Assembly: GCA_963170055.1 (NCBI GenBank)
Contig: CAUJGJ010000003.1
Location: forward strand, 488,844 to 552,843
Length of the DNA: 64,000 nucleotides
DNA from: Halisarca cf. caerulea
Taxonomy: Eukaryota; Porifera; Demospongiae; Chondrillida; Halisarcidae
Direction of reading: 5' to 3'
A program made the position numbers and the translations under genes. Positions 1 through 64,000 of this stretch are shown piece after piece (the stretch's first letter is position 1; each line of letters starts with the position of its first letter). The notes below the pieces were generated by a model. That model was not told the DNA's origin and did not search any database. It saw nothing but the letters and a program-made list of their open reading frames with translations.

Positions 1-643
1 CTAGTTTTTCTTGTGAACGTGATTGCCTTGTACAACATCAGTACACTTCTCTTCACATTCGATGAAGTCTGATACTTAAGACTTCGAATAAAGCAGTTTG
101 ATTGTGTCAGTGCTTTCAACTGTTACGTATTCTGGAGACCCAGATACAGCAAACTTCACACTGATGTGTTACTGTTAAAAGAAGTTTCGTTTCCTCGTCA
201 GTCCAGCGAAGCTCTTTCCCGTTGATTTGAGTATAACAGAAGAGCAGAATAGCAATTTCCAGTCAAATAACCAAAGTTTTTCTTTTACTGTGTGGTAGAC
301 GTCAAGTGAACATCATGTGGCTATGATGGTTTCTGAATTCGGGCGTTTTTGGATAAACGCTGTATGTAAACGAGTCGGAAATGATTCAGGAACACACGGA
401 TTGTAAACGGATTGGCACAAAATGTTCTAGTGTAAACGCCGCCTAATACTTATTGTCCTTTAACAACATCTGCCATCCAGCAAAGAAGGAAAATGACTGC
501 ACAAGGAAATTTCAAATGAAATTCCAGTCGGAAGCATTTTAGTTTTTGGATTTGAAACTTTCATACATTGTTCTTAAAGGACCAAAGTCTCAGAATCGAA
601 AAATGAATCTTTGTACATTTTTCCATTTAATTTATTTCAGAAC
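1..643. other. No recognisable gene
   Basis: AT-rich sequence with stop codons in all frames. I see no domain, repeat boundary or RNA gene in it. Confidence 0.4.
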
Positions 644-1220
644 TATATGTGACGTGCACAGCGAAAAGGTACCCAAACCGATTTTTTTTCGAAATCGAGA
701 TTTTGTTACTATATTAAGCTACAATGATGTATCAGTCATGTGAGCAAGTTTCGCTTCCGTATTCCTACAGGAAACGTCAAACTGACCAAGTTTATAGCCG
801 TAGCGCAGAATCAGCCATTGTTGAGGAAGGCTTCGTAAAGTTTCATTTCCGTTCTTTAGTATACTGTCCGTGGACGCGACGGGAATATTATTTCGCAATG
901 ATTCATGACGTGTATGGGGATTTACAATGGCAGGCTAGCGGGATAATTATATTCATAACATTGTGACTGTGACGTGTTCTCCGTAATCGACATTCTAAAA
1001 TGGCCGCGCTCACCAAGCGAAAAACTTAAAGTCTTCGAAACTAACAAACTACAGGGCAGATGGACCTGAAAATCACCCGAGACATTCTTCGAAGAGTACA
1101 AAATGAAATTCTGCAATAAAAACGATTTCGTCGAAGTTTAAATTTCTTCGTGGTTTTGCCTTTTTCGCATTGTTTACTGTAGACGGTTTGGGTACCTTTT
1201 CGCTGCGCACGTCACATATA
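644..1220. mobile_element. MITE, family J, copy 1
   Basis: A 0.58-kb element with long terminal inverted repeats. The left end reads TATATGTGACGTGCACAGCG and continues AAAAGGTACCCAAACC; the right end is its reverse complement with one or two changes. A second, more diverged copy lies at 28302-28881 and aligns along its whole length, including an internal AAAATGGCCGCGCTCACC stretch. The outermost TATA bases make the exact ends and the target duplication ambiguous. The small open frames inside are not coding. The superfamily is unknown. Confidence 0.75.
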
Positions 1221-1609
1221 TCTTGTTTTGGCTGAGATCAAGGGGGGTTGTTTCAGTGCTTCAACAACATCCACCATTTTGTTTAATGTCCAAATTAGAC
1301 ATAATTTACCTGCATAATAATGGAAGTGGTTTCAAGGTAGATTAAACCTTCATTTAGTAAACCTGTGTCATGTACTAACAGTTTGCTCCATTTAAGCTAG
1401 CTTTAAAATACATGCTAAAATTGTGTACAAAGTTAACAGAGATGGTCACTTCTAGAGCTCTATAATCTGGTCACACAAAAAGATATTAGCTGTCATTCTC
1501 GTAAGGTTAGATCAGTCTATCCAGGACAAGTTGGATGGAGCTACTAGAACAACTGAACAGCTGACATCTACATACAAATTAGCGAATGTTTAAAATGAGA
1601 TAGTGGCTA
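1221..1609. other. No recognisable gene
   Basis: No coding or repeat signal recognised between the MITE and the SANT-like remnant. Confidence 0.3.
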
Positions 1610-2324
1610 TAAGCAAATGTCCAAGCTGCAAAAAAGTTCAAGAATTTGCATCAGTTTTACAAAGAAGTCAAAAATGGCCATAACACAAGTGGGTTTGATA
1701 GAGACAATTGGCCAACTTTGATTTAAATGATGCTGTATTAGGTGACAGACCAGCAGCAAAGCATATTATTGACGTCAACACCACAATTTGAACTAGTGAC
1801 ACCTCTGTTCAAGAAGAACCAAATAATGTATCTGCATGGCATCAGTCCAGAAATTGCTGATAAGTCCATCGCAGATACCAATGAAGAAACAGTGGGCACC
1901 ACAGATACCAATATAAAGGAACAATCGGACCCCACATAGTAGAACAGAGACATGAAGCAAGTGGAAACATGACCACCAGCTCCAATAAAAAAGCCGCAAA
2001 TTGGGGATTGAGAAAGCTCTGTTCTCACTAAATGAAATTTTCTTGGGCCAATATAGAGAGAATGAGGAGAGGATACTGGATACAGAAGAGAAGAGACAGA
2101 AACTAGAGATGGGGCAGATGGAAAGGATGAGGAAGAAAGACAGAAAACACGAAGTGAGATTGTTTTGGATACTTGGACAAATCATTGGATTAGGAGTGTC
2201 ACAAACACCACTGCCTCCCTCTGAAATTCCTACATTAGTCCCACTACCATTGGCCACCACCACAGTTGCCTCCCACTTTGGCTATGTCATATGGACAGTT
2301 ACCACAACTTTCACCACCCTATGA
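1610..2324 (+). pseudogene. SANT/Myb-like transposon accessory protein remnant
   Basis: Pieces in different frames spell a protein of the SANT/Myb type that accompanies PIF/Harbinger transposases. A segment ending SGFDRDNWPTL (about 1640-1715) is followed in another frame by LGDRPAAKH (about 1738-1765). A Glu/Arg-rich coiled coil starts at 2001 (ENEERILDTEEKRQKLE) and a Pro/Thr-rich tail follows. Frameshifts and stops separate the pieces, so no intact product is possible. The assignment rests on the characteristic LGxRPA and SGxxRxxW motifs plus the coil. A Harbinger transposase remnant lies 3 kb away at 5549-6096 but is not shown to belong to the same element. Confidence 0.5.
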
Positions 2325-3225
2325 TCCTGCATGTTCTGATAGACACAGTTCTTATTGAAATGAATAGAGAACATTAAAATACTAGTTGTGAACAAAGTTC
2401 AGAACCTCGCTAAAACTGAGACGGGAAATTTACAATGAAATTGAAAAGGAAAGTTAATGGGAATGTGGATGCCATTGGGTGAAATAATTGCACGAATATT
2501 ACATTGTGATCTAGTCTCAGATAGTCAGACCCAGCCCTTTGATCCTGCATGAAGGAGAGGTACACAGCGACATTTTAAAATTAAGGCAGTCAGCATTCAG
2601 ACATTGTCCGACCATAATGTTTTGCCACTTTTGTCTGACTCAAAAAGTTTGGGTCCATGAAGACATTAGGCTGAGCACTACCTGACATCTCAGATCATAA
2701 TATTATGCACATGATAATGATATCAATTCATTTGATTTGTAATGTGAGTATCTATGTATGTGCAGTATTTTTCATTTACACCGTATGTTGCGCTTGTACT
2801 GTGTACTATTCCAAATTTAAAGTATGTTCAAACAAAGCTAAAATTGTATGACTCAAAATGATAAAGCTAGGACATTAGTCCAACGTTTTGCAATTTGCTC
2901 CTTATCTTCTATATTTCTGGGTGCCTTTGTTGTAGCCTCAGGCTATATTGAGTCCCTGGACTCAATCCTATCCTATCTTATCCTTGTTTCTAACACTGAC
3001 TGGTTGTGAGCCAAGTGACTTATATATACAAGATTGCCTATTGAGCATTGATGATCGTTTCGCAAAATCAGCTAGACCAGATATAGCCTTCAATTTGTTT
3101 GCTTTGAGAATTTTCGAAAGAGTTGTGTCTCTACTGCATCATAAACATTCATGATCTGATTAAGTAATTTAAACGTAGTCTACATGATGGCAGTGCACAC
3201 TTCATGACATGTTAAACATTCATTA
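2325..3225. other. No recognisable gene
   Basis: Non-coding. At 2931-2985 a run with an imperfect ATCCTATCC repeat could be the 3' tail of an old retroelement, but nothing upstream confirms this. Confidence 0.3.
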
Positions 3226-3227
3226 CA

Positions 3228-3433
3228 GTCAGACCTCACTTATCTGCACAGTCACGTTCTGGATGTAATTGTGGATAAGGGAGCTCGATGGAACTGGATA
3301 AATGAGGGACCAGTGGATAGTGTACAAAGCAATTATAATTATTGTAGGTTAGTCTGTAATTACCACTAATATACTGCACAAGGTGGTGAGGAACTGGATA
3401 TCTGAGGCATGGATAAGTGAGGACTCACTATTA
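3228..3433. mobile_element. Tigger/pogo-type MITE
   Basis: About 205 bp. The left end CAGTCAGACCTCACTTATC pairs with a right end whose reverse complement is TAGTGAGTCCTCACTTATC. Termini of the CAGT...CCTC.CTTATC type are typical of Tigger/pogo MITEs. The left flank ends in TA; the right flank is AT-rich but degraded. Confidence 0.6.
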
Positions 3434-4863
3434 CAGTTATGTATTGTATCATGTTTCCATTTAACATGGATGTGTCTCAATGACGTAAAGTTAGCTGGCA
3501 TGACATTGACATATAAAATGCATGCATTTAGTGGACTTGCATGTGGCTGGATTGCAGTTGTGCACAGGCTGCTGTGTATGAATTGGCTCAAATTGGTGCA
3601 TATTATCATGCATGACAGCTGCAGTCTGAGAGCTTCTGATGCATGATAGGATAGTGACCGTGGGCAAGCAATGACTTATTGGACAGTGACTCATTGTGCA
3701 AACTTGCAATTGATTCTGAAATGACTTGTGTTAAATTGTTTGAATTTACCGTTTGATTATAGGCACTACTTTCTGCAAATGTCTTCAGACAAGCATGCAT
3801 GGTAGGCACCTGCCAGCAAAACGTATGATCATGGTATGATTCCGCCAAACCACTTCTATTAGTCTTAGAATAATATCTATGCACACAGCTTTCCTTCTCC
3901 TACATCATTGCTATGCGCATGCATAACTAAAAAATTGTTGAACCATAGATATTATAATTCCTGATAGTATACAATAAAATTACTCTTAATAACTGAATAT
4001 TGTCGATCCGAAAAGATCTTCTAACACGACTGATGAGTGCGTATTTCGGCCATGCATAACACAGTCAGGGTCATGTCTGCTCGAGATGCCAACGAACAGT
4101 GAAACTTCACCAAAAGAACAAAAACAACAAACGGGAAACATACGTACAAGAGCAATCTGGTCGCCGCGAGTGGTTGAGCATGCGCAAATGCTGGGAGTTT
4201 GGGTTGCGCAATGAGTGTGCACGTCATATTGCAGATGGCTGCCACCATGGCTGATGTATTAAGTGACCTGATCGATAAAATCAGAAATCCTGCCTCTTCT
4301 TTGTCGAATTTTAAGAATCGCTTAGCGCAAATTCAAGATATAAATGTTTTAGGCCTTGTAACATGATGTATTTAGTTCCAAATTGAGCAACAAGACTGCC
4401 AAGTAGGCCAAGATTTGAAACTTCTTGGGCGTTTTGCTGAACTGTTGGTACTCCGACCGAAACGATTCAAGGCTTGTCTTATAGTGTTCACCTATCCAAG
4501 TCGTTGTTCGCCGTAGATGTGGTCTTCTGTTTTGAAATAGAGTCACAATTTAAGTTAAAAATATCTGTTCTGGGCCGAAATATCGAATTTTACCCTACGA
4601 AATGCATAGGCGACCTCGATTGGACTCCCATTGGCGACGGAAACAATTAACCTCGCTAAACCGTTCGGTAATTAATCATACTAGTACCAGTAGCAATACA
4701 ATGTGACAGTGGTATTTTTGTGTTCACGTAACTGCTTTGGCTTGCATATCCTATCAAGAGTTCATGTACAAAAAAAAATTACGAAGATAAGGACAAATAG
4801 CATCTCTTATCAGTCCCGTAGGAAGCTTCAAAAAACCAGTCAGGCTATTTAATCATCTCTGAA
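3434..4863. other. No recognisable gene
   Basis: Only short frames on both strands with no recognisable domain. No clear repeat boundary was found. Confidence 0.3.
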
Positions 4864-5298
4864 CAGGTTATTTTTTATAGTGGTCAATTATTTTTTATGG
4901 GTATCCAAAATGCAGCTGTTTTTGAGACATAAACAAAGTAAGGGTAACAAATTAGTTACCCTTACCAGTAGGGGTGACAAATTAGTTGCCTCTACAGCTC
5001 AGCCAATAGTAATAATACATTCAAATATGCTACATTTCTGGGTCCCTGGTTTGTTATTGGTACACCAAAGAGAACTGCAGCTGAAATGAGGTAATCCTGG
5101 CACCTTCATGTTTTGCCTTGCCTGATATATATCCCATTTCTGCTTCAAAATCTGAGTAGCTCCAATAAAATGCCCAAGATTTAGCACAATAACAAACTTT
5201 GTTTACAAATTCTCCAGAATTGTTATGAAAATAGTGAAAAAATCAGACACAGTGGAGACTAGCTTAAAAATAATTGGCCAGTATAAAAAATAACCTGT
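4864..5298. mobile_element. MITE, family D, copy 1
   Basis: A 0.43-kb element with terminal inverted repeats beginning CAGGTTATTTTTTATA and continuing STGGYCAATTATTTTT. It contains internal copies of the motif ACAAATTAGTTG. TCTG on both sides may be a short target duplication. A partial copy lies at 17235-17490. Another, split by insertion of element E, lies at 40256-40535 and 41297-41435. Confidence 0.65.
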
Positions 5299-5548
5299 TT
5301 CTGACGACATCATAAAATAAAACTTAATAATGTCCTGGTGTATATGACCCTAACCCGACTAATTTCTGCCATTGAAGGACCAATTTATCAGGAAGATGAG
5401 TAAAAACTATAGATTGACTTAAGGTGGATTGATCATTTTGTCCTATCTGCTGAATTTCATCAATATTGTCTTTAATTGTTTCAAAGTTCTGAGCAATGAG
5501 GTGGGCCAAAAAAACACCAGGGCCATGGCCCTACCGGCCCTGGTGGCT

Positions 5549-6096
5549 CCTACAGCCCTGCTTATTGCTTCAGCAGTAGCCTTACAAGTAGATACTTGCT
5601 GTGTAATTCCTTCATTAGCTGGGACAAAGTCCACACATCTTCCAACCAAGCACCATTAAACTCCTTGCGTATTATACACACATTATGAAGGACACAACAA
5701 GCCACAATCAATAGAGGTACATCTTCTGTAGCTGTGTCATTCCGCTTCAGCAGACATCTCCATCTACCTTTCAAACAGTCAAATATATTCTCTCTACTAT
5801 TTGCACCCTGCTATGTCTGTAGTTGTAAACGTTTTGCTCATTCGAGAGAGATGCATGATATAAGAATAGTTCAGCCAAAGATGTAGTGGGTAAGCTGGAT
5901 CACCTAAAATACATACACCATTGATCTCACACATGGCTGATGTGGTAGCAGTGCTCCAGCTTCAGCCTTCTGGCTGGTTTCAACTCATCACAAGTGTATT
6001 TGAAGGTACTTTTAGACATACAGAAGTTTTCCAGGCAATCCTTCGGATTGAAACACTAGTTAACAATTCTATTCCACCAAATATTGCTTTGTTCAG
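5549..6096 (-). pseudogene. PIF/Harbinger transposase remnant
   Basis: Read on the minus strand, the piece ILGDPAYPLHLW is followed about 100 bp later by LKGRWRCLLKRND and VPLLIVACCVLHNVC. These are the GDxAYPL segment around a catalytic Asp and the conserved RLKGRWRCL...ACCVLHN block of HARBI1/PIF-type DDE transposases. Upstream pieces with GGIELL and RRIAWKT may be its earlier part. Several stops and frame changes lie between them, so it is dead. Its 5' side is interrupted at 6097 by a hAT-type MITE. Confidence 0.75.
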
Positions 6097-6573
6097 GGGC
6101 GTACGGAGGGGGGTTTCCAAGGTTTCAGGAAACCCCTCTCAAAACTACCAAGACAAACAAAATACTGTGCTCTTTTAGACTAGATCCAGGGAACAAAGTA
6201 AAGCTTTGAAAAAAAAACTTTAGTAACAATTCTCAAATGTTGTATAAGGCTTAACTAACCAATGTAAGTCTCTAAATTCTCTTTTCAAATGAACGATGAT
6301 GAAAACGGCCATTTTATTTGACATCATGGGACAAAAAATGATGTAATCATTAGGCCTATTGTGTTAGAATAGGCTTGTGGCTTTGCAAAAAGAAATGTTA
6401 TATACATAATGACTGCAGTAATTAACCATTTCTTATCATTTATGTACAATGTCTTGGTTTGAATATAATGATAATTATCAATATTAATCAAAATTTAATA
6501 GACTTATACGCAGCAAAGCCCTCTTGTACTGGCTGGCTGGAAACCCTCCTACAAAAATCCTGGGTACGCCCCT
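6097..6573. mobile_element. hAT-type MITE
   Basis: The left end CAGGGGCGTACGGAGGGGGG pairs with a right end reading CCTGGGTACGCCCCTA. GGTTTCC and GGAAACC pair just inside. The flanks gctttgtt and tatttgtt agree at 6 of 8 positions, as expected for a decayed 8-bp hAT target duplication. It separates pieces of the Harbinger remnant. Confidence 0.6.
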
Positions 6574-6744
6574 ATTTGTTCTTACATTAAATGCTTCTTT
6601 TGGTAGAAATAGACTTGTTACAGTAAAAAACGTTACCAGCTTTAGGAGAAAAGGCGCTGTTGGCTTCAAAATCTTGAAATGGTTTCTTGTCTCTTTCCTG
6701 CTATCTTAAGTCTTTCGACCAAATGAATCCTACAATGAGATGCT

Positions 6745-7012
6745 TGCAAGAAAACAAGTAATTCGAGTTAAAAACTCGTGGGGGTTGCTGCCCCACGCAC
6801 TCGATTCACTTGCAAAGCATTGGAGTGTAAGTGCACAGCTGAACATTCATTGAACATACTGTTCATTGTAACTGGAGATTATTTTGAAAACAATTGCTAT
6901 ATTTGGCAATTATTTTCAGAACAATTCCTATAGCTTACTCCTGTATAAATTCATACTTCACTATTACTGTTATATAAATTGTCTTTTATAAGACTTTTCT
7001 TCAAATCCATAT

Positions 7013-7058
<46 letters not shown>

Positions 7059-7110
7059 GACGAGCGTTACACACCGGAAGTCCAAATGAAAACAAAGAAA
7101 AGAACATACA
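6745..7110. repeat. Dispersed repeat G with (TA)n core, copy 1
   Basis: Inverted relative of 39120-40255. Shared blocks include CTCGTGGGGGTTGCTGCCCC, TGCACAGCTGAACATTCA and a (TA)n run at 7011-7056. The run is followed by CGGACGAGCGTTACACACCG and then AAGTCCAAATGAAAAC. The TA at 6900-6901 is the unoccupied form of the site where a CACTA-like element sits in the other copy (39357-40093). Confidence 0.7.
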
Positions 7111-7500
7111 GGACAATACCCATGATATTGACCATTTCACAAAAACTAACAATAATGCACACTATTGCAAAGCTGAGTAGGTTTAATGCAGTGTGTGTGG
7201 ACATGGATGATTCCGTAAGTAGGCTTATTTTAAGCTCGCTTATAAACAAGTTCATAGGACTGCTACATACACCTTATGGTTCCCAGTGGATCACTGACCC
7301 AGATAAAGGTTGTTACCATGGTAACCAAGAGGATGTGATGTCCTGTTAACCGAAAACAGGCCCTTGTGGCTAGGCACCATGATAATCTTTCAGCTACCAT
7401 GGCCTCTATATTGCTAGGGTTTGGTTAACAACCATGTTCCAAGGTTCAGAGGAGTATAAATGTTTACTTGCATACACAATTGATTCTATTGTTACAGTGC

Positions 7501-7501
<1 letters not shown>

Positions 7502-7550
<49 letters not shown>
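7502..7550. repeat. (CA)n microsatellite
   Basis: An uninterrupted CA run of about 24 units, upstream of the first exon of the module gene. Confidence 0.95.
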
Positions 7551-7552
<2 letters not shown>

Positions 7553-8309
7553 GGGAAACCGTATACTGTCTATCAATGTGTATTATTAAATGAACAACCA
7601 GCACTACATTATGTATAGTGTCATTTGCCTGGACCCCATTTCCTGCTATAGGGTATACAGTCTTACAAAAGTACATGCAGTTCTGCACATTGTTTGTATT
7701 TGTCCCTTCTATGTTTGTATCCATGCTATCTATAGTGTCCATCGTTCTGAGCTGACATCAGAGCCACACTACCTCTGTATAGCAAGCCATGTTTGTCTAT
7801 CTATTGTGGCCACTCATCACTTGTCATAGTACACTGTGTACTAGGTACATTGTGTGGCATTAGTATTGGTCCAGGTAGTATTGAAAGACTGCTTGATATG
7901 CAGCTATACATACTGAGTATGTATGGTTGGAGTTGTGATAAACACTCAGTACTTCCACTCAAAACTGCATTTCTGTGACATAGCAACAAAATATCAGCTC
8001 TGTCCTTTGCCTGTGTGTTGCATTAGGTGTGAATGCAACTATATTATATACATCAAATAGTAATGTTAATGTAAGGGAGATATTATTGTGTGTGTTGTGT
8101 GTGTGCATGCTTGAATGCGTGTATGTGTTTGAGTATAGGATGATGGATTGGTACTACTTGCTCATGTACATAGACACATCAGATATTCCAACAATAGCCA
8201 CTCTTCTCAGTTTCCTTCAATGAAGCTAGTCTACTGTTTGTGTTCTGTACATACAACATGTACATTACATCTACCCACATCTTGACCTGCTGTTTCTTTT
8301 GTCTTCTAG

Positions 8310-8492
8310 TTATGACTGATCTGAAAGCACTTTGTTTATCAGTTGATGAAGCCATAGTAGTTTGGAAGGACTTGAGTGAGTGGGAAGCCAAGCTAGTGTC
8401 TGTGGCTGCCACCAAAGACAGCAGGACAGTCAAGAGGATTGTATCTGTATTGGGTACTCATGGGTATTCAAAGAAGTGTAAAATGCTGAAAG
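8310..8492 (+). CDS. Module exon a of a multi-exon gene
   Basis: Exon of 183 nt between TTCTAG and GGTATGTG. Both flanking introns are phase 1. It encodes about 61 residues starting VMTDLKALCLSVDEAIVVW and ending CKMLKG. The predicted structure is all-helical and has no catalytic motif. Exon b (9049-9234) is a tandem duplicate. The length, phase and closing LxG match exons c and f, suggesting one gene built of helical modules of about 60 residues, perhaps death-fold or CARD-like. I cannot name the family with confidence. The first exon and promoter are not visible. Confidence 0.6.
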
Positions 8493-8937
8493 GTATGTGA
8501 AAGGAGGGAGGACTGTAAGTATTGTGATGTTTCAATGTTTGTATCAATCTTCAGTTAACATATTCAACTACACCAAACATAGACTTGTGAGTGTACATAT
8601 ACTTGGTATATTATATATACTTGATGTCTTACACTGTCATACAGTGAGGTGCATATGTGAATGTGTATTATGCCATAACAGTTCACTACACATCCCTGCA
8701 ATAAATCAGTGTGGTTTGGTCTCTCTCAATGCAAACTACCATTCTGGACATTCTCACAGCATATACAGTTCAGAGGATAATATTTACATGACATAAAGCA
8801 TTGGCTCCATTAATTGCAGGAAATATTTCACTGCATTAACTTCCCTAACACTTGCACATGTCTTAGTGAATACACACCCACACATCTTAACATGTGCACA
8901 CCTGAACAACCTCCCAGCCACCCACCTACACACCCAT

Positions 8938-8938
<1 letters not shown>

Positions 8939-9025
<87 letters not shown>
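8939..9025. repeat. (CA)n microsatellite
   Basis: About 43 CA units ending 23 nt before the acceptor of exon b. It takes up the place of the polypyrimidine region. Confidence 0.95.
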
Positions 9026-9027
<2 letters not shown>

Positions 9028-9048
9028 TTTCTCTTGTATTTTTTCTAG

Positions 9049-9234
9049 TTATGGCTGAGCTGAAAACATTAAACTGTTTTTCAGTTAAGGAAGCCATAGC
9101 AGTTTGGGAGAACTCCAGTGAATGGGAAGCCAAGCTAATATCTGTGGCTGCCACCAAAGACAGCAGGACAGTCAAGAGCATTGCATCTGTAATGGATACA
9201 CATGGGTGTCTGATGGAGTGTAGAGTACTGAAAG
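9049..9234 (+). CDS. Module exon b, tandem duplicate of exon a
   Basis: Exon of 186 nt between TTTCTAG and GGTATGTG, with phase 1 at both ends. It encodes VMAELKTLNCFSVKEAIAVW and continues to CRVLKG. The central ISVAATKDSRTVK segment is nearly identical to exon a. The donor and several intronic bases after it (GTATGTGAAAG) are also shared, so exon and flanks were duplicated together. A symmetric phase lets either copy be skipped, added or swapped without a frameshift. Confidence 0.65.
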
Positions 9235-9509
9235 GTATGTGAAAGAAGGGAGACTGTAAGTATTGTACTGTATTATAAGAGAGAACAAGTACTAAATCAT
9301 TAGAAAAACATGTGGGGATCAGTTTATAACCTTCATACTGATAGTTCTGTGTACTGGTACTCTATAACGTACTTCAATCTGCAAACAAGCTGTTTGCATG
9401 CATCATCTGTAAGACTAGTACAGGATACCAGCTTTCTGATGATGTAATTGGTTGTGCAAATAAGCCTTACGCAACACACCTGTTTCCATGTGCAGAATTA
9501 TCTCTGTAT

Positions 9510-10274
9510 CACAGGTATGTTATGTCCGATTTCTGGACATAAAACAAAATGGCGGACGACTACGAGGTACTATAATTTTTCGCTTCAATCTTCGTTCAAA
9601 TGTAAGCAGACTTTGTGAAAATAGCCAAGATGGCATCTGACACATATATACTTGGCTTCGAAAGTAACAAAAGCTAGTTTTAACCTCTGCAAGTCGTTTG
9701 TAATGAGTTTTCTTTACACCATACGCAAATATTTCAAAATGCAAAAAGGCAGTGGTTAGGATCTTGGCTTTTGGACACGAAAGTAGGTTCAAAATAAAGC
9801 ACAGATTGAAAATTTACTAAATCGAATCTTGGGTGATGATCCTCCACTCCATGGCTGTTATGTCCAGGGGTTTTTGCCCAAAACCAAGGTTCCCAGCTAT
9901 AAGATGTTGGACATAAACCGAATGGAGCAACGCACATTACCCCAAGATTCAACTCAAGATTTTGAGGGTTTGGTCCTTTAGTAACAATATATCAAAGTTT
10001 CAAAGCTAAAAGCCGAGATTTCTACCACCGCCTTTTTCGATAAAGTTTTCTTGTCAAACAGAACTGTCTTTCCAGGCTGAGTTACGCGTTGTCACATGTT
10101 CCATGAACATCTTTCTTGTATACTCACGTATATGTTCCGCTTGCAAATGATATCATCACCAAAACAAACTATAGGCGTGTGACAAACCCACGCGGTGCCC
10201 ACTATAACGAAATTCATTGGGTGAAGCCAGATAACGTCGCGCTTTTGGCTGGATTGGGACATAACATACCTGCG
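9510..10274. mobile_element. CACTA-like non-autonomous element, subfamily B, copy 1
   Basis: 765 bp. The left end is CACAGGTATGTTATGTCC and the right end GGACATAACATACCTGCG. It is flanked by AT at 9508-9509 and 10275-10276. TGGCTGTTATGTCCAGGG sits near the centre (about 9850), between inverted halves that carry the dispersed GGTGGTAGAAAT-type block. No transposase is encoded. Variable 2-bp duplications and termini starting CAC or CGC suggest the CACTA (EnSpm) side of the CMC group, which is an inference. Confidence 0.8.
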
Positions 10275-11211
10275 ATATACAGTGCCACCCACTTATTATA
10301 TCACTGGATATTAGGTCAAACTGCTTAATATGCCACAATTTCCTGGTGTGAATTTATTAGCATGACAGAAGTATGCATATATTAGGCCAACTACTGAATC
10401 CTGCATCCACCATGTTTTTGTGCACCAAATAAACATTTAGTACACGATAGTATACACTTTATAGGTCAAGCGCACATTTTGACTTTAGAGGATTCTTTAA
10501 CAAATCAAGTTTTCAACTGTGGCTCCAAAAAGTATTTGTAAAGGAAGTAATTGTGGGCAACAAGGGATTCCATTATGAAATACCCTTTAAAGCAAGTTGG
10601 ACCTAAGTTGAGATTTCTAAGAGAGTGATAAGTAATGTTTTCGACAAAAAAAAAAACACTATTTGGAGTTCACTTGAAGTCCATCAGCTAAAGTCAAGTT
10701 TGCTGTTGTAGAAGCAATTGTGATTTGAGCTATGTAAGTAAAGGTTATCATCACCAATGCTACTATAATATTGAACAGGACAAAAAGAAAAAGTTTTCAA
10801 AGACTTTGGAACCTAGTGGGTGGCACTGTAGTTCCCTTTCTGCTGTCTGGCTCACGAATATAATATATATAGTATAATATTATGGTGTTATCACATGATG
10901 ACGTCATACATTAAAGAAGGCGACAAATTTGCAGCATGTAAGAGCCCATGCACTTACTAAAAATGCATGGTGGGTGAGCTTGAATAATTCTTTCTGGTCA
11001 ATTCTATCTGTGATTCCACTCAAGACTGTAGTTTTCGTTGTAAGGTAGGACCAGTGAAGGATTACTGGGTGATTTTGAGACATGTGGTTGGATTGACAAT
11101 GTTAATGGTGGGGATGGAACATGCAGTTGGTAGTAAAAGTTACGTCCATTGAAGCCAGGAGCAGGTAACACACTTTAGAGTATTACACGAGGTGCTTTTA
11201 TACACGTAGCC
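10275..11211. other. No recognisable gene
   Basis: AT-rich, with no domain or repeat boundary that I can support. Confidence 0.3.
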
Positions 11212-11450
11212 TTAAGTGATCATGAACTCCTCAAAGTCTGTGTCATTTAGCATGAAATCAAACTGAAGTCCAGATCGCATGAATAAATCATTTTCAGCAG
11301 CACACTTGTCCATATTGTGACACCGAACCAAACTTAAGATTCCACAGGCAAATGCTTTGGTTTCTGCTGCAACTGTGATTGCTTTGCCATTCTTACCAAT
11401 CAACCGCACACAAATTTTGATTTGGCTGAGCCTTTGTAGGGCCTATATTC
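11212..11450 (-). CDS. C-terminal exon of an unrecognised protein
   Basis: An open minus-strand frame reads LSQIKICVRLIGKNGKAIT, continues with TKAFACGILSLVRCHNMDKC and ends DTDFEEFMIT followed by a stop. The composition is balanced and protein-like, with an acidic C-terminal tail. A stop lies four codons upstream of the opening segment, so a splice acceptor probably lies just there. I do not recognise the family. It is antisense to, and lies inside an intron of, the module gene. Confidence 0.4.
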
Positions 11451-11788
11451 TTGTGGTAAAATAGTTACTACCGGGCCTTGAGCATGCATAATGTGGTACT
11501 AACCTCACCCCTTGGGTACTATGTGCCCTCTGGTCTGTAGTCAGTAACATGCTATGCCCTCAAGCCCGTGTAGTAACTAGTACTTACATTAAATCCCTTT
11601 CCAGTCTACCTCAGTCTATTTATATTCTTTGTATACAGCATAGACTGTGGTGTGCTTGCAAGATGCTCTTTTGCATGTGGTCCTGAAAAATTTGCAATAG
11701 AACATTATTTGTGATAATCTATGCATGTATGTATGTATGTGTGTGGATGAGCCTTGTTGAGCACTCTCATGCATGTCTTCCGGTTTAG

Positions 11789-11971
11789 TTTTTAGTAGCT
11801 TGTTTGAGAGGAAACTGATCTCACAAAGTGATCTCAAAGAACATGTTCAACAGAGTGGCCCTTTGGCAGCAATTTTCTTCTTTCAGTGTGTGAAATCTCA
11901 AAAAATAGTGTTGGAGTCAATTGACATATTAAAGGCAAATGGCCTGACTGACAGAGCTGACATGTTATCTG
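11789..11971 (+). CDS. CARD-like module exon c
   Basis: Exon of 183 nt (61 codons) between CGGTTTAG and GGTGAGAT, phase 1 at both ends, like exons a and b. It encodes FSSLFERKLISQSDLKEHVQ and ends ILKANGLTDRADMLSG. The pattern of short amphipathic helices with LxxxxLIS..DL near the start and LK..GL...A..L.G at the end resembles CARD-type death-fold domains. Such domains mediate homotypic assembly in apoptosis and innate sensing. The similarity is by pattern only, and a full CARD would be longer. Confidence 0.45.
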
Positions 11972-12478
11972 GTGAGATGTTATTGTCTACCTCTAGCAAA
12001 TGGTTTTTTCTTGTTTGGGTGGTTTGTTCACTGTACCTTTAGTCTGTGTGTTTATTGTTGACTGACCTCTCCTCACTAGACAGTGTTTGCAGTGTAGGTA
12101 TGATGGTAGCTAGCACAGTGTTCTTACAGCATAACTAGAACAGTCACAAAATCAATTTCTCAGTAATCCTGTACAATTATACCAAAAACGTATATGATGT
12201 GAAAGCTTAAGCAAAAGTAAAACACAAAGGTGCCTACAGAACAATGACTGACATGGTGTTGCATGCATGGTGTGTATCACCTGTATTACAAAACTGAAAT
12301 AATAATGTGTGATATTACTAAAGCATGCAGTACAGAAAATTATTATAATACGAAATAGGAAATTGTGACATCACAGTTGAGGCATGAACATATGAAACAA
12401 GGAACATAATGGTGACACTACATATGTGTACATGCACACATGCATCAGATATCAGTGGGGTCTTCTCTTTTCTAATAG

Positions 12479-12544
12479 TAAGCTCAAGGGCTTACCAGCT
12501 AGTCAGGAAATCAGAACATTGGAAAGAGGATGGACGGATGAGAA
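12479..12544 (+). CDS. Short exon d leading into a coiled coil
   Basis: Exon of 66 nt between TTCTAATAG and GTAAGTTC. In phase 2 it reads KLKGLPASQEIRTLERGWTD and joins exon e in frame. Exon c ends in phase 1, so at least one exon between them is not identified. Confidence 0.4.
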
Positions 12545-12648
12545 GTAAGTTCTAAGCTAGTCAACAGTTGATGATGTCTCCCAATTACCACATTGTGTTT
12601 ACAATGATATACAGCTGTTCTTGCTCTGTATTGGGTACTGCTGCACAG

Positions 12649-12722
12649 TGAGGAGGGCCGGATTAGGCGGCTGGAGGAAAGTGAGAAAATGACCAATGAT
12701 CTACTAGTGAACAAGCTCCAAG
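12649..12722 (+). CDS. Coiled-coil exon e
   Basis: Exon of 74 nt between CTGCACAG and GGTAATGAG. It encodes EEGRIRRLEESEKMTNDLLV, ends NKLQ and continues in frame into exon f. Heptad-like Leu/Ile spacing and high charge suggest a short coiled coil linking two modules. Confidence 0.5.
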
Positions 12723-12808
12723 GTAATGAGTTTGTGATGGTTTCTTAAGATGTGCATGCTATGTCATTGACCTACACTTTATGTACATGTTTTCTTTCTT
12801 GTGTACAG

Positions 12809-12988
12809 TTGTGGGTAGTCTGGTTATGAGGCTACTTAAGGATGGACAGGACCAGCTCATTGAACCTGGCCTCTCTATACTCAGGGGCGGTCCATGGTGT
12901 GTCTGGTACTTGAATCTGGATAGCATCATTGCAGTTCTACTAGAGCAATACAATGCTGGAGGTCCCGGAGTTGTAGACAAATTGAGAG
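12809..12988 (+). CDS. Module exon f
   Basis: Exon of 180 nt between GTGTACAG and GGTTTGTA, phase 1 at both ends. It encodes VGSLVMRLLKDGQDQLIEPG and ends GVVDKLRG. Its length, phase and closing LxG repeat the design of exons a-c. No known motif stands out. Later exons of the gene are not recognised. Confidence 0.5.
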
Positions 12989-13153
12989 GTTTGTACTATG
13001 TCCACTACAACCTTACATCATTGTATTGGAGCTAGGCCATGTGCTATCATGCTTATATATCAATAACACTGCTAGTGAGGGCAAGTTAGCATGGAGTATT
13101 AGGGTGCATGACCCATTCAGAGTTACTATATTGTTTTTATGCAATATTATATA

Positions 13154-13214
<61 letters not shown>

Positions 13215-14155
13215 CCCTATAACAAAAGAAAGGAAAACAAATAGTAAGCAAAATCACAATGGAAATATGACTACATCAGAGAAATACTTAACAGTACCTA
13301 ACAAAAGTGACATTGAATTCTATTCATACATTTTTGATAGTTTAGGCTTGATTTTGTTCTGTCAATCCCTTAATAAGCCAAGAACACATTATTTGCACTG
13401 AAATCTGCCACTCTTGTTACCTGGAATGCCTCAAAAAATGGCTTCCTTGAACACAAACGGGACTGGTTTCAGCATAGATAGTAGTAAGAGTGACGTTTTT
13501 GATTTTTATTGTTGACCAATATAACCAACCACTTTAAAGCACAGAATTACCCAATAAAAACACCAAGTTCTAACTTCTAGAGCAATCTTTCGGGAAGAAA
13601 GATCAAAAAGTTGGCATTGTTTCAGTTCTCTTGGAATGACTTAGGCTACAGTATGATCAAATCATAGATACGAAGTATTTAAGCTGTGTCATGTTTCAGC
13701 TGTAGTTTTCACATCGATTGGTAAAACTATGTATATAGGCCTATACTGCACATTAATTCACAATGGTACCTGTGCACTCTCAAAGCATTCATTTAAGAGT
13801 GATGGCCTGACCAAGCAAATGTACATTCCCCCAACCCTGTAATATCATCAACAATGGTAGTGATTCATATGTAGGGATGACGTGAAACATGGAGCATGGG
13901 CCCTCATACATTAGAATCATGCAGCTGTAGGTTTGCTGGAAGTCACTTCTAGTACATTTAGAAGCTCCAAAAACAGCTTATTTGGCTGTTACGACCATTT
14001 TTTGATCGGTCTAAGTATAAAAGAAGCGACTGGGCGCCATATATGAGCTAGTTGAAATAGTTCTTTGTGGCTAGGTATATCCATCAATTAATCCTAAATC
14101 GTCCACACTAGCCAGAATTTGAAAAGTAGTAATTCCAACGTTTCCGCAACACAGT
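12989..14155. other. Non-coding, with (TA)n at 13158-13213
   Basis: A TA microsatellite of about 28 units. The rest has no recognisable gene or repeat boundary. Confidence 0.4.
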
Positions 14156-15510
14156 CGCAGGTATGTTATGTCTGATTTGGACATAAACAAAAATGGTCGC
14201 CGTTATCGAAGTAGTGAAATCAATCGGTCTGTTTTGCATGTGCACGAGTAGTGATGCCAAGAAAACGCTTTGCATTGTTTCTTAAGCATATCTACTTTGG
14301 ATCTGAGTGTTTTGGATTCTTGTGGAGAGACACGAAACTTCGTGGGACGAGTTTTTCTAACTGTATGAGAAAACATAAAAATGCAAAAACGCGGTGGTAG
14401 AAACTTAGGCTTTTGGACACAAAACTGGGCTCAAAAGAACACACAGATATCGAACTTCTTAAATCCAAATCAGGGTCTTTAGGCTCCACTGCATGGCTGT
14501 TATGTCCAACGATTTGTGCAAAATTCTAGGGTGACTAGTTACAATCCGTTGGACATAAAGCAAACGAAACAACGTACAAAGACCCTGATTCGGATTCTAG
14601 GGATTTGACCCTTTGGGGACAATACCTCAAAGTTTCATGCTGAGAATCGGAGATTTCTACCACCGCGTTTTTCGATGAAGTTTTCTTGTGGTGAAAGTCA
14701 TCTTCCTTCGGTAAAGTCACGTGACATCACATGCAATTCTAGCTAGGGCATAGACTGAGGTCTATGGCTAGAGTTGTATGTGCTCGCGTGGTGAAAAAAC
14801 GTTTTAGTGCAAAAGGTGGAGATCTGGATGATGGCTTTTAAACCTTATAAAGTGGGTTTGAAATGAACGTAGGATCAATATTTACATTTTCACCGCGTAT
14901 ACTTTTTAATTCTATACTCCTTGGCTGTTATGTGCAGCCTTTTGTGGCTTTCCAGCCAGAACAAGACAAGAAATAGTGTGGCATATCTCGAACGAAACAA
15001 TCAATCAAAAGTATACGCAGTGAAATATAGCTTTACCTTTTAGAAATCCTCCTTACATTTTTGTAGTCATGGACCGCCATTTGGATCTCAGCCTTTCACA
15101 AAGAAATTTGCCCCGAAGAAGGCTTCTCTCGAGGCCAATTCAACCATACGATCTTACGTAGCTCCGTGGTTCTAAACGATTGAAGAAGTTGGAAAAAGAT
15201 TGTCAACTTTCCTCGGCGTCGAATCTTCCCTTCCAATATCCAGTTGTACTTAAAATCGGCGTACATTCTATCCAACCTGCCGAAGAAAGCGTTAACATCC
15301 GAAAACTAATGCTTAGAATTTCGAGAATAGAACGTGCTGTGTAAAGTTGGGTAGGGTCTGGAGCTTCTACTTTCTTGTCGAGGCTTTTCCTAAGCTGATT
15401 CACGTTACTGGCACATGACCAACCCACGCAATTCAGTGGTAATGAAATTCATACTGTGAAAACCACAAAACGCCCATGTTTTGGCTAGATTCGGACATAA
15501 CTTACCTGCG
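14156..15510. mobile_element. CACTA-like element, subfamily A, copy 1
   Basis: 1355 bp. The left end is CGCAGGTATGTTATGTCTGA and the right end TTCGGACATAACTTACCTGC followed by G. It is flanked by GT on both sides (14154-14155, 15511-15512). Inside, GCGGTGGTAGAAACTTAGG at about 14391 pairs with GATTTCTACCACCGCG at about 14649. A CAGGGTCTT / GACCCTG pair is nested within. At the apex lies GGCTGTTATGTCCAACG, with its inverted partner CGTTGGACATAAAGC at about 14550. A second palindrome at 14880-15040 pairs TTTTCACCGCGTATACTTTT with AAAAGTATACGCAGTGAAA around another GGCTGTTATGTGCAG. No transposase is encoded. Confidence 0.85.
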
Positions 15511-15512
15511 GT

Positions 15513-15985
15513 TGCCTTCATCAGGGAATATCACAGGGTGAAAACTCAAAGCTTTTATACAGAAGGGTAGTAATATGTGGTGATTGTGTAAGGATAACAT
15601 GCTAAATAAATGGGATACAGTGGTATGGCAACATGCATTGCTAAATAAATGTACAATGGGATGTCACATGATGATGGTGGTTTGTGTGCTCTAAGCAGAT
15701 GAACAAGAATTTTAGTGAGTCTTAGTCAAGTAATGAGGTGTACTCCCTAGGTATTGTACCTTTTCTCTGTTGATTGTGTTGTCATCCTTCTGTATGTGCC
15801 AGCTTTCCAGTAAGCATCTGGTTGTCACATGGGGATGTGCATCAATGATCTCTGCTGCGGTTGTATCAAAATGATGGCCCGATTTACACGCGTGCTCGGC
15901 TACAGCAGATGTGGCCAGATCACCATTCTTGATCATACAGCGGTGTTCTGTCATCCATTGTTTTAAGTAACAATGAAGATCAACA
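15513..15985 (-). pseudogene. Penelope-like element remnant (GIY-YIG end)
   Basis: The minus strand encodes LKQWMTEHRCMIKNGD, SAVAEHACKSGHHFD and NREKVQYLGSTPHY. This is the C-terminal part of the GIY-YIG endonuclease region found in Penelope-like retroelements (R..EH, SA.AEH...GH, NRE). Just 3' of it, near 15535-15515, lies CCCTGATGAAGGCAAC, the motif that follows this region in the other copies at 25790 and 46320. Both sides are cut by CACTA-like insertions, one ending at 15510 and one starting at 15986. Confidence 0.7.
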
Positions 15986-16237
15986 CGCAGGTGAGTTATG
16001 TCCAATTTTGGACATAACACAAAATGGCCGACACTTTGTAAACGCTAAAATTAACCCCCAGTTTTTGCTTTCTGCAATGGGTAATATTGGCATGAACCTA
16101 CTATTCCACATTGCAAACATATTGACGGGATGTTGGTGTTCTCTTTAAGACAATCTATAAGTCGAATGTCCCACTACACGCGATTTCTTCGGCTACTGTC
16201 GAAAAGACAAAAAAGCAAAAATCGTGGTGGTAAAAAC
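15986..16237. mobile_element. CACTA-like element, subfamily B, 5' fragment
   Basis: The left end CGCAGGTGAGTTATGTCCAA follows CA and cuts into the Penelope remnant. About 250 bp align closely with 39357-39605, up to the CGTGGTGGTAAAAA block. The right half is missing, and the sequence passes directly into repeat H. Confidence 0.75.
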
Positions 16238-16239
16238 AA

Positions 16240-16390
16240 CCCTATCGCATATCGACAAGTAGAGTAGGAAATTGGTAATAATAGCACCCAGCGCCAAATC
16301 TGAACTATGCAAGGGTAATTTTAAATAGTATATTAGCCAATACTTAGCCAGAGTCCTCATAGTTTTAAGAAAACAAATGATGCAAGTCAC
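16240..16390. repeat. Dispersed repeat H, copy 1
   Basis: Reverse complement matches 41655-41795. The shared core is CCCTTGCATAGTTCAGA with CTCTACTTGTCGAT. The family is unknown. Confidence 0.6.
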
Positions 16391-16554
16391 CACACGTCGT
16401 ACTAATCTAGACAGAAATTTTGCGCTCAAAACTCACGCTCTAAATTCAATGTTGCAATCTCCATATCTTCGTCCGATGGACCACTGATGTAGCCCTATTA
16501 GTCGTCATCTTTAGAAGCAAATTTGAAAGACCTGAGAAGAATTTTGTAGGAGAA

Positions 16555-16765
16555 GATTCTCTGTCTGTAACACCATGTCGACTGCGGTCACAAACCATTT
16601 CTTGAAAGTTATTCCTATCGTTTGCAAGTTTTAAAAGAGAAAAAGGAAACTTATGTTGACGTGTTCAAGATATAAATGGGCTAATAAGTACTCCCCATGG
16701 TGATTTCTAATTATTTTTTTCGAAGGGGTACAATCCGCCATGTTTATGCACGTGGCAATCGTTCC
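16555..16765. repeat. Dispersed repeat I, copy 1
   Basis: Reverse complement matches 38861-39085. Shared blocks include CACAAACCATTTCTTGAAAG, CGAAGGGGTACAATC and GCACGTGGCA. Confidence 0.65.
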
Positions 16766-16806
16766 GTTACTTTTAACTGGCACTGTATATATATATAATT
16801 ATGTTA

Positions 16807-16920
16807 TAGTTATATCCCGATACAAGCATGATATGCAGGTTATCGCCCAAGACCAAGGCAAAGCCGAGGTCACGGGCGATGACCTGGATATCATGCGAGT
16901 GAACCGGGATATAACTAACT
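16807..16920. repeat. Imperfect palindrome
   Basis: Arms of about 42 bp: AGTTATATCCCGATACAAGC with CATGATATGCAGG and ATCGCCC, paired with GGGCGATGACCTGGATATCA and CCGGGATATAACT. The loop is about 20 bp. It may be a short foldback MITE. No second copy was seen. Confidence 0.7.
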
Positions 16921-17234
16921 TCTATCCCATGCAAATAAAAAATATTATTTTCAATTAGTAGACTTGATTGGCAACAATAGATTAAATTAACACCAAATTG
17001 ACTATCGATTAATACCTGGTAGTAATTTACCCGGGGGATAACTACCATGCATACATGCCCAGTTTTTCCTTTCATCTTTCACAAACTGGGATAGAAATAT
17101 ATATATACCACCTTCCAATTTGTAATGCACAATTCCATTATGAAATACCCAGCCAAGGATCCAGAAAATTTGCAAACCCAAGAAGAGCAAAGGAAAGATC
17201 AAAGAAGTTGTTTAGTGTTTGCCTATTCAAAACA

Positions 17235-17490
17235 CAAAACAATTTAACTGAATAAGATTGCCTCATTTCAGCTGCAGTTTTCTCTTTGGTGTACCAATAA
17301 CACGCTGGTTACCCACAAATGTGCCATATTTGAGTGAAGTGTTGCTATTTGGCTCATCTATAGAGGCAACAAATTAGTTGACTCTTGTGGTAAGGCTTAC
17401 AAATTAGTTGGCCTCAGTTTATTTTTGCCTCAAGATCAGCTGTGTGTTGGGTAATCTTAAAATAATTGGACACAATAAAAATAATCTGTT
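17235..17490. repeat. Repeat D, partial copy
   Basis: Matches family D from CTCATTTCAGCTGCAGTTT to AATAATTGGACACAATAAAA. It contains the unoccupied TA (17359-17360) that corresponds to the E insertion site in the copy at 40256-41435. Confidence 0.7.
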
Positions 17491-17778
17491 GTATATCAAT
17501 ATGTATGTATTTGTCACTGTATTGACATACCTTACCCGAAGAAACAAAAATACAACTGTAAATTTTATACAATATTACAAGACTTTAGCTAGCCTTATGT
17601 AATATAGGTATAGCTGTTAACCTATAATTTTCAAGTTCTGAAAATACACAAAAAAGGTATACTCTCTCCCACTCTACACTGTCATGTGATTCAACAAAAT
17701 TAATGCATATCAATCAAACAACCTCACAGCCCCACACTTGATCCTCTAAATGCATGTACTCTGAATGAAATGGTTGCA

Positions 17779-19152
17779 CGCAGGTATGTTATGTCAGATC
17801 TTGGACACAAACAAAAATGGCCGCCGTTATCGAAGGAGTAAAATTTATTGGTCTGTTCGGCATGTGCACAAATAGTGATGCCCAGAAAACACTTTGTATT
17901 ATATCTTAAGCATATGTACTTTGTATCTAGGTCTTTTAGATTATTGTCGAGGGTCACAAAACTTCGTATGACGAGTTTTTTCCGACCGTATAAGAAAACA
18001 TAAAAATGCAAGAATGTGGTGGTAGAAACTTAGGCTTTTGAACACAAAACTGGGTTCAAAAGAACACACTGATACCGAACTTACTAAATTGAATTCAGGG
18101 TCTTCAGGCTCCACTGCATGGCTGTTATGTCCAACGATTTGTGCAAAATTCTAGGGTAACCAGTTACAATCCGTTGGACATAAAGGAAATGGAACAACGT
18201 ACAAAGACCCTGAATTCGATTCTAGGGGTTTGGACCTTTAGGAACAATACTTCAAAGTTTCAAGCTGGAAATCGTAGATTTCTACCACCGCAATTTTCAA
18301 TAAAATTTTCTTGTGGTGAAAGTCATCTTCACTCAGTAAAGTCACGTGCCATCACATGCACTGCTATAGATAAACAGTGCACAATTTCTGTTTGTGGTGA
18401 AACTAGCTGGTGGAAAATGCCGAAATCTATAGAGGTTGGTGGCTTTTAAACCGTGTAAAAGTGGGTTTAACATACACTTCGGATCAATATCTAACTTTAA
18501 ATTTCCACTGCGTATATATACTTTTGAAATTCTATTCCTTGGCTCTTATGTGCAGCTTTTTGTAGTTTTCCACCCAGGACAAGACAAGAAATTGTTAAGC
18601 ATAGCTTGAAAAGAACAAGCATTGCCAATCAAAACCATACGCAAGGTGAAAATTTAGCTTTACCTATTAGAAATCATTCTTTAAGTTTCTGTAGTCATGG
18701 ACCGCCATCTAGATCTCCTCTTTTCACAAAGATTTTGACCAGTGAAGGCTTCTCTCTGGGCTAAAATTGATCTTCTTGCACTACTCTGTTAAATCTTCAG
18801 TGTACGTTCTTACATAGCCCCGTGGTTTTAAATGAAGGAGTTAAACGATTGTGAAGTTCTGATTCCGCCCTTTCAAAATCTAGTTTGTACTTAAGTCGTG
18901 GTACATTTTATCCAATCCTGCCAAAGAAAGCGTTACCATCCTAAAACGAATGCTTAGAAGTTCGACAACAAAGCGTGCTGTCTAAAGTTGGGTAGGGTCT
19001 GGAGCTTAACTTGCTTATTGCGGAGCTTCCTTATTCCTGATTCACGTTACCAGCACATGATCAACCCACACAATTCATTGATAATGAGATTCATACCGTG
19101 AAACCCACAAAGCGCCCGTGTTTTGACTAGATTCGGACATAACTTACCTGCG
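17779..19152. mobile_element. CACTA-like element, subfamily A, copy 2
   Basis: 1374 bp. The left end is CGCAGGTATGTTATGTCAGA and the right end GGACATAACTTACCTGCG, flanked by CA at 17777-17778 and 19153-19154. It has the same two internal palindromes as the copy at 14156, with GGCTGTTATGTCCAACG at the first apex (18119) and GGCTCTTATGTGCAG at the second (18541). Diverged but full length, with no transposase. Confidence 0.85.
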
Positions 19153-19189
19153 CATCAGTGAGACAAACTAACCTCAGACCACCTTGCTG

Positions 19190-19435
19190 TAACCTCTTCT
19201 GTAATGTACTAGGTGTTCTAAGGCAGTGTGCTGTGTATTGTAATGTACCAGGTGTAATGAGGTAGTGTGTTGTGTGTTGTAATGTACTAGGTGTACTGAG
19301 GCAGTGTGCTATGTATTATAATGTACCAGGCGTATTGAAGTAGTGTGCTGAGTGTTGTAATGTACTAGGTGTACTGAGGTAGTGCATGTGTTGTGTGCTG
19401 TAATGAACCAGGTATACTGAGGTAGGTGAGGCATG
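19190..19435. repeat. Minisatellite, ~40-bp unit
   Basis: About six degenerate tandem units built on TGTAATGTACTAGGTGTACT plus GAGGCAGTGTGCT. Open frames across it are a by-product of the repeat. Confidence 0.8.
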
Positions 19436-19550
19436 GTAGAATAGGTGAGGCCATACAGTGAATGGCAGATTGTTAAGAGAGAACAGCATAGCACCAGAAA
19501 GGTAATCATAAGATGCTCCTATGTCATGGTTGTACTCACCTCTTTTGCAG

Positions 19551-19720
19551 TCCTCATCTTTTGCTACTGGAATGGTTTGATTTCAGATAAGGAGTGTGAA
19601 AGAGTTTACTCACTGGCTGATCCTGAGTGGAGGACTCAGCTGGAGGCATTGCAGAATAAAGACATCAATCTTGTGCTTCATGGGAGGTGGGAAGAGTACT
19701 ATTCCAGACAATATGGCAAG
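19551..19720 (+). CDS. Candidate exon of an unrecognised protein
   Basis: An open segment between TCTTTTGCAG and GGTACCG. It reads FCYWNGLISDKECERVYSLA, continues ADPEWRTQLEALQNKD and ends RWEEYYSRQYGK. The composition and helix-forming pattern look protein-like, and the 5' phase (1) matches the upstream module exons. It may be a later exon of that gene, but no domain is recognised. The GTACCG donor is weak. Confidence 0.35.
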
Positions 19721-19861
19721 GTACCGATATATGTTAGACCGGATAATTTGTGAATATAAACCGGAATTACATGTCCTAGTAGAAACCAGGGAAACCAGGG
19801 GAGAGGTTTTAGGCTTGTGTACTGTATGTGGATGTTGTGTATTGAGTTCTACACATGTGGA

Positions 19862-20408
19862 TGTTGTGAGGCGGTGTTACTACACAGGTGGATGGTGTGA
19901 GGTGGTGTAACTACACAGGTGGATGTTGTGAGGTGGTGTTACTACACAGGTGGATGGTGTGAGGTGGTGTTACTACACAGGTGAATGGTGTGAAGTGGTG
20001 TTACTACACAGGTGGATGGTGTGAGGTGGTGTTACTACACAGGTGGATGTGGATGGTGTGAGGTGGTGTTACTACACAGGTGAATGGTGTGAAGTGGTGT
20101 TACTACACAGGTGGATGGTGTGAGGTGGTGTTACTACACAGGTGGATGGTGAGAGGTGGTGTTACTACACAGGTGGATGGTGTGAGTTGGTGTTACTACA
20201 CAGGTGGTTGTTGTGAGGTGGTGTTACTACACAGGTGGATGGTGAGAGGTGGTGTTACTACACAGGTGGATGGTGTGAGGTGGTGTTACTACACAGGTGG
20301 ATGGTGTGAGGTGGTGTTACTACACAGGTGGATGGTGTGAGGTGGTGTTACTACACAGGTGGATGGTGTGAGGTGGTGTTACTACACAGGTGGATGTTGT
20401 GAGGCGGA
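19862..20408. repeat. Minisatellite, 31-bp unit
   Basis: About 17 tandem copies of a 31-bp unit with core GGTGGTGTTACTACACAGG and GGATGGTGTGA. Units are nearly identical, pointing to recent expansion or homogenisation. A repetitive open frame across it (GGVTTQVDG) is an artefact. Confidence 0.9.
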
Positions 20409-20659
20409 GATTACTTGTTTACATGATGTCACTGTTAACTTTCGTTTAGAGGGCAGTGTAAACGAGACTTTTCTACACTAGGATTTAGCACTCATCCAGG
20501 GACTTTGAACTTCGTTCAATTTAAAGTGATGTACAAATTTGGCCACAACATTATAAATATACATTATCTCTCCAGACTACCATTGAACAGACACCTGAAG
20601 TCAGAAATCATTGCAAAATGCTATAAGTAATGTCACGTCCATGAATAGACCAAATAGTG

Positions 20660-21335
20660 GAAATTCAACTTGTGAAGCCTCCCTCAGGTGCTCAGGCATC
20701 TTTTATTTTCTTCCTTGTCCTCTTCTTGTTTTTTTTTAATTCAAATGCTACATCCAGCCGTTACTTGAGTATTGGGATGTGGTATAGATTAGCTGTATTA
20801 AAAGTGACTCAGCAAGGCTTCAAACTCTCTTCAACTATGCTTGTAAACTTGCTCTTCACAAACCTTGCCAGTACTGCAGCCTCTGTATTATGAAATCAAC
20901 TTGGTTTGGCCTTACTAGTTGCTCATAGAAACCACCATCTTGTCCTTCCAACCTTCCTCCAATGAAGACTGTCCTTGGACAGTGAGCCTTCACACTTTTG
21001 CCAGCACCTCACGTTGAAGATTTCTTCCACCCTATTTATGTACAGTGAGTTTTCCCTGCCTGCCTTCAAAATGATGCACATCTAATCCAAAGACCACGCA
21101 TGATCTGTTGCTAAATTATATTCATTTCTATTACTATCCTTTTGTAATGTTAAATATTCTATGAATTTCTTGCATACGGTATGCCATCACCTTTTTGTAG
21201 TATTTTTATTGACTTCTTGACTCTTTTGTGCATGTCTTACTGTTGTTTTTTTCATTTCTGTACTCTTACTAAGTGCCTAGGATAGTAGCTATGGCCAAAG
21301 GCCTTCCCAAGTAAAATAAGCTAACCTAACCTAAC
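20660..21335 (+). pseudogene. Non-LTR retrotransposon 3' end
   Basis: Frames with stops spell LEYWDVV, RLQTLFNYACKLALHKP and, later, a GLTSC-type block. This is the pattern of the C-terminal end of the reverse transcriptase region in non-LTR elements of the Jockey/CR1/RTE type (LEY.D.VW, LQ..QN.A...L). The sequence closes near 21335 with a short AACCT repeat tail. It is 5'-truncated and inactive. Confidence 0.55.
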
Positions 21336-21519
21336 CCAACCTAGCCCTTCTAAACAATAGTTAATTCTGTGCCACTATAATAAACTTTGCTAGTTTGGTG
21401 TTCCCTGTAGGAATATGGAAGCAAAACATGCTCACATGACGAATGCATCATTATGTAGCTTAATATTATAACAAAAATGCAACTTTGAAAAAAAATCTTT
21501 CATACTTTACATTACGACG

Positions 21520-21720
21520 ATACAGACCGACGACGAACTTCAAGATTCTTTGCGAGTTTTTGACGATTCTGAAGAAGATTCGGACCATGAAGGTGTTTTT
21601 TTACTATCAGAAATGGAACGCCGGGTTGAAGAGCAGCACTTAGAGAAGCAACAGAGAGAGCATTACCATGAGGCTTATGACGTAGAGCAAGATACTTTGA
21701 TGCGTCAAAACCGTTACTAA
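21520..21720 (+). CDS. Acidic open segment, unrecognised
   Basis: An open frame reads DDELQDSLRVFDDSEEDSDH, continues through ERRVEEQHLEKQQREHYHEA and ends DTLMRQNRY before TAA. It is very acidic, then Glu/Gln-rich and helical. It may be the terminal exon of a host or transposon gene. The start and family are unknown. Confidence 0.3.
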   Translation: MQTDDELQDSLRVFDDSEEDSDHEGVFLLSEMERRVEEQHLEKQQREHYHEAYDVEQDTLMRQNRY

Positions 21721-22089
21721 AAACATTTTAATTTTCCACATAAAATATAGTAAACTTATTACTTAATGTTTTATGCAGTGCTAAACCTCACTATTGCCTA
21801 AATAACAGCCTGAACTGTGAGATAAGTCTGTTACTAATTCCTGATAGGTGCCGAATAATAATTCTCAATATGCAAAACTGAGGAATGCTATCACATGTAC
21901 AACTGGATGAGAGAAGTATATTATTCTGCTGGGTACAATGCACAGAAGCTCCAAGGAATTACTTTTTGCTCCATTGGGAGTTCAGTACACAACTCAATTT
22001 TCCATGCATGAGCAATTTTACCAAGCAGTCCATTTCCTATGAGAAGTTGTTTCGTTTGAGCATCCCTTTGTTAGAGGAGCAACCTGCTG

Positions 22090-22622
22090 GGAGGACATAG
22101 CTAGTGCTCTTCAAGCCGAGTTTCCTCAAAAGTTAGGGGAAATTACCGCTTGAACTCTATGAGAAAGGGTGCATAATTTAATGGATAATTTTGTAAAATC
22201 AGATGCAAAACAAAGGAAGCAAAGTGGAACGGAGGAAGAATTCAAGAAAAAGGAGCAGCTTTTGGAATCCCTGCAAGGTAGATTTATGGAGAAGGACCAA
22301 AGGCAGGCAGCAAAGATTAAGGGGGAAGAGTACAGGGAGGAAGGTGAGAAATTACGTGATGATGCCATGCAAACTTTGAAGGATAAGAATCATTATGAGG
22401 AGGAAGAGCCTAGAAGCAGGAGAAGAAAAGTATTTGATGAAGAAAATTTGGAATGAGAAGAAAGCATTGAGAGATGAAGAGCTGAAATTGAGGGAGAAAG
22501 AGTTAGAGCTGAGAGGAAGGGAGTTGTCTCTTCAAGAAAAAAGAGCACAGCAGGCAGAAGACATGAACCGTGTACAAATGGCTGACCTCATTGAACTCAA
22601 AGAAAAAATCTGTAACAGTTAA
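22090..22622 (+). pseudogene. SANT/Myb-like DNA-binding protein remnant with coiled coil
   Basis: The frame ACWEDIASALQAEFPQKLGE followed by ITA*TL*ERVHNLMDNF has the W..IA..L...F.....R..RER...L layout of SANT/Myb-like proteins linked to Harbinger-type transposons. Two TGA codons stand where Arg is expected, so CGA was probably mutated by CpG loss. Downstream SGTEEEFKKKEQLLE and a long Glu/Lys/Arg coiled coil follow, with one frame change near 22430. Confidence 0.5.
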
Positions 22623-22726
22623 TATAGGAGTGTATTATTCATCATTTCTCATCATCATACACGTTGCTGCAAGTAATCAATAAGAGTTGTGGTTGTGAGT
22701 TAATATGGGTTGCTACATCAGGGCCG

Positions 22727-25434
22727 GCGCTACTGGTCAGGCTGGTCAGGTTTTGGCCTGACCAATGTTTACAAGTTACCTCAAAAATATATCTTGGCCT
22801 TTTAAAAGAAGGATAAAGTTTTCAAGAAACTGTGACTGCTCCATCAATAATTTAGATAGTCGCTACGCAAATCAGCTATGTTATCATTGTGCAATACAGA
22901 AAATCGCGTGTACGTAAGTCCATGTGATTGCAGAGTCCATCATGTGCCTTCAATTGCCACCATTTGAACCCATATTGGTCTTAAATTTTAAATTTGTGCT
23001 CATCAAGGGCATCCCCAATGGTTGCAAGCTACTTGCAGTGCTAGAGAGGCCATTGATTTTGATGGCCATAAAGATTCTAGATCTGCTGGTCCACATACCA
23101 GTCACTAATTCAACATATGAAACTAGCTGACACAGGGCATTTACCGTATATTCTCTAGAAATTCAGCACTCCATCATTTCATCACCCATAGTTTTGTGTC
23201 GAAAATATCTCTAAAATTTGACAAAATGGCCATTTTCTAAAACTTCATCGTGTTCTCCAATATTTTGTCATGCAAATTTTCAACCTAAGATTAACTGTAG
23301 AATTGAATTCAAGTTTTGTAATTCTTACAGTGGTTCTTTGCTTTGGATGGTGTATTCGCTGTTTTCTCTCAGCAAGTATAGGCCTACCATCAAGTACGGG
23401 CAAAAAAACGGTGGCTACGCGACGAGCTACCCCCTCCAAATTGCAAACCGTGCACCAAAGAGCTAGGAAAAGTGCTTTAACGTTCTTTTTGCTAGCTTTT
23501 AGGGTTATTTAAATTATTGACAGTAGGCAGAAATAATAGCCGAACTCTACAGTTCCATCAGCTCTCTAAGTATTCATTGCTAAACTCTAAGGTTTCGTCA
23601 GCCTTTCTCATAGGTGGGAAAACAACTCTAAATTCTCTCAACAGACAAATTTTCTGTGAAACTAGATGTGACGAATTTTAGAGAATATGCGGTATATCAA
23701 CCCACAGCTACTTGAGATTTGGGGCGTGCGCATACCAAATTTATAAACAACGTCACCCCTAACAGTAAACAACATCACAAATTGTAAACTACGTCACACA
23801 AATGAGGACGTCACTGAAGGTGCCCCATGTAAACAGATACTGCTATTAGTGATGTCACAGCCCCGCATCACAATACATCATCAAAAATGGCCGTTTTAGT
23901 AGGCAAACAGAAACCAGCTTTTTGGAGGAGAAAACGTCCTACAACTTTCCTGTTTGTTTCACTTTTGAATTCAATGTAGTATTGGCTATAGGAATTTGCT
24001 TGTTGAATAATGCTATAAGAAGGTGAGCAAAAGTAAATACCGTATTTGTTTCCATTTTTTGCCGATTTGGGCACCAAAAAAAGTGTTTTTTTTCCAAATA
24101 CAAGGTTCTAACAAGGTTATAATAGTGAACAACAAGCAAATTCATATAGTTCAGATATTTTGCTAGCGAATGAAGTAAATTTTATGAAGCACCAGTGTCA
24201 TCTTCTCCTCCGGAAATGGCAGTTTCTGTCTTTAACTGAAAGTTTATGGCTCCTTTGTTGTTGCCTCAAATTTGTCTGTTTCATACTTTCTCTTATTTGA
24301 GTGTGCCTGCCAATAACATTTGTTTAATTTTATAAAGTGTATTATTATTATATAAGTTTAGTCGTATTGGAGCCATAATATGCTATGAAATTTGGTCAAG
24401 TTTCATAACGGCCATTTTACCGTTATACCTGATGGCTGAAATAAATACCCTGTCACAAGCTTATTATAGCGGATTTTAGAAAACTAAAAAATGGCTGCCA
24501 CCAAAAACAGGTGACAAAGACATCACAATTTTGACTCGCAAAAATAATTTCTTGCTCATTTTAAATCTTCTGCACATTTTAATGTTTATTGTCAAAACAT
24601 TAAACCAAAAAAAACAAGCCCATATTATATGCGAAAATAAGTAAATAAGAATCTTAAATAATACTATTTTTTCAGTAAATGTCGATGTCCACACATCTAG
24701 AAGTGCTTCAATAGGAACAAAACTAGTATTAAATAAAAGAGTAAAGTCGACTGCATTAGGTATTCTTGAGTGGAAAATATGTGTATAACCCCAAATGACA
24801 TAGATATAACCAAAAATGTACTTTTTCACTATAAAATAGTGAAAATTAAGCCATAAAAATGCTTATATCTTTTGCGTACATGGTTATATTTTCTCTGCTC
24901 AGAATAAACAAATGCACAAGGGTACTTTGAAATAGTTTTTGCAGTCTCCGTCGCAAAGAAGGGCCATCTTGACGTGCGGATTCTACATTCTTCTTGAAAC
25001 AAGTTCGAAGCCGCCATTTTAATGTGACATCATTGATGACATTACATATCATTCCAAGATGGTAGTCATGATGTGTATGAAAACCGTGACAAATTCCCTA
25101 CATTCCAATACTTTGTCACCTAAAATCCCCACATTCTGAAATGTGCTATAATGCCCTTGTGGTGGAGGTCTTAGTGGTCTCCGCAGAGTAAAAGCCTACC
25201 TGCAGCATACATACTATGCATCAGCAAAAGCTGAACTACATATCTCATGATACGTACTGCATGTTCATGAAACTGCTACTGATGTGCTCCAGTCAAGTGA
25301 CATTGCCACTGAGTTATGTGTCATTCTATACATATAATTCCATTTCTTTCACTCTACAATTATCATTATTAACATAAAATTTTTGACGGTATTCCGGCCT
25401 GACCAATGGAAATCAGCTTGCTCCGGGCCTGTAC
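22727..25434. mobile_element. Possible hAT-like element, decayed
   Basis: The left end CAGGGCCGGCGCTACTGGTC and right end GCTTGCTCCGGGCCTG are inverted relatives, and GGCCTGACCAATG occurs near both. TACAT flanks both sides, but a hAT duplication should be 8 bp. No transposase was recognised inside. A smaller MITE (23144-23692) is nested within. Boundaries and family are uncertain. Confidence 0.35.
23144..23692. mobile_element. MITE, family K
   Basis: 549 bp. The left end is CCGTATATTCTCTAGAAATT and the right end AATTTTAGAGAATATGCGG, flanked by TA on each side, as in Tc1/mariner-type MITEs. No coding capacity. Confidence 0.65.
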
Positions 25435-25619
25435 ATTGTTTCCATAAATACAGAGGTAACAATTTGTTAAAAGTGCAGCTACAGCGAAATATTTAGCAAA
25501 TGGTTGGAGTAGAATTATTTTGGTATTCTTTCAAAAGTCGATGAATGCCCATAGCCTCACAATGTTCCCAAAACCCCACTCCACACATACACGGGCAGAA
25601 CTCATTGCTTGTTAAATTC

Positions 25620-25862
25620 TTAAAGCAGGAGTAACAACCTGGATGAGAGGCACCCCCTTAGCCCAGTGTGGGACATCCTGATCAAGGACCTATGAATGTA
25701 CATCCATCCGTTATCCCATTGGTCTTTTATAGGCCAATGGGTAACTATTAGGCATAGCCAATTATTTTGATTTTTTGTATTGCATGTGCCTGAAGAAGCC
25801 CCTGATGGGTGAAACGTTGCACGAATGATTACTTTTGTGACAAGAACTATTTTGAGTATCAT
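25620..25862 (+). repeat. Penelope-like 3' end remnant
   Basis: Near 25790 the motif CTGAAGAAGCCCCTGATGGG is followed by TGAAACG. The same block flanks the GIY-YIG fragment at 46304-46970 twice, once inverted. Stretches such as PLSPVWDIL (about 25650-25670) fit the end of the Penelope GIY-YIG region. Confidence 0.5.
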
Positions 25863-26230
25863 TTAAGACGTGTTCAACAATAGTCTTACAACTAGAACAA
25901 TATACGTACTTCAGTATTGCTAAAGTGAAAACATATTCAATGGGGAACATGCCAATCAGTTTATTATGTAACGTTTAAACGCTATGCTAAACCTCTCTAT
26001 AATGTTGATGTAAACATTAAAAATAAACTTGATGTAGTAGGGGGTGACTCCGTACTGCGTGAAATGTGCTACAGGCAAGGGGCTATTGTGCACTTGAGAC
26101 TGATTGTTATAAGACGTGTTTCAAAGACTGGTGTGCACATCTCACTATTCATCACATGTGGTGTACATCACTGGATCTTTCTTATAGTAGTTAGGACCTT
26201 TGTTGTGTTATCTTATTGTTTCCATTGCAG

Positions 26231-26282
26231 CATGAGGCTCATCTACATTTCGCTAAGGAGTTTCAATCCAGGCTTATGAAAG
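26231..26282 (+). CDS. Very short candidate exon
   Basis: A 52-nt segment between TCCATTGCAG and GGTAAAC reads HEAHLHFAKEFQSRLMK. Only the splice sites and the open frame support it. Confidence 0.2.
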
Positions 26283-26811
26283 GTAAACATATAATGAGTC
26301 AATTGTCCACCAACCTTGTATATGCCCATTTCCATGGCAGCATCTGAATTCCTGTAATATGTGGGACATGTCCTGATTTAATTAATTGATATGCCTTTAG
26401 AAATGTCCTGGAGAGTGTTCTATTATTCAGTATCCTGAACATTTCATTTTGTGATAGGAATCAGAAGAATCTTTCTAGCTGCTTCATGCAGCATTGGTAG
26501 GAGACATTTGAAACACAAATTTTGACATGAGTAAATGTCTACCTACTATTGATATAATAGTTGACGTTGTAATAAAGACCAAAATGTTTGGCATGCAGTG
26601 TACAAAAATGGTGGTATCAGAGACACATGCATTGTACTATGTAGCCATTACTTATTACATGTCTATGGTGTCAACACTGTGGACACATGGGATAGGAGTA
26701 AACATTAAAATTTGTGTAATGGTAGTTTGAAAGCTGTATACAGAACCATGTATTTAGGACAGCTAGATGCATATACATGTAGATGACAATTTGAGAGAGT
26801 GCTGGGATTAA

Positions 26812-27407
26812 CCCTCCATTTACAGTAAATAAGCGCCCCTCTGACCTTGTACTACGGAACGTTTTGACAAAAATCTGCCTATGCAAACCCGCACGAAGAA
26901 CTTCTTTTTCGATCGATTTCGTGCAGTATGAGTTTTAGTTGTACAGGCACTAAGGCCTTCTAAAGCCTTATGCATACCGATACAGCCATCCCTTGGAGAT
27001 ATTGTCAAGGAAGAACAATTTAGGGGCAAAGAAGAAGAAGCAACAACGAACGAAAAACAAGGCATTGGATTGCAGTGTAACTATCCAAAATGTACAATTA
27101 TTGTTCCATGTTGCTATCTATCTGTGCAAATCTGTGGGTAGAATAGCCTGGAAACAGTCGAAGCAGTAGTTTACACTGCACGTACTGCACCCGTACGTCA
27201 TCTCCGTGACTCTTTCGCCTTTTTCCCTTTCGCGAGCCTTCCCTCTAATAGTAAACCTATGTCATCCTACTATCTTTAGAAAGAGCTATTTTTAGGCTTT
27301 CAAATAATGTAAGAATATTTAGGATTGAAGCTACGTAGCACACAAAATGATTGTTCAAATTTCCCTCCCTTTTCATGGGCGCTTTTGGGCGTACCGTAGA
27401 AGAAGGG
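26812..27407. mobile_element. piggyBac-type MITE flanked by TTAA
   Basis: 596 bp between TTAA at 26808-26811 and at 27408-27411. The left end starts CCCTCCATTTACAGTA and the right end closes TACCGTAGAAGAAGGG. GCGCCC and GGGCGC pair just inside. TTAA targets and CCYT termini are typical of piggyBac-type elements. No transposase. Confidence 0.7.
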
Positions 27408-27745
27408 TTAATTACATAACTAATTAGCATACTGATGGTTCCAGTTTGAGGGGGTACCTATTGAGGGGGATTTTCTGGCAACCAGCAAACAATGGAGCTA
27501 TGCCCCTGCTATTCTTTGATATTGCCAATGGGTGCCAAATGACTCGTTCCCTTTTAATTTTCCTCATTTGCCAACATTAGACTTTCTTCAGGCATCTGCC
27601 TTCTTTGGATAATGGCCTGCATCCACTAAATTTTCTAGCTTCCATGCCATGCTCTTCAACCTGTGAAATAGTTTTCACTTTCAAATAGTACAAAGAATTC
27701 GTTGACATCATAGCATGTATTGCATGACTATCATGTGAAAACAAG

Positions 27746-27806
27746 CCCCTTGTAAGTCCAAATGAAAACAATAATAAGTAGCTCAATGTATATCTTATAT
27801 ATATAT

Positions 27807-27837
<31 letters not shown>

Positions 27838-27906
27838 TAGATATAAGGTACACATTGAGCTACTTATTACTGTTTTCATTTGGACTTCCAGTGTGTAACG
27901 CTTATC

Positions 27907-27968
<62 letters not shown>

Positions 27969-28051
27969 GATAAGCGTTACACACTGGAAGTCCAAATGAA
28001 AACAGTAATAAGTAGCTTAATGTGTACCTTATATCTATATCTATCTATCTA

Positions 28052-28086
<35 letters not shown>

Positions 28087-28100
28087 GATAAGCATTATAC
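27746..28100. repeat. TA/TATC microsatellites between inverted repeat units
   Basis: A unit with GCGTTACACACTGGAAGTCC then AAATGAAAACAGTAATAAG occurs in alternating orientation around runs of (TA)n and (TATC)n at 27797-27840, 27911-27966 and 28022-28083. The central pair forms a near-perfect palindrome of more than 100 bp per arm. Related single units lie at 7057-7092 and 39150-39193. Confidence 0.8.
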
Positions 28101-28301
28101 CGCCATCTGCAAAAGTTAGCACCTGCAAAAATTTAGATCCAGCTCTTGTACAATGGCAAAACATGGCCATCCACGATTATAAATGTGAAAATTGCTAAAA
28201 GCCAAAATCTGCAAATTATACACCCAGTGAAAATTAATCCTTTTTAATTCGTTGTTCACTATAGTGGATGTGCATGTTCGCGTTTGTGCATACATAATTA
28301 T

Positions 28302-28881
28302 TATATGTAACATGTGCAGCGAAAAGGTACCAAAACCATTTTTTTTTCGAAATTGCGTCATTGTTACTATATTAAGTTATAATGATGTATCAGTCATGTG
28401 AGCAAGTTTTGCTTCCGCATTCCTACAGGAAGCGTCAAACTGGCCAAGTTTATAACTGTAGCGCAGAATCAGCCATTGTTGGGGAAGGCTTCACAAAGTT
28501 TTATTTCCGTTCTTTAGTATAATATCCGTGGAGGCGACATTGCATATGATTTCACAATGATTTATGACATGTATGGGGAATTACAATGGCAGGCTAGTGA
28601 GATAATTATATTCATAAGGTTGTGGGTATGACATGTTCACTGTATTTGACATTATAAAAATTAATGGCCGCGCTCACCAAGCAAAAATTTAAAGTCTTCG
28701 AAACTAGCAAACTACTGGGTGGATGGACCTGAAAATCGCCAGAGACATTATTTGAAAAGTATAAAACGAATATCTGCAATAAAGACTATTTCGTCAAATT
28801 TTAATTTCTTCGTGGTTTTGTGTCTTTCCCATTGTTTACTGTAAACGGTTGAGGTACCTTTTCGCTGCGCACATCACATAT
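28302..28881. mobile_element. MITE, family J, copy 2
   Basis: Full-length relative of 644-1220 in the same orientation. The termini are TATATGTAACATGTGCAGCG and CGCTGCGCACATCACATA. It is more diverged inside, and directly abuts element C. Confidence 0.7.
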
Positions 28882-29764
28882 GCTGGTAAGTTATGGCATA
28901 TTAGTGGTTGCAAAGGGCGTTTGGTGGTTATCACACGTATGCAATTAAATCGTAATGCCCAATACTAATTATCACGTTGTAGCTGCGTGACCACCTTGAT
29001 GGTTTTTACGATTTCAATGGTTTAACCAGCAACAGAAAGGATTATAGTCTGTCATTTTTGCAAATGGATGGTAATAGAGTGAGAAATTGCAGATCTGCGA
29101 GTATTCAAACTTCGAAATCAGTAACTTACCTCCAAAGTTATGATCGTAATTGCAGCGTATAAATTAGCCTCTGCAACACTGAGAACACATGCTGTCCATG
29201 TGACCAAGGGCAAAAGAAGCACTCTTGTGCATAGGAAAGTTATGGCAAAAAAGGTGGAGAACTAAACCTCTACCAGTATTCTTTAAACTTCGTCAGGTTA
29301 TTCTTAAAGGGCCGAACTTACAATTTTGGATATGGGAAGATTGTCGGTTATACCGTTCAGTTTATGCATCACCTTTTGTTACTACAACCATTCTGTTGGA
29401 GAAGAAATCTTTTGACATAACAGCCGTGGAATGGAGCAGCGCCTTCCCATATCCAAAAATGTAAGTTCGAGGTATGTTCTATCTTGTGAATCGACTTGTG
29501 TATCAAAACTCAGAGGTCTTCCTTTCCGTCTTTTTGCGTATTTGCTAATTTTGATATGGTTGAAAAATAGACACCATGCAACAGGTACAACATGTTTTCG
29601 GTGCTTTAAATGACACACAAGTAAAATATGAATGATTAGTTTGATATCTGTATGGTTTCTTCGGGTTTGCAACCTTCAAGAAGCTAAAACAAAGCGTTTA
29701 ATTCGAATCGTTCGGAAATGGCAGCCATTTTGTTTTATGGCAAAATCTGCCATAACATACCTAA
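28882..29764. mobile_element. Foldback-type element C
   Basis: Terminal motif GGTAAGTTATGGCATA on the left and TGCCATAACATACC on the right. An internal palindrome pairs CTTACAATTTTGGATATGGG (about 29307) with CCCATATCCAAAAATGTAAG (about 29446). Near its apex is TTGACATAACAGCCG, an inverted form of the GGCTGTTATG apex motif of the CACTA-like family. AT flanks both sides. One copy seen, no transposase. Confidence 0.5.
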
Positions 29765-29766
29765 AT

Positions 29767-30830
29767 ATGCGCTTGTGTTCGTCATCCACTTTAGTGGCTC
29801 GTTGTTATTGTGGCTTGTTTTCAGGCACAAAATTAAGCAAAATTTTCTTTTTGAAAGCTTTTATTTGTGACTTTCTAACCTTCCTTGCTTAATAGTGACC
29901 CTTTTAGCCCATCTTCGAGGAAAGATATATGTGTACGCCAGGCTTTACAAAGGTGTACTGTGTGTTATAGCAATTAAACAAAGCTTGCAAGGACTGCCGA
30001 CTAAAATTTCTTCATTGCCAGGGTATGCGCCACACCGAACATCCGGAAATGTACCAGCTACTGCTGCTAGGACCTCTGCTCTTCTACGCCTATTTCTCTT
30101 CCGGTTATTCCTTGTTTTAAGCTGTATCAAACTAACAACTGATAGGATTTGGTAGCGAGATACCACGGCCGCCTTTGTATTTCATTTAGCCCTTTTGTAC
30201 TTGTATATCAGTCATTACTACAAGTAATGCATCTACCAAGTTAGAAAAATATTGCTTAAACTTTTATAATTCAAACTTTAGGCCCTACGATCCACTAAAG
30301 TGGACAGTGAGCCCAAGCGACCTACATGCGCGCAAACTCGAGAACATAAAAGGGTTAAAATGTATACGGTGATTAAAAGTATTTTATTGGCTATAAAAAT
30401 GTGAAAATTAGGCTTTGAAATGGGCATATAATCAGCATACCTGATTGTATCTTTTCTGCTTATGTTAGAAGCATACACAATAGTAATTTGAAATGATTGA
30501 TTTCTTCTTTCAATGAAATAAGGACCATCTACAGTCCAGATCACATGATCTTTATGAGCTAGGCTTTAATGGTGACATCAGTAGTTATGAGCAATTATGT
30601 CTTACTCTTCAATTGTGTGGAGGTCTTTCTGATAATCCTACAACATTTAATTGGATGACATTGTTACTTCTACTTGGTGGTTCTACTTCTCTCAGCCTAA
30701 GAAATTTGTTTGTAAAGATTCTGTGATCAATTTACAATTGATTCATAACAAAAATTGGTGAGTTAGATCTCAATCATTTCTCTTTTGAAAGGCCCTAAGC
30801 TCATTGCTTTTGTGTACACTTTACATGACC
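29767..30830. other. No recognisable gene
   Basis: Scattered short frames only. No domain or repeat boundary recognised. Confidence 0.3.
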
Positions 30831-30918
30831 ATGATTGAGGAAAAACGAACTTGATATATATTTAGTGCCCGGTTGGCGATATCAAAAAACAAGGTGCGTA
30901 ATCTTTGTTTGAGCTTAA
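30831..30918. repeat. Left flank of the piggyBac target, paralogous to 43060-43150
   Basis: GATATCAAAAAACAAGGTGC then GTAATCTTTGTTTGAGCTTAA matches GATATCAATGAACAAGGTGC and its continuation at 43110-43150. GATTGAGGAAAA upstream also matches. A duplicated copy of that region was therefore the piggyBac target. Confidence 0.75.
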
Positions 30919-32507
30919 CCTTTTAACGCCTGCATTAAGACATCATCGCTTGCCCGTTAAGGCCGGATAGCCACAAAATCTGCTTGATATCAAACCAATA
31001 TCAATGTAATTATTTACAGAAAACATGGCAAGTAGGTTACAAAGTGAAGATGTTCTGCAACAGAATCAGATGAGCTGTGGTGTGAGTCTGATGATGACTG
31101 GCCTAATGCTCCAGAAGAAGGGGACCTTAATTGAGAGCTCCATTCAGAGAGCAGATCCATTAGACAAGGCTGGGGCAGGACTAGAGGATGACGAAGATGA
31201 AGAGAGTGAGCGTACTAGTACTAATGAAACCACAACTCTCCTCCACTCACAACCATCTACAACCATACCACTCAACCTCACAGCTGAGGACTCACATTTG
31301 CCATCCACACCTGTGTCCTTGCACACCAATAACGAGGTACCAGTATACTCTGTATTGCACAGGTATACATCTTCACCCTGATTCCCGGACCAAAGGTGGT
31401 CCTGGATGTAGATAGTCATCCATATGACTACTTTTGCCAGATCTGGGGAGTGACACCTTTCGGCTCATTGCAGCTCAAACCAATCTGTATGCCAACCAAA
31501 AAGGTACGCAATCGTGGGAGGATGTGAATGAAGATCATATGAAGGCCTTCATGGGAATCCACATGTGCATGGGTCTAGTTCGGTTGCCATCTCTCCAGGA
31601 CTACTGGAGCACTAATCCCATCATAGGCACACCTGGAATTGTCAGTGGAATGAGCCGTGACAGATTTCAATCCACCCTAAGTCACCTACACCTAAACGAC
31701 AATTCTAGGATGCCCCGGTCTGGCTCTGCCGAATTTGATAAGCTTTATAAAGGGAGGCCATTGCTTGACAGAATTTGAGAGAACAGCCGGGCTGTGTACC
31801 AACCTCACTAAGAGGTATCTGTGGATGAGGCCATGATACTGTTCAAGGGTAGGAGTGCCATGAGACAGTACATGCCCAAAAAGCCTGTCAAGTGGGGGTA
31901 CAAGTGCTGGTGAATGTGTGATGCCCGGAATGGGTACATGTACAACCTGGACATCTATACCAGGGAGCCAGTGGTACCCTTGACGAGGCAGACCTTGGAG
32001 CCACAGTTGTCCAACGTATGGTGGAGCCACTGTACGGGTGCAACTATCATGTGTACATGGACAACTTCTTTTCTAGCATTGTACTCGCCAACAAACTGAA
32101 GGAACGCAGGACTTTGATGATTGGGACAGTGAGGACCAACAGACGAGGGTGGCCACAAGAAATTAAGGGGGTAAAGAAATTAGAGAAGGAAATGTCACGT
32201 GGGGACAGCCGATCTAAGGTGGTTGATGAGGTGGAATGTGTGGTATGGAAAGACAAGAGGATACCATATTGGTATTTATATTCGCGACACTTTATTTTCG
32301 CGAAATCCTGTAGAATGTCTTAAAGCAAAATTTTCGCGGAGTCTAAATTTCGCGGGTTGCATACCCACGCGAAAATATAAATTAGTATGCATAATAATAA
32401 AAGACACTCCGGAGACAGACTACACGCCTATAGAGCGTCAGCAGACAAATTGCACGTGGAAGAACAGGTGTGAGCATAGATACTGTATCTATGGTGTGAG
32501 AAACGAC

Positions 32508-33497
32508 ATGACAGCCGACGCAGCGACTTTCCTGTGCAGTTCTTGTATCAGAGGTTATCACGTATACCAGAGTGTGTGGAGTTCGGAAGAGGGAGAGAAC
32601 CTTGTGTGCAAGCGGGAGATGAGTAATCCACGCGATAGTTATGCCGTCGTTTGTCTAAAAGAAGAACAGACTGTAGGTCACTTGCCACGGAAGATATCGC
32701 GTCTCTGTTCCCTCTTTCTCGGAAGAGGCGGTGGGATTACAGCGACCGTCACAGGAAAAAGGCAACGTTCGATCGATCTTCCCCAAGGAGGACTCGAAAT
32801 CCCTTGTCGCTTGACTTTCTCTGGTCCAGAAGAGTCGATCACCAAAGTGAGAAGTATAATGGCAAAGCTCAACCTTATGGAAGGTGATAGTATTTGCACA
32901 GAAAAGGAATTAGAAAATGAGGAAGTTAAGGAAAGTGCTCATTCTACGAGACTCAGTATGGTTTGGGTCTGCACAGGGAGACAGTCACTCACATTTGAAG
33001 ACAAACAAGCGATTTGTACTGGGAAGCGCCTTACAGACAACCACTTGAACTTCAGTCAATGTCTAATACAAGCACAGTTTCCTACCATTGGCGGGCTGAC
33101 CAACACCCTGATGGTAAATAAACCTTGTGCTCACCGGACCCTACAGAATGGAGGCTTACAGATCCTGTTTTGTAGGGATGACCACTGGATTGTAGCATCA
33201 ACTGTAGGTTGTCCTCTTAACACTGTTAGTGTTTATGATAGTGTTTACAAGGACATTGATGTTGCAACCAAGGGTACTCTTGTACATATGCTGGGTGTTT
33301 CTGAGGAAGATCTGCGCATTAACATGGGCCAGGTAATGCAGCAGGAGGGAGGAGATGACTGTGGTGTCTTTGCTGCAGCAGTGTTGACATCACTAGCTTA
33401 TGGTCAGAGTGAGCCGTTTCAGTTCGGACAAATGGACATGAGAGCACACTTCATTGAGTGCTTAGAGAAAGGCGTGCTCTCTCCGTTCCTTATGTAG
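32508..33497 (+). CDS. HIRAN domain plus Ulp1/SENP-like cysteine protease
   Basis: From the first in-frame ATG the product has 329 residues, but the frame is open further upstream (GVRNDMTADA lies at the start), so an upstream exon is possible. Residues about 17-105 match a HIRAN domain: VWSSEEGENLVCKREMSNPR, then AVVCLKEEQTVGHLPRKIS and GGLEIPCRLTF. HIRAN domains bind DNA ends and occur in HLTF/Rad5. Residues about 190-300 have the C48 protease pattern: H226 in DDHWIVAS, D244 in VYDSVYKD, Q278/Q279 and C285 in GGDDCGVFAAA. Such enzymes cleave SUMO or related modifiers. The gene lies inside the pogo-like element, tail to tail with the transposase. Its role in transposition is unknown. Confidence 0.8.
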   Translation: MTADAATFLCSSCIRGYHVYQSVWSSEEGENLVCKREMSNPRDSYAVVCLKEEQTVGHLPRKISRLCSLFLGRGGGITATVTGKRQRSIDLPQGGLEIPCRLTFSGPEESITKVRSIMAKLNLMEGDSICTEKELENEEVKESAHSTRLSMVWVCTGRQSLTFEDKQAICTGKRLTDNHLNFSQCLIQAQFPTIGGLTNTLMVNKPCAHRTLQNGGLQILFCRDDHWIVASTVGCPLNTVSVYDSVYKDIDVATKGTLVHMLGVSEEDLRINMGQVMQQEGGDDCGVFAAAVLTSLAYGQSEPFQFGQMDMRAHFIECLEKGVLSPFLM

Positions 33498-33608
33498 ACT
33501 GTACGTACATTTGATTCAGGATCCATAACACAAAAAATTCATTGCTTTAACAGTATAATCATGATCATTATTATAACAGTTATTGTAACAGACTAGTGTA
33601 GCAGTGTG

Positions 33609-35051
33609 TTAATATGCAATTCCTGCACCCTTGAAGCCGTTGATAATAATGTCAGGATGTGACTTAAAGTAGTCAAACATGGCCACGATCCACTGTGCAC
33701 ATAGCGATTTCATGGTGCTCAGTTGCATGTCCACAGGCTGGAGTTCATCTACTGATGCACCCTTCTCCAGTTGTTGGAGGATTTGAGTTGCATACCACTC
33801 TCGAAATTTTGACTTTAGGAAGTCTTTGGCTGCTTTATTCACGCTTACATCAAGGGGTTGCAAACAGTCAGTGCAGTTGGGCGGAACGAGAACAACATCA
33901 AAGTGATGTTGCCTTAACTCTGCCATTACGTCTTCAGTAATCTGTCCCCTGAATTCATCATATATAACTAAAGCATGGTGATCTTCTGGGAGTCCCAGCT
34001 CTTTCTTCTTATCTTCTACATAGGGGACAATAATCTTGTCAATGTATTCCAACATTGTCTCCTCATTAGACCAGTGGGTGGATGTGTGGGTAATGTGCCA
34101 GTCGGATGGAAATGGGTAGTCTGGATGGCTCCTTTTTGTTTTACCCTGATACACTAATTGAATGGGGAGAAAATCTCCACTCATTGTTGCAGCAAATAAT
34201 CCTGTAATTTGACGTTTGTCATTGAGTCCACCTATTTCAATCTTCTTTGTGCCCTTTTTCTCCATTGTCCACTTTGAAGCAGGGACATAGCTTAGTGCCG
34301 TATGGTCCCAGTTCAGAACCAACTGCGGTGGAATCTCCTCAGAATCCACGTTAATTTGGATTTGCTCAAGAAATGTTGTACGCAACTCATCCAAGTTCAT
34401 TGGTAGAATTCGAGTCTTGGTGCCACCTTTCCTCTTCACAAATCCCATCCGACGCAATAGGCTCTGAGCCCAACTCTTTGTAAGAGCAACAGGCCCACCG
34501 TACTCCTGGAGCGAAGTTCGCTTTGTCTTACTGACAATGCCAGTAGCAGTTGCAATAGCAATGGAGGTGGTCACAGGAGCACCGTTTGCTCGCAGGACCT
34601 TTATGTATGACTGCACATGGGAGTCAATAGTCTCACCTAACAGCAATGGGCGACCACGCTTCTTTGGGGGGAGACTTGTTATAGCTTCACTGTCCAGGTT
34701 GCCGCTTGGTGAGCGCTTTTTTCCGAGCTCTTGGTAATAATTCTTCTTGATTGAACGTACTGTACTCTTGTTCAGTGGCCTGTCCAATTCCTTCGAGAAT
34801 TTCCTTACAGCTGCAGCATTCCCATTCTCGCTCACGTATTTACCAATCTGCGCTCGCTGCTCATCAGTTAGTCGACCGTACGGTCCCTGAGTCCGCGTCT
34901 TGGTGCTGGGATCTTGACGTTTCGAATTCTCCACCGACAAGACTTCAAGGTTCGCTTGCCGAATAGCAGTTGGTGGAATATCAGCAGAAAGAGGACCATT
35001 GGGATCTGGAAGATGGCTTTTCACCGGTTTGAGGTAACGCAATAGTGCCAT
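33609..35051 (-). CDS. Pogo/Tigger-type DDE transposase, intact
   Basis: 480 residues, no interruption. The N-terminal third has helix-turn-helix-like segments (LTDEQRAQIGKYVSENGNAA, then FSKELDRPLNKSTVRSIKK) and a basic KKRGRPLLLG stretch of AT-hook type. The DDE_1 catalytic core follows: D249 in LNWDHTAL, D365 in VIYDEFRG and D401 in CTDCLQPLDVSVNK. The 35-residue gap from second to third Asp is usual for pogo/Tigger. It would cut and paste the element at TA targets in the nucleus. The start ATG lies 178 bp inside the right terminal repeat. Confidence 0.9.
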   Translation of the reverse strand: MALLRYLKPVKSHLPDPNGPLSADIPPTAIRQANLEVLSVENSKRQDPSTKTRTQGPYGRLTDEQRAQIGKYVSENGNAAAVRKFSKELDRPLNKSTVRSIKKNYYQELGKKRSPSGNLDSEAITSLPPKKRGRPLLLGETIDSHVQSYIKVLRANGAPVTTSIAIATATGIVSKTKRTSLQEYGGPVALTKSWAQSLLRRMGFVKRKGGTKTRILPMNLDELRTTFLEQIQINVDSEEIPPQLVLNWDHTALSYVPASKWTMEKKGTKKIEIGGLNDKRQITGLFAATMSGDFLPIQLVYQGKTKRSHPDYPFPSDWHITHTSTHWSNEETMLEYIDKIIVPYVEDKKKELGLPEDHHALVIYDEFRGQITEDVMAELRQHHFDVVLVPPNCTDCLQPLDVSVNKAAKDFLKSKFREWYATQILQQLEKGASVDELQPVDMQLSTMKSLCAQWIVAMFDYFKSHPDIIINGFKGAGIAY

Positions 35052-35439
35052 AATGGTAGTTTAAGAGCAACAGCAAGAACAAAATTAAACGACTAGAAAG
35101 GCCGAGAGAAAGCCCACCAATGATGGGGCACTATACGTGACAAAATTATTCGCGAGTACAATTTTTCGCAGAGGGGGAACGAGCCGCGAACATAGCGAAA
35201 ATTTATCTCACGCGAAAATAAATACCTCTATGGTAGTCACCCTTGTCAACAACATCACTGATCCAGAAGCAGTATCCACGGTCCTTAGAAGAAACAAGGA
35301 TGGCACACGGTCATCAGTGTCCTGTCCCGAGAGTGTCCAACGCTACAACTCATACATGGGAGGGTAGATACGTTTGACGCGAGGAGAAAAACATACTCCT
35401 GCACGCATGTGGGACATGTCCGCGCTAATTCGAAGGTGT

Positions 35440-36145
35440 GAAAATTTCGGTCTTTTTTACAGCTTCTGTTCTCAACTTGCAGAAGCTTCAGAGCATCAAA
35501 CGTAGGCTTAACATGTAGGCAGACACATAAGCGTTTCGACGATTACCCTTTTGAAAGACCTGCTTCAAGTGCGCAGAAGCTACTAAGGTTTTACTAACCC
35601 CTACTAAAAAGGGAAACGCTTTGGGTGATAGATGGAGCGCTCTCAAGACTACTTTTTCACATAAATCGCTATAGCAAAACATTTACTAACTTTTCCATGC
35701 AGCAGCAAGGACAATTCCTCTCCAAAGCCGAGATCTGTAATATTGGCCCTCAAAAGACAAACTTCAAATGCCTATAACTTAGGACAGGAACAAAAGCTCT
35801 CTTGCTGCCACATGGAAAAGTTGTATCCTCCAGATGGCTCAAAGTTGGCACCAAGAAACTGCCTCTAGCTTGTTCCCTCATGCATCACCCAGCCAAAAAC
35901 TAAAATTCCAAAGAACATTCAGTTTAGTCACAAGCGAGCATGTGACAGAGCACCCGTGACGACACAAAACGTCACTAAATGCGGATTTGGCAATCGTATA
36001 CGCCAGAATATCAGCCTAAATCATGAGATAAATGCTTGACTAATAACTCATAGGCGCCGAAATATAATATTTTATCACTATGCACACTCAGGAGTGTTAT
36101 CATAACAAATCTGGACATTTCTCACATGCGCAGCCACAAAAGCAG
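35440..36145. repeat. 0.7-kb insertion within piggyBac
   Basis: Separates HVRANSK-like from WWLRLFYFLLDAAVTNTYI, which are contiguous in piggyBac transposases. Part of it (about 36040-36110) resembles 21830-21895, so it belongs to a dispersed repeat. An intron is possible (GGTGTGAA...AAAAGCAG), but the join would not keep the frame. Confidence 0.5.
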
Positions 36146-36407
36146 AAAGTGGTGGCTACGGTTATTCTACTTTCTGCTAGACGCAGCCGTGACCAACACG
36201 TACATAAGAATAATTATTGTACAAAGAAAGTAACCAGACGCCAGCGCTCACCATGAAGGAGTTTGTACTGAACATATGCAAGTACCTTGTGGCCTCCACC
36301 AACTGCCGAAAACGACCCAGCGTTCAAGATCCTCCCCCAGCAACACGATTGTGTGAGCGTCACTTCCCCGACAGGCTGGACAAGCCTCAGTAGTGTAAGA
36401 TTTGCAC

Positions 36408-37793
36408 CACAGGTATGTTATGTCCGATCTTGTACATAAACAAAAATGGCCGCCGTTATCGAAGAAGTGAAATCAATAGGTCTTTTTCCCATGCGCACAA
36501 TTACTGATGCCCAGAAAAGACTTTGTGTTGTCTTAAACATATCTACTTTGTAGCTGAGTCTTTTAGATTATTGTGCAAGGTCTCAAAACATCATATGACC
36601 AGTTTTTTTCTGACCGTACTTGAAAACATAACTTTGAAAAGTCAAAAGCGCAGTGGTAGAAACTTAGGCTTTTGGACACAAAACTAGCCTCAAAAGAACG
36701 CACAGGAACCGAACTTACTAAATCAAATTCAGGGTCTTCAGGCTCCACTGCATGGCTGTTATGACCAAGGATTTATGCAAAATTTGAGGGTGAGTAGTTA
36801 CAATCCTTTGGACATAAAGCAAACATTCAACGTACAAAGACCCTGAATTCAATTCTAGGGGTTTGGTCCTTTGGGAACGATATCTGAAAGTTTCACACTG
36901 AAAATCAAAGATTTCTACCACCGCGATATTCGGTAAAATTTTCTTGTGGAGCAAGCTGTCTTCCTTCAGGAAAGTCACGTGACATCACATGCAATCCTAC
37001 AAACAGCACATGAGTTGTGCTTGTGGTGAAACAGTTCTAGTGGACAAGGTGGAAATGTAGAGGGTGGGTTTTAAACCTTACAAAGTGGGTTTGAAGTAAT
37101 CGTAGGATCAACGTCTAGATTTTCACCGCATACACTTTTGAAATTCTATTGTTTGACTGTTATTTACAGCATTTTGTGGCTTTCCAGCCAGGACAAGACG
37201 AGAAATAGTGAAGCATATATAATTCGAACAGAACAAGCAATCAAAAGTATACGCGGTGAAAATTTAGATTTACCTTTTAGAAATCAATCCTTACATTACT
37301 GTAGTCATGACCGCCATCTACTTAGATCTCCGCCTTTCACAAAGAAATTTGCCCTGTAAAAAGGCTTCTCTCAAGGCTAAATCAATCTTCGGGCACTATA
37401 CCTTCAGCATATGATCTTACGTAGCTCCATAATTGTAAACGAAGGAGTTCAGAACACATTGTCAACTTTTCTTGAAATCGAATTCTTCCTTCCCAAGATA
37501 TTTAGTTCATACTTAAATCGGTGAACCCCAAACCTGCCAAACAAAGCGTTATTATCCAAAACCAACACTTAGAATATTGCAAACGAAACGTACTGTGTAA
37601 AGTTGGGTAGGGTCTGAACCATTTATATACGATAGATAACTCAATAGATAACCTTGCTTGTTGTGGAGCTTCCTAAGCTGATTCACGTTACTGGCACATG
37701 ACCAACCCACGCAATTCAGTGATAATGAAATTCATAACGTGAAAACCACAAAGTGCCTGTGTTTTGGCTAGATTCGGACATAACATACCTGCG
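36408..37793. mobile_element. CACTA-like element, subfamily A, copy 3
   Basis: 1386 bp. The left end is CACAGGTATGTTATGTCCGA and the right end GGACATAACATACCTGCG, flanked by AC (36406-36407, 37794-37795). It interrupts the piggyBac zinc finger: TGCACCAC before and ACGGAAAGAAGA after. Removing the element and one AC restores the frame across the Cys-rich region, which fixes the boundaries. Both internal palindromes are present. Confidence 0.9.
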
Positions 37794-37912
37794 ACGGAAA
37801 GAAGACTGACAAGGATTTGCTGCAAGTCTTGTTGTTCCGAACAGCCTGTTCCTCTTTGCCCTGTGGGTTGTTTTGGTATCTATCACACGAAGCTCAATTT
37901 GAGAGGAAAATC
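37794..37912 (+). pseudogene. piggyBac transposase, C-terminal zinc finger
   Basis: Reads ERRLTRICCKSCCSEQPVPL then CPVGCFGIYHTKL, the second half of the Cys-rich domain that binds terminal repeats in piggyBac transposases. The first CKIC is on the other side of the inserted element. Confidence 0.8.
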
Positions 37913-37962
37913 CTAAACTGTTCCAACTACCGTCAATTGCCATTTTATTTATTGTTTGTAAT

Positions 37963-38253
37963 TATAATAATAATAATAATAATAATAATTTCTTATTTTA
38001 ACTGGGTGGCCATTAGCCAGAGGCTACTACTAAGGCCCCCAGTATCCCACACACCCGCTCACACACACAATCAAATTAAATCAAATTCAAATAATTGTTT
38101 GGTAGCTGCAGTAGGTCATCTTCTCAGCTGTCCCAGGTTGGTGGCAGGGGGGTGCAGGGAAAAAAACTCCAAATGGCACACAGGTGGAGTGGTGCCTTCT
38201 GTCCAATGCTTGACTGACTTCAGTGCTAACCTACTGAGCCACCAGCACCCCCT
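37963..38253 (-). repeat. tRNA-derived SINE, copy 1
   Basis: On the minus strand it begins GGGGTGCTGGTGGCTCAGTA then GGTTAGCACTG. TGGCTCAGTAGG fits an RNA polymerase III A box; a B box is degenerate. About 290 nt later it ends in (TTA)n. Lies inside the piggyBac element. The second copy at 38567-38850 is about 90% similar by eye. Confidence 0.65.
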
Positions 38254-38566
38254 ATAACTCTGTAAATGCAATTGCATACTTGCGTGACTCGAAATTCACT
38301 CGCATTTTGTTGCTAATTAGTGTCTATTTTTATAGCATTGTATCGGATTCATACATAAGGTACATCACGCTTAAATTTTCCATGTTTATTCTGTTGATGA
38401 AGTCCTATCTGCACATATAAATTTTGTGAGGATTGCGTAACTTTTATCACATGCAGGACTTAGCGGTATTCAGTGTTAAAGCCGCATTTGTGGCTATCTG
38501 GTCTTAAAAGGTTAAACTCAGGTGGAAAAGTCTGTTTTACCAACTTAAGTACCATGCCAGCCAAAT

Positions 38567-38850
38567 AATAATAATAATAATAATAATTTCTTATTTTGAC
38601 TGGGTGGGCCATTAGCCAGAGGCTACTCCTAAGGCCCCCAGTATCCCACACACTCACTCACACACACATCAAATTAAATCAGATTCAAATTAGTTTGGTG
38701 GCTGCAGTAGGTCATCTTCTCATCTATTCCCAGGTTGGTGGCAGGGGGGTGCAGGGAAAAAAAAACTCCAAATGACACACAGGTGGAGTGGTGCCCTCTG
38801 CTCATTGCTTAATTTCCAGTGCTAACCCACTGAGCCACCAGCACCCCCCA
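38567..38850 (-). repeat. tRNA-derived SINE, copy 2
   Basis: Same orientation, A-box-like TGGCTCAGTGGG and (TTA)n tail as copy 1. It lies just outside the piggyBac right end and abuts repeat I at 38861. Confidence 0.65.
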
Positions 38851-38860
38851 AAAGTAATGG

Positions 38861-39085
38861 AATGACTGTCACGTGCGCAAGAATGGTAGATTGTACCCCT
38901 TCGAAGAAAGTGATTACAAATTACTGTGGAGAGCTTTCAATAGCCCCTTTAGTATCTTAAACTTGTCAACATAAGTTATTAATAATTGTGTGTTTGCCTT
39001 TTCCTTCTTTTAAAACTTGCAAACGATTAGGAATAACTTTCAAGAAATGGTTTGTGATTCCAGCTGGCATGATCTTTCAGACACG
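38861..39085. repeat. Dispersed repeat I, copy 2
   Basis: Inverted relative of 16555-16765; shared blocks are GCACGTGGCA-like, GATTGTACCCCTTCGAA and CTTTCAAGAAATGGTTTGTG. Confidence 0.65.
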
Positions 39086-39119
39086 GGGTATTCTCCTGCA
39101 TAATTTGTCTTAAAGAGGT

Positions 39120-39188
39120 TATTTTTATATTATTGTATATTGTTTTCCCTATATTGTTTTCATTTGGACTTCCGGTGTGTAATGCTCG

Positions 39189-39247
<59 letters not shown>

Positions 39248-40255
39248 GGATTTGAAGAAAAGTCTTATAATAGAGAATTTATATAATAGTAATAGAGAAG
39301 TATGAATTTATACAAGAATGAGTTATAGGAATTGTTTTGAAAACAATTGCCGAATACGCAGGTGAGTTATGTCCGATTTTGGACATAACACAAAATGGCC
39401 GACGCTTCTTAGGTACTAAAATTAACCCCCATTTTTTCCTTTCTGCAATGGGTAGTACTGGCATGAACCTACTAGTCTACATTACAAACATATTGAAGTG
39501 TATTGGTGTTCTCTTTAAGACAATCTGCAAGTCGAACGTCCCACAACACGCAATTTCTTCGGTTACTGTCGAAAAGACAAAAAAGCAAAATCGCGGTGGT
39601 AAAAATCTCAGCTTCTGAACACGCCATTAGGTTCAAACGACTCCTTAGATACATAAGTGCCCTGAAAGATTCCTGGAGCCCGGTAGCTCAAAGCACGGCT
39701 GTTATGTCCAAGGGTTTCCGTCATTTTCGGGGGTCTCCAGCCACAAAACACGGGACATAACTCGAACGGTAGAAGGTACAGGAATCTTTCACCACGGTTT
39801 GGACTGTTGGGAACCCGATGGCACTATTGCCGTTGCTCCGAGTTGAGATTTTTACCACCGCGATTTTGAAATAAAATTTCCACTGGAACATCTCTCTTCT
39901 TCAGACTACAGTCACATGCTGTCATGTGTTTTACGAAAGAGTCCGAACATCTTTTTCGTATTCTCGCGTATACGTCCAGTTTACGCAGTATCTGCGCGTG
40001 ACAAACCCATGCGGTTAGCGCTATAATGAAATTCATCGAGTGAAACTGTATAATGTTACACTTATGGCTGAAAACGGACATAACACACCTGCGTATGGCA
40101 ATTGTTTTCAAAACAATTGTCCAGTTACAATAAACAGTATATTCTATGAATGTTCAGCTGTGCACTTACCCTTCAATGCTTTGCAAGTGATTCGAGTGCA
40201 TGGGGCGGCAGCCCCCACGAGTTTTTAACTGGAACTACTTGTTATCCTGTAGAAT
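39120..40255. repeat. Dispersed repeat G, copy 2, split by a CACTA-like element
   Basis: The reverse complement matches 6745-7110, including a (TA)n run at 39194-39242. The copy is split at TA by the element at 39357-40093. Confidence 0.75.
39357..40093. mobile_element. CACTA-like element, subfamily B, copy 2
   Basis: 737 bp. The left end is CGCAGGTGAGTTATGTCCGA and the right end GGACATAACACACCTGCG, flanked by TA (39355-39356, 40094-40095). A single palindrome pairs CGCGGTGGTAAAAATCTCAG with GAGATTTTTACCACCGCG, with GGCTGTTATGTCCAAGG near the apex. The unoccupied site at 6900-6901 shows a single TA, confirming a 2-bp duplication. Confidence 0.9.
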
Positions 40256-41435
40256 ATTCTTTTTCATCTAGTCTCCACTACGTCTGGCTTTTTGACTGTT
40301 TTCATAACAATTCTGGGGAATTTGTAAACAAAGTTTATTATTGTGCTAAATCTTGGGCATTTTATTGGAGCTACTCAGATTTTCAACCAGAAGTGGGATG
40401 CATCTCAGGAAAGGCAAACAGGAGAGTGCCAAGATTGCCTCATGTCACTGCAGTTTTCTCTTTAGTGTACCAATAACAGGTTGGCCACCCACAAATATGC
40501 CATATTTGAGTGAGTTCCTGCTATTTGCCCATCCACACAGGGTACTTATAACCGTCCAGGAATAAAATGCAAAAATGGCCGTCTTGAAATAGCAGCATGA
40601 ACTATCGATCGTTTTTACTTAGTTGACTTGATTTTTGCTGAGTTCTTACTAGACGAAAGTTGTATATATTCCGCACATGTTGGTACTTAACTAGCAATTA
40701 TTTCTATTGTCTGAAGGAAGACAGGGAGCTAGGAATACATGCATAGGAGTTTCAGACAAACTTTGCCTCAGTCAGACCTTTAGATCCCTCTCAATTCCCA
40801 TTAAACAACACGAAAAGGCAGAACAAGTGGTGAGCTATCCAAAAATCGTTCCAAGCTATAGGTTATAAACTTCCGTAAAAAAGTTATAGCCGAAAAACCT
40901 GTTTTTTCATCCTTCAAACGGCCAAAAGTTAGCATAAATGATCCAATTGCGAGAAACTGCTTGATTGTAGCACAATGCCTGGAACGATTTTCACAAACCG
41001 AAACATCCTAAGATTCCATCGAAGTTGGATTTGGTGAGATTCAAAGGCATCTAGAGGTCTGACCAAGCGACTTTATCTTCGCCCTCAACAAAACTGCCAT
41101 TTCGTGACGTTTCACGGATATGTAGGCATAGTGTCACAAAAGTCGCCTTCTTGCCCCATTCTGTTGATACGTGAAATTCCGTACGTCATTTGAAAGACGC
41201 CAAATGACACATTAAAAACAGCCGCTAATTGATGACGTATAAAACAAGTACCGCCCACAATCGGAACAAGCAACGGACGGTTATAAACACCCCGTGTATA
41301 GAGCCAACAAATTAGTTGACTCTTGTGGTAAGGCCACCTAATTAGTTGGTCTCTGTTTGTTTTTGCCCTCAAATCAGCTTTTTTAGGGTATCCTTAAAAA
41401 ATAATTGGACACCATAAAAATAATCTGTTCTTAGC
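40256..41435. repeat. Repeat D, copy split by element E
   Basis: Parts at 40256-40535 and 41297-41435 together match D at 4864-5298 (reverse complement). The break coincides with E. Confidence 0.7.
40536..41296. mobile_element. Element E, copy 1
   Basis: 761 bp. The left end is CACAGGGTACTTATAACCGT and the right end GACGGTTATAAACACCCCGT then G. The left flank is CA, the right TA; the empty relative at 17359-17360 has TA, so one duplicate base changed. Inner palindrome arms pair near a GGTTATAAACTT apex. No coding capacity. Confidence 0.8.
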
Positions 41436-41654
41436 CTTTTCAGCCTAAGATACACAAAATGTGTGAAACCAGGAAGGTCAAAGAAAAGATCAAAGGCATT
41501 GTTTTGTGTTTCCAATTTCAAAACAAATAACAAGGCTGCAGTAAACAATTTTTGCAGTGGACTATATAGCAGCTGGTAAAGCTGCTATCTCTCTGGGTTC
41601 ACAAATTTGTGGATCCTAAACTGATTATTTTATAATGGAAAAGTACATTGCTAA

Positions 41655-41795
41655 TTGGAAGGTATTATATGAGACTTGTGGGAAGTATTGGCAAGTATAC
41701 TATACTTAAATTGCCCTTGCATAGTTCAGAGTCTTTGCTGGGCACTATTCTTGACAATCTCCAACTCTACTTGTCGATTTTCTGTTGTATTGTAT
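41655..41795. repeat. Dispersed repeat H, copy 2
   Basis: Inverted relative of 16240-16390. Confidence 0.6.
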
Positions 41796-41799
41796 GTAT

Positions 41800-42905
41800 C
41801 TATCTATATAAAACACCATCTTATGTCAACTGTTAAAATATTATTTAACAGGAATCTAACTAAAATGTGCAAATTTGTACCTTCAATGGTACACCAGCTG
41901 CAACAGTTGGACACTCAGTCAATATATCAATGTTTTGTAAACAATCAGTGATTGTTTTGTGTTTAGTTGTCCATTGTTTTCAAAACAATCCTTTGATGTT
42001 ATCTTTGATCTTGCTAAGAGGTACAAATTTGTACCATTTCGGCTGTTTTTCATAAAAAATATTTTAACAGTTTACATAATATAGTGTTATAATTATCTAT
42101 TGTCCAAACCACCACCGTGCTTCACAACAGAAACAAGGCAGTCCACCAGATATATTTTTTACTTTATTCACCTTGCATGGGTTCTCAAGGTATTGTAGAT
42201 TAGTTTTATCCTTTGTTTGTTCTGGAAATTTCCTTTCATTGACAATTTCTGTGGTTCAACTTCAATACATTTGGAGAACCCATGGTGCTCCTGTTGCTGC
42301 CCAGTACTAAATAGGGACATCCGTTGTGCTACTTGTCCACATGTGGGACATGTCCATTCACACTTGAATGGCTTCCCAAAATCGGTGATTTTCTTGTTAA
42401 TAAATTTGTTTTTTCTCTTGTGCATAACAGAAATGACATTTAGACTGTAGGTACACATTGAAGCTACACATTTAACTGTATTTTGCCCAAATTTTCCATC
42501 TATCGTTCATATACTTGCTGCTTTTCCAAGCAGCTGCATTTAGCAGTTATTCCTCTTAAGTAAATTGAAACTTAGGCCTAGAGACACAGAATATGGACTA
42601 AACTGTCCCTAATAAGTCTACTCAATATTCTACTGATGAGGATCTTGTTTACTGAAATATTTTCCAAGATAATAGACAAATACTAAAAAAGTACTAAAAT
42701 ATCCAGCAATAACTCTTTGGAAAACTCACGGCATCAAAATCACCATCGGTGATAAGTTAAAGTGTTCAATATAGATTACAACGAAACACTCAGAAGCTTC
42801 CTACATTGATCCGCTGATATACTTGACAACATGGCATTTTTCAAGAAGGATTTGCGTAGCCAAAGCCCAATTATCACATGATAGTCATGTAACATGAGCT
42901 GTGAC
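41800..42905. other. No recognisable gene
   Basis: Non-coding; no motif or repeat end recognised. Confidence 0.3.
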
Positions 42906-42909
42906 ATAA

Positions 42910-43150
42910 TTGCATATTGCTTCTACCAGTACAAAACTGCTTGAAGTGATCTCTATGTGTTTGATCTCTGCAATGATTGAAGTGTCGCAAACGAGGGAAC
43001 TTCAGTGGAAGAAGGCCATTATTCAAAGAAGGCAGACGGTTGAACAAACAATAATATCGCCGATTGAGGAAAAGCAACTGGACATTCAGCACCCGATCGC
43101 CGCCGGGGTGATATCAATGAACAAGGTGCGTAATCTTTGTTTGATCTTAA
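42910..43150 (+). other. Possible upstream exon and empty piggyBac site
   Basis: An open, basic frame reads IEVSQTRELQWKKAIIQRRQ and continues IEEKQLDIQHPIAAG, ending at AACAAG before GTGCGTAA. In this frame (phase 0) it cannot join the exon at 43621, which needs phase 1. A second frame ending RRRGDINEQ fits phase 1. A decayed paralogue at 30831-30918 shows the region is duplicated. TTAA at 43147-43150 is the unoccupied relative of the piggyBac target. Confidence 0.3.
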
Positions 43151-43620
43151 ATTCAAATAGAAAAGTCTGTTTTTCTAACTTGAGTACCTTATGAAAGGAT
43201 GAACGATCTATGTTTGAGCCGTCAAAACCTTCTTCAGGTCTACCATTAACAGCAAAATTGCAGGGCGTTTTCGTATAAGTACTCCAGTTCACGATACCTA
43301 CTATCGATCGTGAATGTGATCTTCCAAGCTTCCTTAAACAACTATGGCAAATAAAGACTTTCACATGTACGAAAACTAGAACAAATATTGCGCAGCACAA
43401 TCACCCTTGCTTCTACGTCGTAAAAATGTTACATACATATCACATGATCGAAGCCTTACACACACCCAAATTCCAGCCCATTAACACAATAGTGGGACTT
43501 TGAACATGTTCCATATGCGTCTGTACAAGCTTGATTTATTTGGGGAACGTCTCACAGTCGCCACTGTCACCTTCTTGCCCACTAATAACTAATAGATACA
43601 GCTTATTTTAATCTCTACAG

Positions 43621-46600
43621 CTGCAATAGATAAAGGTGGTTCTGTGGAAGTGGAGATTGTCAAAGTAGTGACTCTTGGACCACCAGAAGCTGGCAAGACT
43701 CAACTGAAGAAAGCGCTGACTAACAACTTTGATATATCCACACAAAGCACTCCAGTTTCCACTGAAGCAGATGTAGTTATGGAGTGCTTTGTAGAAGGAG
43801 AATCAGAGGCATTGTGGCAGAAACTTGATTCCAAAACCCTCCAAGCAGCACTGTGTACCACTATTGAGAAGAAAAACTATAGTGCTCATCAGATAGAGTT
43901 CCATGCAACACCAAAGCCCATCAATAAGAAAGAAATATGTCCCAAGGTGAAAGCCGGAGGAATAAGTGGAATGGTTTCTAAGTTACGAGGTATTATGGGT
44001 GCAAGGCAATCACAAGTAGAGGCAAATCATGGTGTTGATGAGGTGAAGGATGCTTCACAGAAGACTACTTCTCCTGAAGACTTAAAAGTGACTACTACAT
44101 TTTCTTCTTTGAAAAAAAATGTTCATAAGCGTTTCTCTCCAGAAGTTGCAGAACAGGATTTGAATAAGGTTCGGCTGATCCACATGGTTGACAGTGGTGG
44201 ACAGCCAGCCTTTCTTGATATTCACCCTCTAATTGCCACTAGCAGAGCCCTTTACCTGCTGGTGTACAACTCACAGGAAGGCCTCTCTGCTCTTCCAGCT
44301 TTAACATACAGGAAACCCACTCAGTTTCCCACTAAAGACCTGCCAAATCCATCCCAGACAAATCTACAGATGATTCAACGTTCTCTGTACACTCTACACC
44401 ACTGCAAGGAGAGGTTCCTAGAAAAGGAGAAGGAGCTAAAGAGTTGCTTTAGTGGCATCACTTTTACAGATAGTGAAATACTCCCTGTTGTTATTGTTGG
44501 ATCCCGAAAGAGTCAGAAATGTGATGAAGACCCATCAAGTATGGTGGCAACTCACTGTTGTGGGATTCCATCCTGGAAGCACACGCAAAAAAATGTTGTC
44601 CTCGTTGAGAGTCTCGATCCTTCTTGCAGTGGTGTTAAAAAGCTGCGTGGAGCCCTGTCCCAGGCTGAGTCCAAGGTGAAGCTGCAATTGCCCCTCTACT
44701 GGGTCCTTTGTCAGTTGATGTTCTGGTCAACTGATGACCCCTCCCTCTCTGTGCTGACGTACCACCATCTCCAAGAAATTTGTATGCAGGAGAAGCTTGT
44801 CTCTTCAGGTGAGGAGTTTCTTGCCTTACTTACAAGCTTTCACATGTTAGGAATCTTCAGCTGTCCAGACATCGATCATAATAAGCTTAGTCTAGCCGAG
44901 GTGAAGCATCTTCACCAGTCTCCAGTTTTCACCAAGCCAGATGTACTCTACCAGCAAGTATCAAAGGTTCTGGAGATTCCCTTCCATGACCTACATGCTC
45001 CTGATTGGAAGCTGTCAGAAATAGCCTCATTAGAAGATCTACAGCGAAGTGGTATCCTCACGCCTGACTCCCTCCATCTGTTGGGAGTCCCAGACACTCT
45101 GGGATCATTCACTGGATTCCACTCATATTTGCTACAATCTCTGATGAAGTGGGGATTGGCTGCACAAGTATCACAAGATCCACTTCAGCTTTTCATTCCA
45201 TCTGTCCTGCCTACACGTTCTGATGTTCACTGCGCTCTAAGTGAGAGCCCTATTCCACAGCTGGCTTTGACCATTGTTGCTCAAGAGTCAGAGGATTATT
45301 ACCATCTTCCTCAAGGCCTCTTCCCCCACTTCATAGTTAGCCTCATGAAACACCATAGTGGTGGCTATGAAGTGAGGAAGGGCAAAGGAAAGGCTGAACC
45401 TCGCTGTCGAGATGTTATCACACTTACCAAAGATGCCTGTCATGGAACAAACTTTCCCTACACCATTTGTACTGTGGACAACATTGACCACATCTCTGTC
45501 CACATCATTCCAGGGCAGAAAGATGAGAAGGGACAACCAAAATGGGTCCCACGGGATTGTGCCTTTATTATCAGGGACATGAAGCAGTCCATGGAAGAGG
45601 CTTATTCGAGGTTGTACCAGAAGTCAACTCAACCCCGAGTGATCCTCTGCTGTTTGTGCACTTGTGATTATGCTATGGACAAGAAGCATCTTGCTCGAGT
45701 GGATTCTAAGTGCTTCACAATTCACTGCTTGTCATTGGAGTGTGAAGGAGTCTATGTACAGGATTGCCAGGATAATTTGAAGGCTATTCTGAAAGAAACC
45801 AAACGTAAGTGTGTCCCTAAAGTTGCTATATATATATACATCACTGTACATGTACTTGTACATGGGGTATATAGTGTTAGTAGTGCACCAACTCATCATC
45901 ACAGCATGAATGACATATATGCGTTTTTCCTTGCTGGCTTAAAGTGAGAACATCACTTTTCTTATGACATATATAGCAGCTTCATGCCATGCCTTAAGAT
46001 TACTAATATCATTATGAAAGATTGGCTTAATGCAAAAAATATTGCTGTATAGCGGTAGTGGATAACCTCTGGTCAACCTTCAGGTCCTGTTAACATGTAT
46101 ATAGACTATACGGAACTTTTCTAATGTACACTTTTCCTCTTCTCTTTCACACCCATTGACCTGGACATACTCTTGTACAATTTGTGAATGCTGTAGAATA
46201 GTCTCTCATAATAATGGTACAACTTTGTATAATATTAATACATGGAAGTTGTTGGACATGGTGTTGTTAATGATATAAGTTGTTGGACTATTATTGACCA
46301 CGTTTATGGTGTTATCACACTGTACAACGTTTCACCCATCACGGGCTTCATCAGGTACAAAAATGATCTACACTAAAAAAAACATTAGTTATTGGCTAAA
46401 GCTAATAGCCAATCCATTGGCCATTGGTCACAAGAAGTGGCCAATAGATTTGGAGGTGACAGTTCACTTTACATCCCTAAAGATCCGCAGAAGAATAAAG
46501 ACAAGGGGGTTGTATATAGGATACCATGTGGGGGTTGTAGTGAAGTTTACATCGCAGAAACAGGAAGACCTTTGAAGACTAGGATTACAGAGCACAAATG

Positions 46601-48255
46601 GGCTGTGAACCAGATGGACACCAAGAATGCAAATCCTGTGCACTCAGACGCGTTGAACCACAGAATAAACTAGGGCAGGTGAAAAGTGATTGACAGGGAG
46701 AAGAAGTGGAAGGCAAGGAAGATCAAAGAAAGCATCCACATCAGAAGACACAGGACCTACAATCTGGACTCAGAGTAGCCACTGAGTCCAGTGTGGGACT
46801 CGCTTATTAGGGAGATAAAGTGAACTGTCATCTGCCAATCTATTGGCCACTTCTTGTTACCAATGGATTGGCCATTAGCTTTAGCCAATGACTAACGTTT
46901 TTTAGTGTAGATCATTTCTGTACCTTATGAAGCCCGTGATAGGTGAAACCTTGTACAGTTAAATAATTTGTATAATATTATGCAGTGTATTTGAAAGTAA
47001 TTGTGTCACTAAACCTATATATGGTTCAAACCCCAGCAATACATGTACTCAATGTATTACACTATTGCACAATCTCAGGCACAGCATGTAATACCTTGTG
47101 TCCTTCATTTACAGTGACAAAGAGGAAAACTGAATCTCACAAGCTTTCTAAATCTTCTAAGAAACAAGATCTGAAAACAAGTAAGAACCATACCAGTTTT
47201 ACTGTCCACTCAGTAACCTCCATTGCTTTCACGTGATATTTAAGTTAGCCATTTTGTCCGAACCATACATACACTCATGACACACCAGCATTATTGACAG
47301 GTTTCACTGCAGTCAATAGCATGTATACAGTTCAACCCATCACTTACTTGATCCACCCCATGTAGACACTTGTGTAATTCTCCCAAATATGTGCAGGTCT
47401 GAAGGACAAGCCACTACAGAAAGATCTGAATATGATTTCCAAGAAAGCTGGTGGTAACTGGAGGAGTTTACTAACAGAGTTAGGATTAGAAGAAGCCACT
47501 ATTGAGGAGTTTCGTCTGTCTAGCTTTGGTATCACATCTGAGGCATGTTTCAAGGGTTTAGTTCACTGGTTAAGTGGAAATGCTGACAAACCTGTTACTT
47601 GGGAGAACTTACTGAAGGCTTTGATAAATTCAAGTATGGTAGGATTTGCTGAAAATTTGAAAGAACAGCTCAAAAGGTGAGGGACAAAGTGTGACAATTT
47701 CAGTATGTGACAGCCTACTAGTATACATTTGCCTGAGTACTTCTGATCATGCTCCTCTCCATCATTATGTATGAAATGTGTGTAAGCTGTGTGAGTCTTG
47801 TCTGATTTTAGGGTTGTACATGTTCATTTGTAGTTTTCATTCAATACAGTGGATTTAATATGGTCATTGTATTTGTGTGGATTTAATGTGGTCATTGTAT
47901 GCCCTATTACAGAGAAATTCAGTTTCTGCTTCTATATCACTTCAGTATATGTAGGAACACACACACACACACAGTTGGACAATAACTTGGTATCATTATA
48001 TTTATTTGTTTTTTCTTGCAGATGAACACAAGTTTTCTGAATGATGTCTTCCTGAATGTCTGTGTGTCTATAGCATGTATCATTATACATGACATACTTA
48101 TTAAACTCAAAACATTACTAAAGTAGCAACTGCAGTTTGTATGATAATATCAATAAATTAATCATCACTAAATTACCAAATTAATATACTTTAATTAATA
48201 TTACTATTATTTCTAAGATTTTGTAATGTATACAATAAAGTTCATATCATTTAAT
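43621..48255 (+). CDS. ROC/COR-type GTPase with C-terminal death domain
   Basis: Exons 43621-45804, 47115-47180, 47397-47676 and 48022 to about 48255 join in consistent phase; TGA is the second codon of exon 4 and AATAAA lies at 48234. Numbering from the first ATG (43644; the frame extends upstream), GPPEAGKT at residues 12-19 is the P-loop, D183 in DSGGQP the switch-II DxGGQ, and VIVGSRKS near 285 may replace the NKxD motif. A COR-like winged-helix region follows (YWVLCQLMFWS, SSGEEFLALLTSFHMLGIF), then a beta-rich region. Exon 2 is Lys/Ser-rich. Exon 3 carries a death domain (NWRSLLTELGLEEATIEEFR ... KPVTWENLLKAL). It probably acts as a nucleotide-controlled adaptor in cell-death or innate signalling; this role is inferred. 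Confidence 0.85.
46304..46970 (+). mobile_element. Penelope-like fragment with GIY-YIG domain and inverted flanks
   Basis: The centre (about 46470-46790) reads GVVYRIPCGGCSEVYIAETG, RPLKTRITEHKWAVNQ and, past stops, KVIDREKKWKARKIKESIHI. This is the GIY-YIG endonuclease end of Penelope-like retroelements. On each side lie inverted copies of about 170 bp with TATTGGCTAAAGCTAATAG-like and CCAATCCATTGGCCA blocks, ending in the CTGATGAAGCCCGTGATGGG motif. The coding part is 5'-truncated and broken. It sits in intron 1 of the GTPase gene. Confidence 0.75.
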
Positions 48256-50132
48256 AGTCCAGACTTGCTTTAAAAACACTATTACTAATGATGATATTTA
48301 TAACTGCACATGCTGGAGTACTATGTAGTTAAATAATGAAAAGTAGTTATTCTACATATAGATTATATAATATGTACATGTAGAATCTGATCACGCAGGT
48401 ATGACATGTGCACTTTGCGGAAACAGAGGGGCGTTTTGTGGTTTGCAAGGAATTCGATTTTATAGTAACACCTTTTACAGGAAGTGTGCGTGCTAGTCAG
48501 GTGTTGTCCTGTGACTTTCTCCAGGTGACGCGCTATTAGTCATGCGTACACGTGATTCTCGAACGAACTCGTGGCATTGACCGGCACGTGGATCGATGGT
48601 TGTGGTTTACAACGTTTGTTGGGATTTTTTACTAATCCAATGTACGAGGTTGACGTTCGAATCGACTAATCATATGAGGTGAGCTTTTCAAAGCAAAGGT
48701 ACGTTTTGTTCTGTAAATGCTCACGGCCCGGTCGATGCTTTCCTATATATTGTGTTTGTGTGTGACTAGTTGCCTGCTACCACTGTTACTGTGTCGTGTG
48801 GCACATGTCGTCTGTGTCTTGCATGATCAAAAGTACATTCGTACGTATACATGATTATAATGGTACAATTTGCTGTAAACATGCTATAAATGGTGAATGG
48901 CTAAGTAAATGCAAATAATATATACTCAGTCTGAAAGTATTGAAGTTCTTGATGGATATAGTAATACACATAGACAGTCTTACAAAAAACATGGCTAATT
49001 TTAAGGTAAAATGAAATAATGTTACAGTTTTAATTGTTAGTGTTTTGGGTTTTGTGTATGTGTGTAAAATATAAATGTCATAATGCAAGATCAGGAGTCT
49101 GTTCGAAGTTTTTTCAGTAGGATTTTCTGCACAGAAGTATAAAATGTCAAGTAAATTCATTGCATTATCATAATATTGAATGTCTCTATGACACACTTGC
49201 ATACCTGCTTTACCTTCACTCATTGTTGTTTCTTCATAGTTGTTAACCTTCTTTACCTGATGTAGGGAATTATTGTACTATTGTAACAGATCAGGTCCTG
49301 GATCACAATTACCCATTATGCATGAAGATGTGCAATATGCTTGGTGATAGGTTTAGATAGAGTGCCAGATTATGGAACCTTCATGCACTGTGTACATAGT
49401 ATTGTGTAACACTTAGCATTAGATTTTTTTCCAACTTACTAAATCTTGCAGTTCACTAGGCTGTAGGTGTAGGAAGGTACAATCACTCCCCTTCCTACAC
49501 CCATTCTTTCCGGTGTGAAATCGACAGATTTGAGTGCCGAATTTGTTGTTTTTTTTCCCTTTCTTCTTGTTGTCTGTGCATTATGTAAAAAATCAGAGTA
49601 ACTAGCCAAGGACAAAATTTACCAAAATTTATTTGATGTGACTTACTTTTGGACTTGTTTCCTTGACTGCTGTCATAGAAATTATTGTTGACTACAATAC
49701 TTTTGGGCATCCCAGCAATTTTTCAACATAAGTATGGGTTTAACTGCGCTAAACCCTTTTAAATACCCTATCTCTGGGAGCCAGTTCGGTGCTAAGTGTA
49801 TATTGTTTAGCAGTTTTGTGGTGGAATTATTTTACATCTACATACATTCCTTTCAGTGTGTTGTAGGTCAGCTGGCTTGCCTCCCCTAGGAAGGTGGTCA
49901 GCAATACCTGCCTGTTGGGGGTCTTTCATCACAGGGTGCATGTGACATATGCATTGTCAGAATTATTTAGCCCCACTACTTATTGCAGTGTCACAAGTAG
50001 CAGAGCTAAAGACACTCAGAGCCACTGGCCAACTAATCACAGAGGGGGGGGCTATTCTAGTCAACTGGGCCCACTCACTCTTAGCCTGACTTGGACACTG
50101 ATTCAGGTAGTGGGAGTCCCCCATTCAGATAA
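48256..50132. other. No recognisable gene
   Basis: 48396-48640 is richer in CpG (CGTACACGTGATTC, GGCACGTGG) and might be a promoter; nothing coding was recognised. A lone CGCAGGTATGACATG at 48396 resembles a CACTA-like terminus but has no partner. Confidence 0.3.
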
Positions 50133-50825
50133 TATTAGCCATTGTATACACTCATCTCCCCTTACCCAGACACCCCATAACCGGGCATGTCTACTTAATT
50201 GGCGACTTCCAATGTACATGGTGAGGTCTCACGTTGAGCAAGTTCAAAAGATGGTGTAGTCTAATGTATAGAGTAGTTTTGCTATCCACAGAAGCAAAAA
50301 GCATGTGGCATCAAAGTCCTCATTTTCTTTGCACTCTGGAGGTAAAACCCAAGGTGGGTGGGGGGGCTGAAGAAGACCATATAGACCTTGCACCTCAACT
50401 TGCTTTTTTGTGCCATCTCTTCTAGTAAGTACCATATGATATCTTCCTTTGTGCTCATTGTCATGAATCAAAAACCGAGGTAAATTTAAAACACATGGGC
50501 TCAATCGTTCTGTCCATGCGTTATGTTCAGGCAAAGTACTGTTATGGATGGATTACAAACTGTCCACTAGCTGATTCGTCCCATGGGTACTTCTTACCAT
50601 CTGCCGACGAGAAGTATTAACAACTTGTGAGCAAACTGCTGGGAAGTTCCAATGTTAAGAAACCACATTGTGGGTATAGTGGGGAGGGATCCAGTGTCTG
50701 GTTACACAACGGTTGAGACAGTTCCACTACTCCTATTTATGCCACTTGTTTCTGACTTGTTGGCAGCTAGTGCCCAATCACAGGGTGCCCAGATAAGGAG
50801 AGTATGAGTGTACTTATAGGCATGT
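50133..50825. mobile_element. Possible Tigger-type element
   Basis: The left TACACTCATCTCCCCTTACC and right ATAAGGAGAGTATGAGTGTA ends are inverted relatives about 690 bp apart; the inside has no domain. The target duplication is unclear. Confidence 0.45.
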
Positions 50826-50832
50826 CAATAGC

Positions 50833-51912
50833 TTAGGCAAGGTGTGCTATGAGTATAGTCAGAGTTTTCGTCTCCTTGCTTAGTTTTTTGTATGCATGTG
50901 TTTTCTTTGCATTGCGTTTTTCTAATTCCACCATTTCAAGTTGTATTTTAGTACGGCAGGAAAGCACTTTGCCTCTAAAGAAGCAGGTTAAATATTTATA
51001 TGTGTTTGACTGTCTATCACCAGAATGTTTAATCTTATCTAGCTCACTTAGCTCTGGGTAATACCCCAAAGTCCTTCGTAATGCACATGCAAGCTTAGAT
51101 TTCAACTCCTGCTCGTCATTCAAAGTGAGTGAGCTTACGACTCCTTGGTTTAGGTCACTATTGTCTTCTTGTTGGTCACAGTTTACAGCCTGATCTTCCT
51201 CAGAGTCTGTTTCTATTTCAGTATTTACAGTGGCAACTAGATCTGCTTCAAATTGATTCTCAATGGAAATATCACTGCTAGAGTCACTTTCCTTGTGTTC
51301 GTGACTAGTGTAGTGGGTAGATGTTGCTACACAAGAAGGCAATAATGTTACAGTATTAGGTCCTGTGTCACCATGCATCTCAAGAGTAGATTTATGACTG
51401 GAACTACAATCAGTGGTATCACTGATATGTATGTCCATTTCTGGGGCACTAACACATGTTTCCATTTCTGGAGTGGATGTTAGTGAACACGTAGGGAATG
51501 AGGTGTCCGTGTCACACGGCATCTCTAAGTTGGGGGTGAAATTACGGCGAGAACTAATTTCAGTGTGTTCATTAGTACACATTGCTTTTATAGGGGTAGA
51601 TGTTACTACACTAGTTGGCAATGGGGTACTACTACTCACAGACTTAGAAGACATGTACGGCTCACAGTTTACTGTTATTGCCTCCGGCAACATGGAAATT
51701 TGTTCTGGAGTGCAATCCATTGTACCATCCTGGCTTGTGTCTAATCCTTGACTATCCAAGGGTGTGGTAGAAATTTCAGGTTGATTGCTTTCTTCCAACA
51801 CTGTAAGGTTGAGGAGTGTACCATGCACATCATAAGATCGTACAGCATTCAAATGTATTCTAATTTTATCAAGTATTATCTTGTTCCAACTTTGTGATGC
51901 TCGAAATGACAC
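50833..51912 (-). pseudogene. Downstream part of the decayed gene: Ser/Thr/Glu-rich region and basic C-terminus
   Basis: In the same frame as 51931-53032, separated by one TGA at 51931-51933. It is low-complexity, with many Ser/Thr/Glu runs and degenerate TSTP-type repeats. It ends with a helical basic segment (LRRTLGYYPELSELDKIKHS ... LEKRNAKKTHAYKKL). If the TGA is a mutated CGA it belongs to the upstream protein; otherwise it is dead sequence. Confidence 0.45.
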
Positions 51913-51930
51913 ATCTTTTAGTGTGTGGTT

Positions 51931-53032
51931 TCATACATGAAGTAAATGAGGACCTTCAGCATGACTGTCTGGGTCTTCATCACTGTCACAATAGTGTACA
52001 GCATGGTCAGTATCTCTGTACCACCAAATGCCTTCCCCCTGTATCAAAAAATGAGCAATTCTTTCCAAATGGCTTTGAAATGCAGTTATGTGGTCATGTA
52101 TAAAGGTTTTGTTAAAGACACTTCCTGTGTAGCTGGGAAGTGTTTCTGCAGCCTTGTTAATTCTGGAATTGTTGCTGTGTGTGAGGTTGTAGCTGTTTGT
52201 GAGAGAGTCAGGTGTCATTTGCTTACACTGCAACCTTATAAGTAAGGCTTCAATGAACCCATCTACTTTATGGTCAGTGTTCTTAGCAGAATTTGAAGCT
52301 TGTTTGAAGGTGCGCTCCTCTGCTTCAGTATTAACCGACCTACTACAAACCAGTTCATGCTGTACTGGTCCATGTATTAGCATGGAATGAAAGTAGATTG
52401 AGCATTTTTGAGGTTTAACCATGTCTAAGTATAGTATGTGATGCAAAAATGCACAGTTGTAAAACTGTAAGCACTGCTTGGGGCATCGTCTACTGTCATT
52501 GGAATACACTATTTCTGAAATCTTCACTATGGTACTTATTAGCAAGAATAGATTGTCCTGTCTGTCTACTCTGCATTTCACCAGAATATGCATTACCTGT
52601 ATTATGGCTTCCCTGAGATCAGATCCATAAATCTTGGGCTTTGCCCAAAAAGCTTTCAAGTACAGGCTCACCTGCCTGTTTACCTCTGGGTTGTGGATTA
52701 CATTTGGGAGCTGCTCTAGCAGATGTTTCACATGACCTTTGAGATCATGAAGGGGCTCAAATGACAACACTGTATATGTAATGAGATTCATATCTAGGAG
52801 GTCAGTGACTGGATTCAACAACAGCAAGGCTGGAACCCTTTGTACACCACATAAGTGGCTTTTCAGCTCATCCACCATGCCTTTCTTAGTTGAAGAGAAA
52901 TCAAATATACCTCTGCTTACTAATTCCCTTTTTAACTGTTCACTGCTTAGTGTGTCATAAAAATTCACCTTGTTTGGGACTTTGCCAAATATTCCTGCTG
53001 TTGCAGTATGTTGAATGTCTCTGTAACTCCTA
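51931..53032 (-). pseudogene. Decayed gene of the GVQRVPALL family, middle part
   Basis: Reads from the right side of element E: DIQHTATAGIFGKVPNKVNF, then LKRELVSRGIFDF, KSHLCGVQRVPALLLLNP, LSFEPLHDLKGHVKHLLEQL, SIYFHSMLIHGPVQHELVCS and NTEAEERTFKQA. I recognise this as part of a recurring uncharacterised family in marine invertebrates. The conserved acidic positions (DHS upstream, LHDLKGH, NTEAEER) could form an RNase H-like DDE site, an inference. It continues 53795-55268 across the E insertion. Confidence 0.55.
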
Positions 53033-53794
53033 CACAGGGTGTTTATAACCGTCTGTTGCTTGTTCCGATTGTGGGCGGTGCTTGTTTTCTACGTCATCAA
53101 TTAGCGGCTGTTTTTAATGCGTCATTTGGCGTCTATCGGATGACGTACGAAATTTCACGTATCAACAGAATGGGGGAAGAAGGCGACTTCTGTGACGTTT
53201 TGCCTATACGTATCCGTGAAACGTCACGAAAATGGCAGTTTTGTTGAGGGCGAAGATGAAGTCGCTTGGTTAGACCTCAGATGCATTCGAATCTCACCAA
53301 ATCCAACTTCGATGGAATCTTAAGATGTTTCGGTTTGCGAAAATCGTTCCGGGCATAGTGCTACAATCAAGCAGTTTTTCGCAATTGGACCATTTATGCT
53401 AAATTTTGGCCGTTTGAAGGGTGAAAAAACAGGTTTTTCGGTTATAACTTTCTTACGGAAGATTATAACCTATAGCCCGGAACGATTTTCAGATAGCTTA
53501 TCACTTGTTCTGTCTTTTCGTGTTGTTTAATGGGAATTGAGAGGGATCTGAGGTCTAACCAAGGCGAAGTTTGTCTAAAACTGCTATGTATTCCTAGCTG
53601 GCTATCTTCCTTCAGACAATAGAAACAATCGCTAGTTAAGTACCAACATGCGCGGAATATATACAACTTTCGTCCAATAAGAAGAACTGGGTGAAAATCT
53701 GGTCAACGAAGTAGAAACAATCGATAATTTGTGAAGCTATTTCAAGACTGCCCTTTTTTGCATTTTATTCCTGGACGGTTATAAATACCCTGTG
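53033..53794. mobile_element. Element E, copy 2
   Basis: 762 bp. The left end is CACAGGGTGTTTATAACCGT and the right end GACGGTTATAAATACCCTGT then G, flanked by TA on both sides. It is inverted relative to copy 1. Nested pairs: GGTTAGACCTCAGATGC with GATCTGAGGTCTAACC, and AAATCGTTCCGGGCATAG with TAGCCCGGAACGATTTTC. The apex holds TTCGGTTATAACTTTC. It splits the GVQRVPALL-family gene. Confidence 0.85.
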
Positions 53795-55268
53795 TAAGCT
53801 TGCTATGATGTGCCTTTGTAAAGTCAAGGCAATCATTTGTGTGGCAGTTGCATGCAATGCAACAATAATGGCCACCCCTTTGAATACCTGCCTTAAACCA
53901 GGCAGACTGTTTGTCTCCTTTAAAAAACTGAAGTGTGTCATGGATTTCAATTCCATCTTTGGTTGTAATGGTTTCAGATAAACTATCTAGACAAGCTACT
54001 CTTTCTGGGGTTAATCCAGCTTGATCAGCTGATGATGATGAGCAATGAGCCATTATATATATTTCCCCCTGTTCAACCAACTCCTGTACGGATGCCTTTG
54101 TTTTAGGGGATTCAGCTAGCTCAGGGTCTGTGTAGAAGACCAAGGGGTCGTAAATTACCCCTGAAATTATTAGTAATAAACCATAGCTTTCAACGACAGA
54201 GTGGTCAGACCAAATCCATAGGGCTCTAGTTCGTTCATAGTCTTTAAGTTGTTTTTGCATTTCTGCTAGATCAAGACTTTCAAAATTGTGTAGGGCACAT
54301 GGAGCGACCTTTGACACTATATCTAGGATGTCTTCTCTGCTCATTCTAGCTATTTCACAATCAATGTGTAATCTCATTGGTTCTCTCTGCTTGCTAAGTA
54401 GCTTTTGTCGTAATTCAAGAAGGGAGAACTTACGACCAATTGCAGTCTTTTCGTGCCTTTCACCATTATGATAGTATATGACTGGTAATGGGCAGCAAGG
54501 TGTACCTAGATCAATCTCTTTGCTTTCAATTAGCTCTTTTTCTTGTTTTTTGAGCTTCTTGTAGCTAGGTGTTGCTGGCATACTCACTTTTGAGTTTTGA
54601 AACCTTTTCAAGGTACTTTTGGGCTTATCAGTAATCTTCAATCCCGCAATATCTACTTTCAGGTCTAATGCTAGCAATTTGATTTTGTGAGCTGCATCTG
54701 AGCGCTTGATTTCAAATTCTTTTGTGATTTCAGTGGCTACAAACTTCTTCCCTGCAGGCCAATTGCGGAGTTTATGGCATATTGCATCAAACTGTTCGTT
54801 AGTTTGGCAGTCATTTGCACTCAGTGCAGTTCTAGTTTGCTTTCTTCGGGATACTGTTTGTGGTGCGTCAAAATACGTGGTAAGTCTCTGACGTGTGTGC
54901 TTAGAAAAGCTTAGGTCTTGGGAATGTACCCGCACTATAGCATTATTTGCCAGTGCTTCATTGCATTCTTTTGTACATTGCTTCATTACCTCTTGTCTAT
55001 TTTCCCTTAGAACCTGTTTTATGGGACCTACATGCTTCACTGCTACTTCTGCAAAGGTCTTTCCAGTTGAAGCAATGCAGAAGGAGTTAAATTTCTCAAA
55101 CTGCACCTTGGCAAATTGTTTCTCAGACACTGTTTTTGCTGGCCCATACCTATTTTCAACGTCTTCAAGTATGAACAGTGGTTTTAAAGGTATAGCTGAT
55201 TGCAATTCTGGATGTTTTATGGCACAAGCAGTGCACTTGGAAATTGTGTGATTTTTTGTTAGTTTCAT
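53795..55268 (-). pseudogene. Decayed gene of the GVQRVPALL family, N-terminal part
   Basis: A long open frame with HTISKCTACAIKHPEL near the start, a Lys/Glu-rich stretch, ARMSREDILDIVSKVAPC, LWIWSDHSVVESYGLLLII and AGIQRGGHYCCIACNCHTND, a zinc-binding-like CxxC. The last 15 or so residues are supplied by the inserted E element. The SDHS block and the GxQxGGxxxCxxC block recall the layout of CMC-type transposases, but the assignment is tentative. Confidence 0.55.
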
Positions 55269-55875
55269 TCAGCTTTTCCCAATTTTGCAAAGAAAATGTT
55301 TTAATGTACTCCTTTCGGAGTGATGTAGATTCCCATCTTGCACTAAAAGCAGTTAAATTAAATACCTTTTTTGCATACCTTTCAAAATATGATGGCCCTT
55401 GATAGCTAGGTGCCTGAAAAGCGGTTTTGTCTAGATTACAAATCTTGTCAAATTGCTTTCAAAATTCTTTTAGTGGGTCTCTTTGGTAAACACTAGTCTG
55501 GTTTACAGGGTCACTGTTTACACAAGACGGCATGCAATTGGCTTCTTCTTCAGAACATTCAGTATCACCTGAACGTTTTTCTCCTGAATGTGTACTAACC
55601 TGTATCTGAGGCACATCAGTCTCCATCTCCTTGCTTTTATCGTTATTATCATTGCACTCACCACTTTGCATGTCAACATGGTTATTCTCACAGGTCAGTT
55701 GACTGCTACCGCCTTGGTCTTTGCCTAGGTCAGAGCTTTGGTCCACATGCTCTTTTGGATCTTTTGGAGTGATGGATCTGGCATACAGCTGGTAGATAGC
55801 TGTGCGGGCATACCCACAGTTCAAGACAAGACCAGCATTTGCTGAGAACATTCCAGTTCTGTTTGTAGGGCATAT
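55269..55875 (-). pseudogene. Upstream part of the same gene, with frameshift and TGA
   Basis: From 55851, MFSANAGLVLNCGYARTAIY is followed by an acidic low-complexity region to DPLKEF, a TGA (55459-55461), then in the same frame KQFDKICNLDKTAFQAPSYQ and RWESTSLRKEYIKTFSLQNW. A one-base frame change near 55260 joins the KLTKNHTISKC segment. Confidence 0.45.
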
Positions 55876-56684
55876 ACAGATAGTTTATTACTATTATGGA
55901 ATTTGTACTGTTAAGTAGGGTGCTAACTAAGTGCATGAGCACATCAGTGAGTGACATTGTCTTCATACATGTGTTAGCACTGACAGCCCCATTATGCTTC
56001 ACACTTTTAAAGAGAAATGTCTCCCCTCACCTTGTTTCTTCCCATATTCTGTAAGAATGTCGAAGAAAGCATCTTTGATGTTCTTTGACATATTCTTGGC
56101 ATCTCTACAGTTCATGACAAAATAGAAGGCCCTTGGCTGACAAGTCCTCAAGGATAGGCACCCACAAACCACAGACACAAACACACAAATGGTAAAATGT
56201 CCACCAATATCATCTACTCAGTTGTCTGTGTGGATGTAGTCCTTATGGCTATGAGAAGACATTGAAATGTACCGTACTTTTATACAAGTACTCAGACACC
56301 ACCTATTTGCACACACATAAATACAAACAATTATTAATACATGTATGTACATACACATACACACACACACGTACACATGTGCATACACGTACACATACTT
56401 GATCACAAGTACACGTACGCATGCATGTACACACGCATACTCACCCGCACACGTAGACAATGGCATTCCCATTCACGATCAGATGAGACAGCTTCTCTCC
56501 ATGAAGCCTAATATTGTCCTGAACATAGCACAACTCATTGCTCTCCAAATGGGAGTAGGATACCACGTAGTGAGTCAGTGAGGCCCATTTCAACCAATTT
56601 CGACATCTCCCCTCTGCAATAGTTCAATCAAAAAGGATACAATGGACAAGATGTACAGTGTGTAGAAAATGTCAAAACTACTTC

Positions 56685-57728
56685 CGCAGGTATGTTATGT
56701 CCGATCTGGACATAAACAAAAATGGCCGCCGTTATCGAAGGAGTGAAATCAATCGGTCTGTTTTGCATGTGCACGAGTAGTGATGTCCACAAAACACCTT
56801 GTGTTATATCTTAAGCATATCTACTTTGTATCTGAGTCATTTAGATTCTTCTGGAGGGTCACAAAACTTCGTATGACGAGTTTTTCTGAACGTATAAGAA
56901 AACATAAAAATGCAAAAACGCGGTGGTAGAAACTTAGGCTTTTGGACACAAAACTTGGTTCGAAAGAACACACAGATATCGAACTTACTAAATCCGAATC
57001 AGGGTCTTCAGGCTCCACTGCATGGCTGTTATGTCCAAGGATTTATGCAAAATTCTACGGTGACTAGTTACAATCTGTTGGACATAAAACAAACGGAGCA
57101 ACGTACAGAGACCCTGATTCGGATTCTAGGGGTTTGAACCTTCGGCAACAATACCTCAAAGTATCATGGTGCAAATCGGTGATTTCTACCACCACGTTTT
57201 TCGATGAAGTTTTCTTGTGGTGAAAGCTAGCTTCCTTCAGTAAAATCACGTGACGTCACATGCAATCGTGCTAGCAGGCTAGTTGTGCTCGTAGTCACTT
57301 TTCCACAATCTCGCTATAGTACCAGTTTTCGTTCTTCAGAGAACTACCGAGGAACGTACGTTCGCAGTACTGTGCTCCTTACCAAGTTTATCTCTTATCA
57401 GATCAATTATGTTAGACTTGTTCCAGGCGGCCTAACTGCGCAGTGCACGAATTCGATGTTTTGAAGCCCACAACTTCCCCTTAGAATTTACTTTTGCCTT
57501 CACAACGGTCGCAAAATAGTTTCGAAAAGCATATTATGCGCTCAAAATATTGGTTCTTCTGGAACTCAAGTGAAAAACGTGTAAAGCCAGGCAATGACGT
57601 CATCGACTAGCCAGCAGGTCGCGCGAACAACACGTGATATAGCCTCTAAATGTGTTCCAATTTTATTACATTCCTCACAACCGCATACACGCCCACTTTA
57701 CCTCGGATTCGGACATAACATACCTGCG
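56685..57728. mobile_element. CACTA-like element, subfamily A, copy 4 (short)
   Basis: 1044 bp. The left end is CGCAGGTATGTTATGTCCGA and the right end GGACATAACATACCTGCG, flanked by TC (56683-56684, 57729-57730). The first palindrome, with GGCTGTTATGTCCAAGG, is present; the second, found in the longer copies, is absent, so the element is modular. Inserted in the MITE whose rest lies at 57729-57890. Confidence 0.85.
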
Positions 57729-57890
57729 TCAATCAACTTCCTGAATAGCGTAAACTTCGATACAATGGACACTTCTCTCAATCCTGAATTAAACACACTT
57801 TAAATTAGCACAAATTGAGTCTCTAAACCTCTGTATAACAAAGTATTCAACTCCAAAGTGTCCTCTATATGGAGGTTCCACATTTGGTGG
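57729..57890. repeat. Tigger-type MITE fragment
   Basis: Diverged copy of 58671-58841, with CTGAATAGCGTAAACTTCGA and the right end GGAGGTTCCAC. Its left end (TACAGTGTG...) lies beyond the CACTA-like element, near 56654. Confidence 0.6.
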
Positions 57891-57997
57891 AAAAGACCCG
57901 AACCCCCAAACATTTAACTTCCATTTACCAAATCATTGCAAAACATTACAGAGTGCTACACCGATGGGAGGGGTTCAAAATTCAGTTTGACTTATCA

Positions 57998-58178
57998 GCA
58001 TATTCAAACTGAGAGTTCTACTTATCAGGATATTCAAATTAAAAGTTCTGCTTATCAGGAGATTCAAATTAAGAGTTCTACTTATCAGGAGATTCAAATT
58101 AAGAGTTCTACTTATCAGGATATTCAAAATGAGAGTTCTACTTATCAGGATATTCAAACTGAGAGTTCTATTATCAGG
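57998..58178. repeat. Minisatellite, 30-bp unit
   Basis: Six units of AGTTCTACTTATCAGGATAT then TCAAAYTRAG. Because 30 is a multiple of three, an open frame persists (SSTYQDIQTE repeated). It sits in an intron of the reductase-like gene and is not thought to be coding. Confidence 0.9.
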
Positions 58179-58670
58179 ACTGCATTTCTCCAGAGTACAG
58201 CACAGAACGTCAATACTCACTTGTAAAGATGATCTTTCTCTGGATGGCGACAGTCATAGAAAAGTCAATTTTCTCAGAGAATAGTGTTGTCACGGAGACA
58301 GGAAAAATGTTCTACAAACCCCAAGAAAGGGGATAATCCTGTTCCAGGCCCACACATGATGACAGGAGTCGATAAGTCCTTGGGGAGGTGGAATGGATTG
58401 ATAGCCCGAGCAAAAATGGCCACCTTGAGGACAGAAGACCACAAACAAAACAGTGACACACAGAGACATACATAGGAACCAGTAACAAACAAAATGGGAA
58501 TAGAGCTACTGACTGCTAAACAATTTCAGATCAAGTGATCGGGCAACGCAATTCAGAATATTGGAGACAATCAAACTCAGTTGAACTTCTACCATCACAT
58601 CCAGTCAGCCAGACCAGGAGAGTCCTGCTGTAATAGTACATTATTCCGAGACTTTCTTCATTACTGTATA

Positions 58671-58841
58671 CAGTGGAACCTCTTATAACAAACTCCCTGA
58701 ATAGCAGAAACCTCCATACAACAGACAATTCTCTGGGTCCTGAATAGACCAAACTCCAAATAGACCTCCAAATAGTGGAAATCTCTGCATAACAAATTCT
58801 TCAGTGGCTCTCTAAGTGTCCGTTATAGAGAGGTTCCACTG
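58671..58841. mobile_element. Tigger-type MITE
   Basis: 171 bp. The left end is CAGTGGAACCTCTTATAACA and the right end TTATAGAGAGGTTCCACTG, flanked by TA on each side. This is the classic CAGTGGAACCTC terminus of Tigger/pogo-derived MITEs. Confidence 0.85.
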
Positions 58842-59750
58842 TATTTCTAAATTTTCTGCCTTATCTATCCATACTTAGATTAGAGGAAGAGTGCTGGCAC
58901 TGACGTAGATCACTGGCACGACTTCTATACATTGAGATTGTAAAGTGGTTGCCATGGTAACAGACATATGCCAAGAATCGCTACACAACTCAACATTAAA
59001 CAGCATAGACAATCACCAACATGCAAACACATGCGAGAACCAAATGGATTGAATCACACGTTTAGGTTTGCCAGCATGCAAAACACACATGCATGAACCA
59101 TACGGATCGAATCGCACATGTATAGTACCTCTGTATTGTCCTTTGCTGCACAAAGGTCACACAGGCAGTTAACTTATACACAGGCCAAACCTGTACCGAA
59201 GACACAGACACAATACAGACACAATACAGACACGTGTTGATCAATTTCAATATTCACCAGGAAACAGAAACGTGAAGAAAAGTGAATACAATAAGGCAGG
59301 AGTCCACAAATTAGCGCATCATGAAACACAGACATGCAAACAGTTTACGAGTCACTGATGTACGACTGAACCACACCATAGACTGCACATGATGAAGATG
59401 ACTTATTCTCACTTCTGGCTCTACAGGAGGGACAGACTGGTGCAAGTTTATCACTCTGCAATTTTCAAAAGTGGTTTGTCGTGGAAATTTATCTCTTTGA
59501 AACTGTAATGTCGTATGGTATCACACTGCATGGAGATGCACAATGCCAGCAGGCAATCATTTAAGTAACACTGAAGTCCGTTAGGTCCCCTGCACAACCA
59601 CTCCCCTCTCTCACCTCTGTGCAGTGGTCCATGTTCTTGGGGGAAGACCGATCAAGTTGAACACGAGTTTAAACTGTTGCCTAGCAACCGGCAGGCTGCT
59701 AGCTGCTGAGATATATCTAGGCAGCAGTTTGGACATACTTTCTACAGAGG

Positions 59751-60976
59751 ATGGAAAAGGTAAAGATAGCTTTCATAGACTTTAGCTGGCAAGACGTCTC
59801 TTATGTAGATAGAAATCCAAATAGCAAATCTGCATTTCTTTGTCCGATTCTTCACTAAATTTTAGAGGCATGACCGTTTGAGCGTAACAGTGATAAATTT
59901 TCCAAAAGAGCAAGATTTTTCCAACTTCTGCTGCTGTGGGGGTATAATAGTTTTATAATGTACATCTTGGGGTTTTGAGTTCTCTAACATGTATGGTTAT
60001 TTTGTTAGAGGTACGACAAGATATTTCATTCTCAAAACCTCTTTCTTAGGGTTTTTGCCTGTACTGCATGCTTGCTTGATCGTGTAGTTTTGGCATATGC
60101 ATCAATGATTATGTTGTGTTGATAATTACTTGCCTTCTGTTTGTTTCAAATTGCTATGAGACTTGTCATTTTAGTTCTTTTTCCTTATATCTACATACAC
60201 AAACAGAGAGGACAGTAAAGACAAGACATACTCAGAGGAAAAGTCAATCATCTACTCCTTAGACAGTGAGTGACCATTTCTAGAGACATTTACGTAGTCT
60301 CTCTGGGAACAATTGTTACATAGGTGACAGATTTGTAGCCAGTGTCGACTACACGGAGGCACTCAAGTACAATCAAGATGACATTACAAGTATTGACATT
60401 GACCCAAAGGAATGAGTGGAGGCAATGAGCGAGGACATAAACAAAGAAAAGCCATGTCCACTGTTAGTTAAGTAAGGCAGCTTTTTAACTCAGGGTTTGA
60501 GCAAGTTTTGTCTCCCCCAAACATAATAATAAACAGATTCCCTAAATTTAAAGCACAGATTGTCCAGAAGATTTTCCTTGAAGCAGAGTCTGAGGTATCT
60601 ACATACTTATGCACTTGCCTGTATCTCAGTAAATGTATATTCTGAGCCACAAAATACGTATTAGTCCGACTAGCCAGCCCCTACTACCACTATCCCTTTT
60701 CTCTTCATAAGAAGGGTAGCGGCAGTAGGGGCTGGCTCGCGAGGACAACACTACTCAGCTACTACTAAGCACTGCACTACCCCAAAGCACTACTCAGATG
60801 TACGCTCCAATGGTTAACTACCAACACAGACGCACAAGGGAACACAAATCCAGACTATGTGTATTCTTCTACAGAAAAGTGAAATCAAGGCCTACCTGTT
60901 TGAACTGGAATTACCAATTGCAAACTGGTCGTGGCAGAAGGCCTTTGGAATTTCGCAATACGTCTTTTACCCAGAG
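59751..60976 (+). CDS. Exons of an unrecognised protein
   Basis: Three exons are likely: about 60207-60265 (DSKDKTYSEEKSIIYSLD), 60324-60465 (DRFVASVDYTEALKYNQDDI, then SIDIDPKE, a TGA, VEAMSEDINKEKPCPLL) and 60875-60976 (KSEIKAYLFELELPIANWSW, ending YVFYPE before GTGAGC). They join in phase. ATGGAAAAG before GTAAAG at 59751 could be the start. The in-frame TGA in the middle exon argues for a pseudogene, a mutated codon or a wrong splice choice. No domain recognised. Confidence 0.45.
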
Positions 60977-61307
60977 GTGAGCGCAATATCTACATGCTGT
61001 ACATCAGTAATATAATTAGCCTTAGCTTCATACCGCCCATGCGTAGGCTGTGATGATGATCATCAGTCCTCCATTCTATTTGAAACTTACCATGCTGATT
61101 CTTCAATTGAAACCGTCTTCCCTTGGTACGAAACAGCAACAGCTTTGCAAGTGACTTGGCTTGAAAATCCTGCCCTTTCACGTGATTACACGTGGTGTAG
61201 CTGTTTTGACACGTGATTACTTGTTCCTTAAATTGTTCCTCGTTCCGTTCCTCGTTTTAGTCCCCTCCAAGAACGATTATCTGATTTGGCACAGTACTTC
61301 GCTTACC

Positions 61308-63080
61308 ATGGGCAATAACGAATCAAAGCAGGAGGAATCAAAGCCCGACACTCGTGAATCCAGAGCGATTGGAGGAACAATTGGTGGAGGTATTGGAGTT
61401 ACTACTACGGGAGTTGGGATCGGTTTGATGTTCTTAGGCCCGGTCGGCATGATCGCTGGCGGGGTGCTCCTGGGGACTGGACTGTCAATGTCAGCGAACA
61501 CAGTGCAGCAATGCGTTCAAGACAAGGAGTTCAGCTACGGTCAAATGGGCATCAGCGCTGGTGTAGGAGCCGTGGGTGGAGTAGTAGCAGCTCCATTCTC
61601 TGTTGCTGGTGGAGCGGCAGCCACAGTGATTACTAGCACAGCAGGGAAGGTCGCCACAGTGGTGGGTGCTGAGGTGGTGGGAGGTGCAGTATCAGGTGCA
61701 GTTACGCAGACGATACAGAAGAAGGCAGAGGGAAAAGAAGTGACATTGACGGACGTCGGTAAAGGGGCTCTACTTGGTGGGGTAGTTGGTGGGATTGGCG
61801 GGGCAGCAGGGTAAGTGGCCACGTCTGTCACTAAAGGGGCACGGACTATTGGCGACATAGCCAGTAAGACAGTAATCGCTACAAAAATCACAGTTGGCGC
61901 TGCAAGCGGCGCTGTAGGTGGCGGTGGTGGAGCCGTTCTTGCAACGTTGATACAGAACGCTATTGAAAAGGGCGATATGAAGTACTCAAACTTCAAAGCG
62001 GTGATGATGGAGTGTGGCATGACAGAAGCCATGGTGGAAAAGTTGTGGGAATTACTTCTCAACAATGGAGTGATTGTCGACGAAGTGGTACAAAAGGAAC
62101 TTCCCAAATCCTTTAAACTACCAGAGGAAATGGCCGTCTTTCGCGAGTTGGTGGAAAAGCTACTCGAAGATTCTCTGAATATTACAAAAGGTTTAGCTAG
62201 TGCTGCTGTGCAGGGTGTTGTTACAGGAGGTATAACCGGAGCAGCCACTGTTGCTGGTCAGCTCAAACAACAGCGGAGGATTGCCAAAGTACAGGTGAGG
62301 GACAGGGCTCAGCAGGTAAAGCGAGGTGCATGGGGTGGCTCCATGGAGGCTGAAGCATATGGTAGCAAACACAATAAGTGTGTTGTCATTCACCACGAGG
62401 ATGGGAGCACTACGGTGCATGGACGCAAGAAAGCTGCCGATGAAGTTCACTTACATTACAGCACTACAGAACAACACTACACCCCTGCCAATGCTGACGG
62501 AAAGAGAATATCTAAGGATTTACCTGCATCAAAGCAGGGTGACTGCTTTTTCAAAGCCATTGCCTATTCTACTGGTGACGATCCTCGTGCACTTCGTGAG
62601 ACGATTTCAGGTACCATGCAGGACAAACCACTAAAGCTGAAGGGTACAAATTTAACAGAGTTAGAAAGTGGCGGTGTTTACCAAGGGGGAGGGGAAAAAA
62701 TGACAAGTGCACCCAAACCGTCTGAGATAAAAAGTTCCATAAGGAAGGCAATAAAAAGTGTACCAGATAGTGAACTTGATCCGAAAGTCAAACACAAGCT
62801 ATGCCAAGATGCCGACATTGCAGTAAAAGATCTGCTGAAGTTAGGTCGGAACAAGCATGCCATGAACCGAATGGAAGCGCTTGGAGAGAGACGGGGGGGA
62901 CTTAACATACATTGTCTGCGGGGTGACAGAAAGGGCCAGATTGCAGTAGACATCAATGTCTCTGATCCTAACGCTACTAATAGAGGCCCTTACAGACTCA
63001 TCTTCAAGAAATTTAAGAATACTAAAAATGATTTCTTTGGGTTTACATTCCATGAATTTCTTCCTGAACACAACTACTGA
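61308..63080 (+). CDS. Myristoylation-type, glycine-rich membrane protein with OTU-like domain
   Basis: ATG at 61308 in an ACCATGG context gives MGNNESKQEE, an N-myristoylation signal. Residues about 25-165 are Gly/Ala/Val-rich with GxxxG-type spacing and hydrophobic blocks, suggesting membrane insertion. TAA interrupts at 61812-61814 within GGGTAAGTGG, a good splice donor; a 54-nt intron (61811-61864) would keep the frame. Later come a second Gly/Ala-rich block, a helical region (MEVKL-type EKLWELLL), and a C-terminal 200 residues with KQGDCFFKAIAYSTG (Cys codon 62544) and GFTFHEFLP (His codon 63051). The Cys/His pair fits an OTU- or papain-like fold, but the match is by motif only. Confidence 0.55.
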
Positions 63081-64000
63081 TCAAGAATACCGTGAACTGT
63101 TGACACATGATTAGTTTGTATCATTAATATTGGCTATTTGGAGTTAATCGTTTCTCTTAATACTGTATTAGTTGAAATCTTATAATAATTACACTTCAAA
63201 CAATTCAAATTGAGTGACTGATATTTTACTGAAAACACTATATAGAAAGTTGTAAAGCCAATAATGCATGTGGTCCCCTACCATTGCACGTGGTCCTCCA
63301 CAAGCATGAGCAATATGAAGATGAAAACCTTTTAGCTTCAATAAGCATCACCTTTCCCTCTATTTCTCAAAAGATCGGTTTACCTACACTGTTTCGAGGT
63401 GTCCTGCCTTCTCTCCCCGAAGGAGCATCTGCTAATGACACCTTCCTCATGCTCAAAGGTTGGACTAAAGGTATATTGCATTGTGTTTGTGAACAATTTC
63501 AATATTGGTAGGTATTGGTCCGTAATGCCTCCACAGCGTACTCTGTACATACCATTGACAGTGCTCAAGTCAGATGGCTCACCCAACACAATTGTGGTAT
63601 TTAAACAGGACAGCAGCCCTGCCTTTCCAGCAATCACTCAGCTTGTTCAATGTCTGTGAGCGCCCTAATCTTTATGAGACTCATGTTGACTGTCATGTGA
63701 CTGCGAACACACCAATCTTTGTATGAGACACTTGTTAGCTGTCACATGACTGTCATGTGACTGTGAGCGCACTAGTCTTTGTATGAGACTCATGCTGGCT
63801 GTCACATTACGTTAAGGTAACACTTGTTTGTAAGAGAATTCAATTGCAGAATACTATTATGACTGTCGAGCTAGTGGTACATAGCCCATGTCTCTCCTGT
63901 ATGTACCATTCTTATAACCCAGCTGGTATATACATCCAAAATTCTATTATAGCACATATTTATATCTATATTATATACATATATATATATATATATATAT
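63081..64000 (+). other. Downstream region; possible small exons and (TA)n
   Basis: Open plus-strand pieces at 63284-63510 (GLPTLFRGVLPSLPEGASAN) and 63500-63659 (RTLYIPLTVLKSDGSPNTIV) look weakly protein-like but have no recognised family. 63660-63800 holds an imperfect repeat of GCTGTCACATGACTG. TA repeats begin near 63969 and run off the window. Confidence 0.25.

Follow-up and report, generated by a model that had tools for sequence, protein, structure and literature searches.

A pogo-type transposon of Halisarca cf. caerulea pairs its transposase gene with a gene for a HIRAN domain joined to a predicted Ulp1/SENP-like protease

Kaonashi and Phantom are Mutator-like elements that carry Ulp1, and to our knowledge no HIRAN domain occurs in elements of this kind. 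According to the available portion of the Ginger paper (PMC2836005), which also names Mutator-like elements with Ulp1, proteases of the Ulp1 and OTU types recur in unrelated DNA transposons, and the Ulp1 or OTU domains of Ginger1 have a proposed role in transposition or repair. The pogo superfamily (Tigger, Passer, pogoR, and others) is characterized, in the part of its description available to us, by one or two open reading frames "encoding transposases" and by a DD29-59D spacing (Gao 2020, PMC7386202). The HIRAN domain of HLTF binds 3′ DNA ends, as stated in the accessible parts of two reports (PMC4666394, PMC11237066).

The window analyzed here, a stretch of 64,000 nucleotides, contains a pogo-type transposon at 32264-35233 that is nested inside a piggyBac remnant. 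The element, its ends, and its target site are arranged as follows.

31434..32263, plus strand: interrupted piggyBac gene, left part, outside the element (PF13843 at E=3.4e-27 in 31434-31775; joined frame)
32262..32263, no strand: left TA target site duplication (TA+TIR finder)
32264..35233, no strand: complete pogo-type transposon, 2970 bp (TA+TIR finder; joined flanks restoring the piggyBac frame; insert-free relatives of the target)
32264..32287, plus strand: left terminal inverted repeat, CCATATTGGTATTTATATTCGCGA (TA+TIR finder)
32281..32373, no strand: left end with five TTCGCG/CGCGAA motifs (motif positions)
35149..35216, no strand: right end with three TTCGCG/CGCGAA motifs (motif positions)
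35210..35233, minus strand: right terminal inverted repeat, CCATAGAGGTATTTATTTTCGCGT (TA+TIR finder)
35234..35235, no strand: right TA target site duplication (TA+TIR finder)
35236..35367, plus strand: interrupted piggyBac gene, right part, outside the element (joined frame as far as the stop codon)

The original prediction described a 2.96-kb unit with 18-bp terminal inverted repeats (TIRs) flanked by TA. An element bounded by TIRs and TA is indeed present, but its TIRs are 24 bp long (alike at 20 of 24 positions by the TA+TIR finder). The earlier ends, 32269..35228, were rejected because the 18-bp repeat and its TA sit inside the 24-bp TIR and the true ends lie 5 bases further out on each side, as both the finder and the joined-flank frame indicate. 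When the flanks are joined at the corrected ends, a single open piggyBac frame results. A search with the joined flanks gave 11 matches, not counting the window's own two halves, and eight of these cross the joint, each having a net gap of one base or none. The TTCGCG/CGCGAA motifs in both ends are possible binding sites for the transposase, a role suggested by the sequence.

The two genes carried by the element, which is complete and probably autonomous, are convergent.

32508..33497, plus strand: second gene, one uninterrupted frame of 329 aa for HIRAN and a clan-CE (Ulp1/SENP-like) protease (ORF, profiles, alignment, predicted structure)
32523..32867, plus strand: HIRAN domain, aa 6-120 (predicted structure, model m78476d337be4; HLTF HIRAN structural matches)
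32961..33470, plus strand: Ulp1/SENP-like protease domain, aa 152-321, H226/D244/Q279/C285 (alignment; predicted structure)
33498..33608, no strand: 111-bp gap separating the stop codons of the two convergent genes (ORF coordinates)
33609..35051, minus strand: pogo-type DDD transposase, 480 aa, D249/D365/D401 (ORF; Pfam DDE_1; alignment of relatives)

The window transposase matches Pfam DDE_1 above its cut-off (E=1.4e-12). In a hand-picked alignment of 44 transposases (43 of 120 listed proteins plus that of the window), every member has the DDE_1 domain and D249, D365, and D401 are invariant, which bears out the earlier claim of an intact DDE_1 transposase with this triad. The spacing between D365 and D401 is 35 residues, inside the pogo range. 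Evidence for HTH_Tnp_Tc5, which like CENP-B_N, psq, and others is an N-terminal DNA-binding motif of pogo elements, is weak in the window transposase (16.6 bits versus a cut-off of 22.2), and only 2 of the 44 relatives reach E≤1e-3. The element therefore resembles the pogo superfamily, as far as the available description extends (PMC7386202), in its DDE_1 domain, DDD triad, DD35D spacing, TA duplication, TIR of <40 bp, and size within 1.2-5.2 kb. Its 24-bp TIR and its TA duplication, the latter backed by empty-site relatives, fit the norm of most pogo families, a TA duplication and a TIR of at most 40 bp.

Profile searches with the second protein gave a divided outcome. HIRAN scores 24.1 bits on the protein itself, slightly below the cut-off of 24.7, and 26.4 bits, above the cut-off, when the locus is found in a family-based genome search. 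In contrast, Peptidase_C48 reaches only 15.9 bits on the window protein, below its cut-off of 20.7. Among 80 aligned relatives (79 hand-picked from 120 listed proteins, plus the window), 68 contain HIRAN and 41 contain C48 at E≤1e-3. The predicted structure shows both a HIRAN β-barrel fold and an Ulp1/SENP fold. H226, D244, and Q279 are invariant in 115 second proteins (that of the window and 114 of 280-400 aa from the 120 listed), and C285 is present in 112. Thus the catalytic residues are where the original prediction had placed them, and on the strength of the structural model the second gene encodes HIRAN in fusion with an Ulp1/SENP-type cysteine protease of clan CE. The modeled protease fold would fit NEDD8 or ubiquitin as substrate equally as well as SUMO.

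Comparison with described proteins places both domains in known folds. The HIRAN domain shares its fold with that of HLTF and Rad5 and has two residues, N and D, of the NN-P-Y-D motif as given in the accessible parts of PMC4666394 and PMC11237066; N40 and D43 are the counterparts of HLTF N91 and D94, whereas HLTF Y93 has no conserved counterpart. HIRAN has a translocase and a RING domain as fusion partners in HLTF, a host repair protein, but here its partner is a protease. The latter shares a predicted fold and the His-Asp-Gln-Cys site with SENP/Ulp1 and NEDP1, yet it has only ∼17% identity to them and is joined to HIRAN inside a transposon.

Among transposons, Ginger1 is similar in that it encodes an Ulp1-type protease, but it is described in the available portion of PMC2836005 with a Gypsy-integrase-like transposase, a protease fused to the C-terminus of that transposase, and no HIRAN. 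Mutator-like elements likewise have an Ulp1-type protease aboard, although their transposase belongs to another superfamily. A DDE_1 transposase with TA duplication is of neither the Ginger1 nor the Mutator type. Unlike the pogo elements in the part of PMC7386202 that was available, which mentions no such gene, the window element adds a HIRAN-protease gene. Our literature search found no report of a pogo or Tigger element with Ulp1, and none of HIRAN in a eukaryotic transposon as judged by titles and the starts of abstracts, with Repbase and subscription papers outside its scope. A viral or prokaryotic origin gained no supporting relative. Scans that find only matching peptide patterns, and that do not prove absence, confirmed no relative in viral contigs or phage records for the second protein and none in prokaryotic genome contigs for the transposase.

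The same pair of genes recurs many times in this genome. A second gene lies within 5 kb at 51 of 82 related transposase loci, and the two genes are tail-to-tail in all 51. This count used all 139 second-gene matches and 90 of 91 transposase matches, the one left out sitting inside another listed locus. In 40 shifted controls, the mean number of paired loci was 2.55 and the maximum was 6; shifted positions may overrun contig ends, which makes these values slightly low. Second-gene matches number at least 139 at E≤0.01 (122 scored of 542 candidates) and form a large multicopy family in which most full-length members adjoin a transposase. No single-copy host gene for HIRAN-Ulp1 was seen among them. 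Pooled pN/pS is 0.47 for the transposase and 0.47 for the second gene in hand-picked pairs, one per subfamily, which indicates purifying selection on both; single second-gene pairs range from 0.14 to 1.24. The conserved pairing in many related elements, its strict orientation, the excess over the shifted controls, the invariant residues, and purifying selection all argue that the second gene is not a chance capture. We regard the pogo-type identity of the element and the conserved transposase/HIRAN-Ulp1 pair as very nearly certain.

The histories of the two genes agree in part. Fragment-based distances give no significant agreement (r=0.036), whereas full-length pairs give r=0.718, a value that weakens once close pairs are dropped. 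The window second gene groups with that of C280 (95/95), and the C280 transposase groups with that of C369:520197 (99/100). From these groupings, some subfamilies seem to have exchanged their second gene.

The original prediction held that copies with these ends but lacking the second gene would make it a chance capture. Such copies exist. Three elements with related ends, L058 and L059 of one kind and L061 of another, are complete but have one gene only; a fourth locus, L060, has no second gene in the nearest 1.5 kb; and numerous short copies with related ends have internal deletions. However, L058, L059, L060, and L061 form one sub-clade nested inside the two-gene clade. This nesting favors loss over chance capture, with the caveat of a weak tree backbone.

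A distant pogo-like clade has a HIRAN-only gene at the same place, convergent at 46 of 58 loci. This count used 68 of 79 transposase matches, leaving out 11 first-clade transposases, and 97 of 150 HIRAN matches, leaving out known HIRAN-Ulp1 loci. The occurrence of HIRAN without Ulp1 at this place in a second clade had been overlooked. Furthermore, two first-clade elements retain HIRAN without detectable Ulp1. HIRAN looks like the core of the accessory gene and the protease like an optional fusion. Because HIRAN alone occupies the same place in the second clade, the predicted DNA-end binding, not the protease, is the common part.

If the second protein participates in transposition, then it might work at the DNA ends that transposition produces. 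As the HLTF domain does, HIRAN would grip a free 3′ end, whether on the excised element or in the donor gap. The tethered protease would take SUMO, or a different ubiquitin-like protein, off the transposase or off any repair and silencing factors gathered there. Such removal could yield a longer-lived post-cleavage complex, or gap repair that favors the element. End binding would be primary and the protease an added activity, since HIRAN stands alone in the second clade and persists in elements where no Ulp1 is detected. We give this mechanism somewhat less than an even chance, and the whole account, a two-gene pogo-type transposon whose second protein acts at the DNA ends of transposition, an even one. 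A more specific and distinctly tentative version makes HIRAN the founding accessory factor, which would guard or mark the cut 3′ ends of the transposon so that host processing, by resection or HLTF-like stripping, is held off; one clade would then have fused a deSUMOylase to it, erasing ubiquitin-like signals at breaks made by the element.

Other explanations assign the two domains different weights. HIRAN could act chiefly as a cover for 3′ ends that blocks host HLTF-like or resection enzymes from stripping the transposase, with the protease secondary or tuning. The HIRAN-only versions in both clades favor this explanation, as does the dominant-negative effect of the isolated HLTF HIRAN domain on Cas9 removal and end resection described in the accessible part of PMC11237066. 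We nevertheless consider it rather unlikely. Where the fusion exists, the protease residues are kept as strictly as the HIRAN residues, which indicates that the protease matters there; in addition, HLTF Y93 lacks its conserved counterpart, and a host HLTF was not identified in this genome.

Transposons are subject to SUMO-dependent silencing, and the protein might instead keep the transposon expressed by taking SUMO off silencing factors of the chromatin or small-RNA kind, with HIRAN serving only to recruit it to DNA. This is improbable in our judgment. It draws on the predicted deSUMOylase-like clan-CE fold and on the recurrence of Ulp1 or OTU proteases in Ginger1 and Mutator elements (available portion of PMC2836005), but leaves the HIRAN-only versions and the constancy of the DNA-end domain unexplained. 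More improbable still is a trans-acting regulator that controls SUMO on the transposase and so sets activity or copy number: the convergent genes share an element and the protease has the right predicted fold, yet HIRAN is left without a role. That a single capture left the gene as a passenger with no role in transposition is highly improbable and already disfavored by the selection tests, for although one sub-clade of four loci manages without it and subfamilies apparently exchanged it (window/C280 versus C280/C369:520197), its catalytic residues are almost invariant, its pN/pS is as low as that of the transposase, its orientation is strict, and it has a counterpart in the second clade.

What gives this family its value is that the partner domain of the protease has a known ligand, the free 3′ DNA end. 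Related transposases provide a natural series, with HIRAN plus protease, HIRAN alone, or no second gene, and therefore comparison of elements that have or lack each part offers a direct test of why ubiquitin-like proteases are found in transposons. If the account is true, then this would be the first transposon, within the literature searched, to have its own HLTF-related DNA-end reader. The finding suggests that these transposons are equipped by themselves to deal with the broken DNA ends that they make.

Positions 32264-35233 of the window hold a complete 2970-bp DNA transposon, with the following features:

32262-32263 and 35234-35235: flanking TA duplications, located with the TA and inverted-repeat finder
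32508-33497, plus strand: second gene (329 aa; HIRAN domain and Ulp1-like protease), convergent with the transposase
33609-35051, minus strand: transposase (480 aa; DDE_1 match, E = 1.4e-12)

The intact transposase with D249, D365 and D401 and the convergent accessory gene of the original prediction are both present. The three aspartates are invariant in 44 of 44 relatives, and 111 bp separate the two stop codons. The same finder defines terminal repeats of 24 bp, with 20 of 24 positions identical between the ends. Each of the boundaries first proposed lay five bases too far inward, and the TA then taken as the duplication is part of the repeat. When the flanks are joined at the corrected ends, a single open piggyBac frame results; the left flank matches PF13843 (E = 3.4e-27), and 8 of 11 other matches to the joined sequence continue across the joint. 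Because the joined frame is open and its relatives span the joint, we conclude that the element jumped into a piggyBac gene.

Elsewhere in the window, a 767-aa frame (43644-45947, plus strand) that is likely a host gene matches Roc (Ras of complex) weakly, scoring 22.7 bits where the cut-off is 27. Frames of 359, 345, 508 and 421 aa at 50833-55268 (minus) and 61815-63080 (plus) have no Pfam match at E ≤ 0.01.

The genome searched comprises 194.5 Mb in 454 contigs, and the window corresponds to C3:488844-552843. At the DNA level there are three near copies: the window element, a C369 copy (96% identity over query 547-2028) and a C412 copy (97-98% identity), the last interrupted by two insertions (C412:5751171-5763882; L010, L011). 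The second of these insertions leaves a 6-bp query overlap (1529-1534), perhaps its target duplication. Many further matches (68-88%) span only the ends, about query 1-200 and 2572-2960, adjacent to each other, as in internally deleted, non-autonomous copies. Such short copies (L006, 1501-2093; L007, 1259-1857; L008, about 1501-2098; and other places) retain roughly 200 bp from the left end and 390 bp from the right; what remains includes a stretch still coding for at most the first 79 transposase residues, at 46-50% identity.

Protein searches yielded at least 91 matches to the transposase (89 of 383 candidates scored) and at least 139 to the second protein (122 of 542 scored). Looking for copies with both genes, a check proposed with the original prediction, we found a second gene within 5 kb in 51 of 82 merged transposase loci among the scored matches, tail-to-tail in all 51; one insertion-split element is counted twice, so that the second-gene loci number 50, and in a few pairs the gap is long, reaching 4988 bp. 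By comparison, 40 position shifts of the transposase loci gave a mean of 2.55 pairs and a maximum of 6. The remaining 31 loci are a mixture that includes loci whose second-protein candidates fell outside the scored set and at least three second-clade loci with a convergent HIRAN gene (C4:1791532, C37:621079, C369:2627267).

Among 29 loci carrying both matches, TA and inverted-repeat scores were 32-38 in 13 and at most 23 in the others, many of which do not extend to both ends. The repeats follow a common pattern, CCRTA...GGGAAATTTTCGCG. HIRAN is present in two of those 13 loci (C369:7179448 and C452:469382) where none of 112 query proteins matches an Ulp1 part.

Copies with similar ends that lack the second gene, which had been expected to mark a chance capture, do exist: L058 and L059 (two copies of one kind) and L061 are complete elements with only a transposase. 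L060 has no second gene within 1.5 kb, and 0 of 112 second-gene queries match any of the four loci. In a tree of 31 transposases, however, these four form one clade (98/95) amid two-gene elements (next node 92/88). The simplest reading is loss of the second gene in this clade, although the tree backbone is weak; alternatively, a single gain would be compatible with the starred branches of that tree. For full-length gene pairs, the Mantel correlation is 0.718 (n = 13, 0 of 9999 permutations), falling without close pairs to 0.553 (n = 11, 9 of 9999) and then 0.333 (n = 10, 282 of 9999); a fragment-based version gives 0.036. The second gene of the window groups with that of C280 (95/95), whereas for the transposase C280 is placed with C369:520197 (99/100), which suggests exchange of the accessory gene between subfamilies. 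The conflict and the correlation therefore indicate long association with some exchange, and the two genes appear mostly to travel together. Other assemblies probably carry the same pair: for four listed second-protein relatives, the length of the longest contig (218183, 20335, 1644153 and 3750 bp) is identical to that of a listed transposase relative. Among the 120 second-protein relatives listed, one is named from Halichondria panicea and one from Amphimedon queenslandica, which makes a demosponge host likely.

HIRAN alone accompanies a second, distant pogo-like clade. Its representative L066 (C152) has a 596-aa open transposase frame (∼29% identity to the window transposase) and the ends TACTTCCTCTRAAAATTCGGGA; a gene of 136 aa encoding only HIRAN is convergent with the transposase. 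HIRAN lies within 3 kb at 48 of 58 such loci found in this genome (46 convergent, 2 same strand), and the other 10 have none within that distance. A HIRAN tree with rough bootstraps splits HIRAN of this clade from that of the first (96/95). Outside this genome there are 30 HIRAN-only relatives of similar size, known here from proteins alone.

We also observed five near-identical 146-aa HIRAN-only frames, found with the Pfam model only (C369:3097594, C226:4991977, C301:970669, C452:1195103, C301:10875), perhaps from yet another carrier, and a group of 102-aa HIRAN-only frames at C241:1916141, C247:1153873, C16:171817, C105:503987 and C325:561, one of this group (L072) adjoining a masked stretch. 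A different 533-aa open frame (L073; C2:2971000-2972600), also present as near copies on C182, C3 and C346, combines tandem repeats, an Ulp1-like domain ∼36% identical to that of the window, and a Cys-rich stretch that by eye looks like a PHD finger; it is a possible other Ulp1 carrier.

Purifying selection, another proposed check, is evident in both genes. Seven close second-gene pairs, one chosen per subfamily, differ by 39.5 synonymous changes over 1279.8 sites and 64.5 non-synonymous changes over 4483.2 sites (pN/pS 0.47; one-sided Fisher p = 1.2e-4); six transposase pairs also give 0.47 (p = 0.002), the test assuming independent sites. Single second-gene values range from 0.14 to 1.24 in an untrimmed all-pairs run, and a HIRAN-only first-clade pair gives 0.27 in HIRAN. 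These ratios understate constraint because the counts combine pre-insertion selection with the free drift that follows insertion.

The transposase and a HIRAN-based accessory gene thus form a conserved, selected pair. Pogo-type transposons and Ulp1 inside transposons are already known; in the open literature (Repbase and closed-access papers being outside its scope), we found no report of HIRAN in a transposon or of a HIRAN-Ulp1/pogo pair. The accessible text of PMC11237066 describes the HIRAN domain of the repair protein HLTF as binding 3′ ends and, when isolated, as preventing HLTF from stripping Cas9 from cut ends; a transposase bound to its own cut ends is a comparable structure. End shielding alone is one rival account of the accessory protein; others are anti-silencing, control of the transposase, and a passenger role, which the selection on the gene disfavours. 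For Ginger1 transposons, the accessible text of PMC2836005 proposes that Ulp1 and OTU domains activate post-transposition repair. We infer that the accessory protein acts at breaks made by transposition. End binding by HIRAN would be the likely core activity, since HIRAN-only forms exist, and the fused Ulp1 would further strip SUMO or a related protein at the break.
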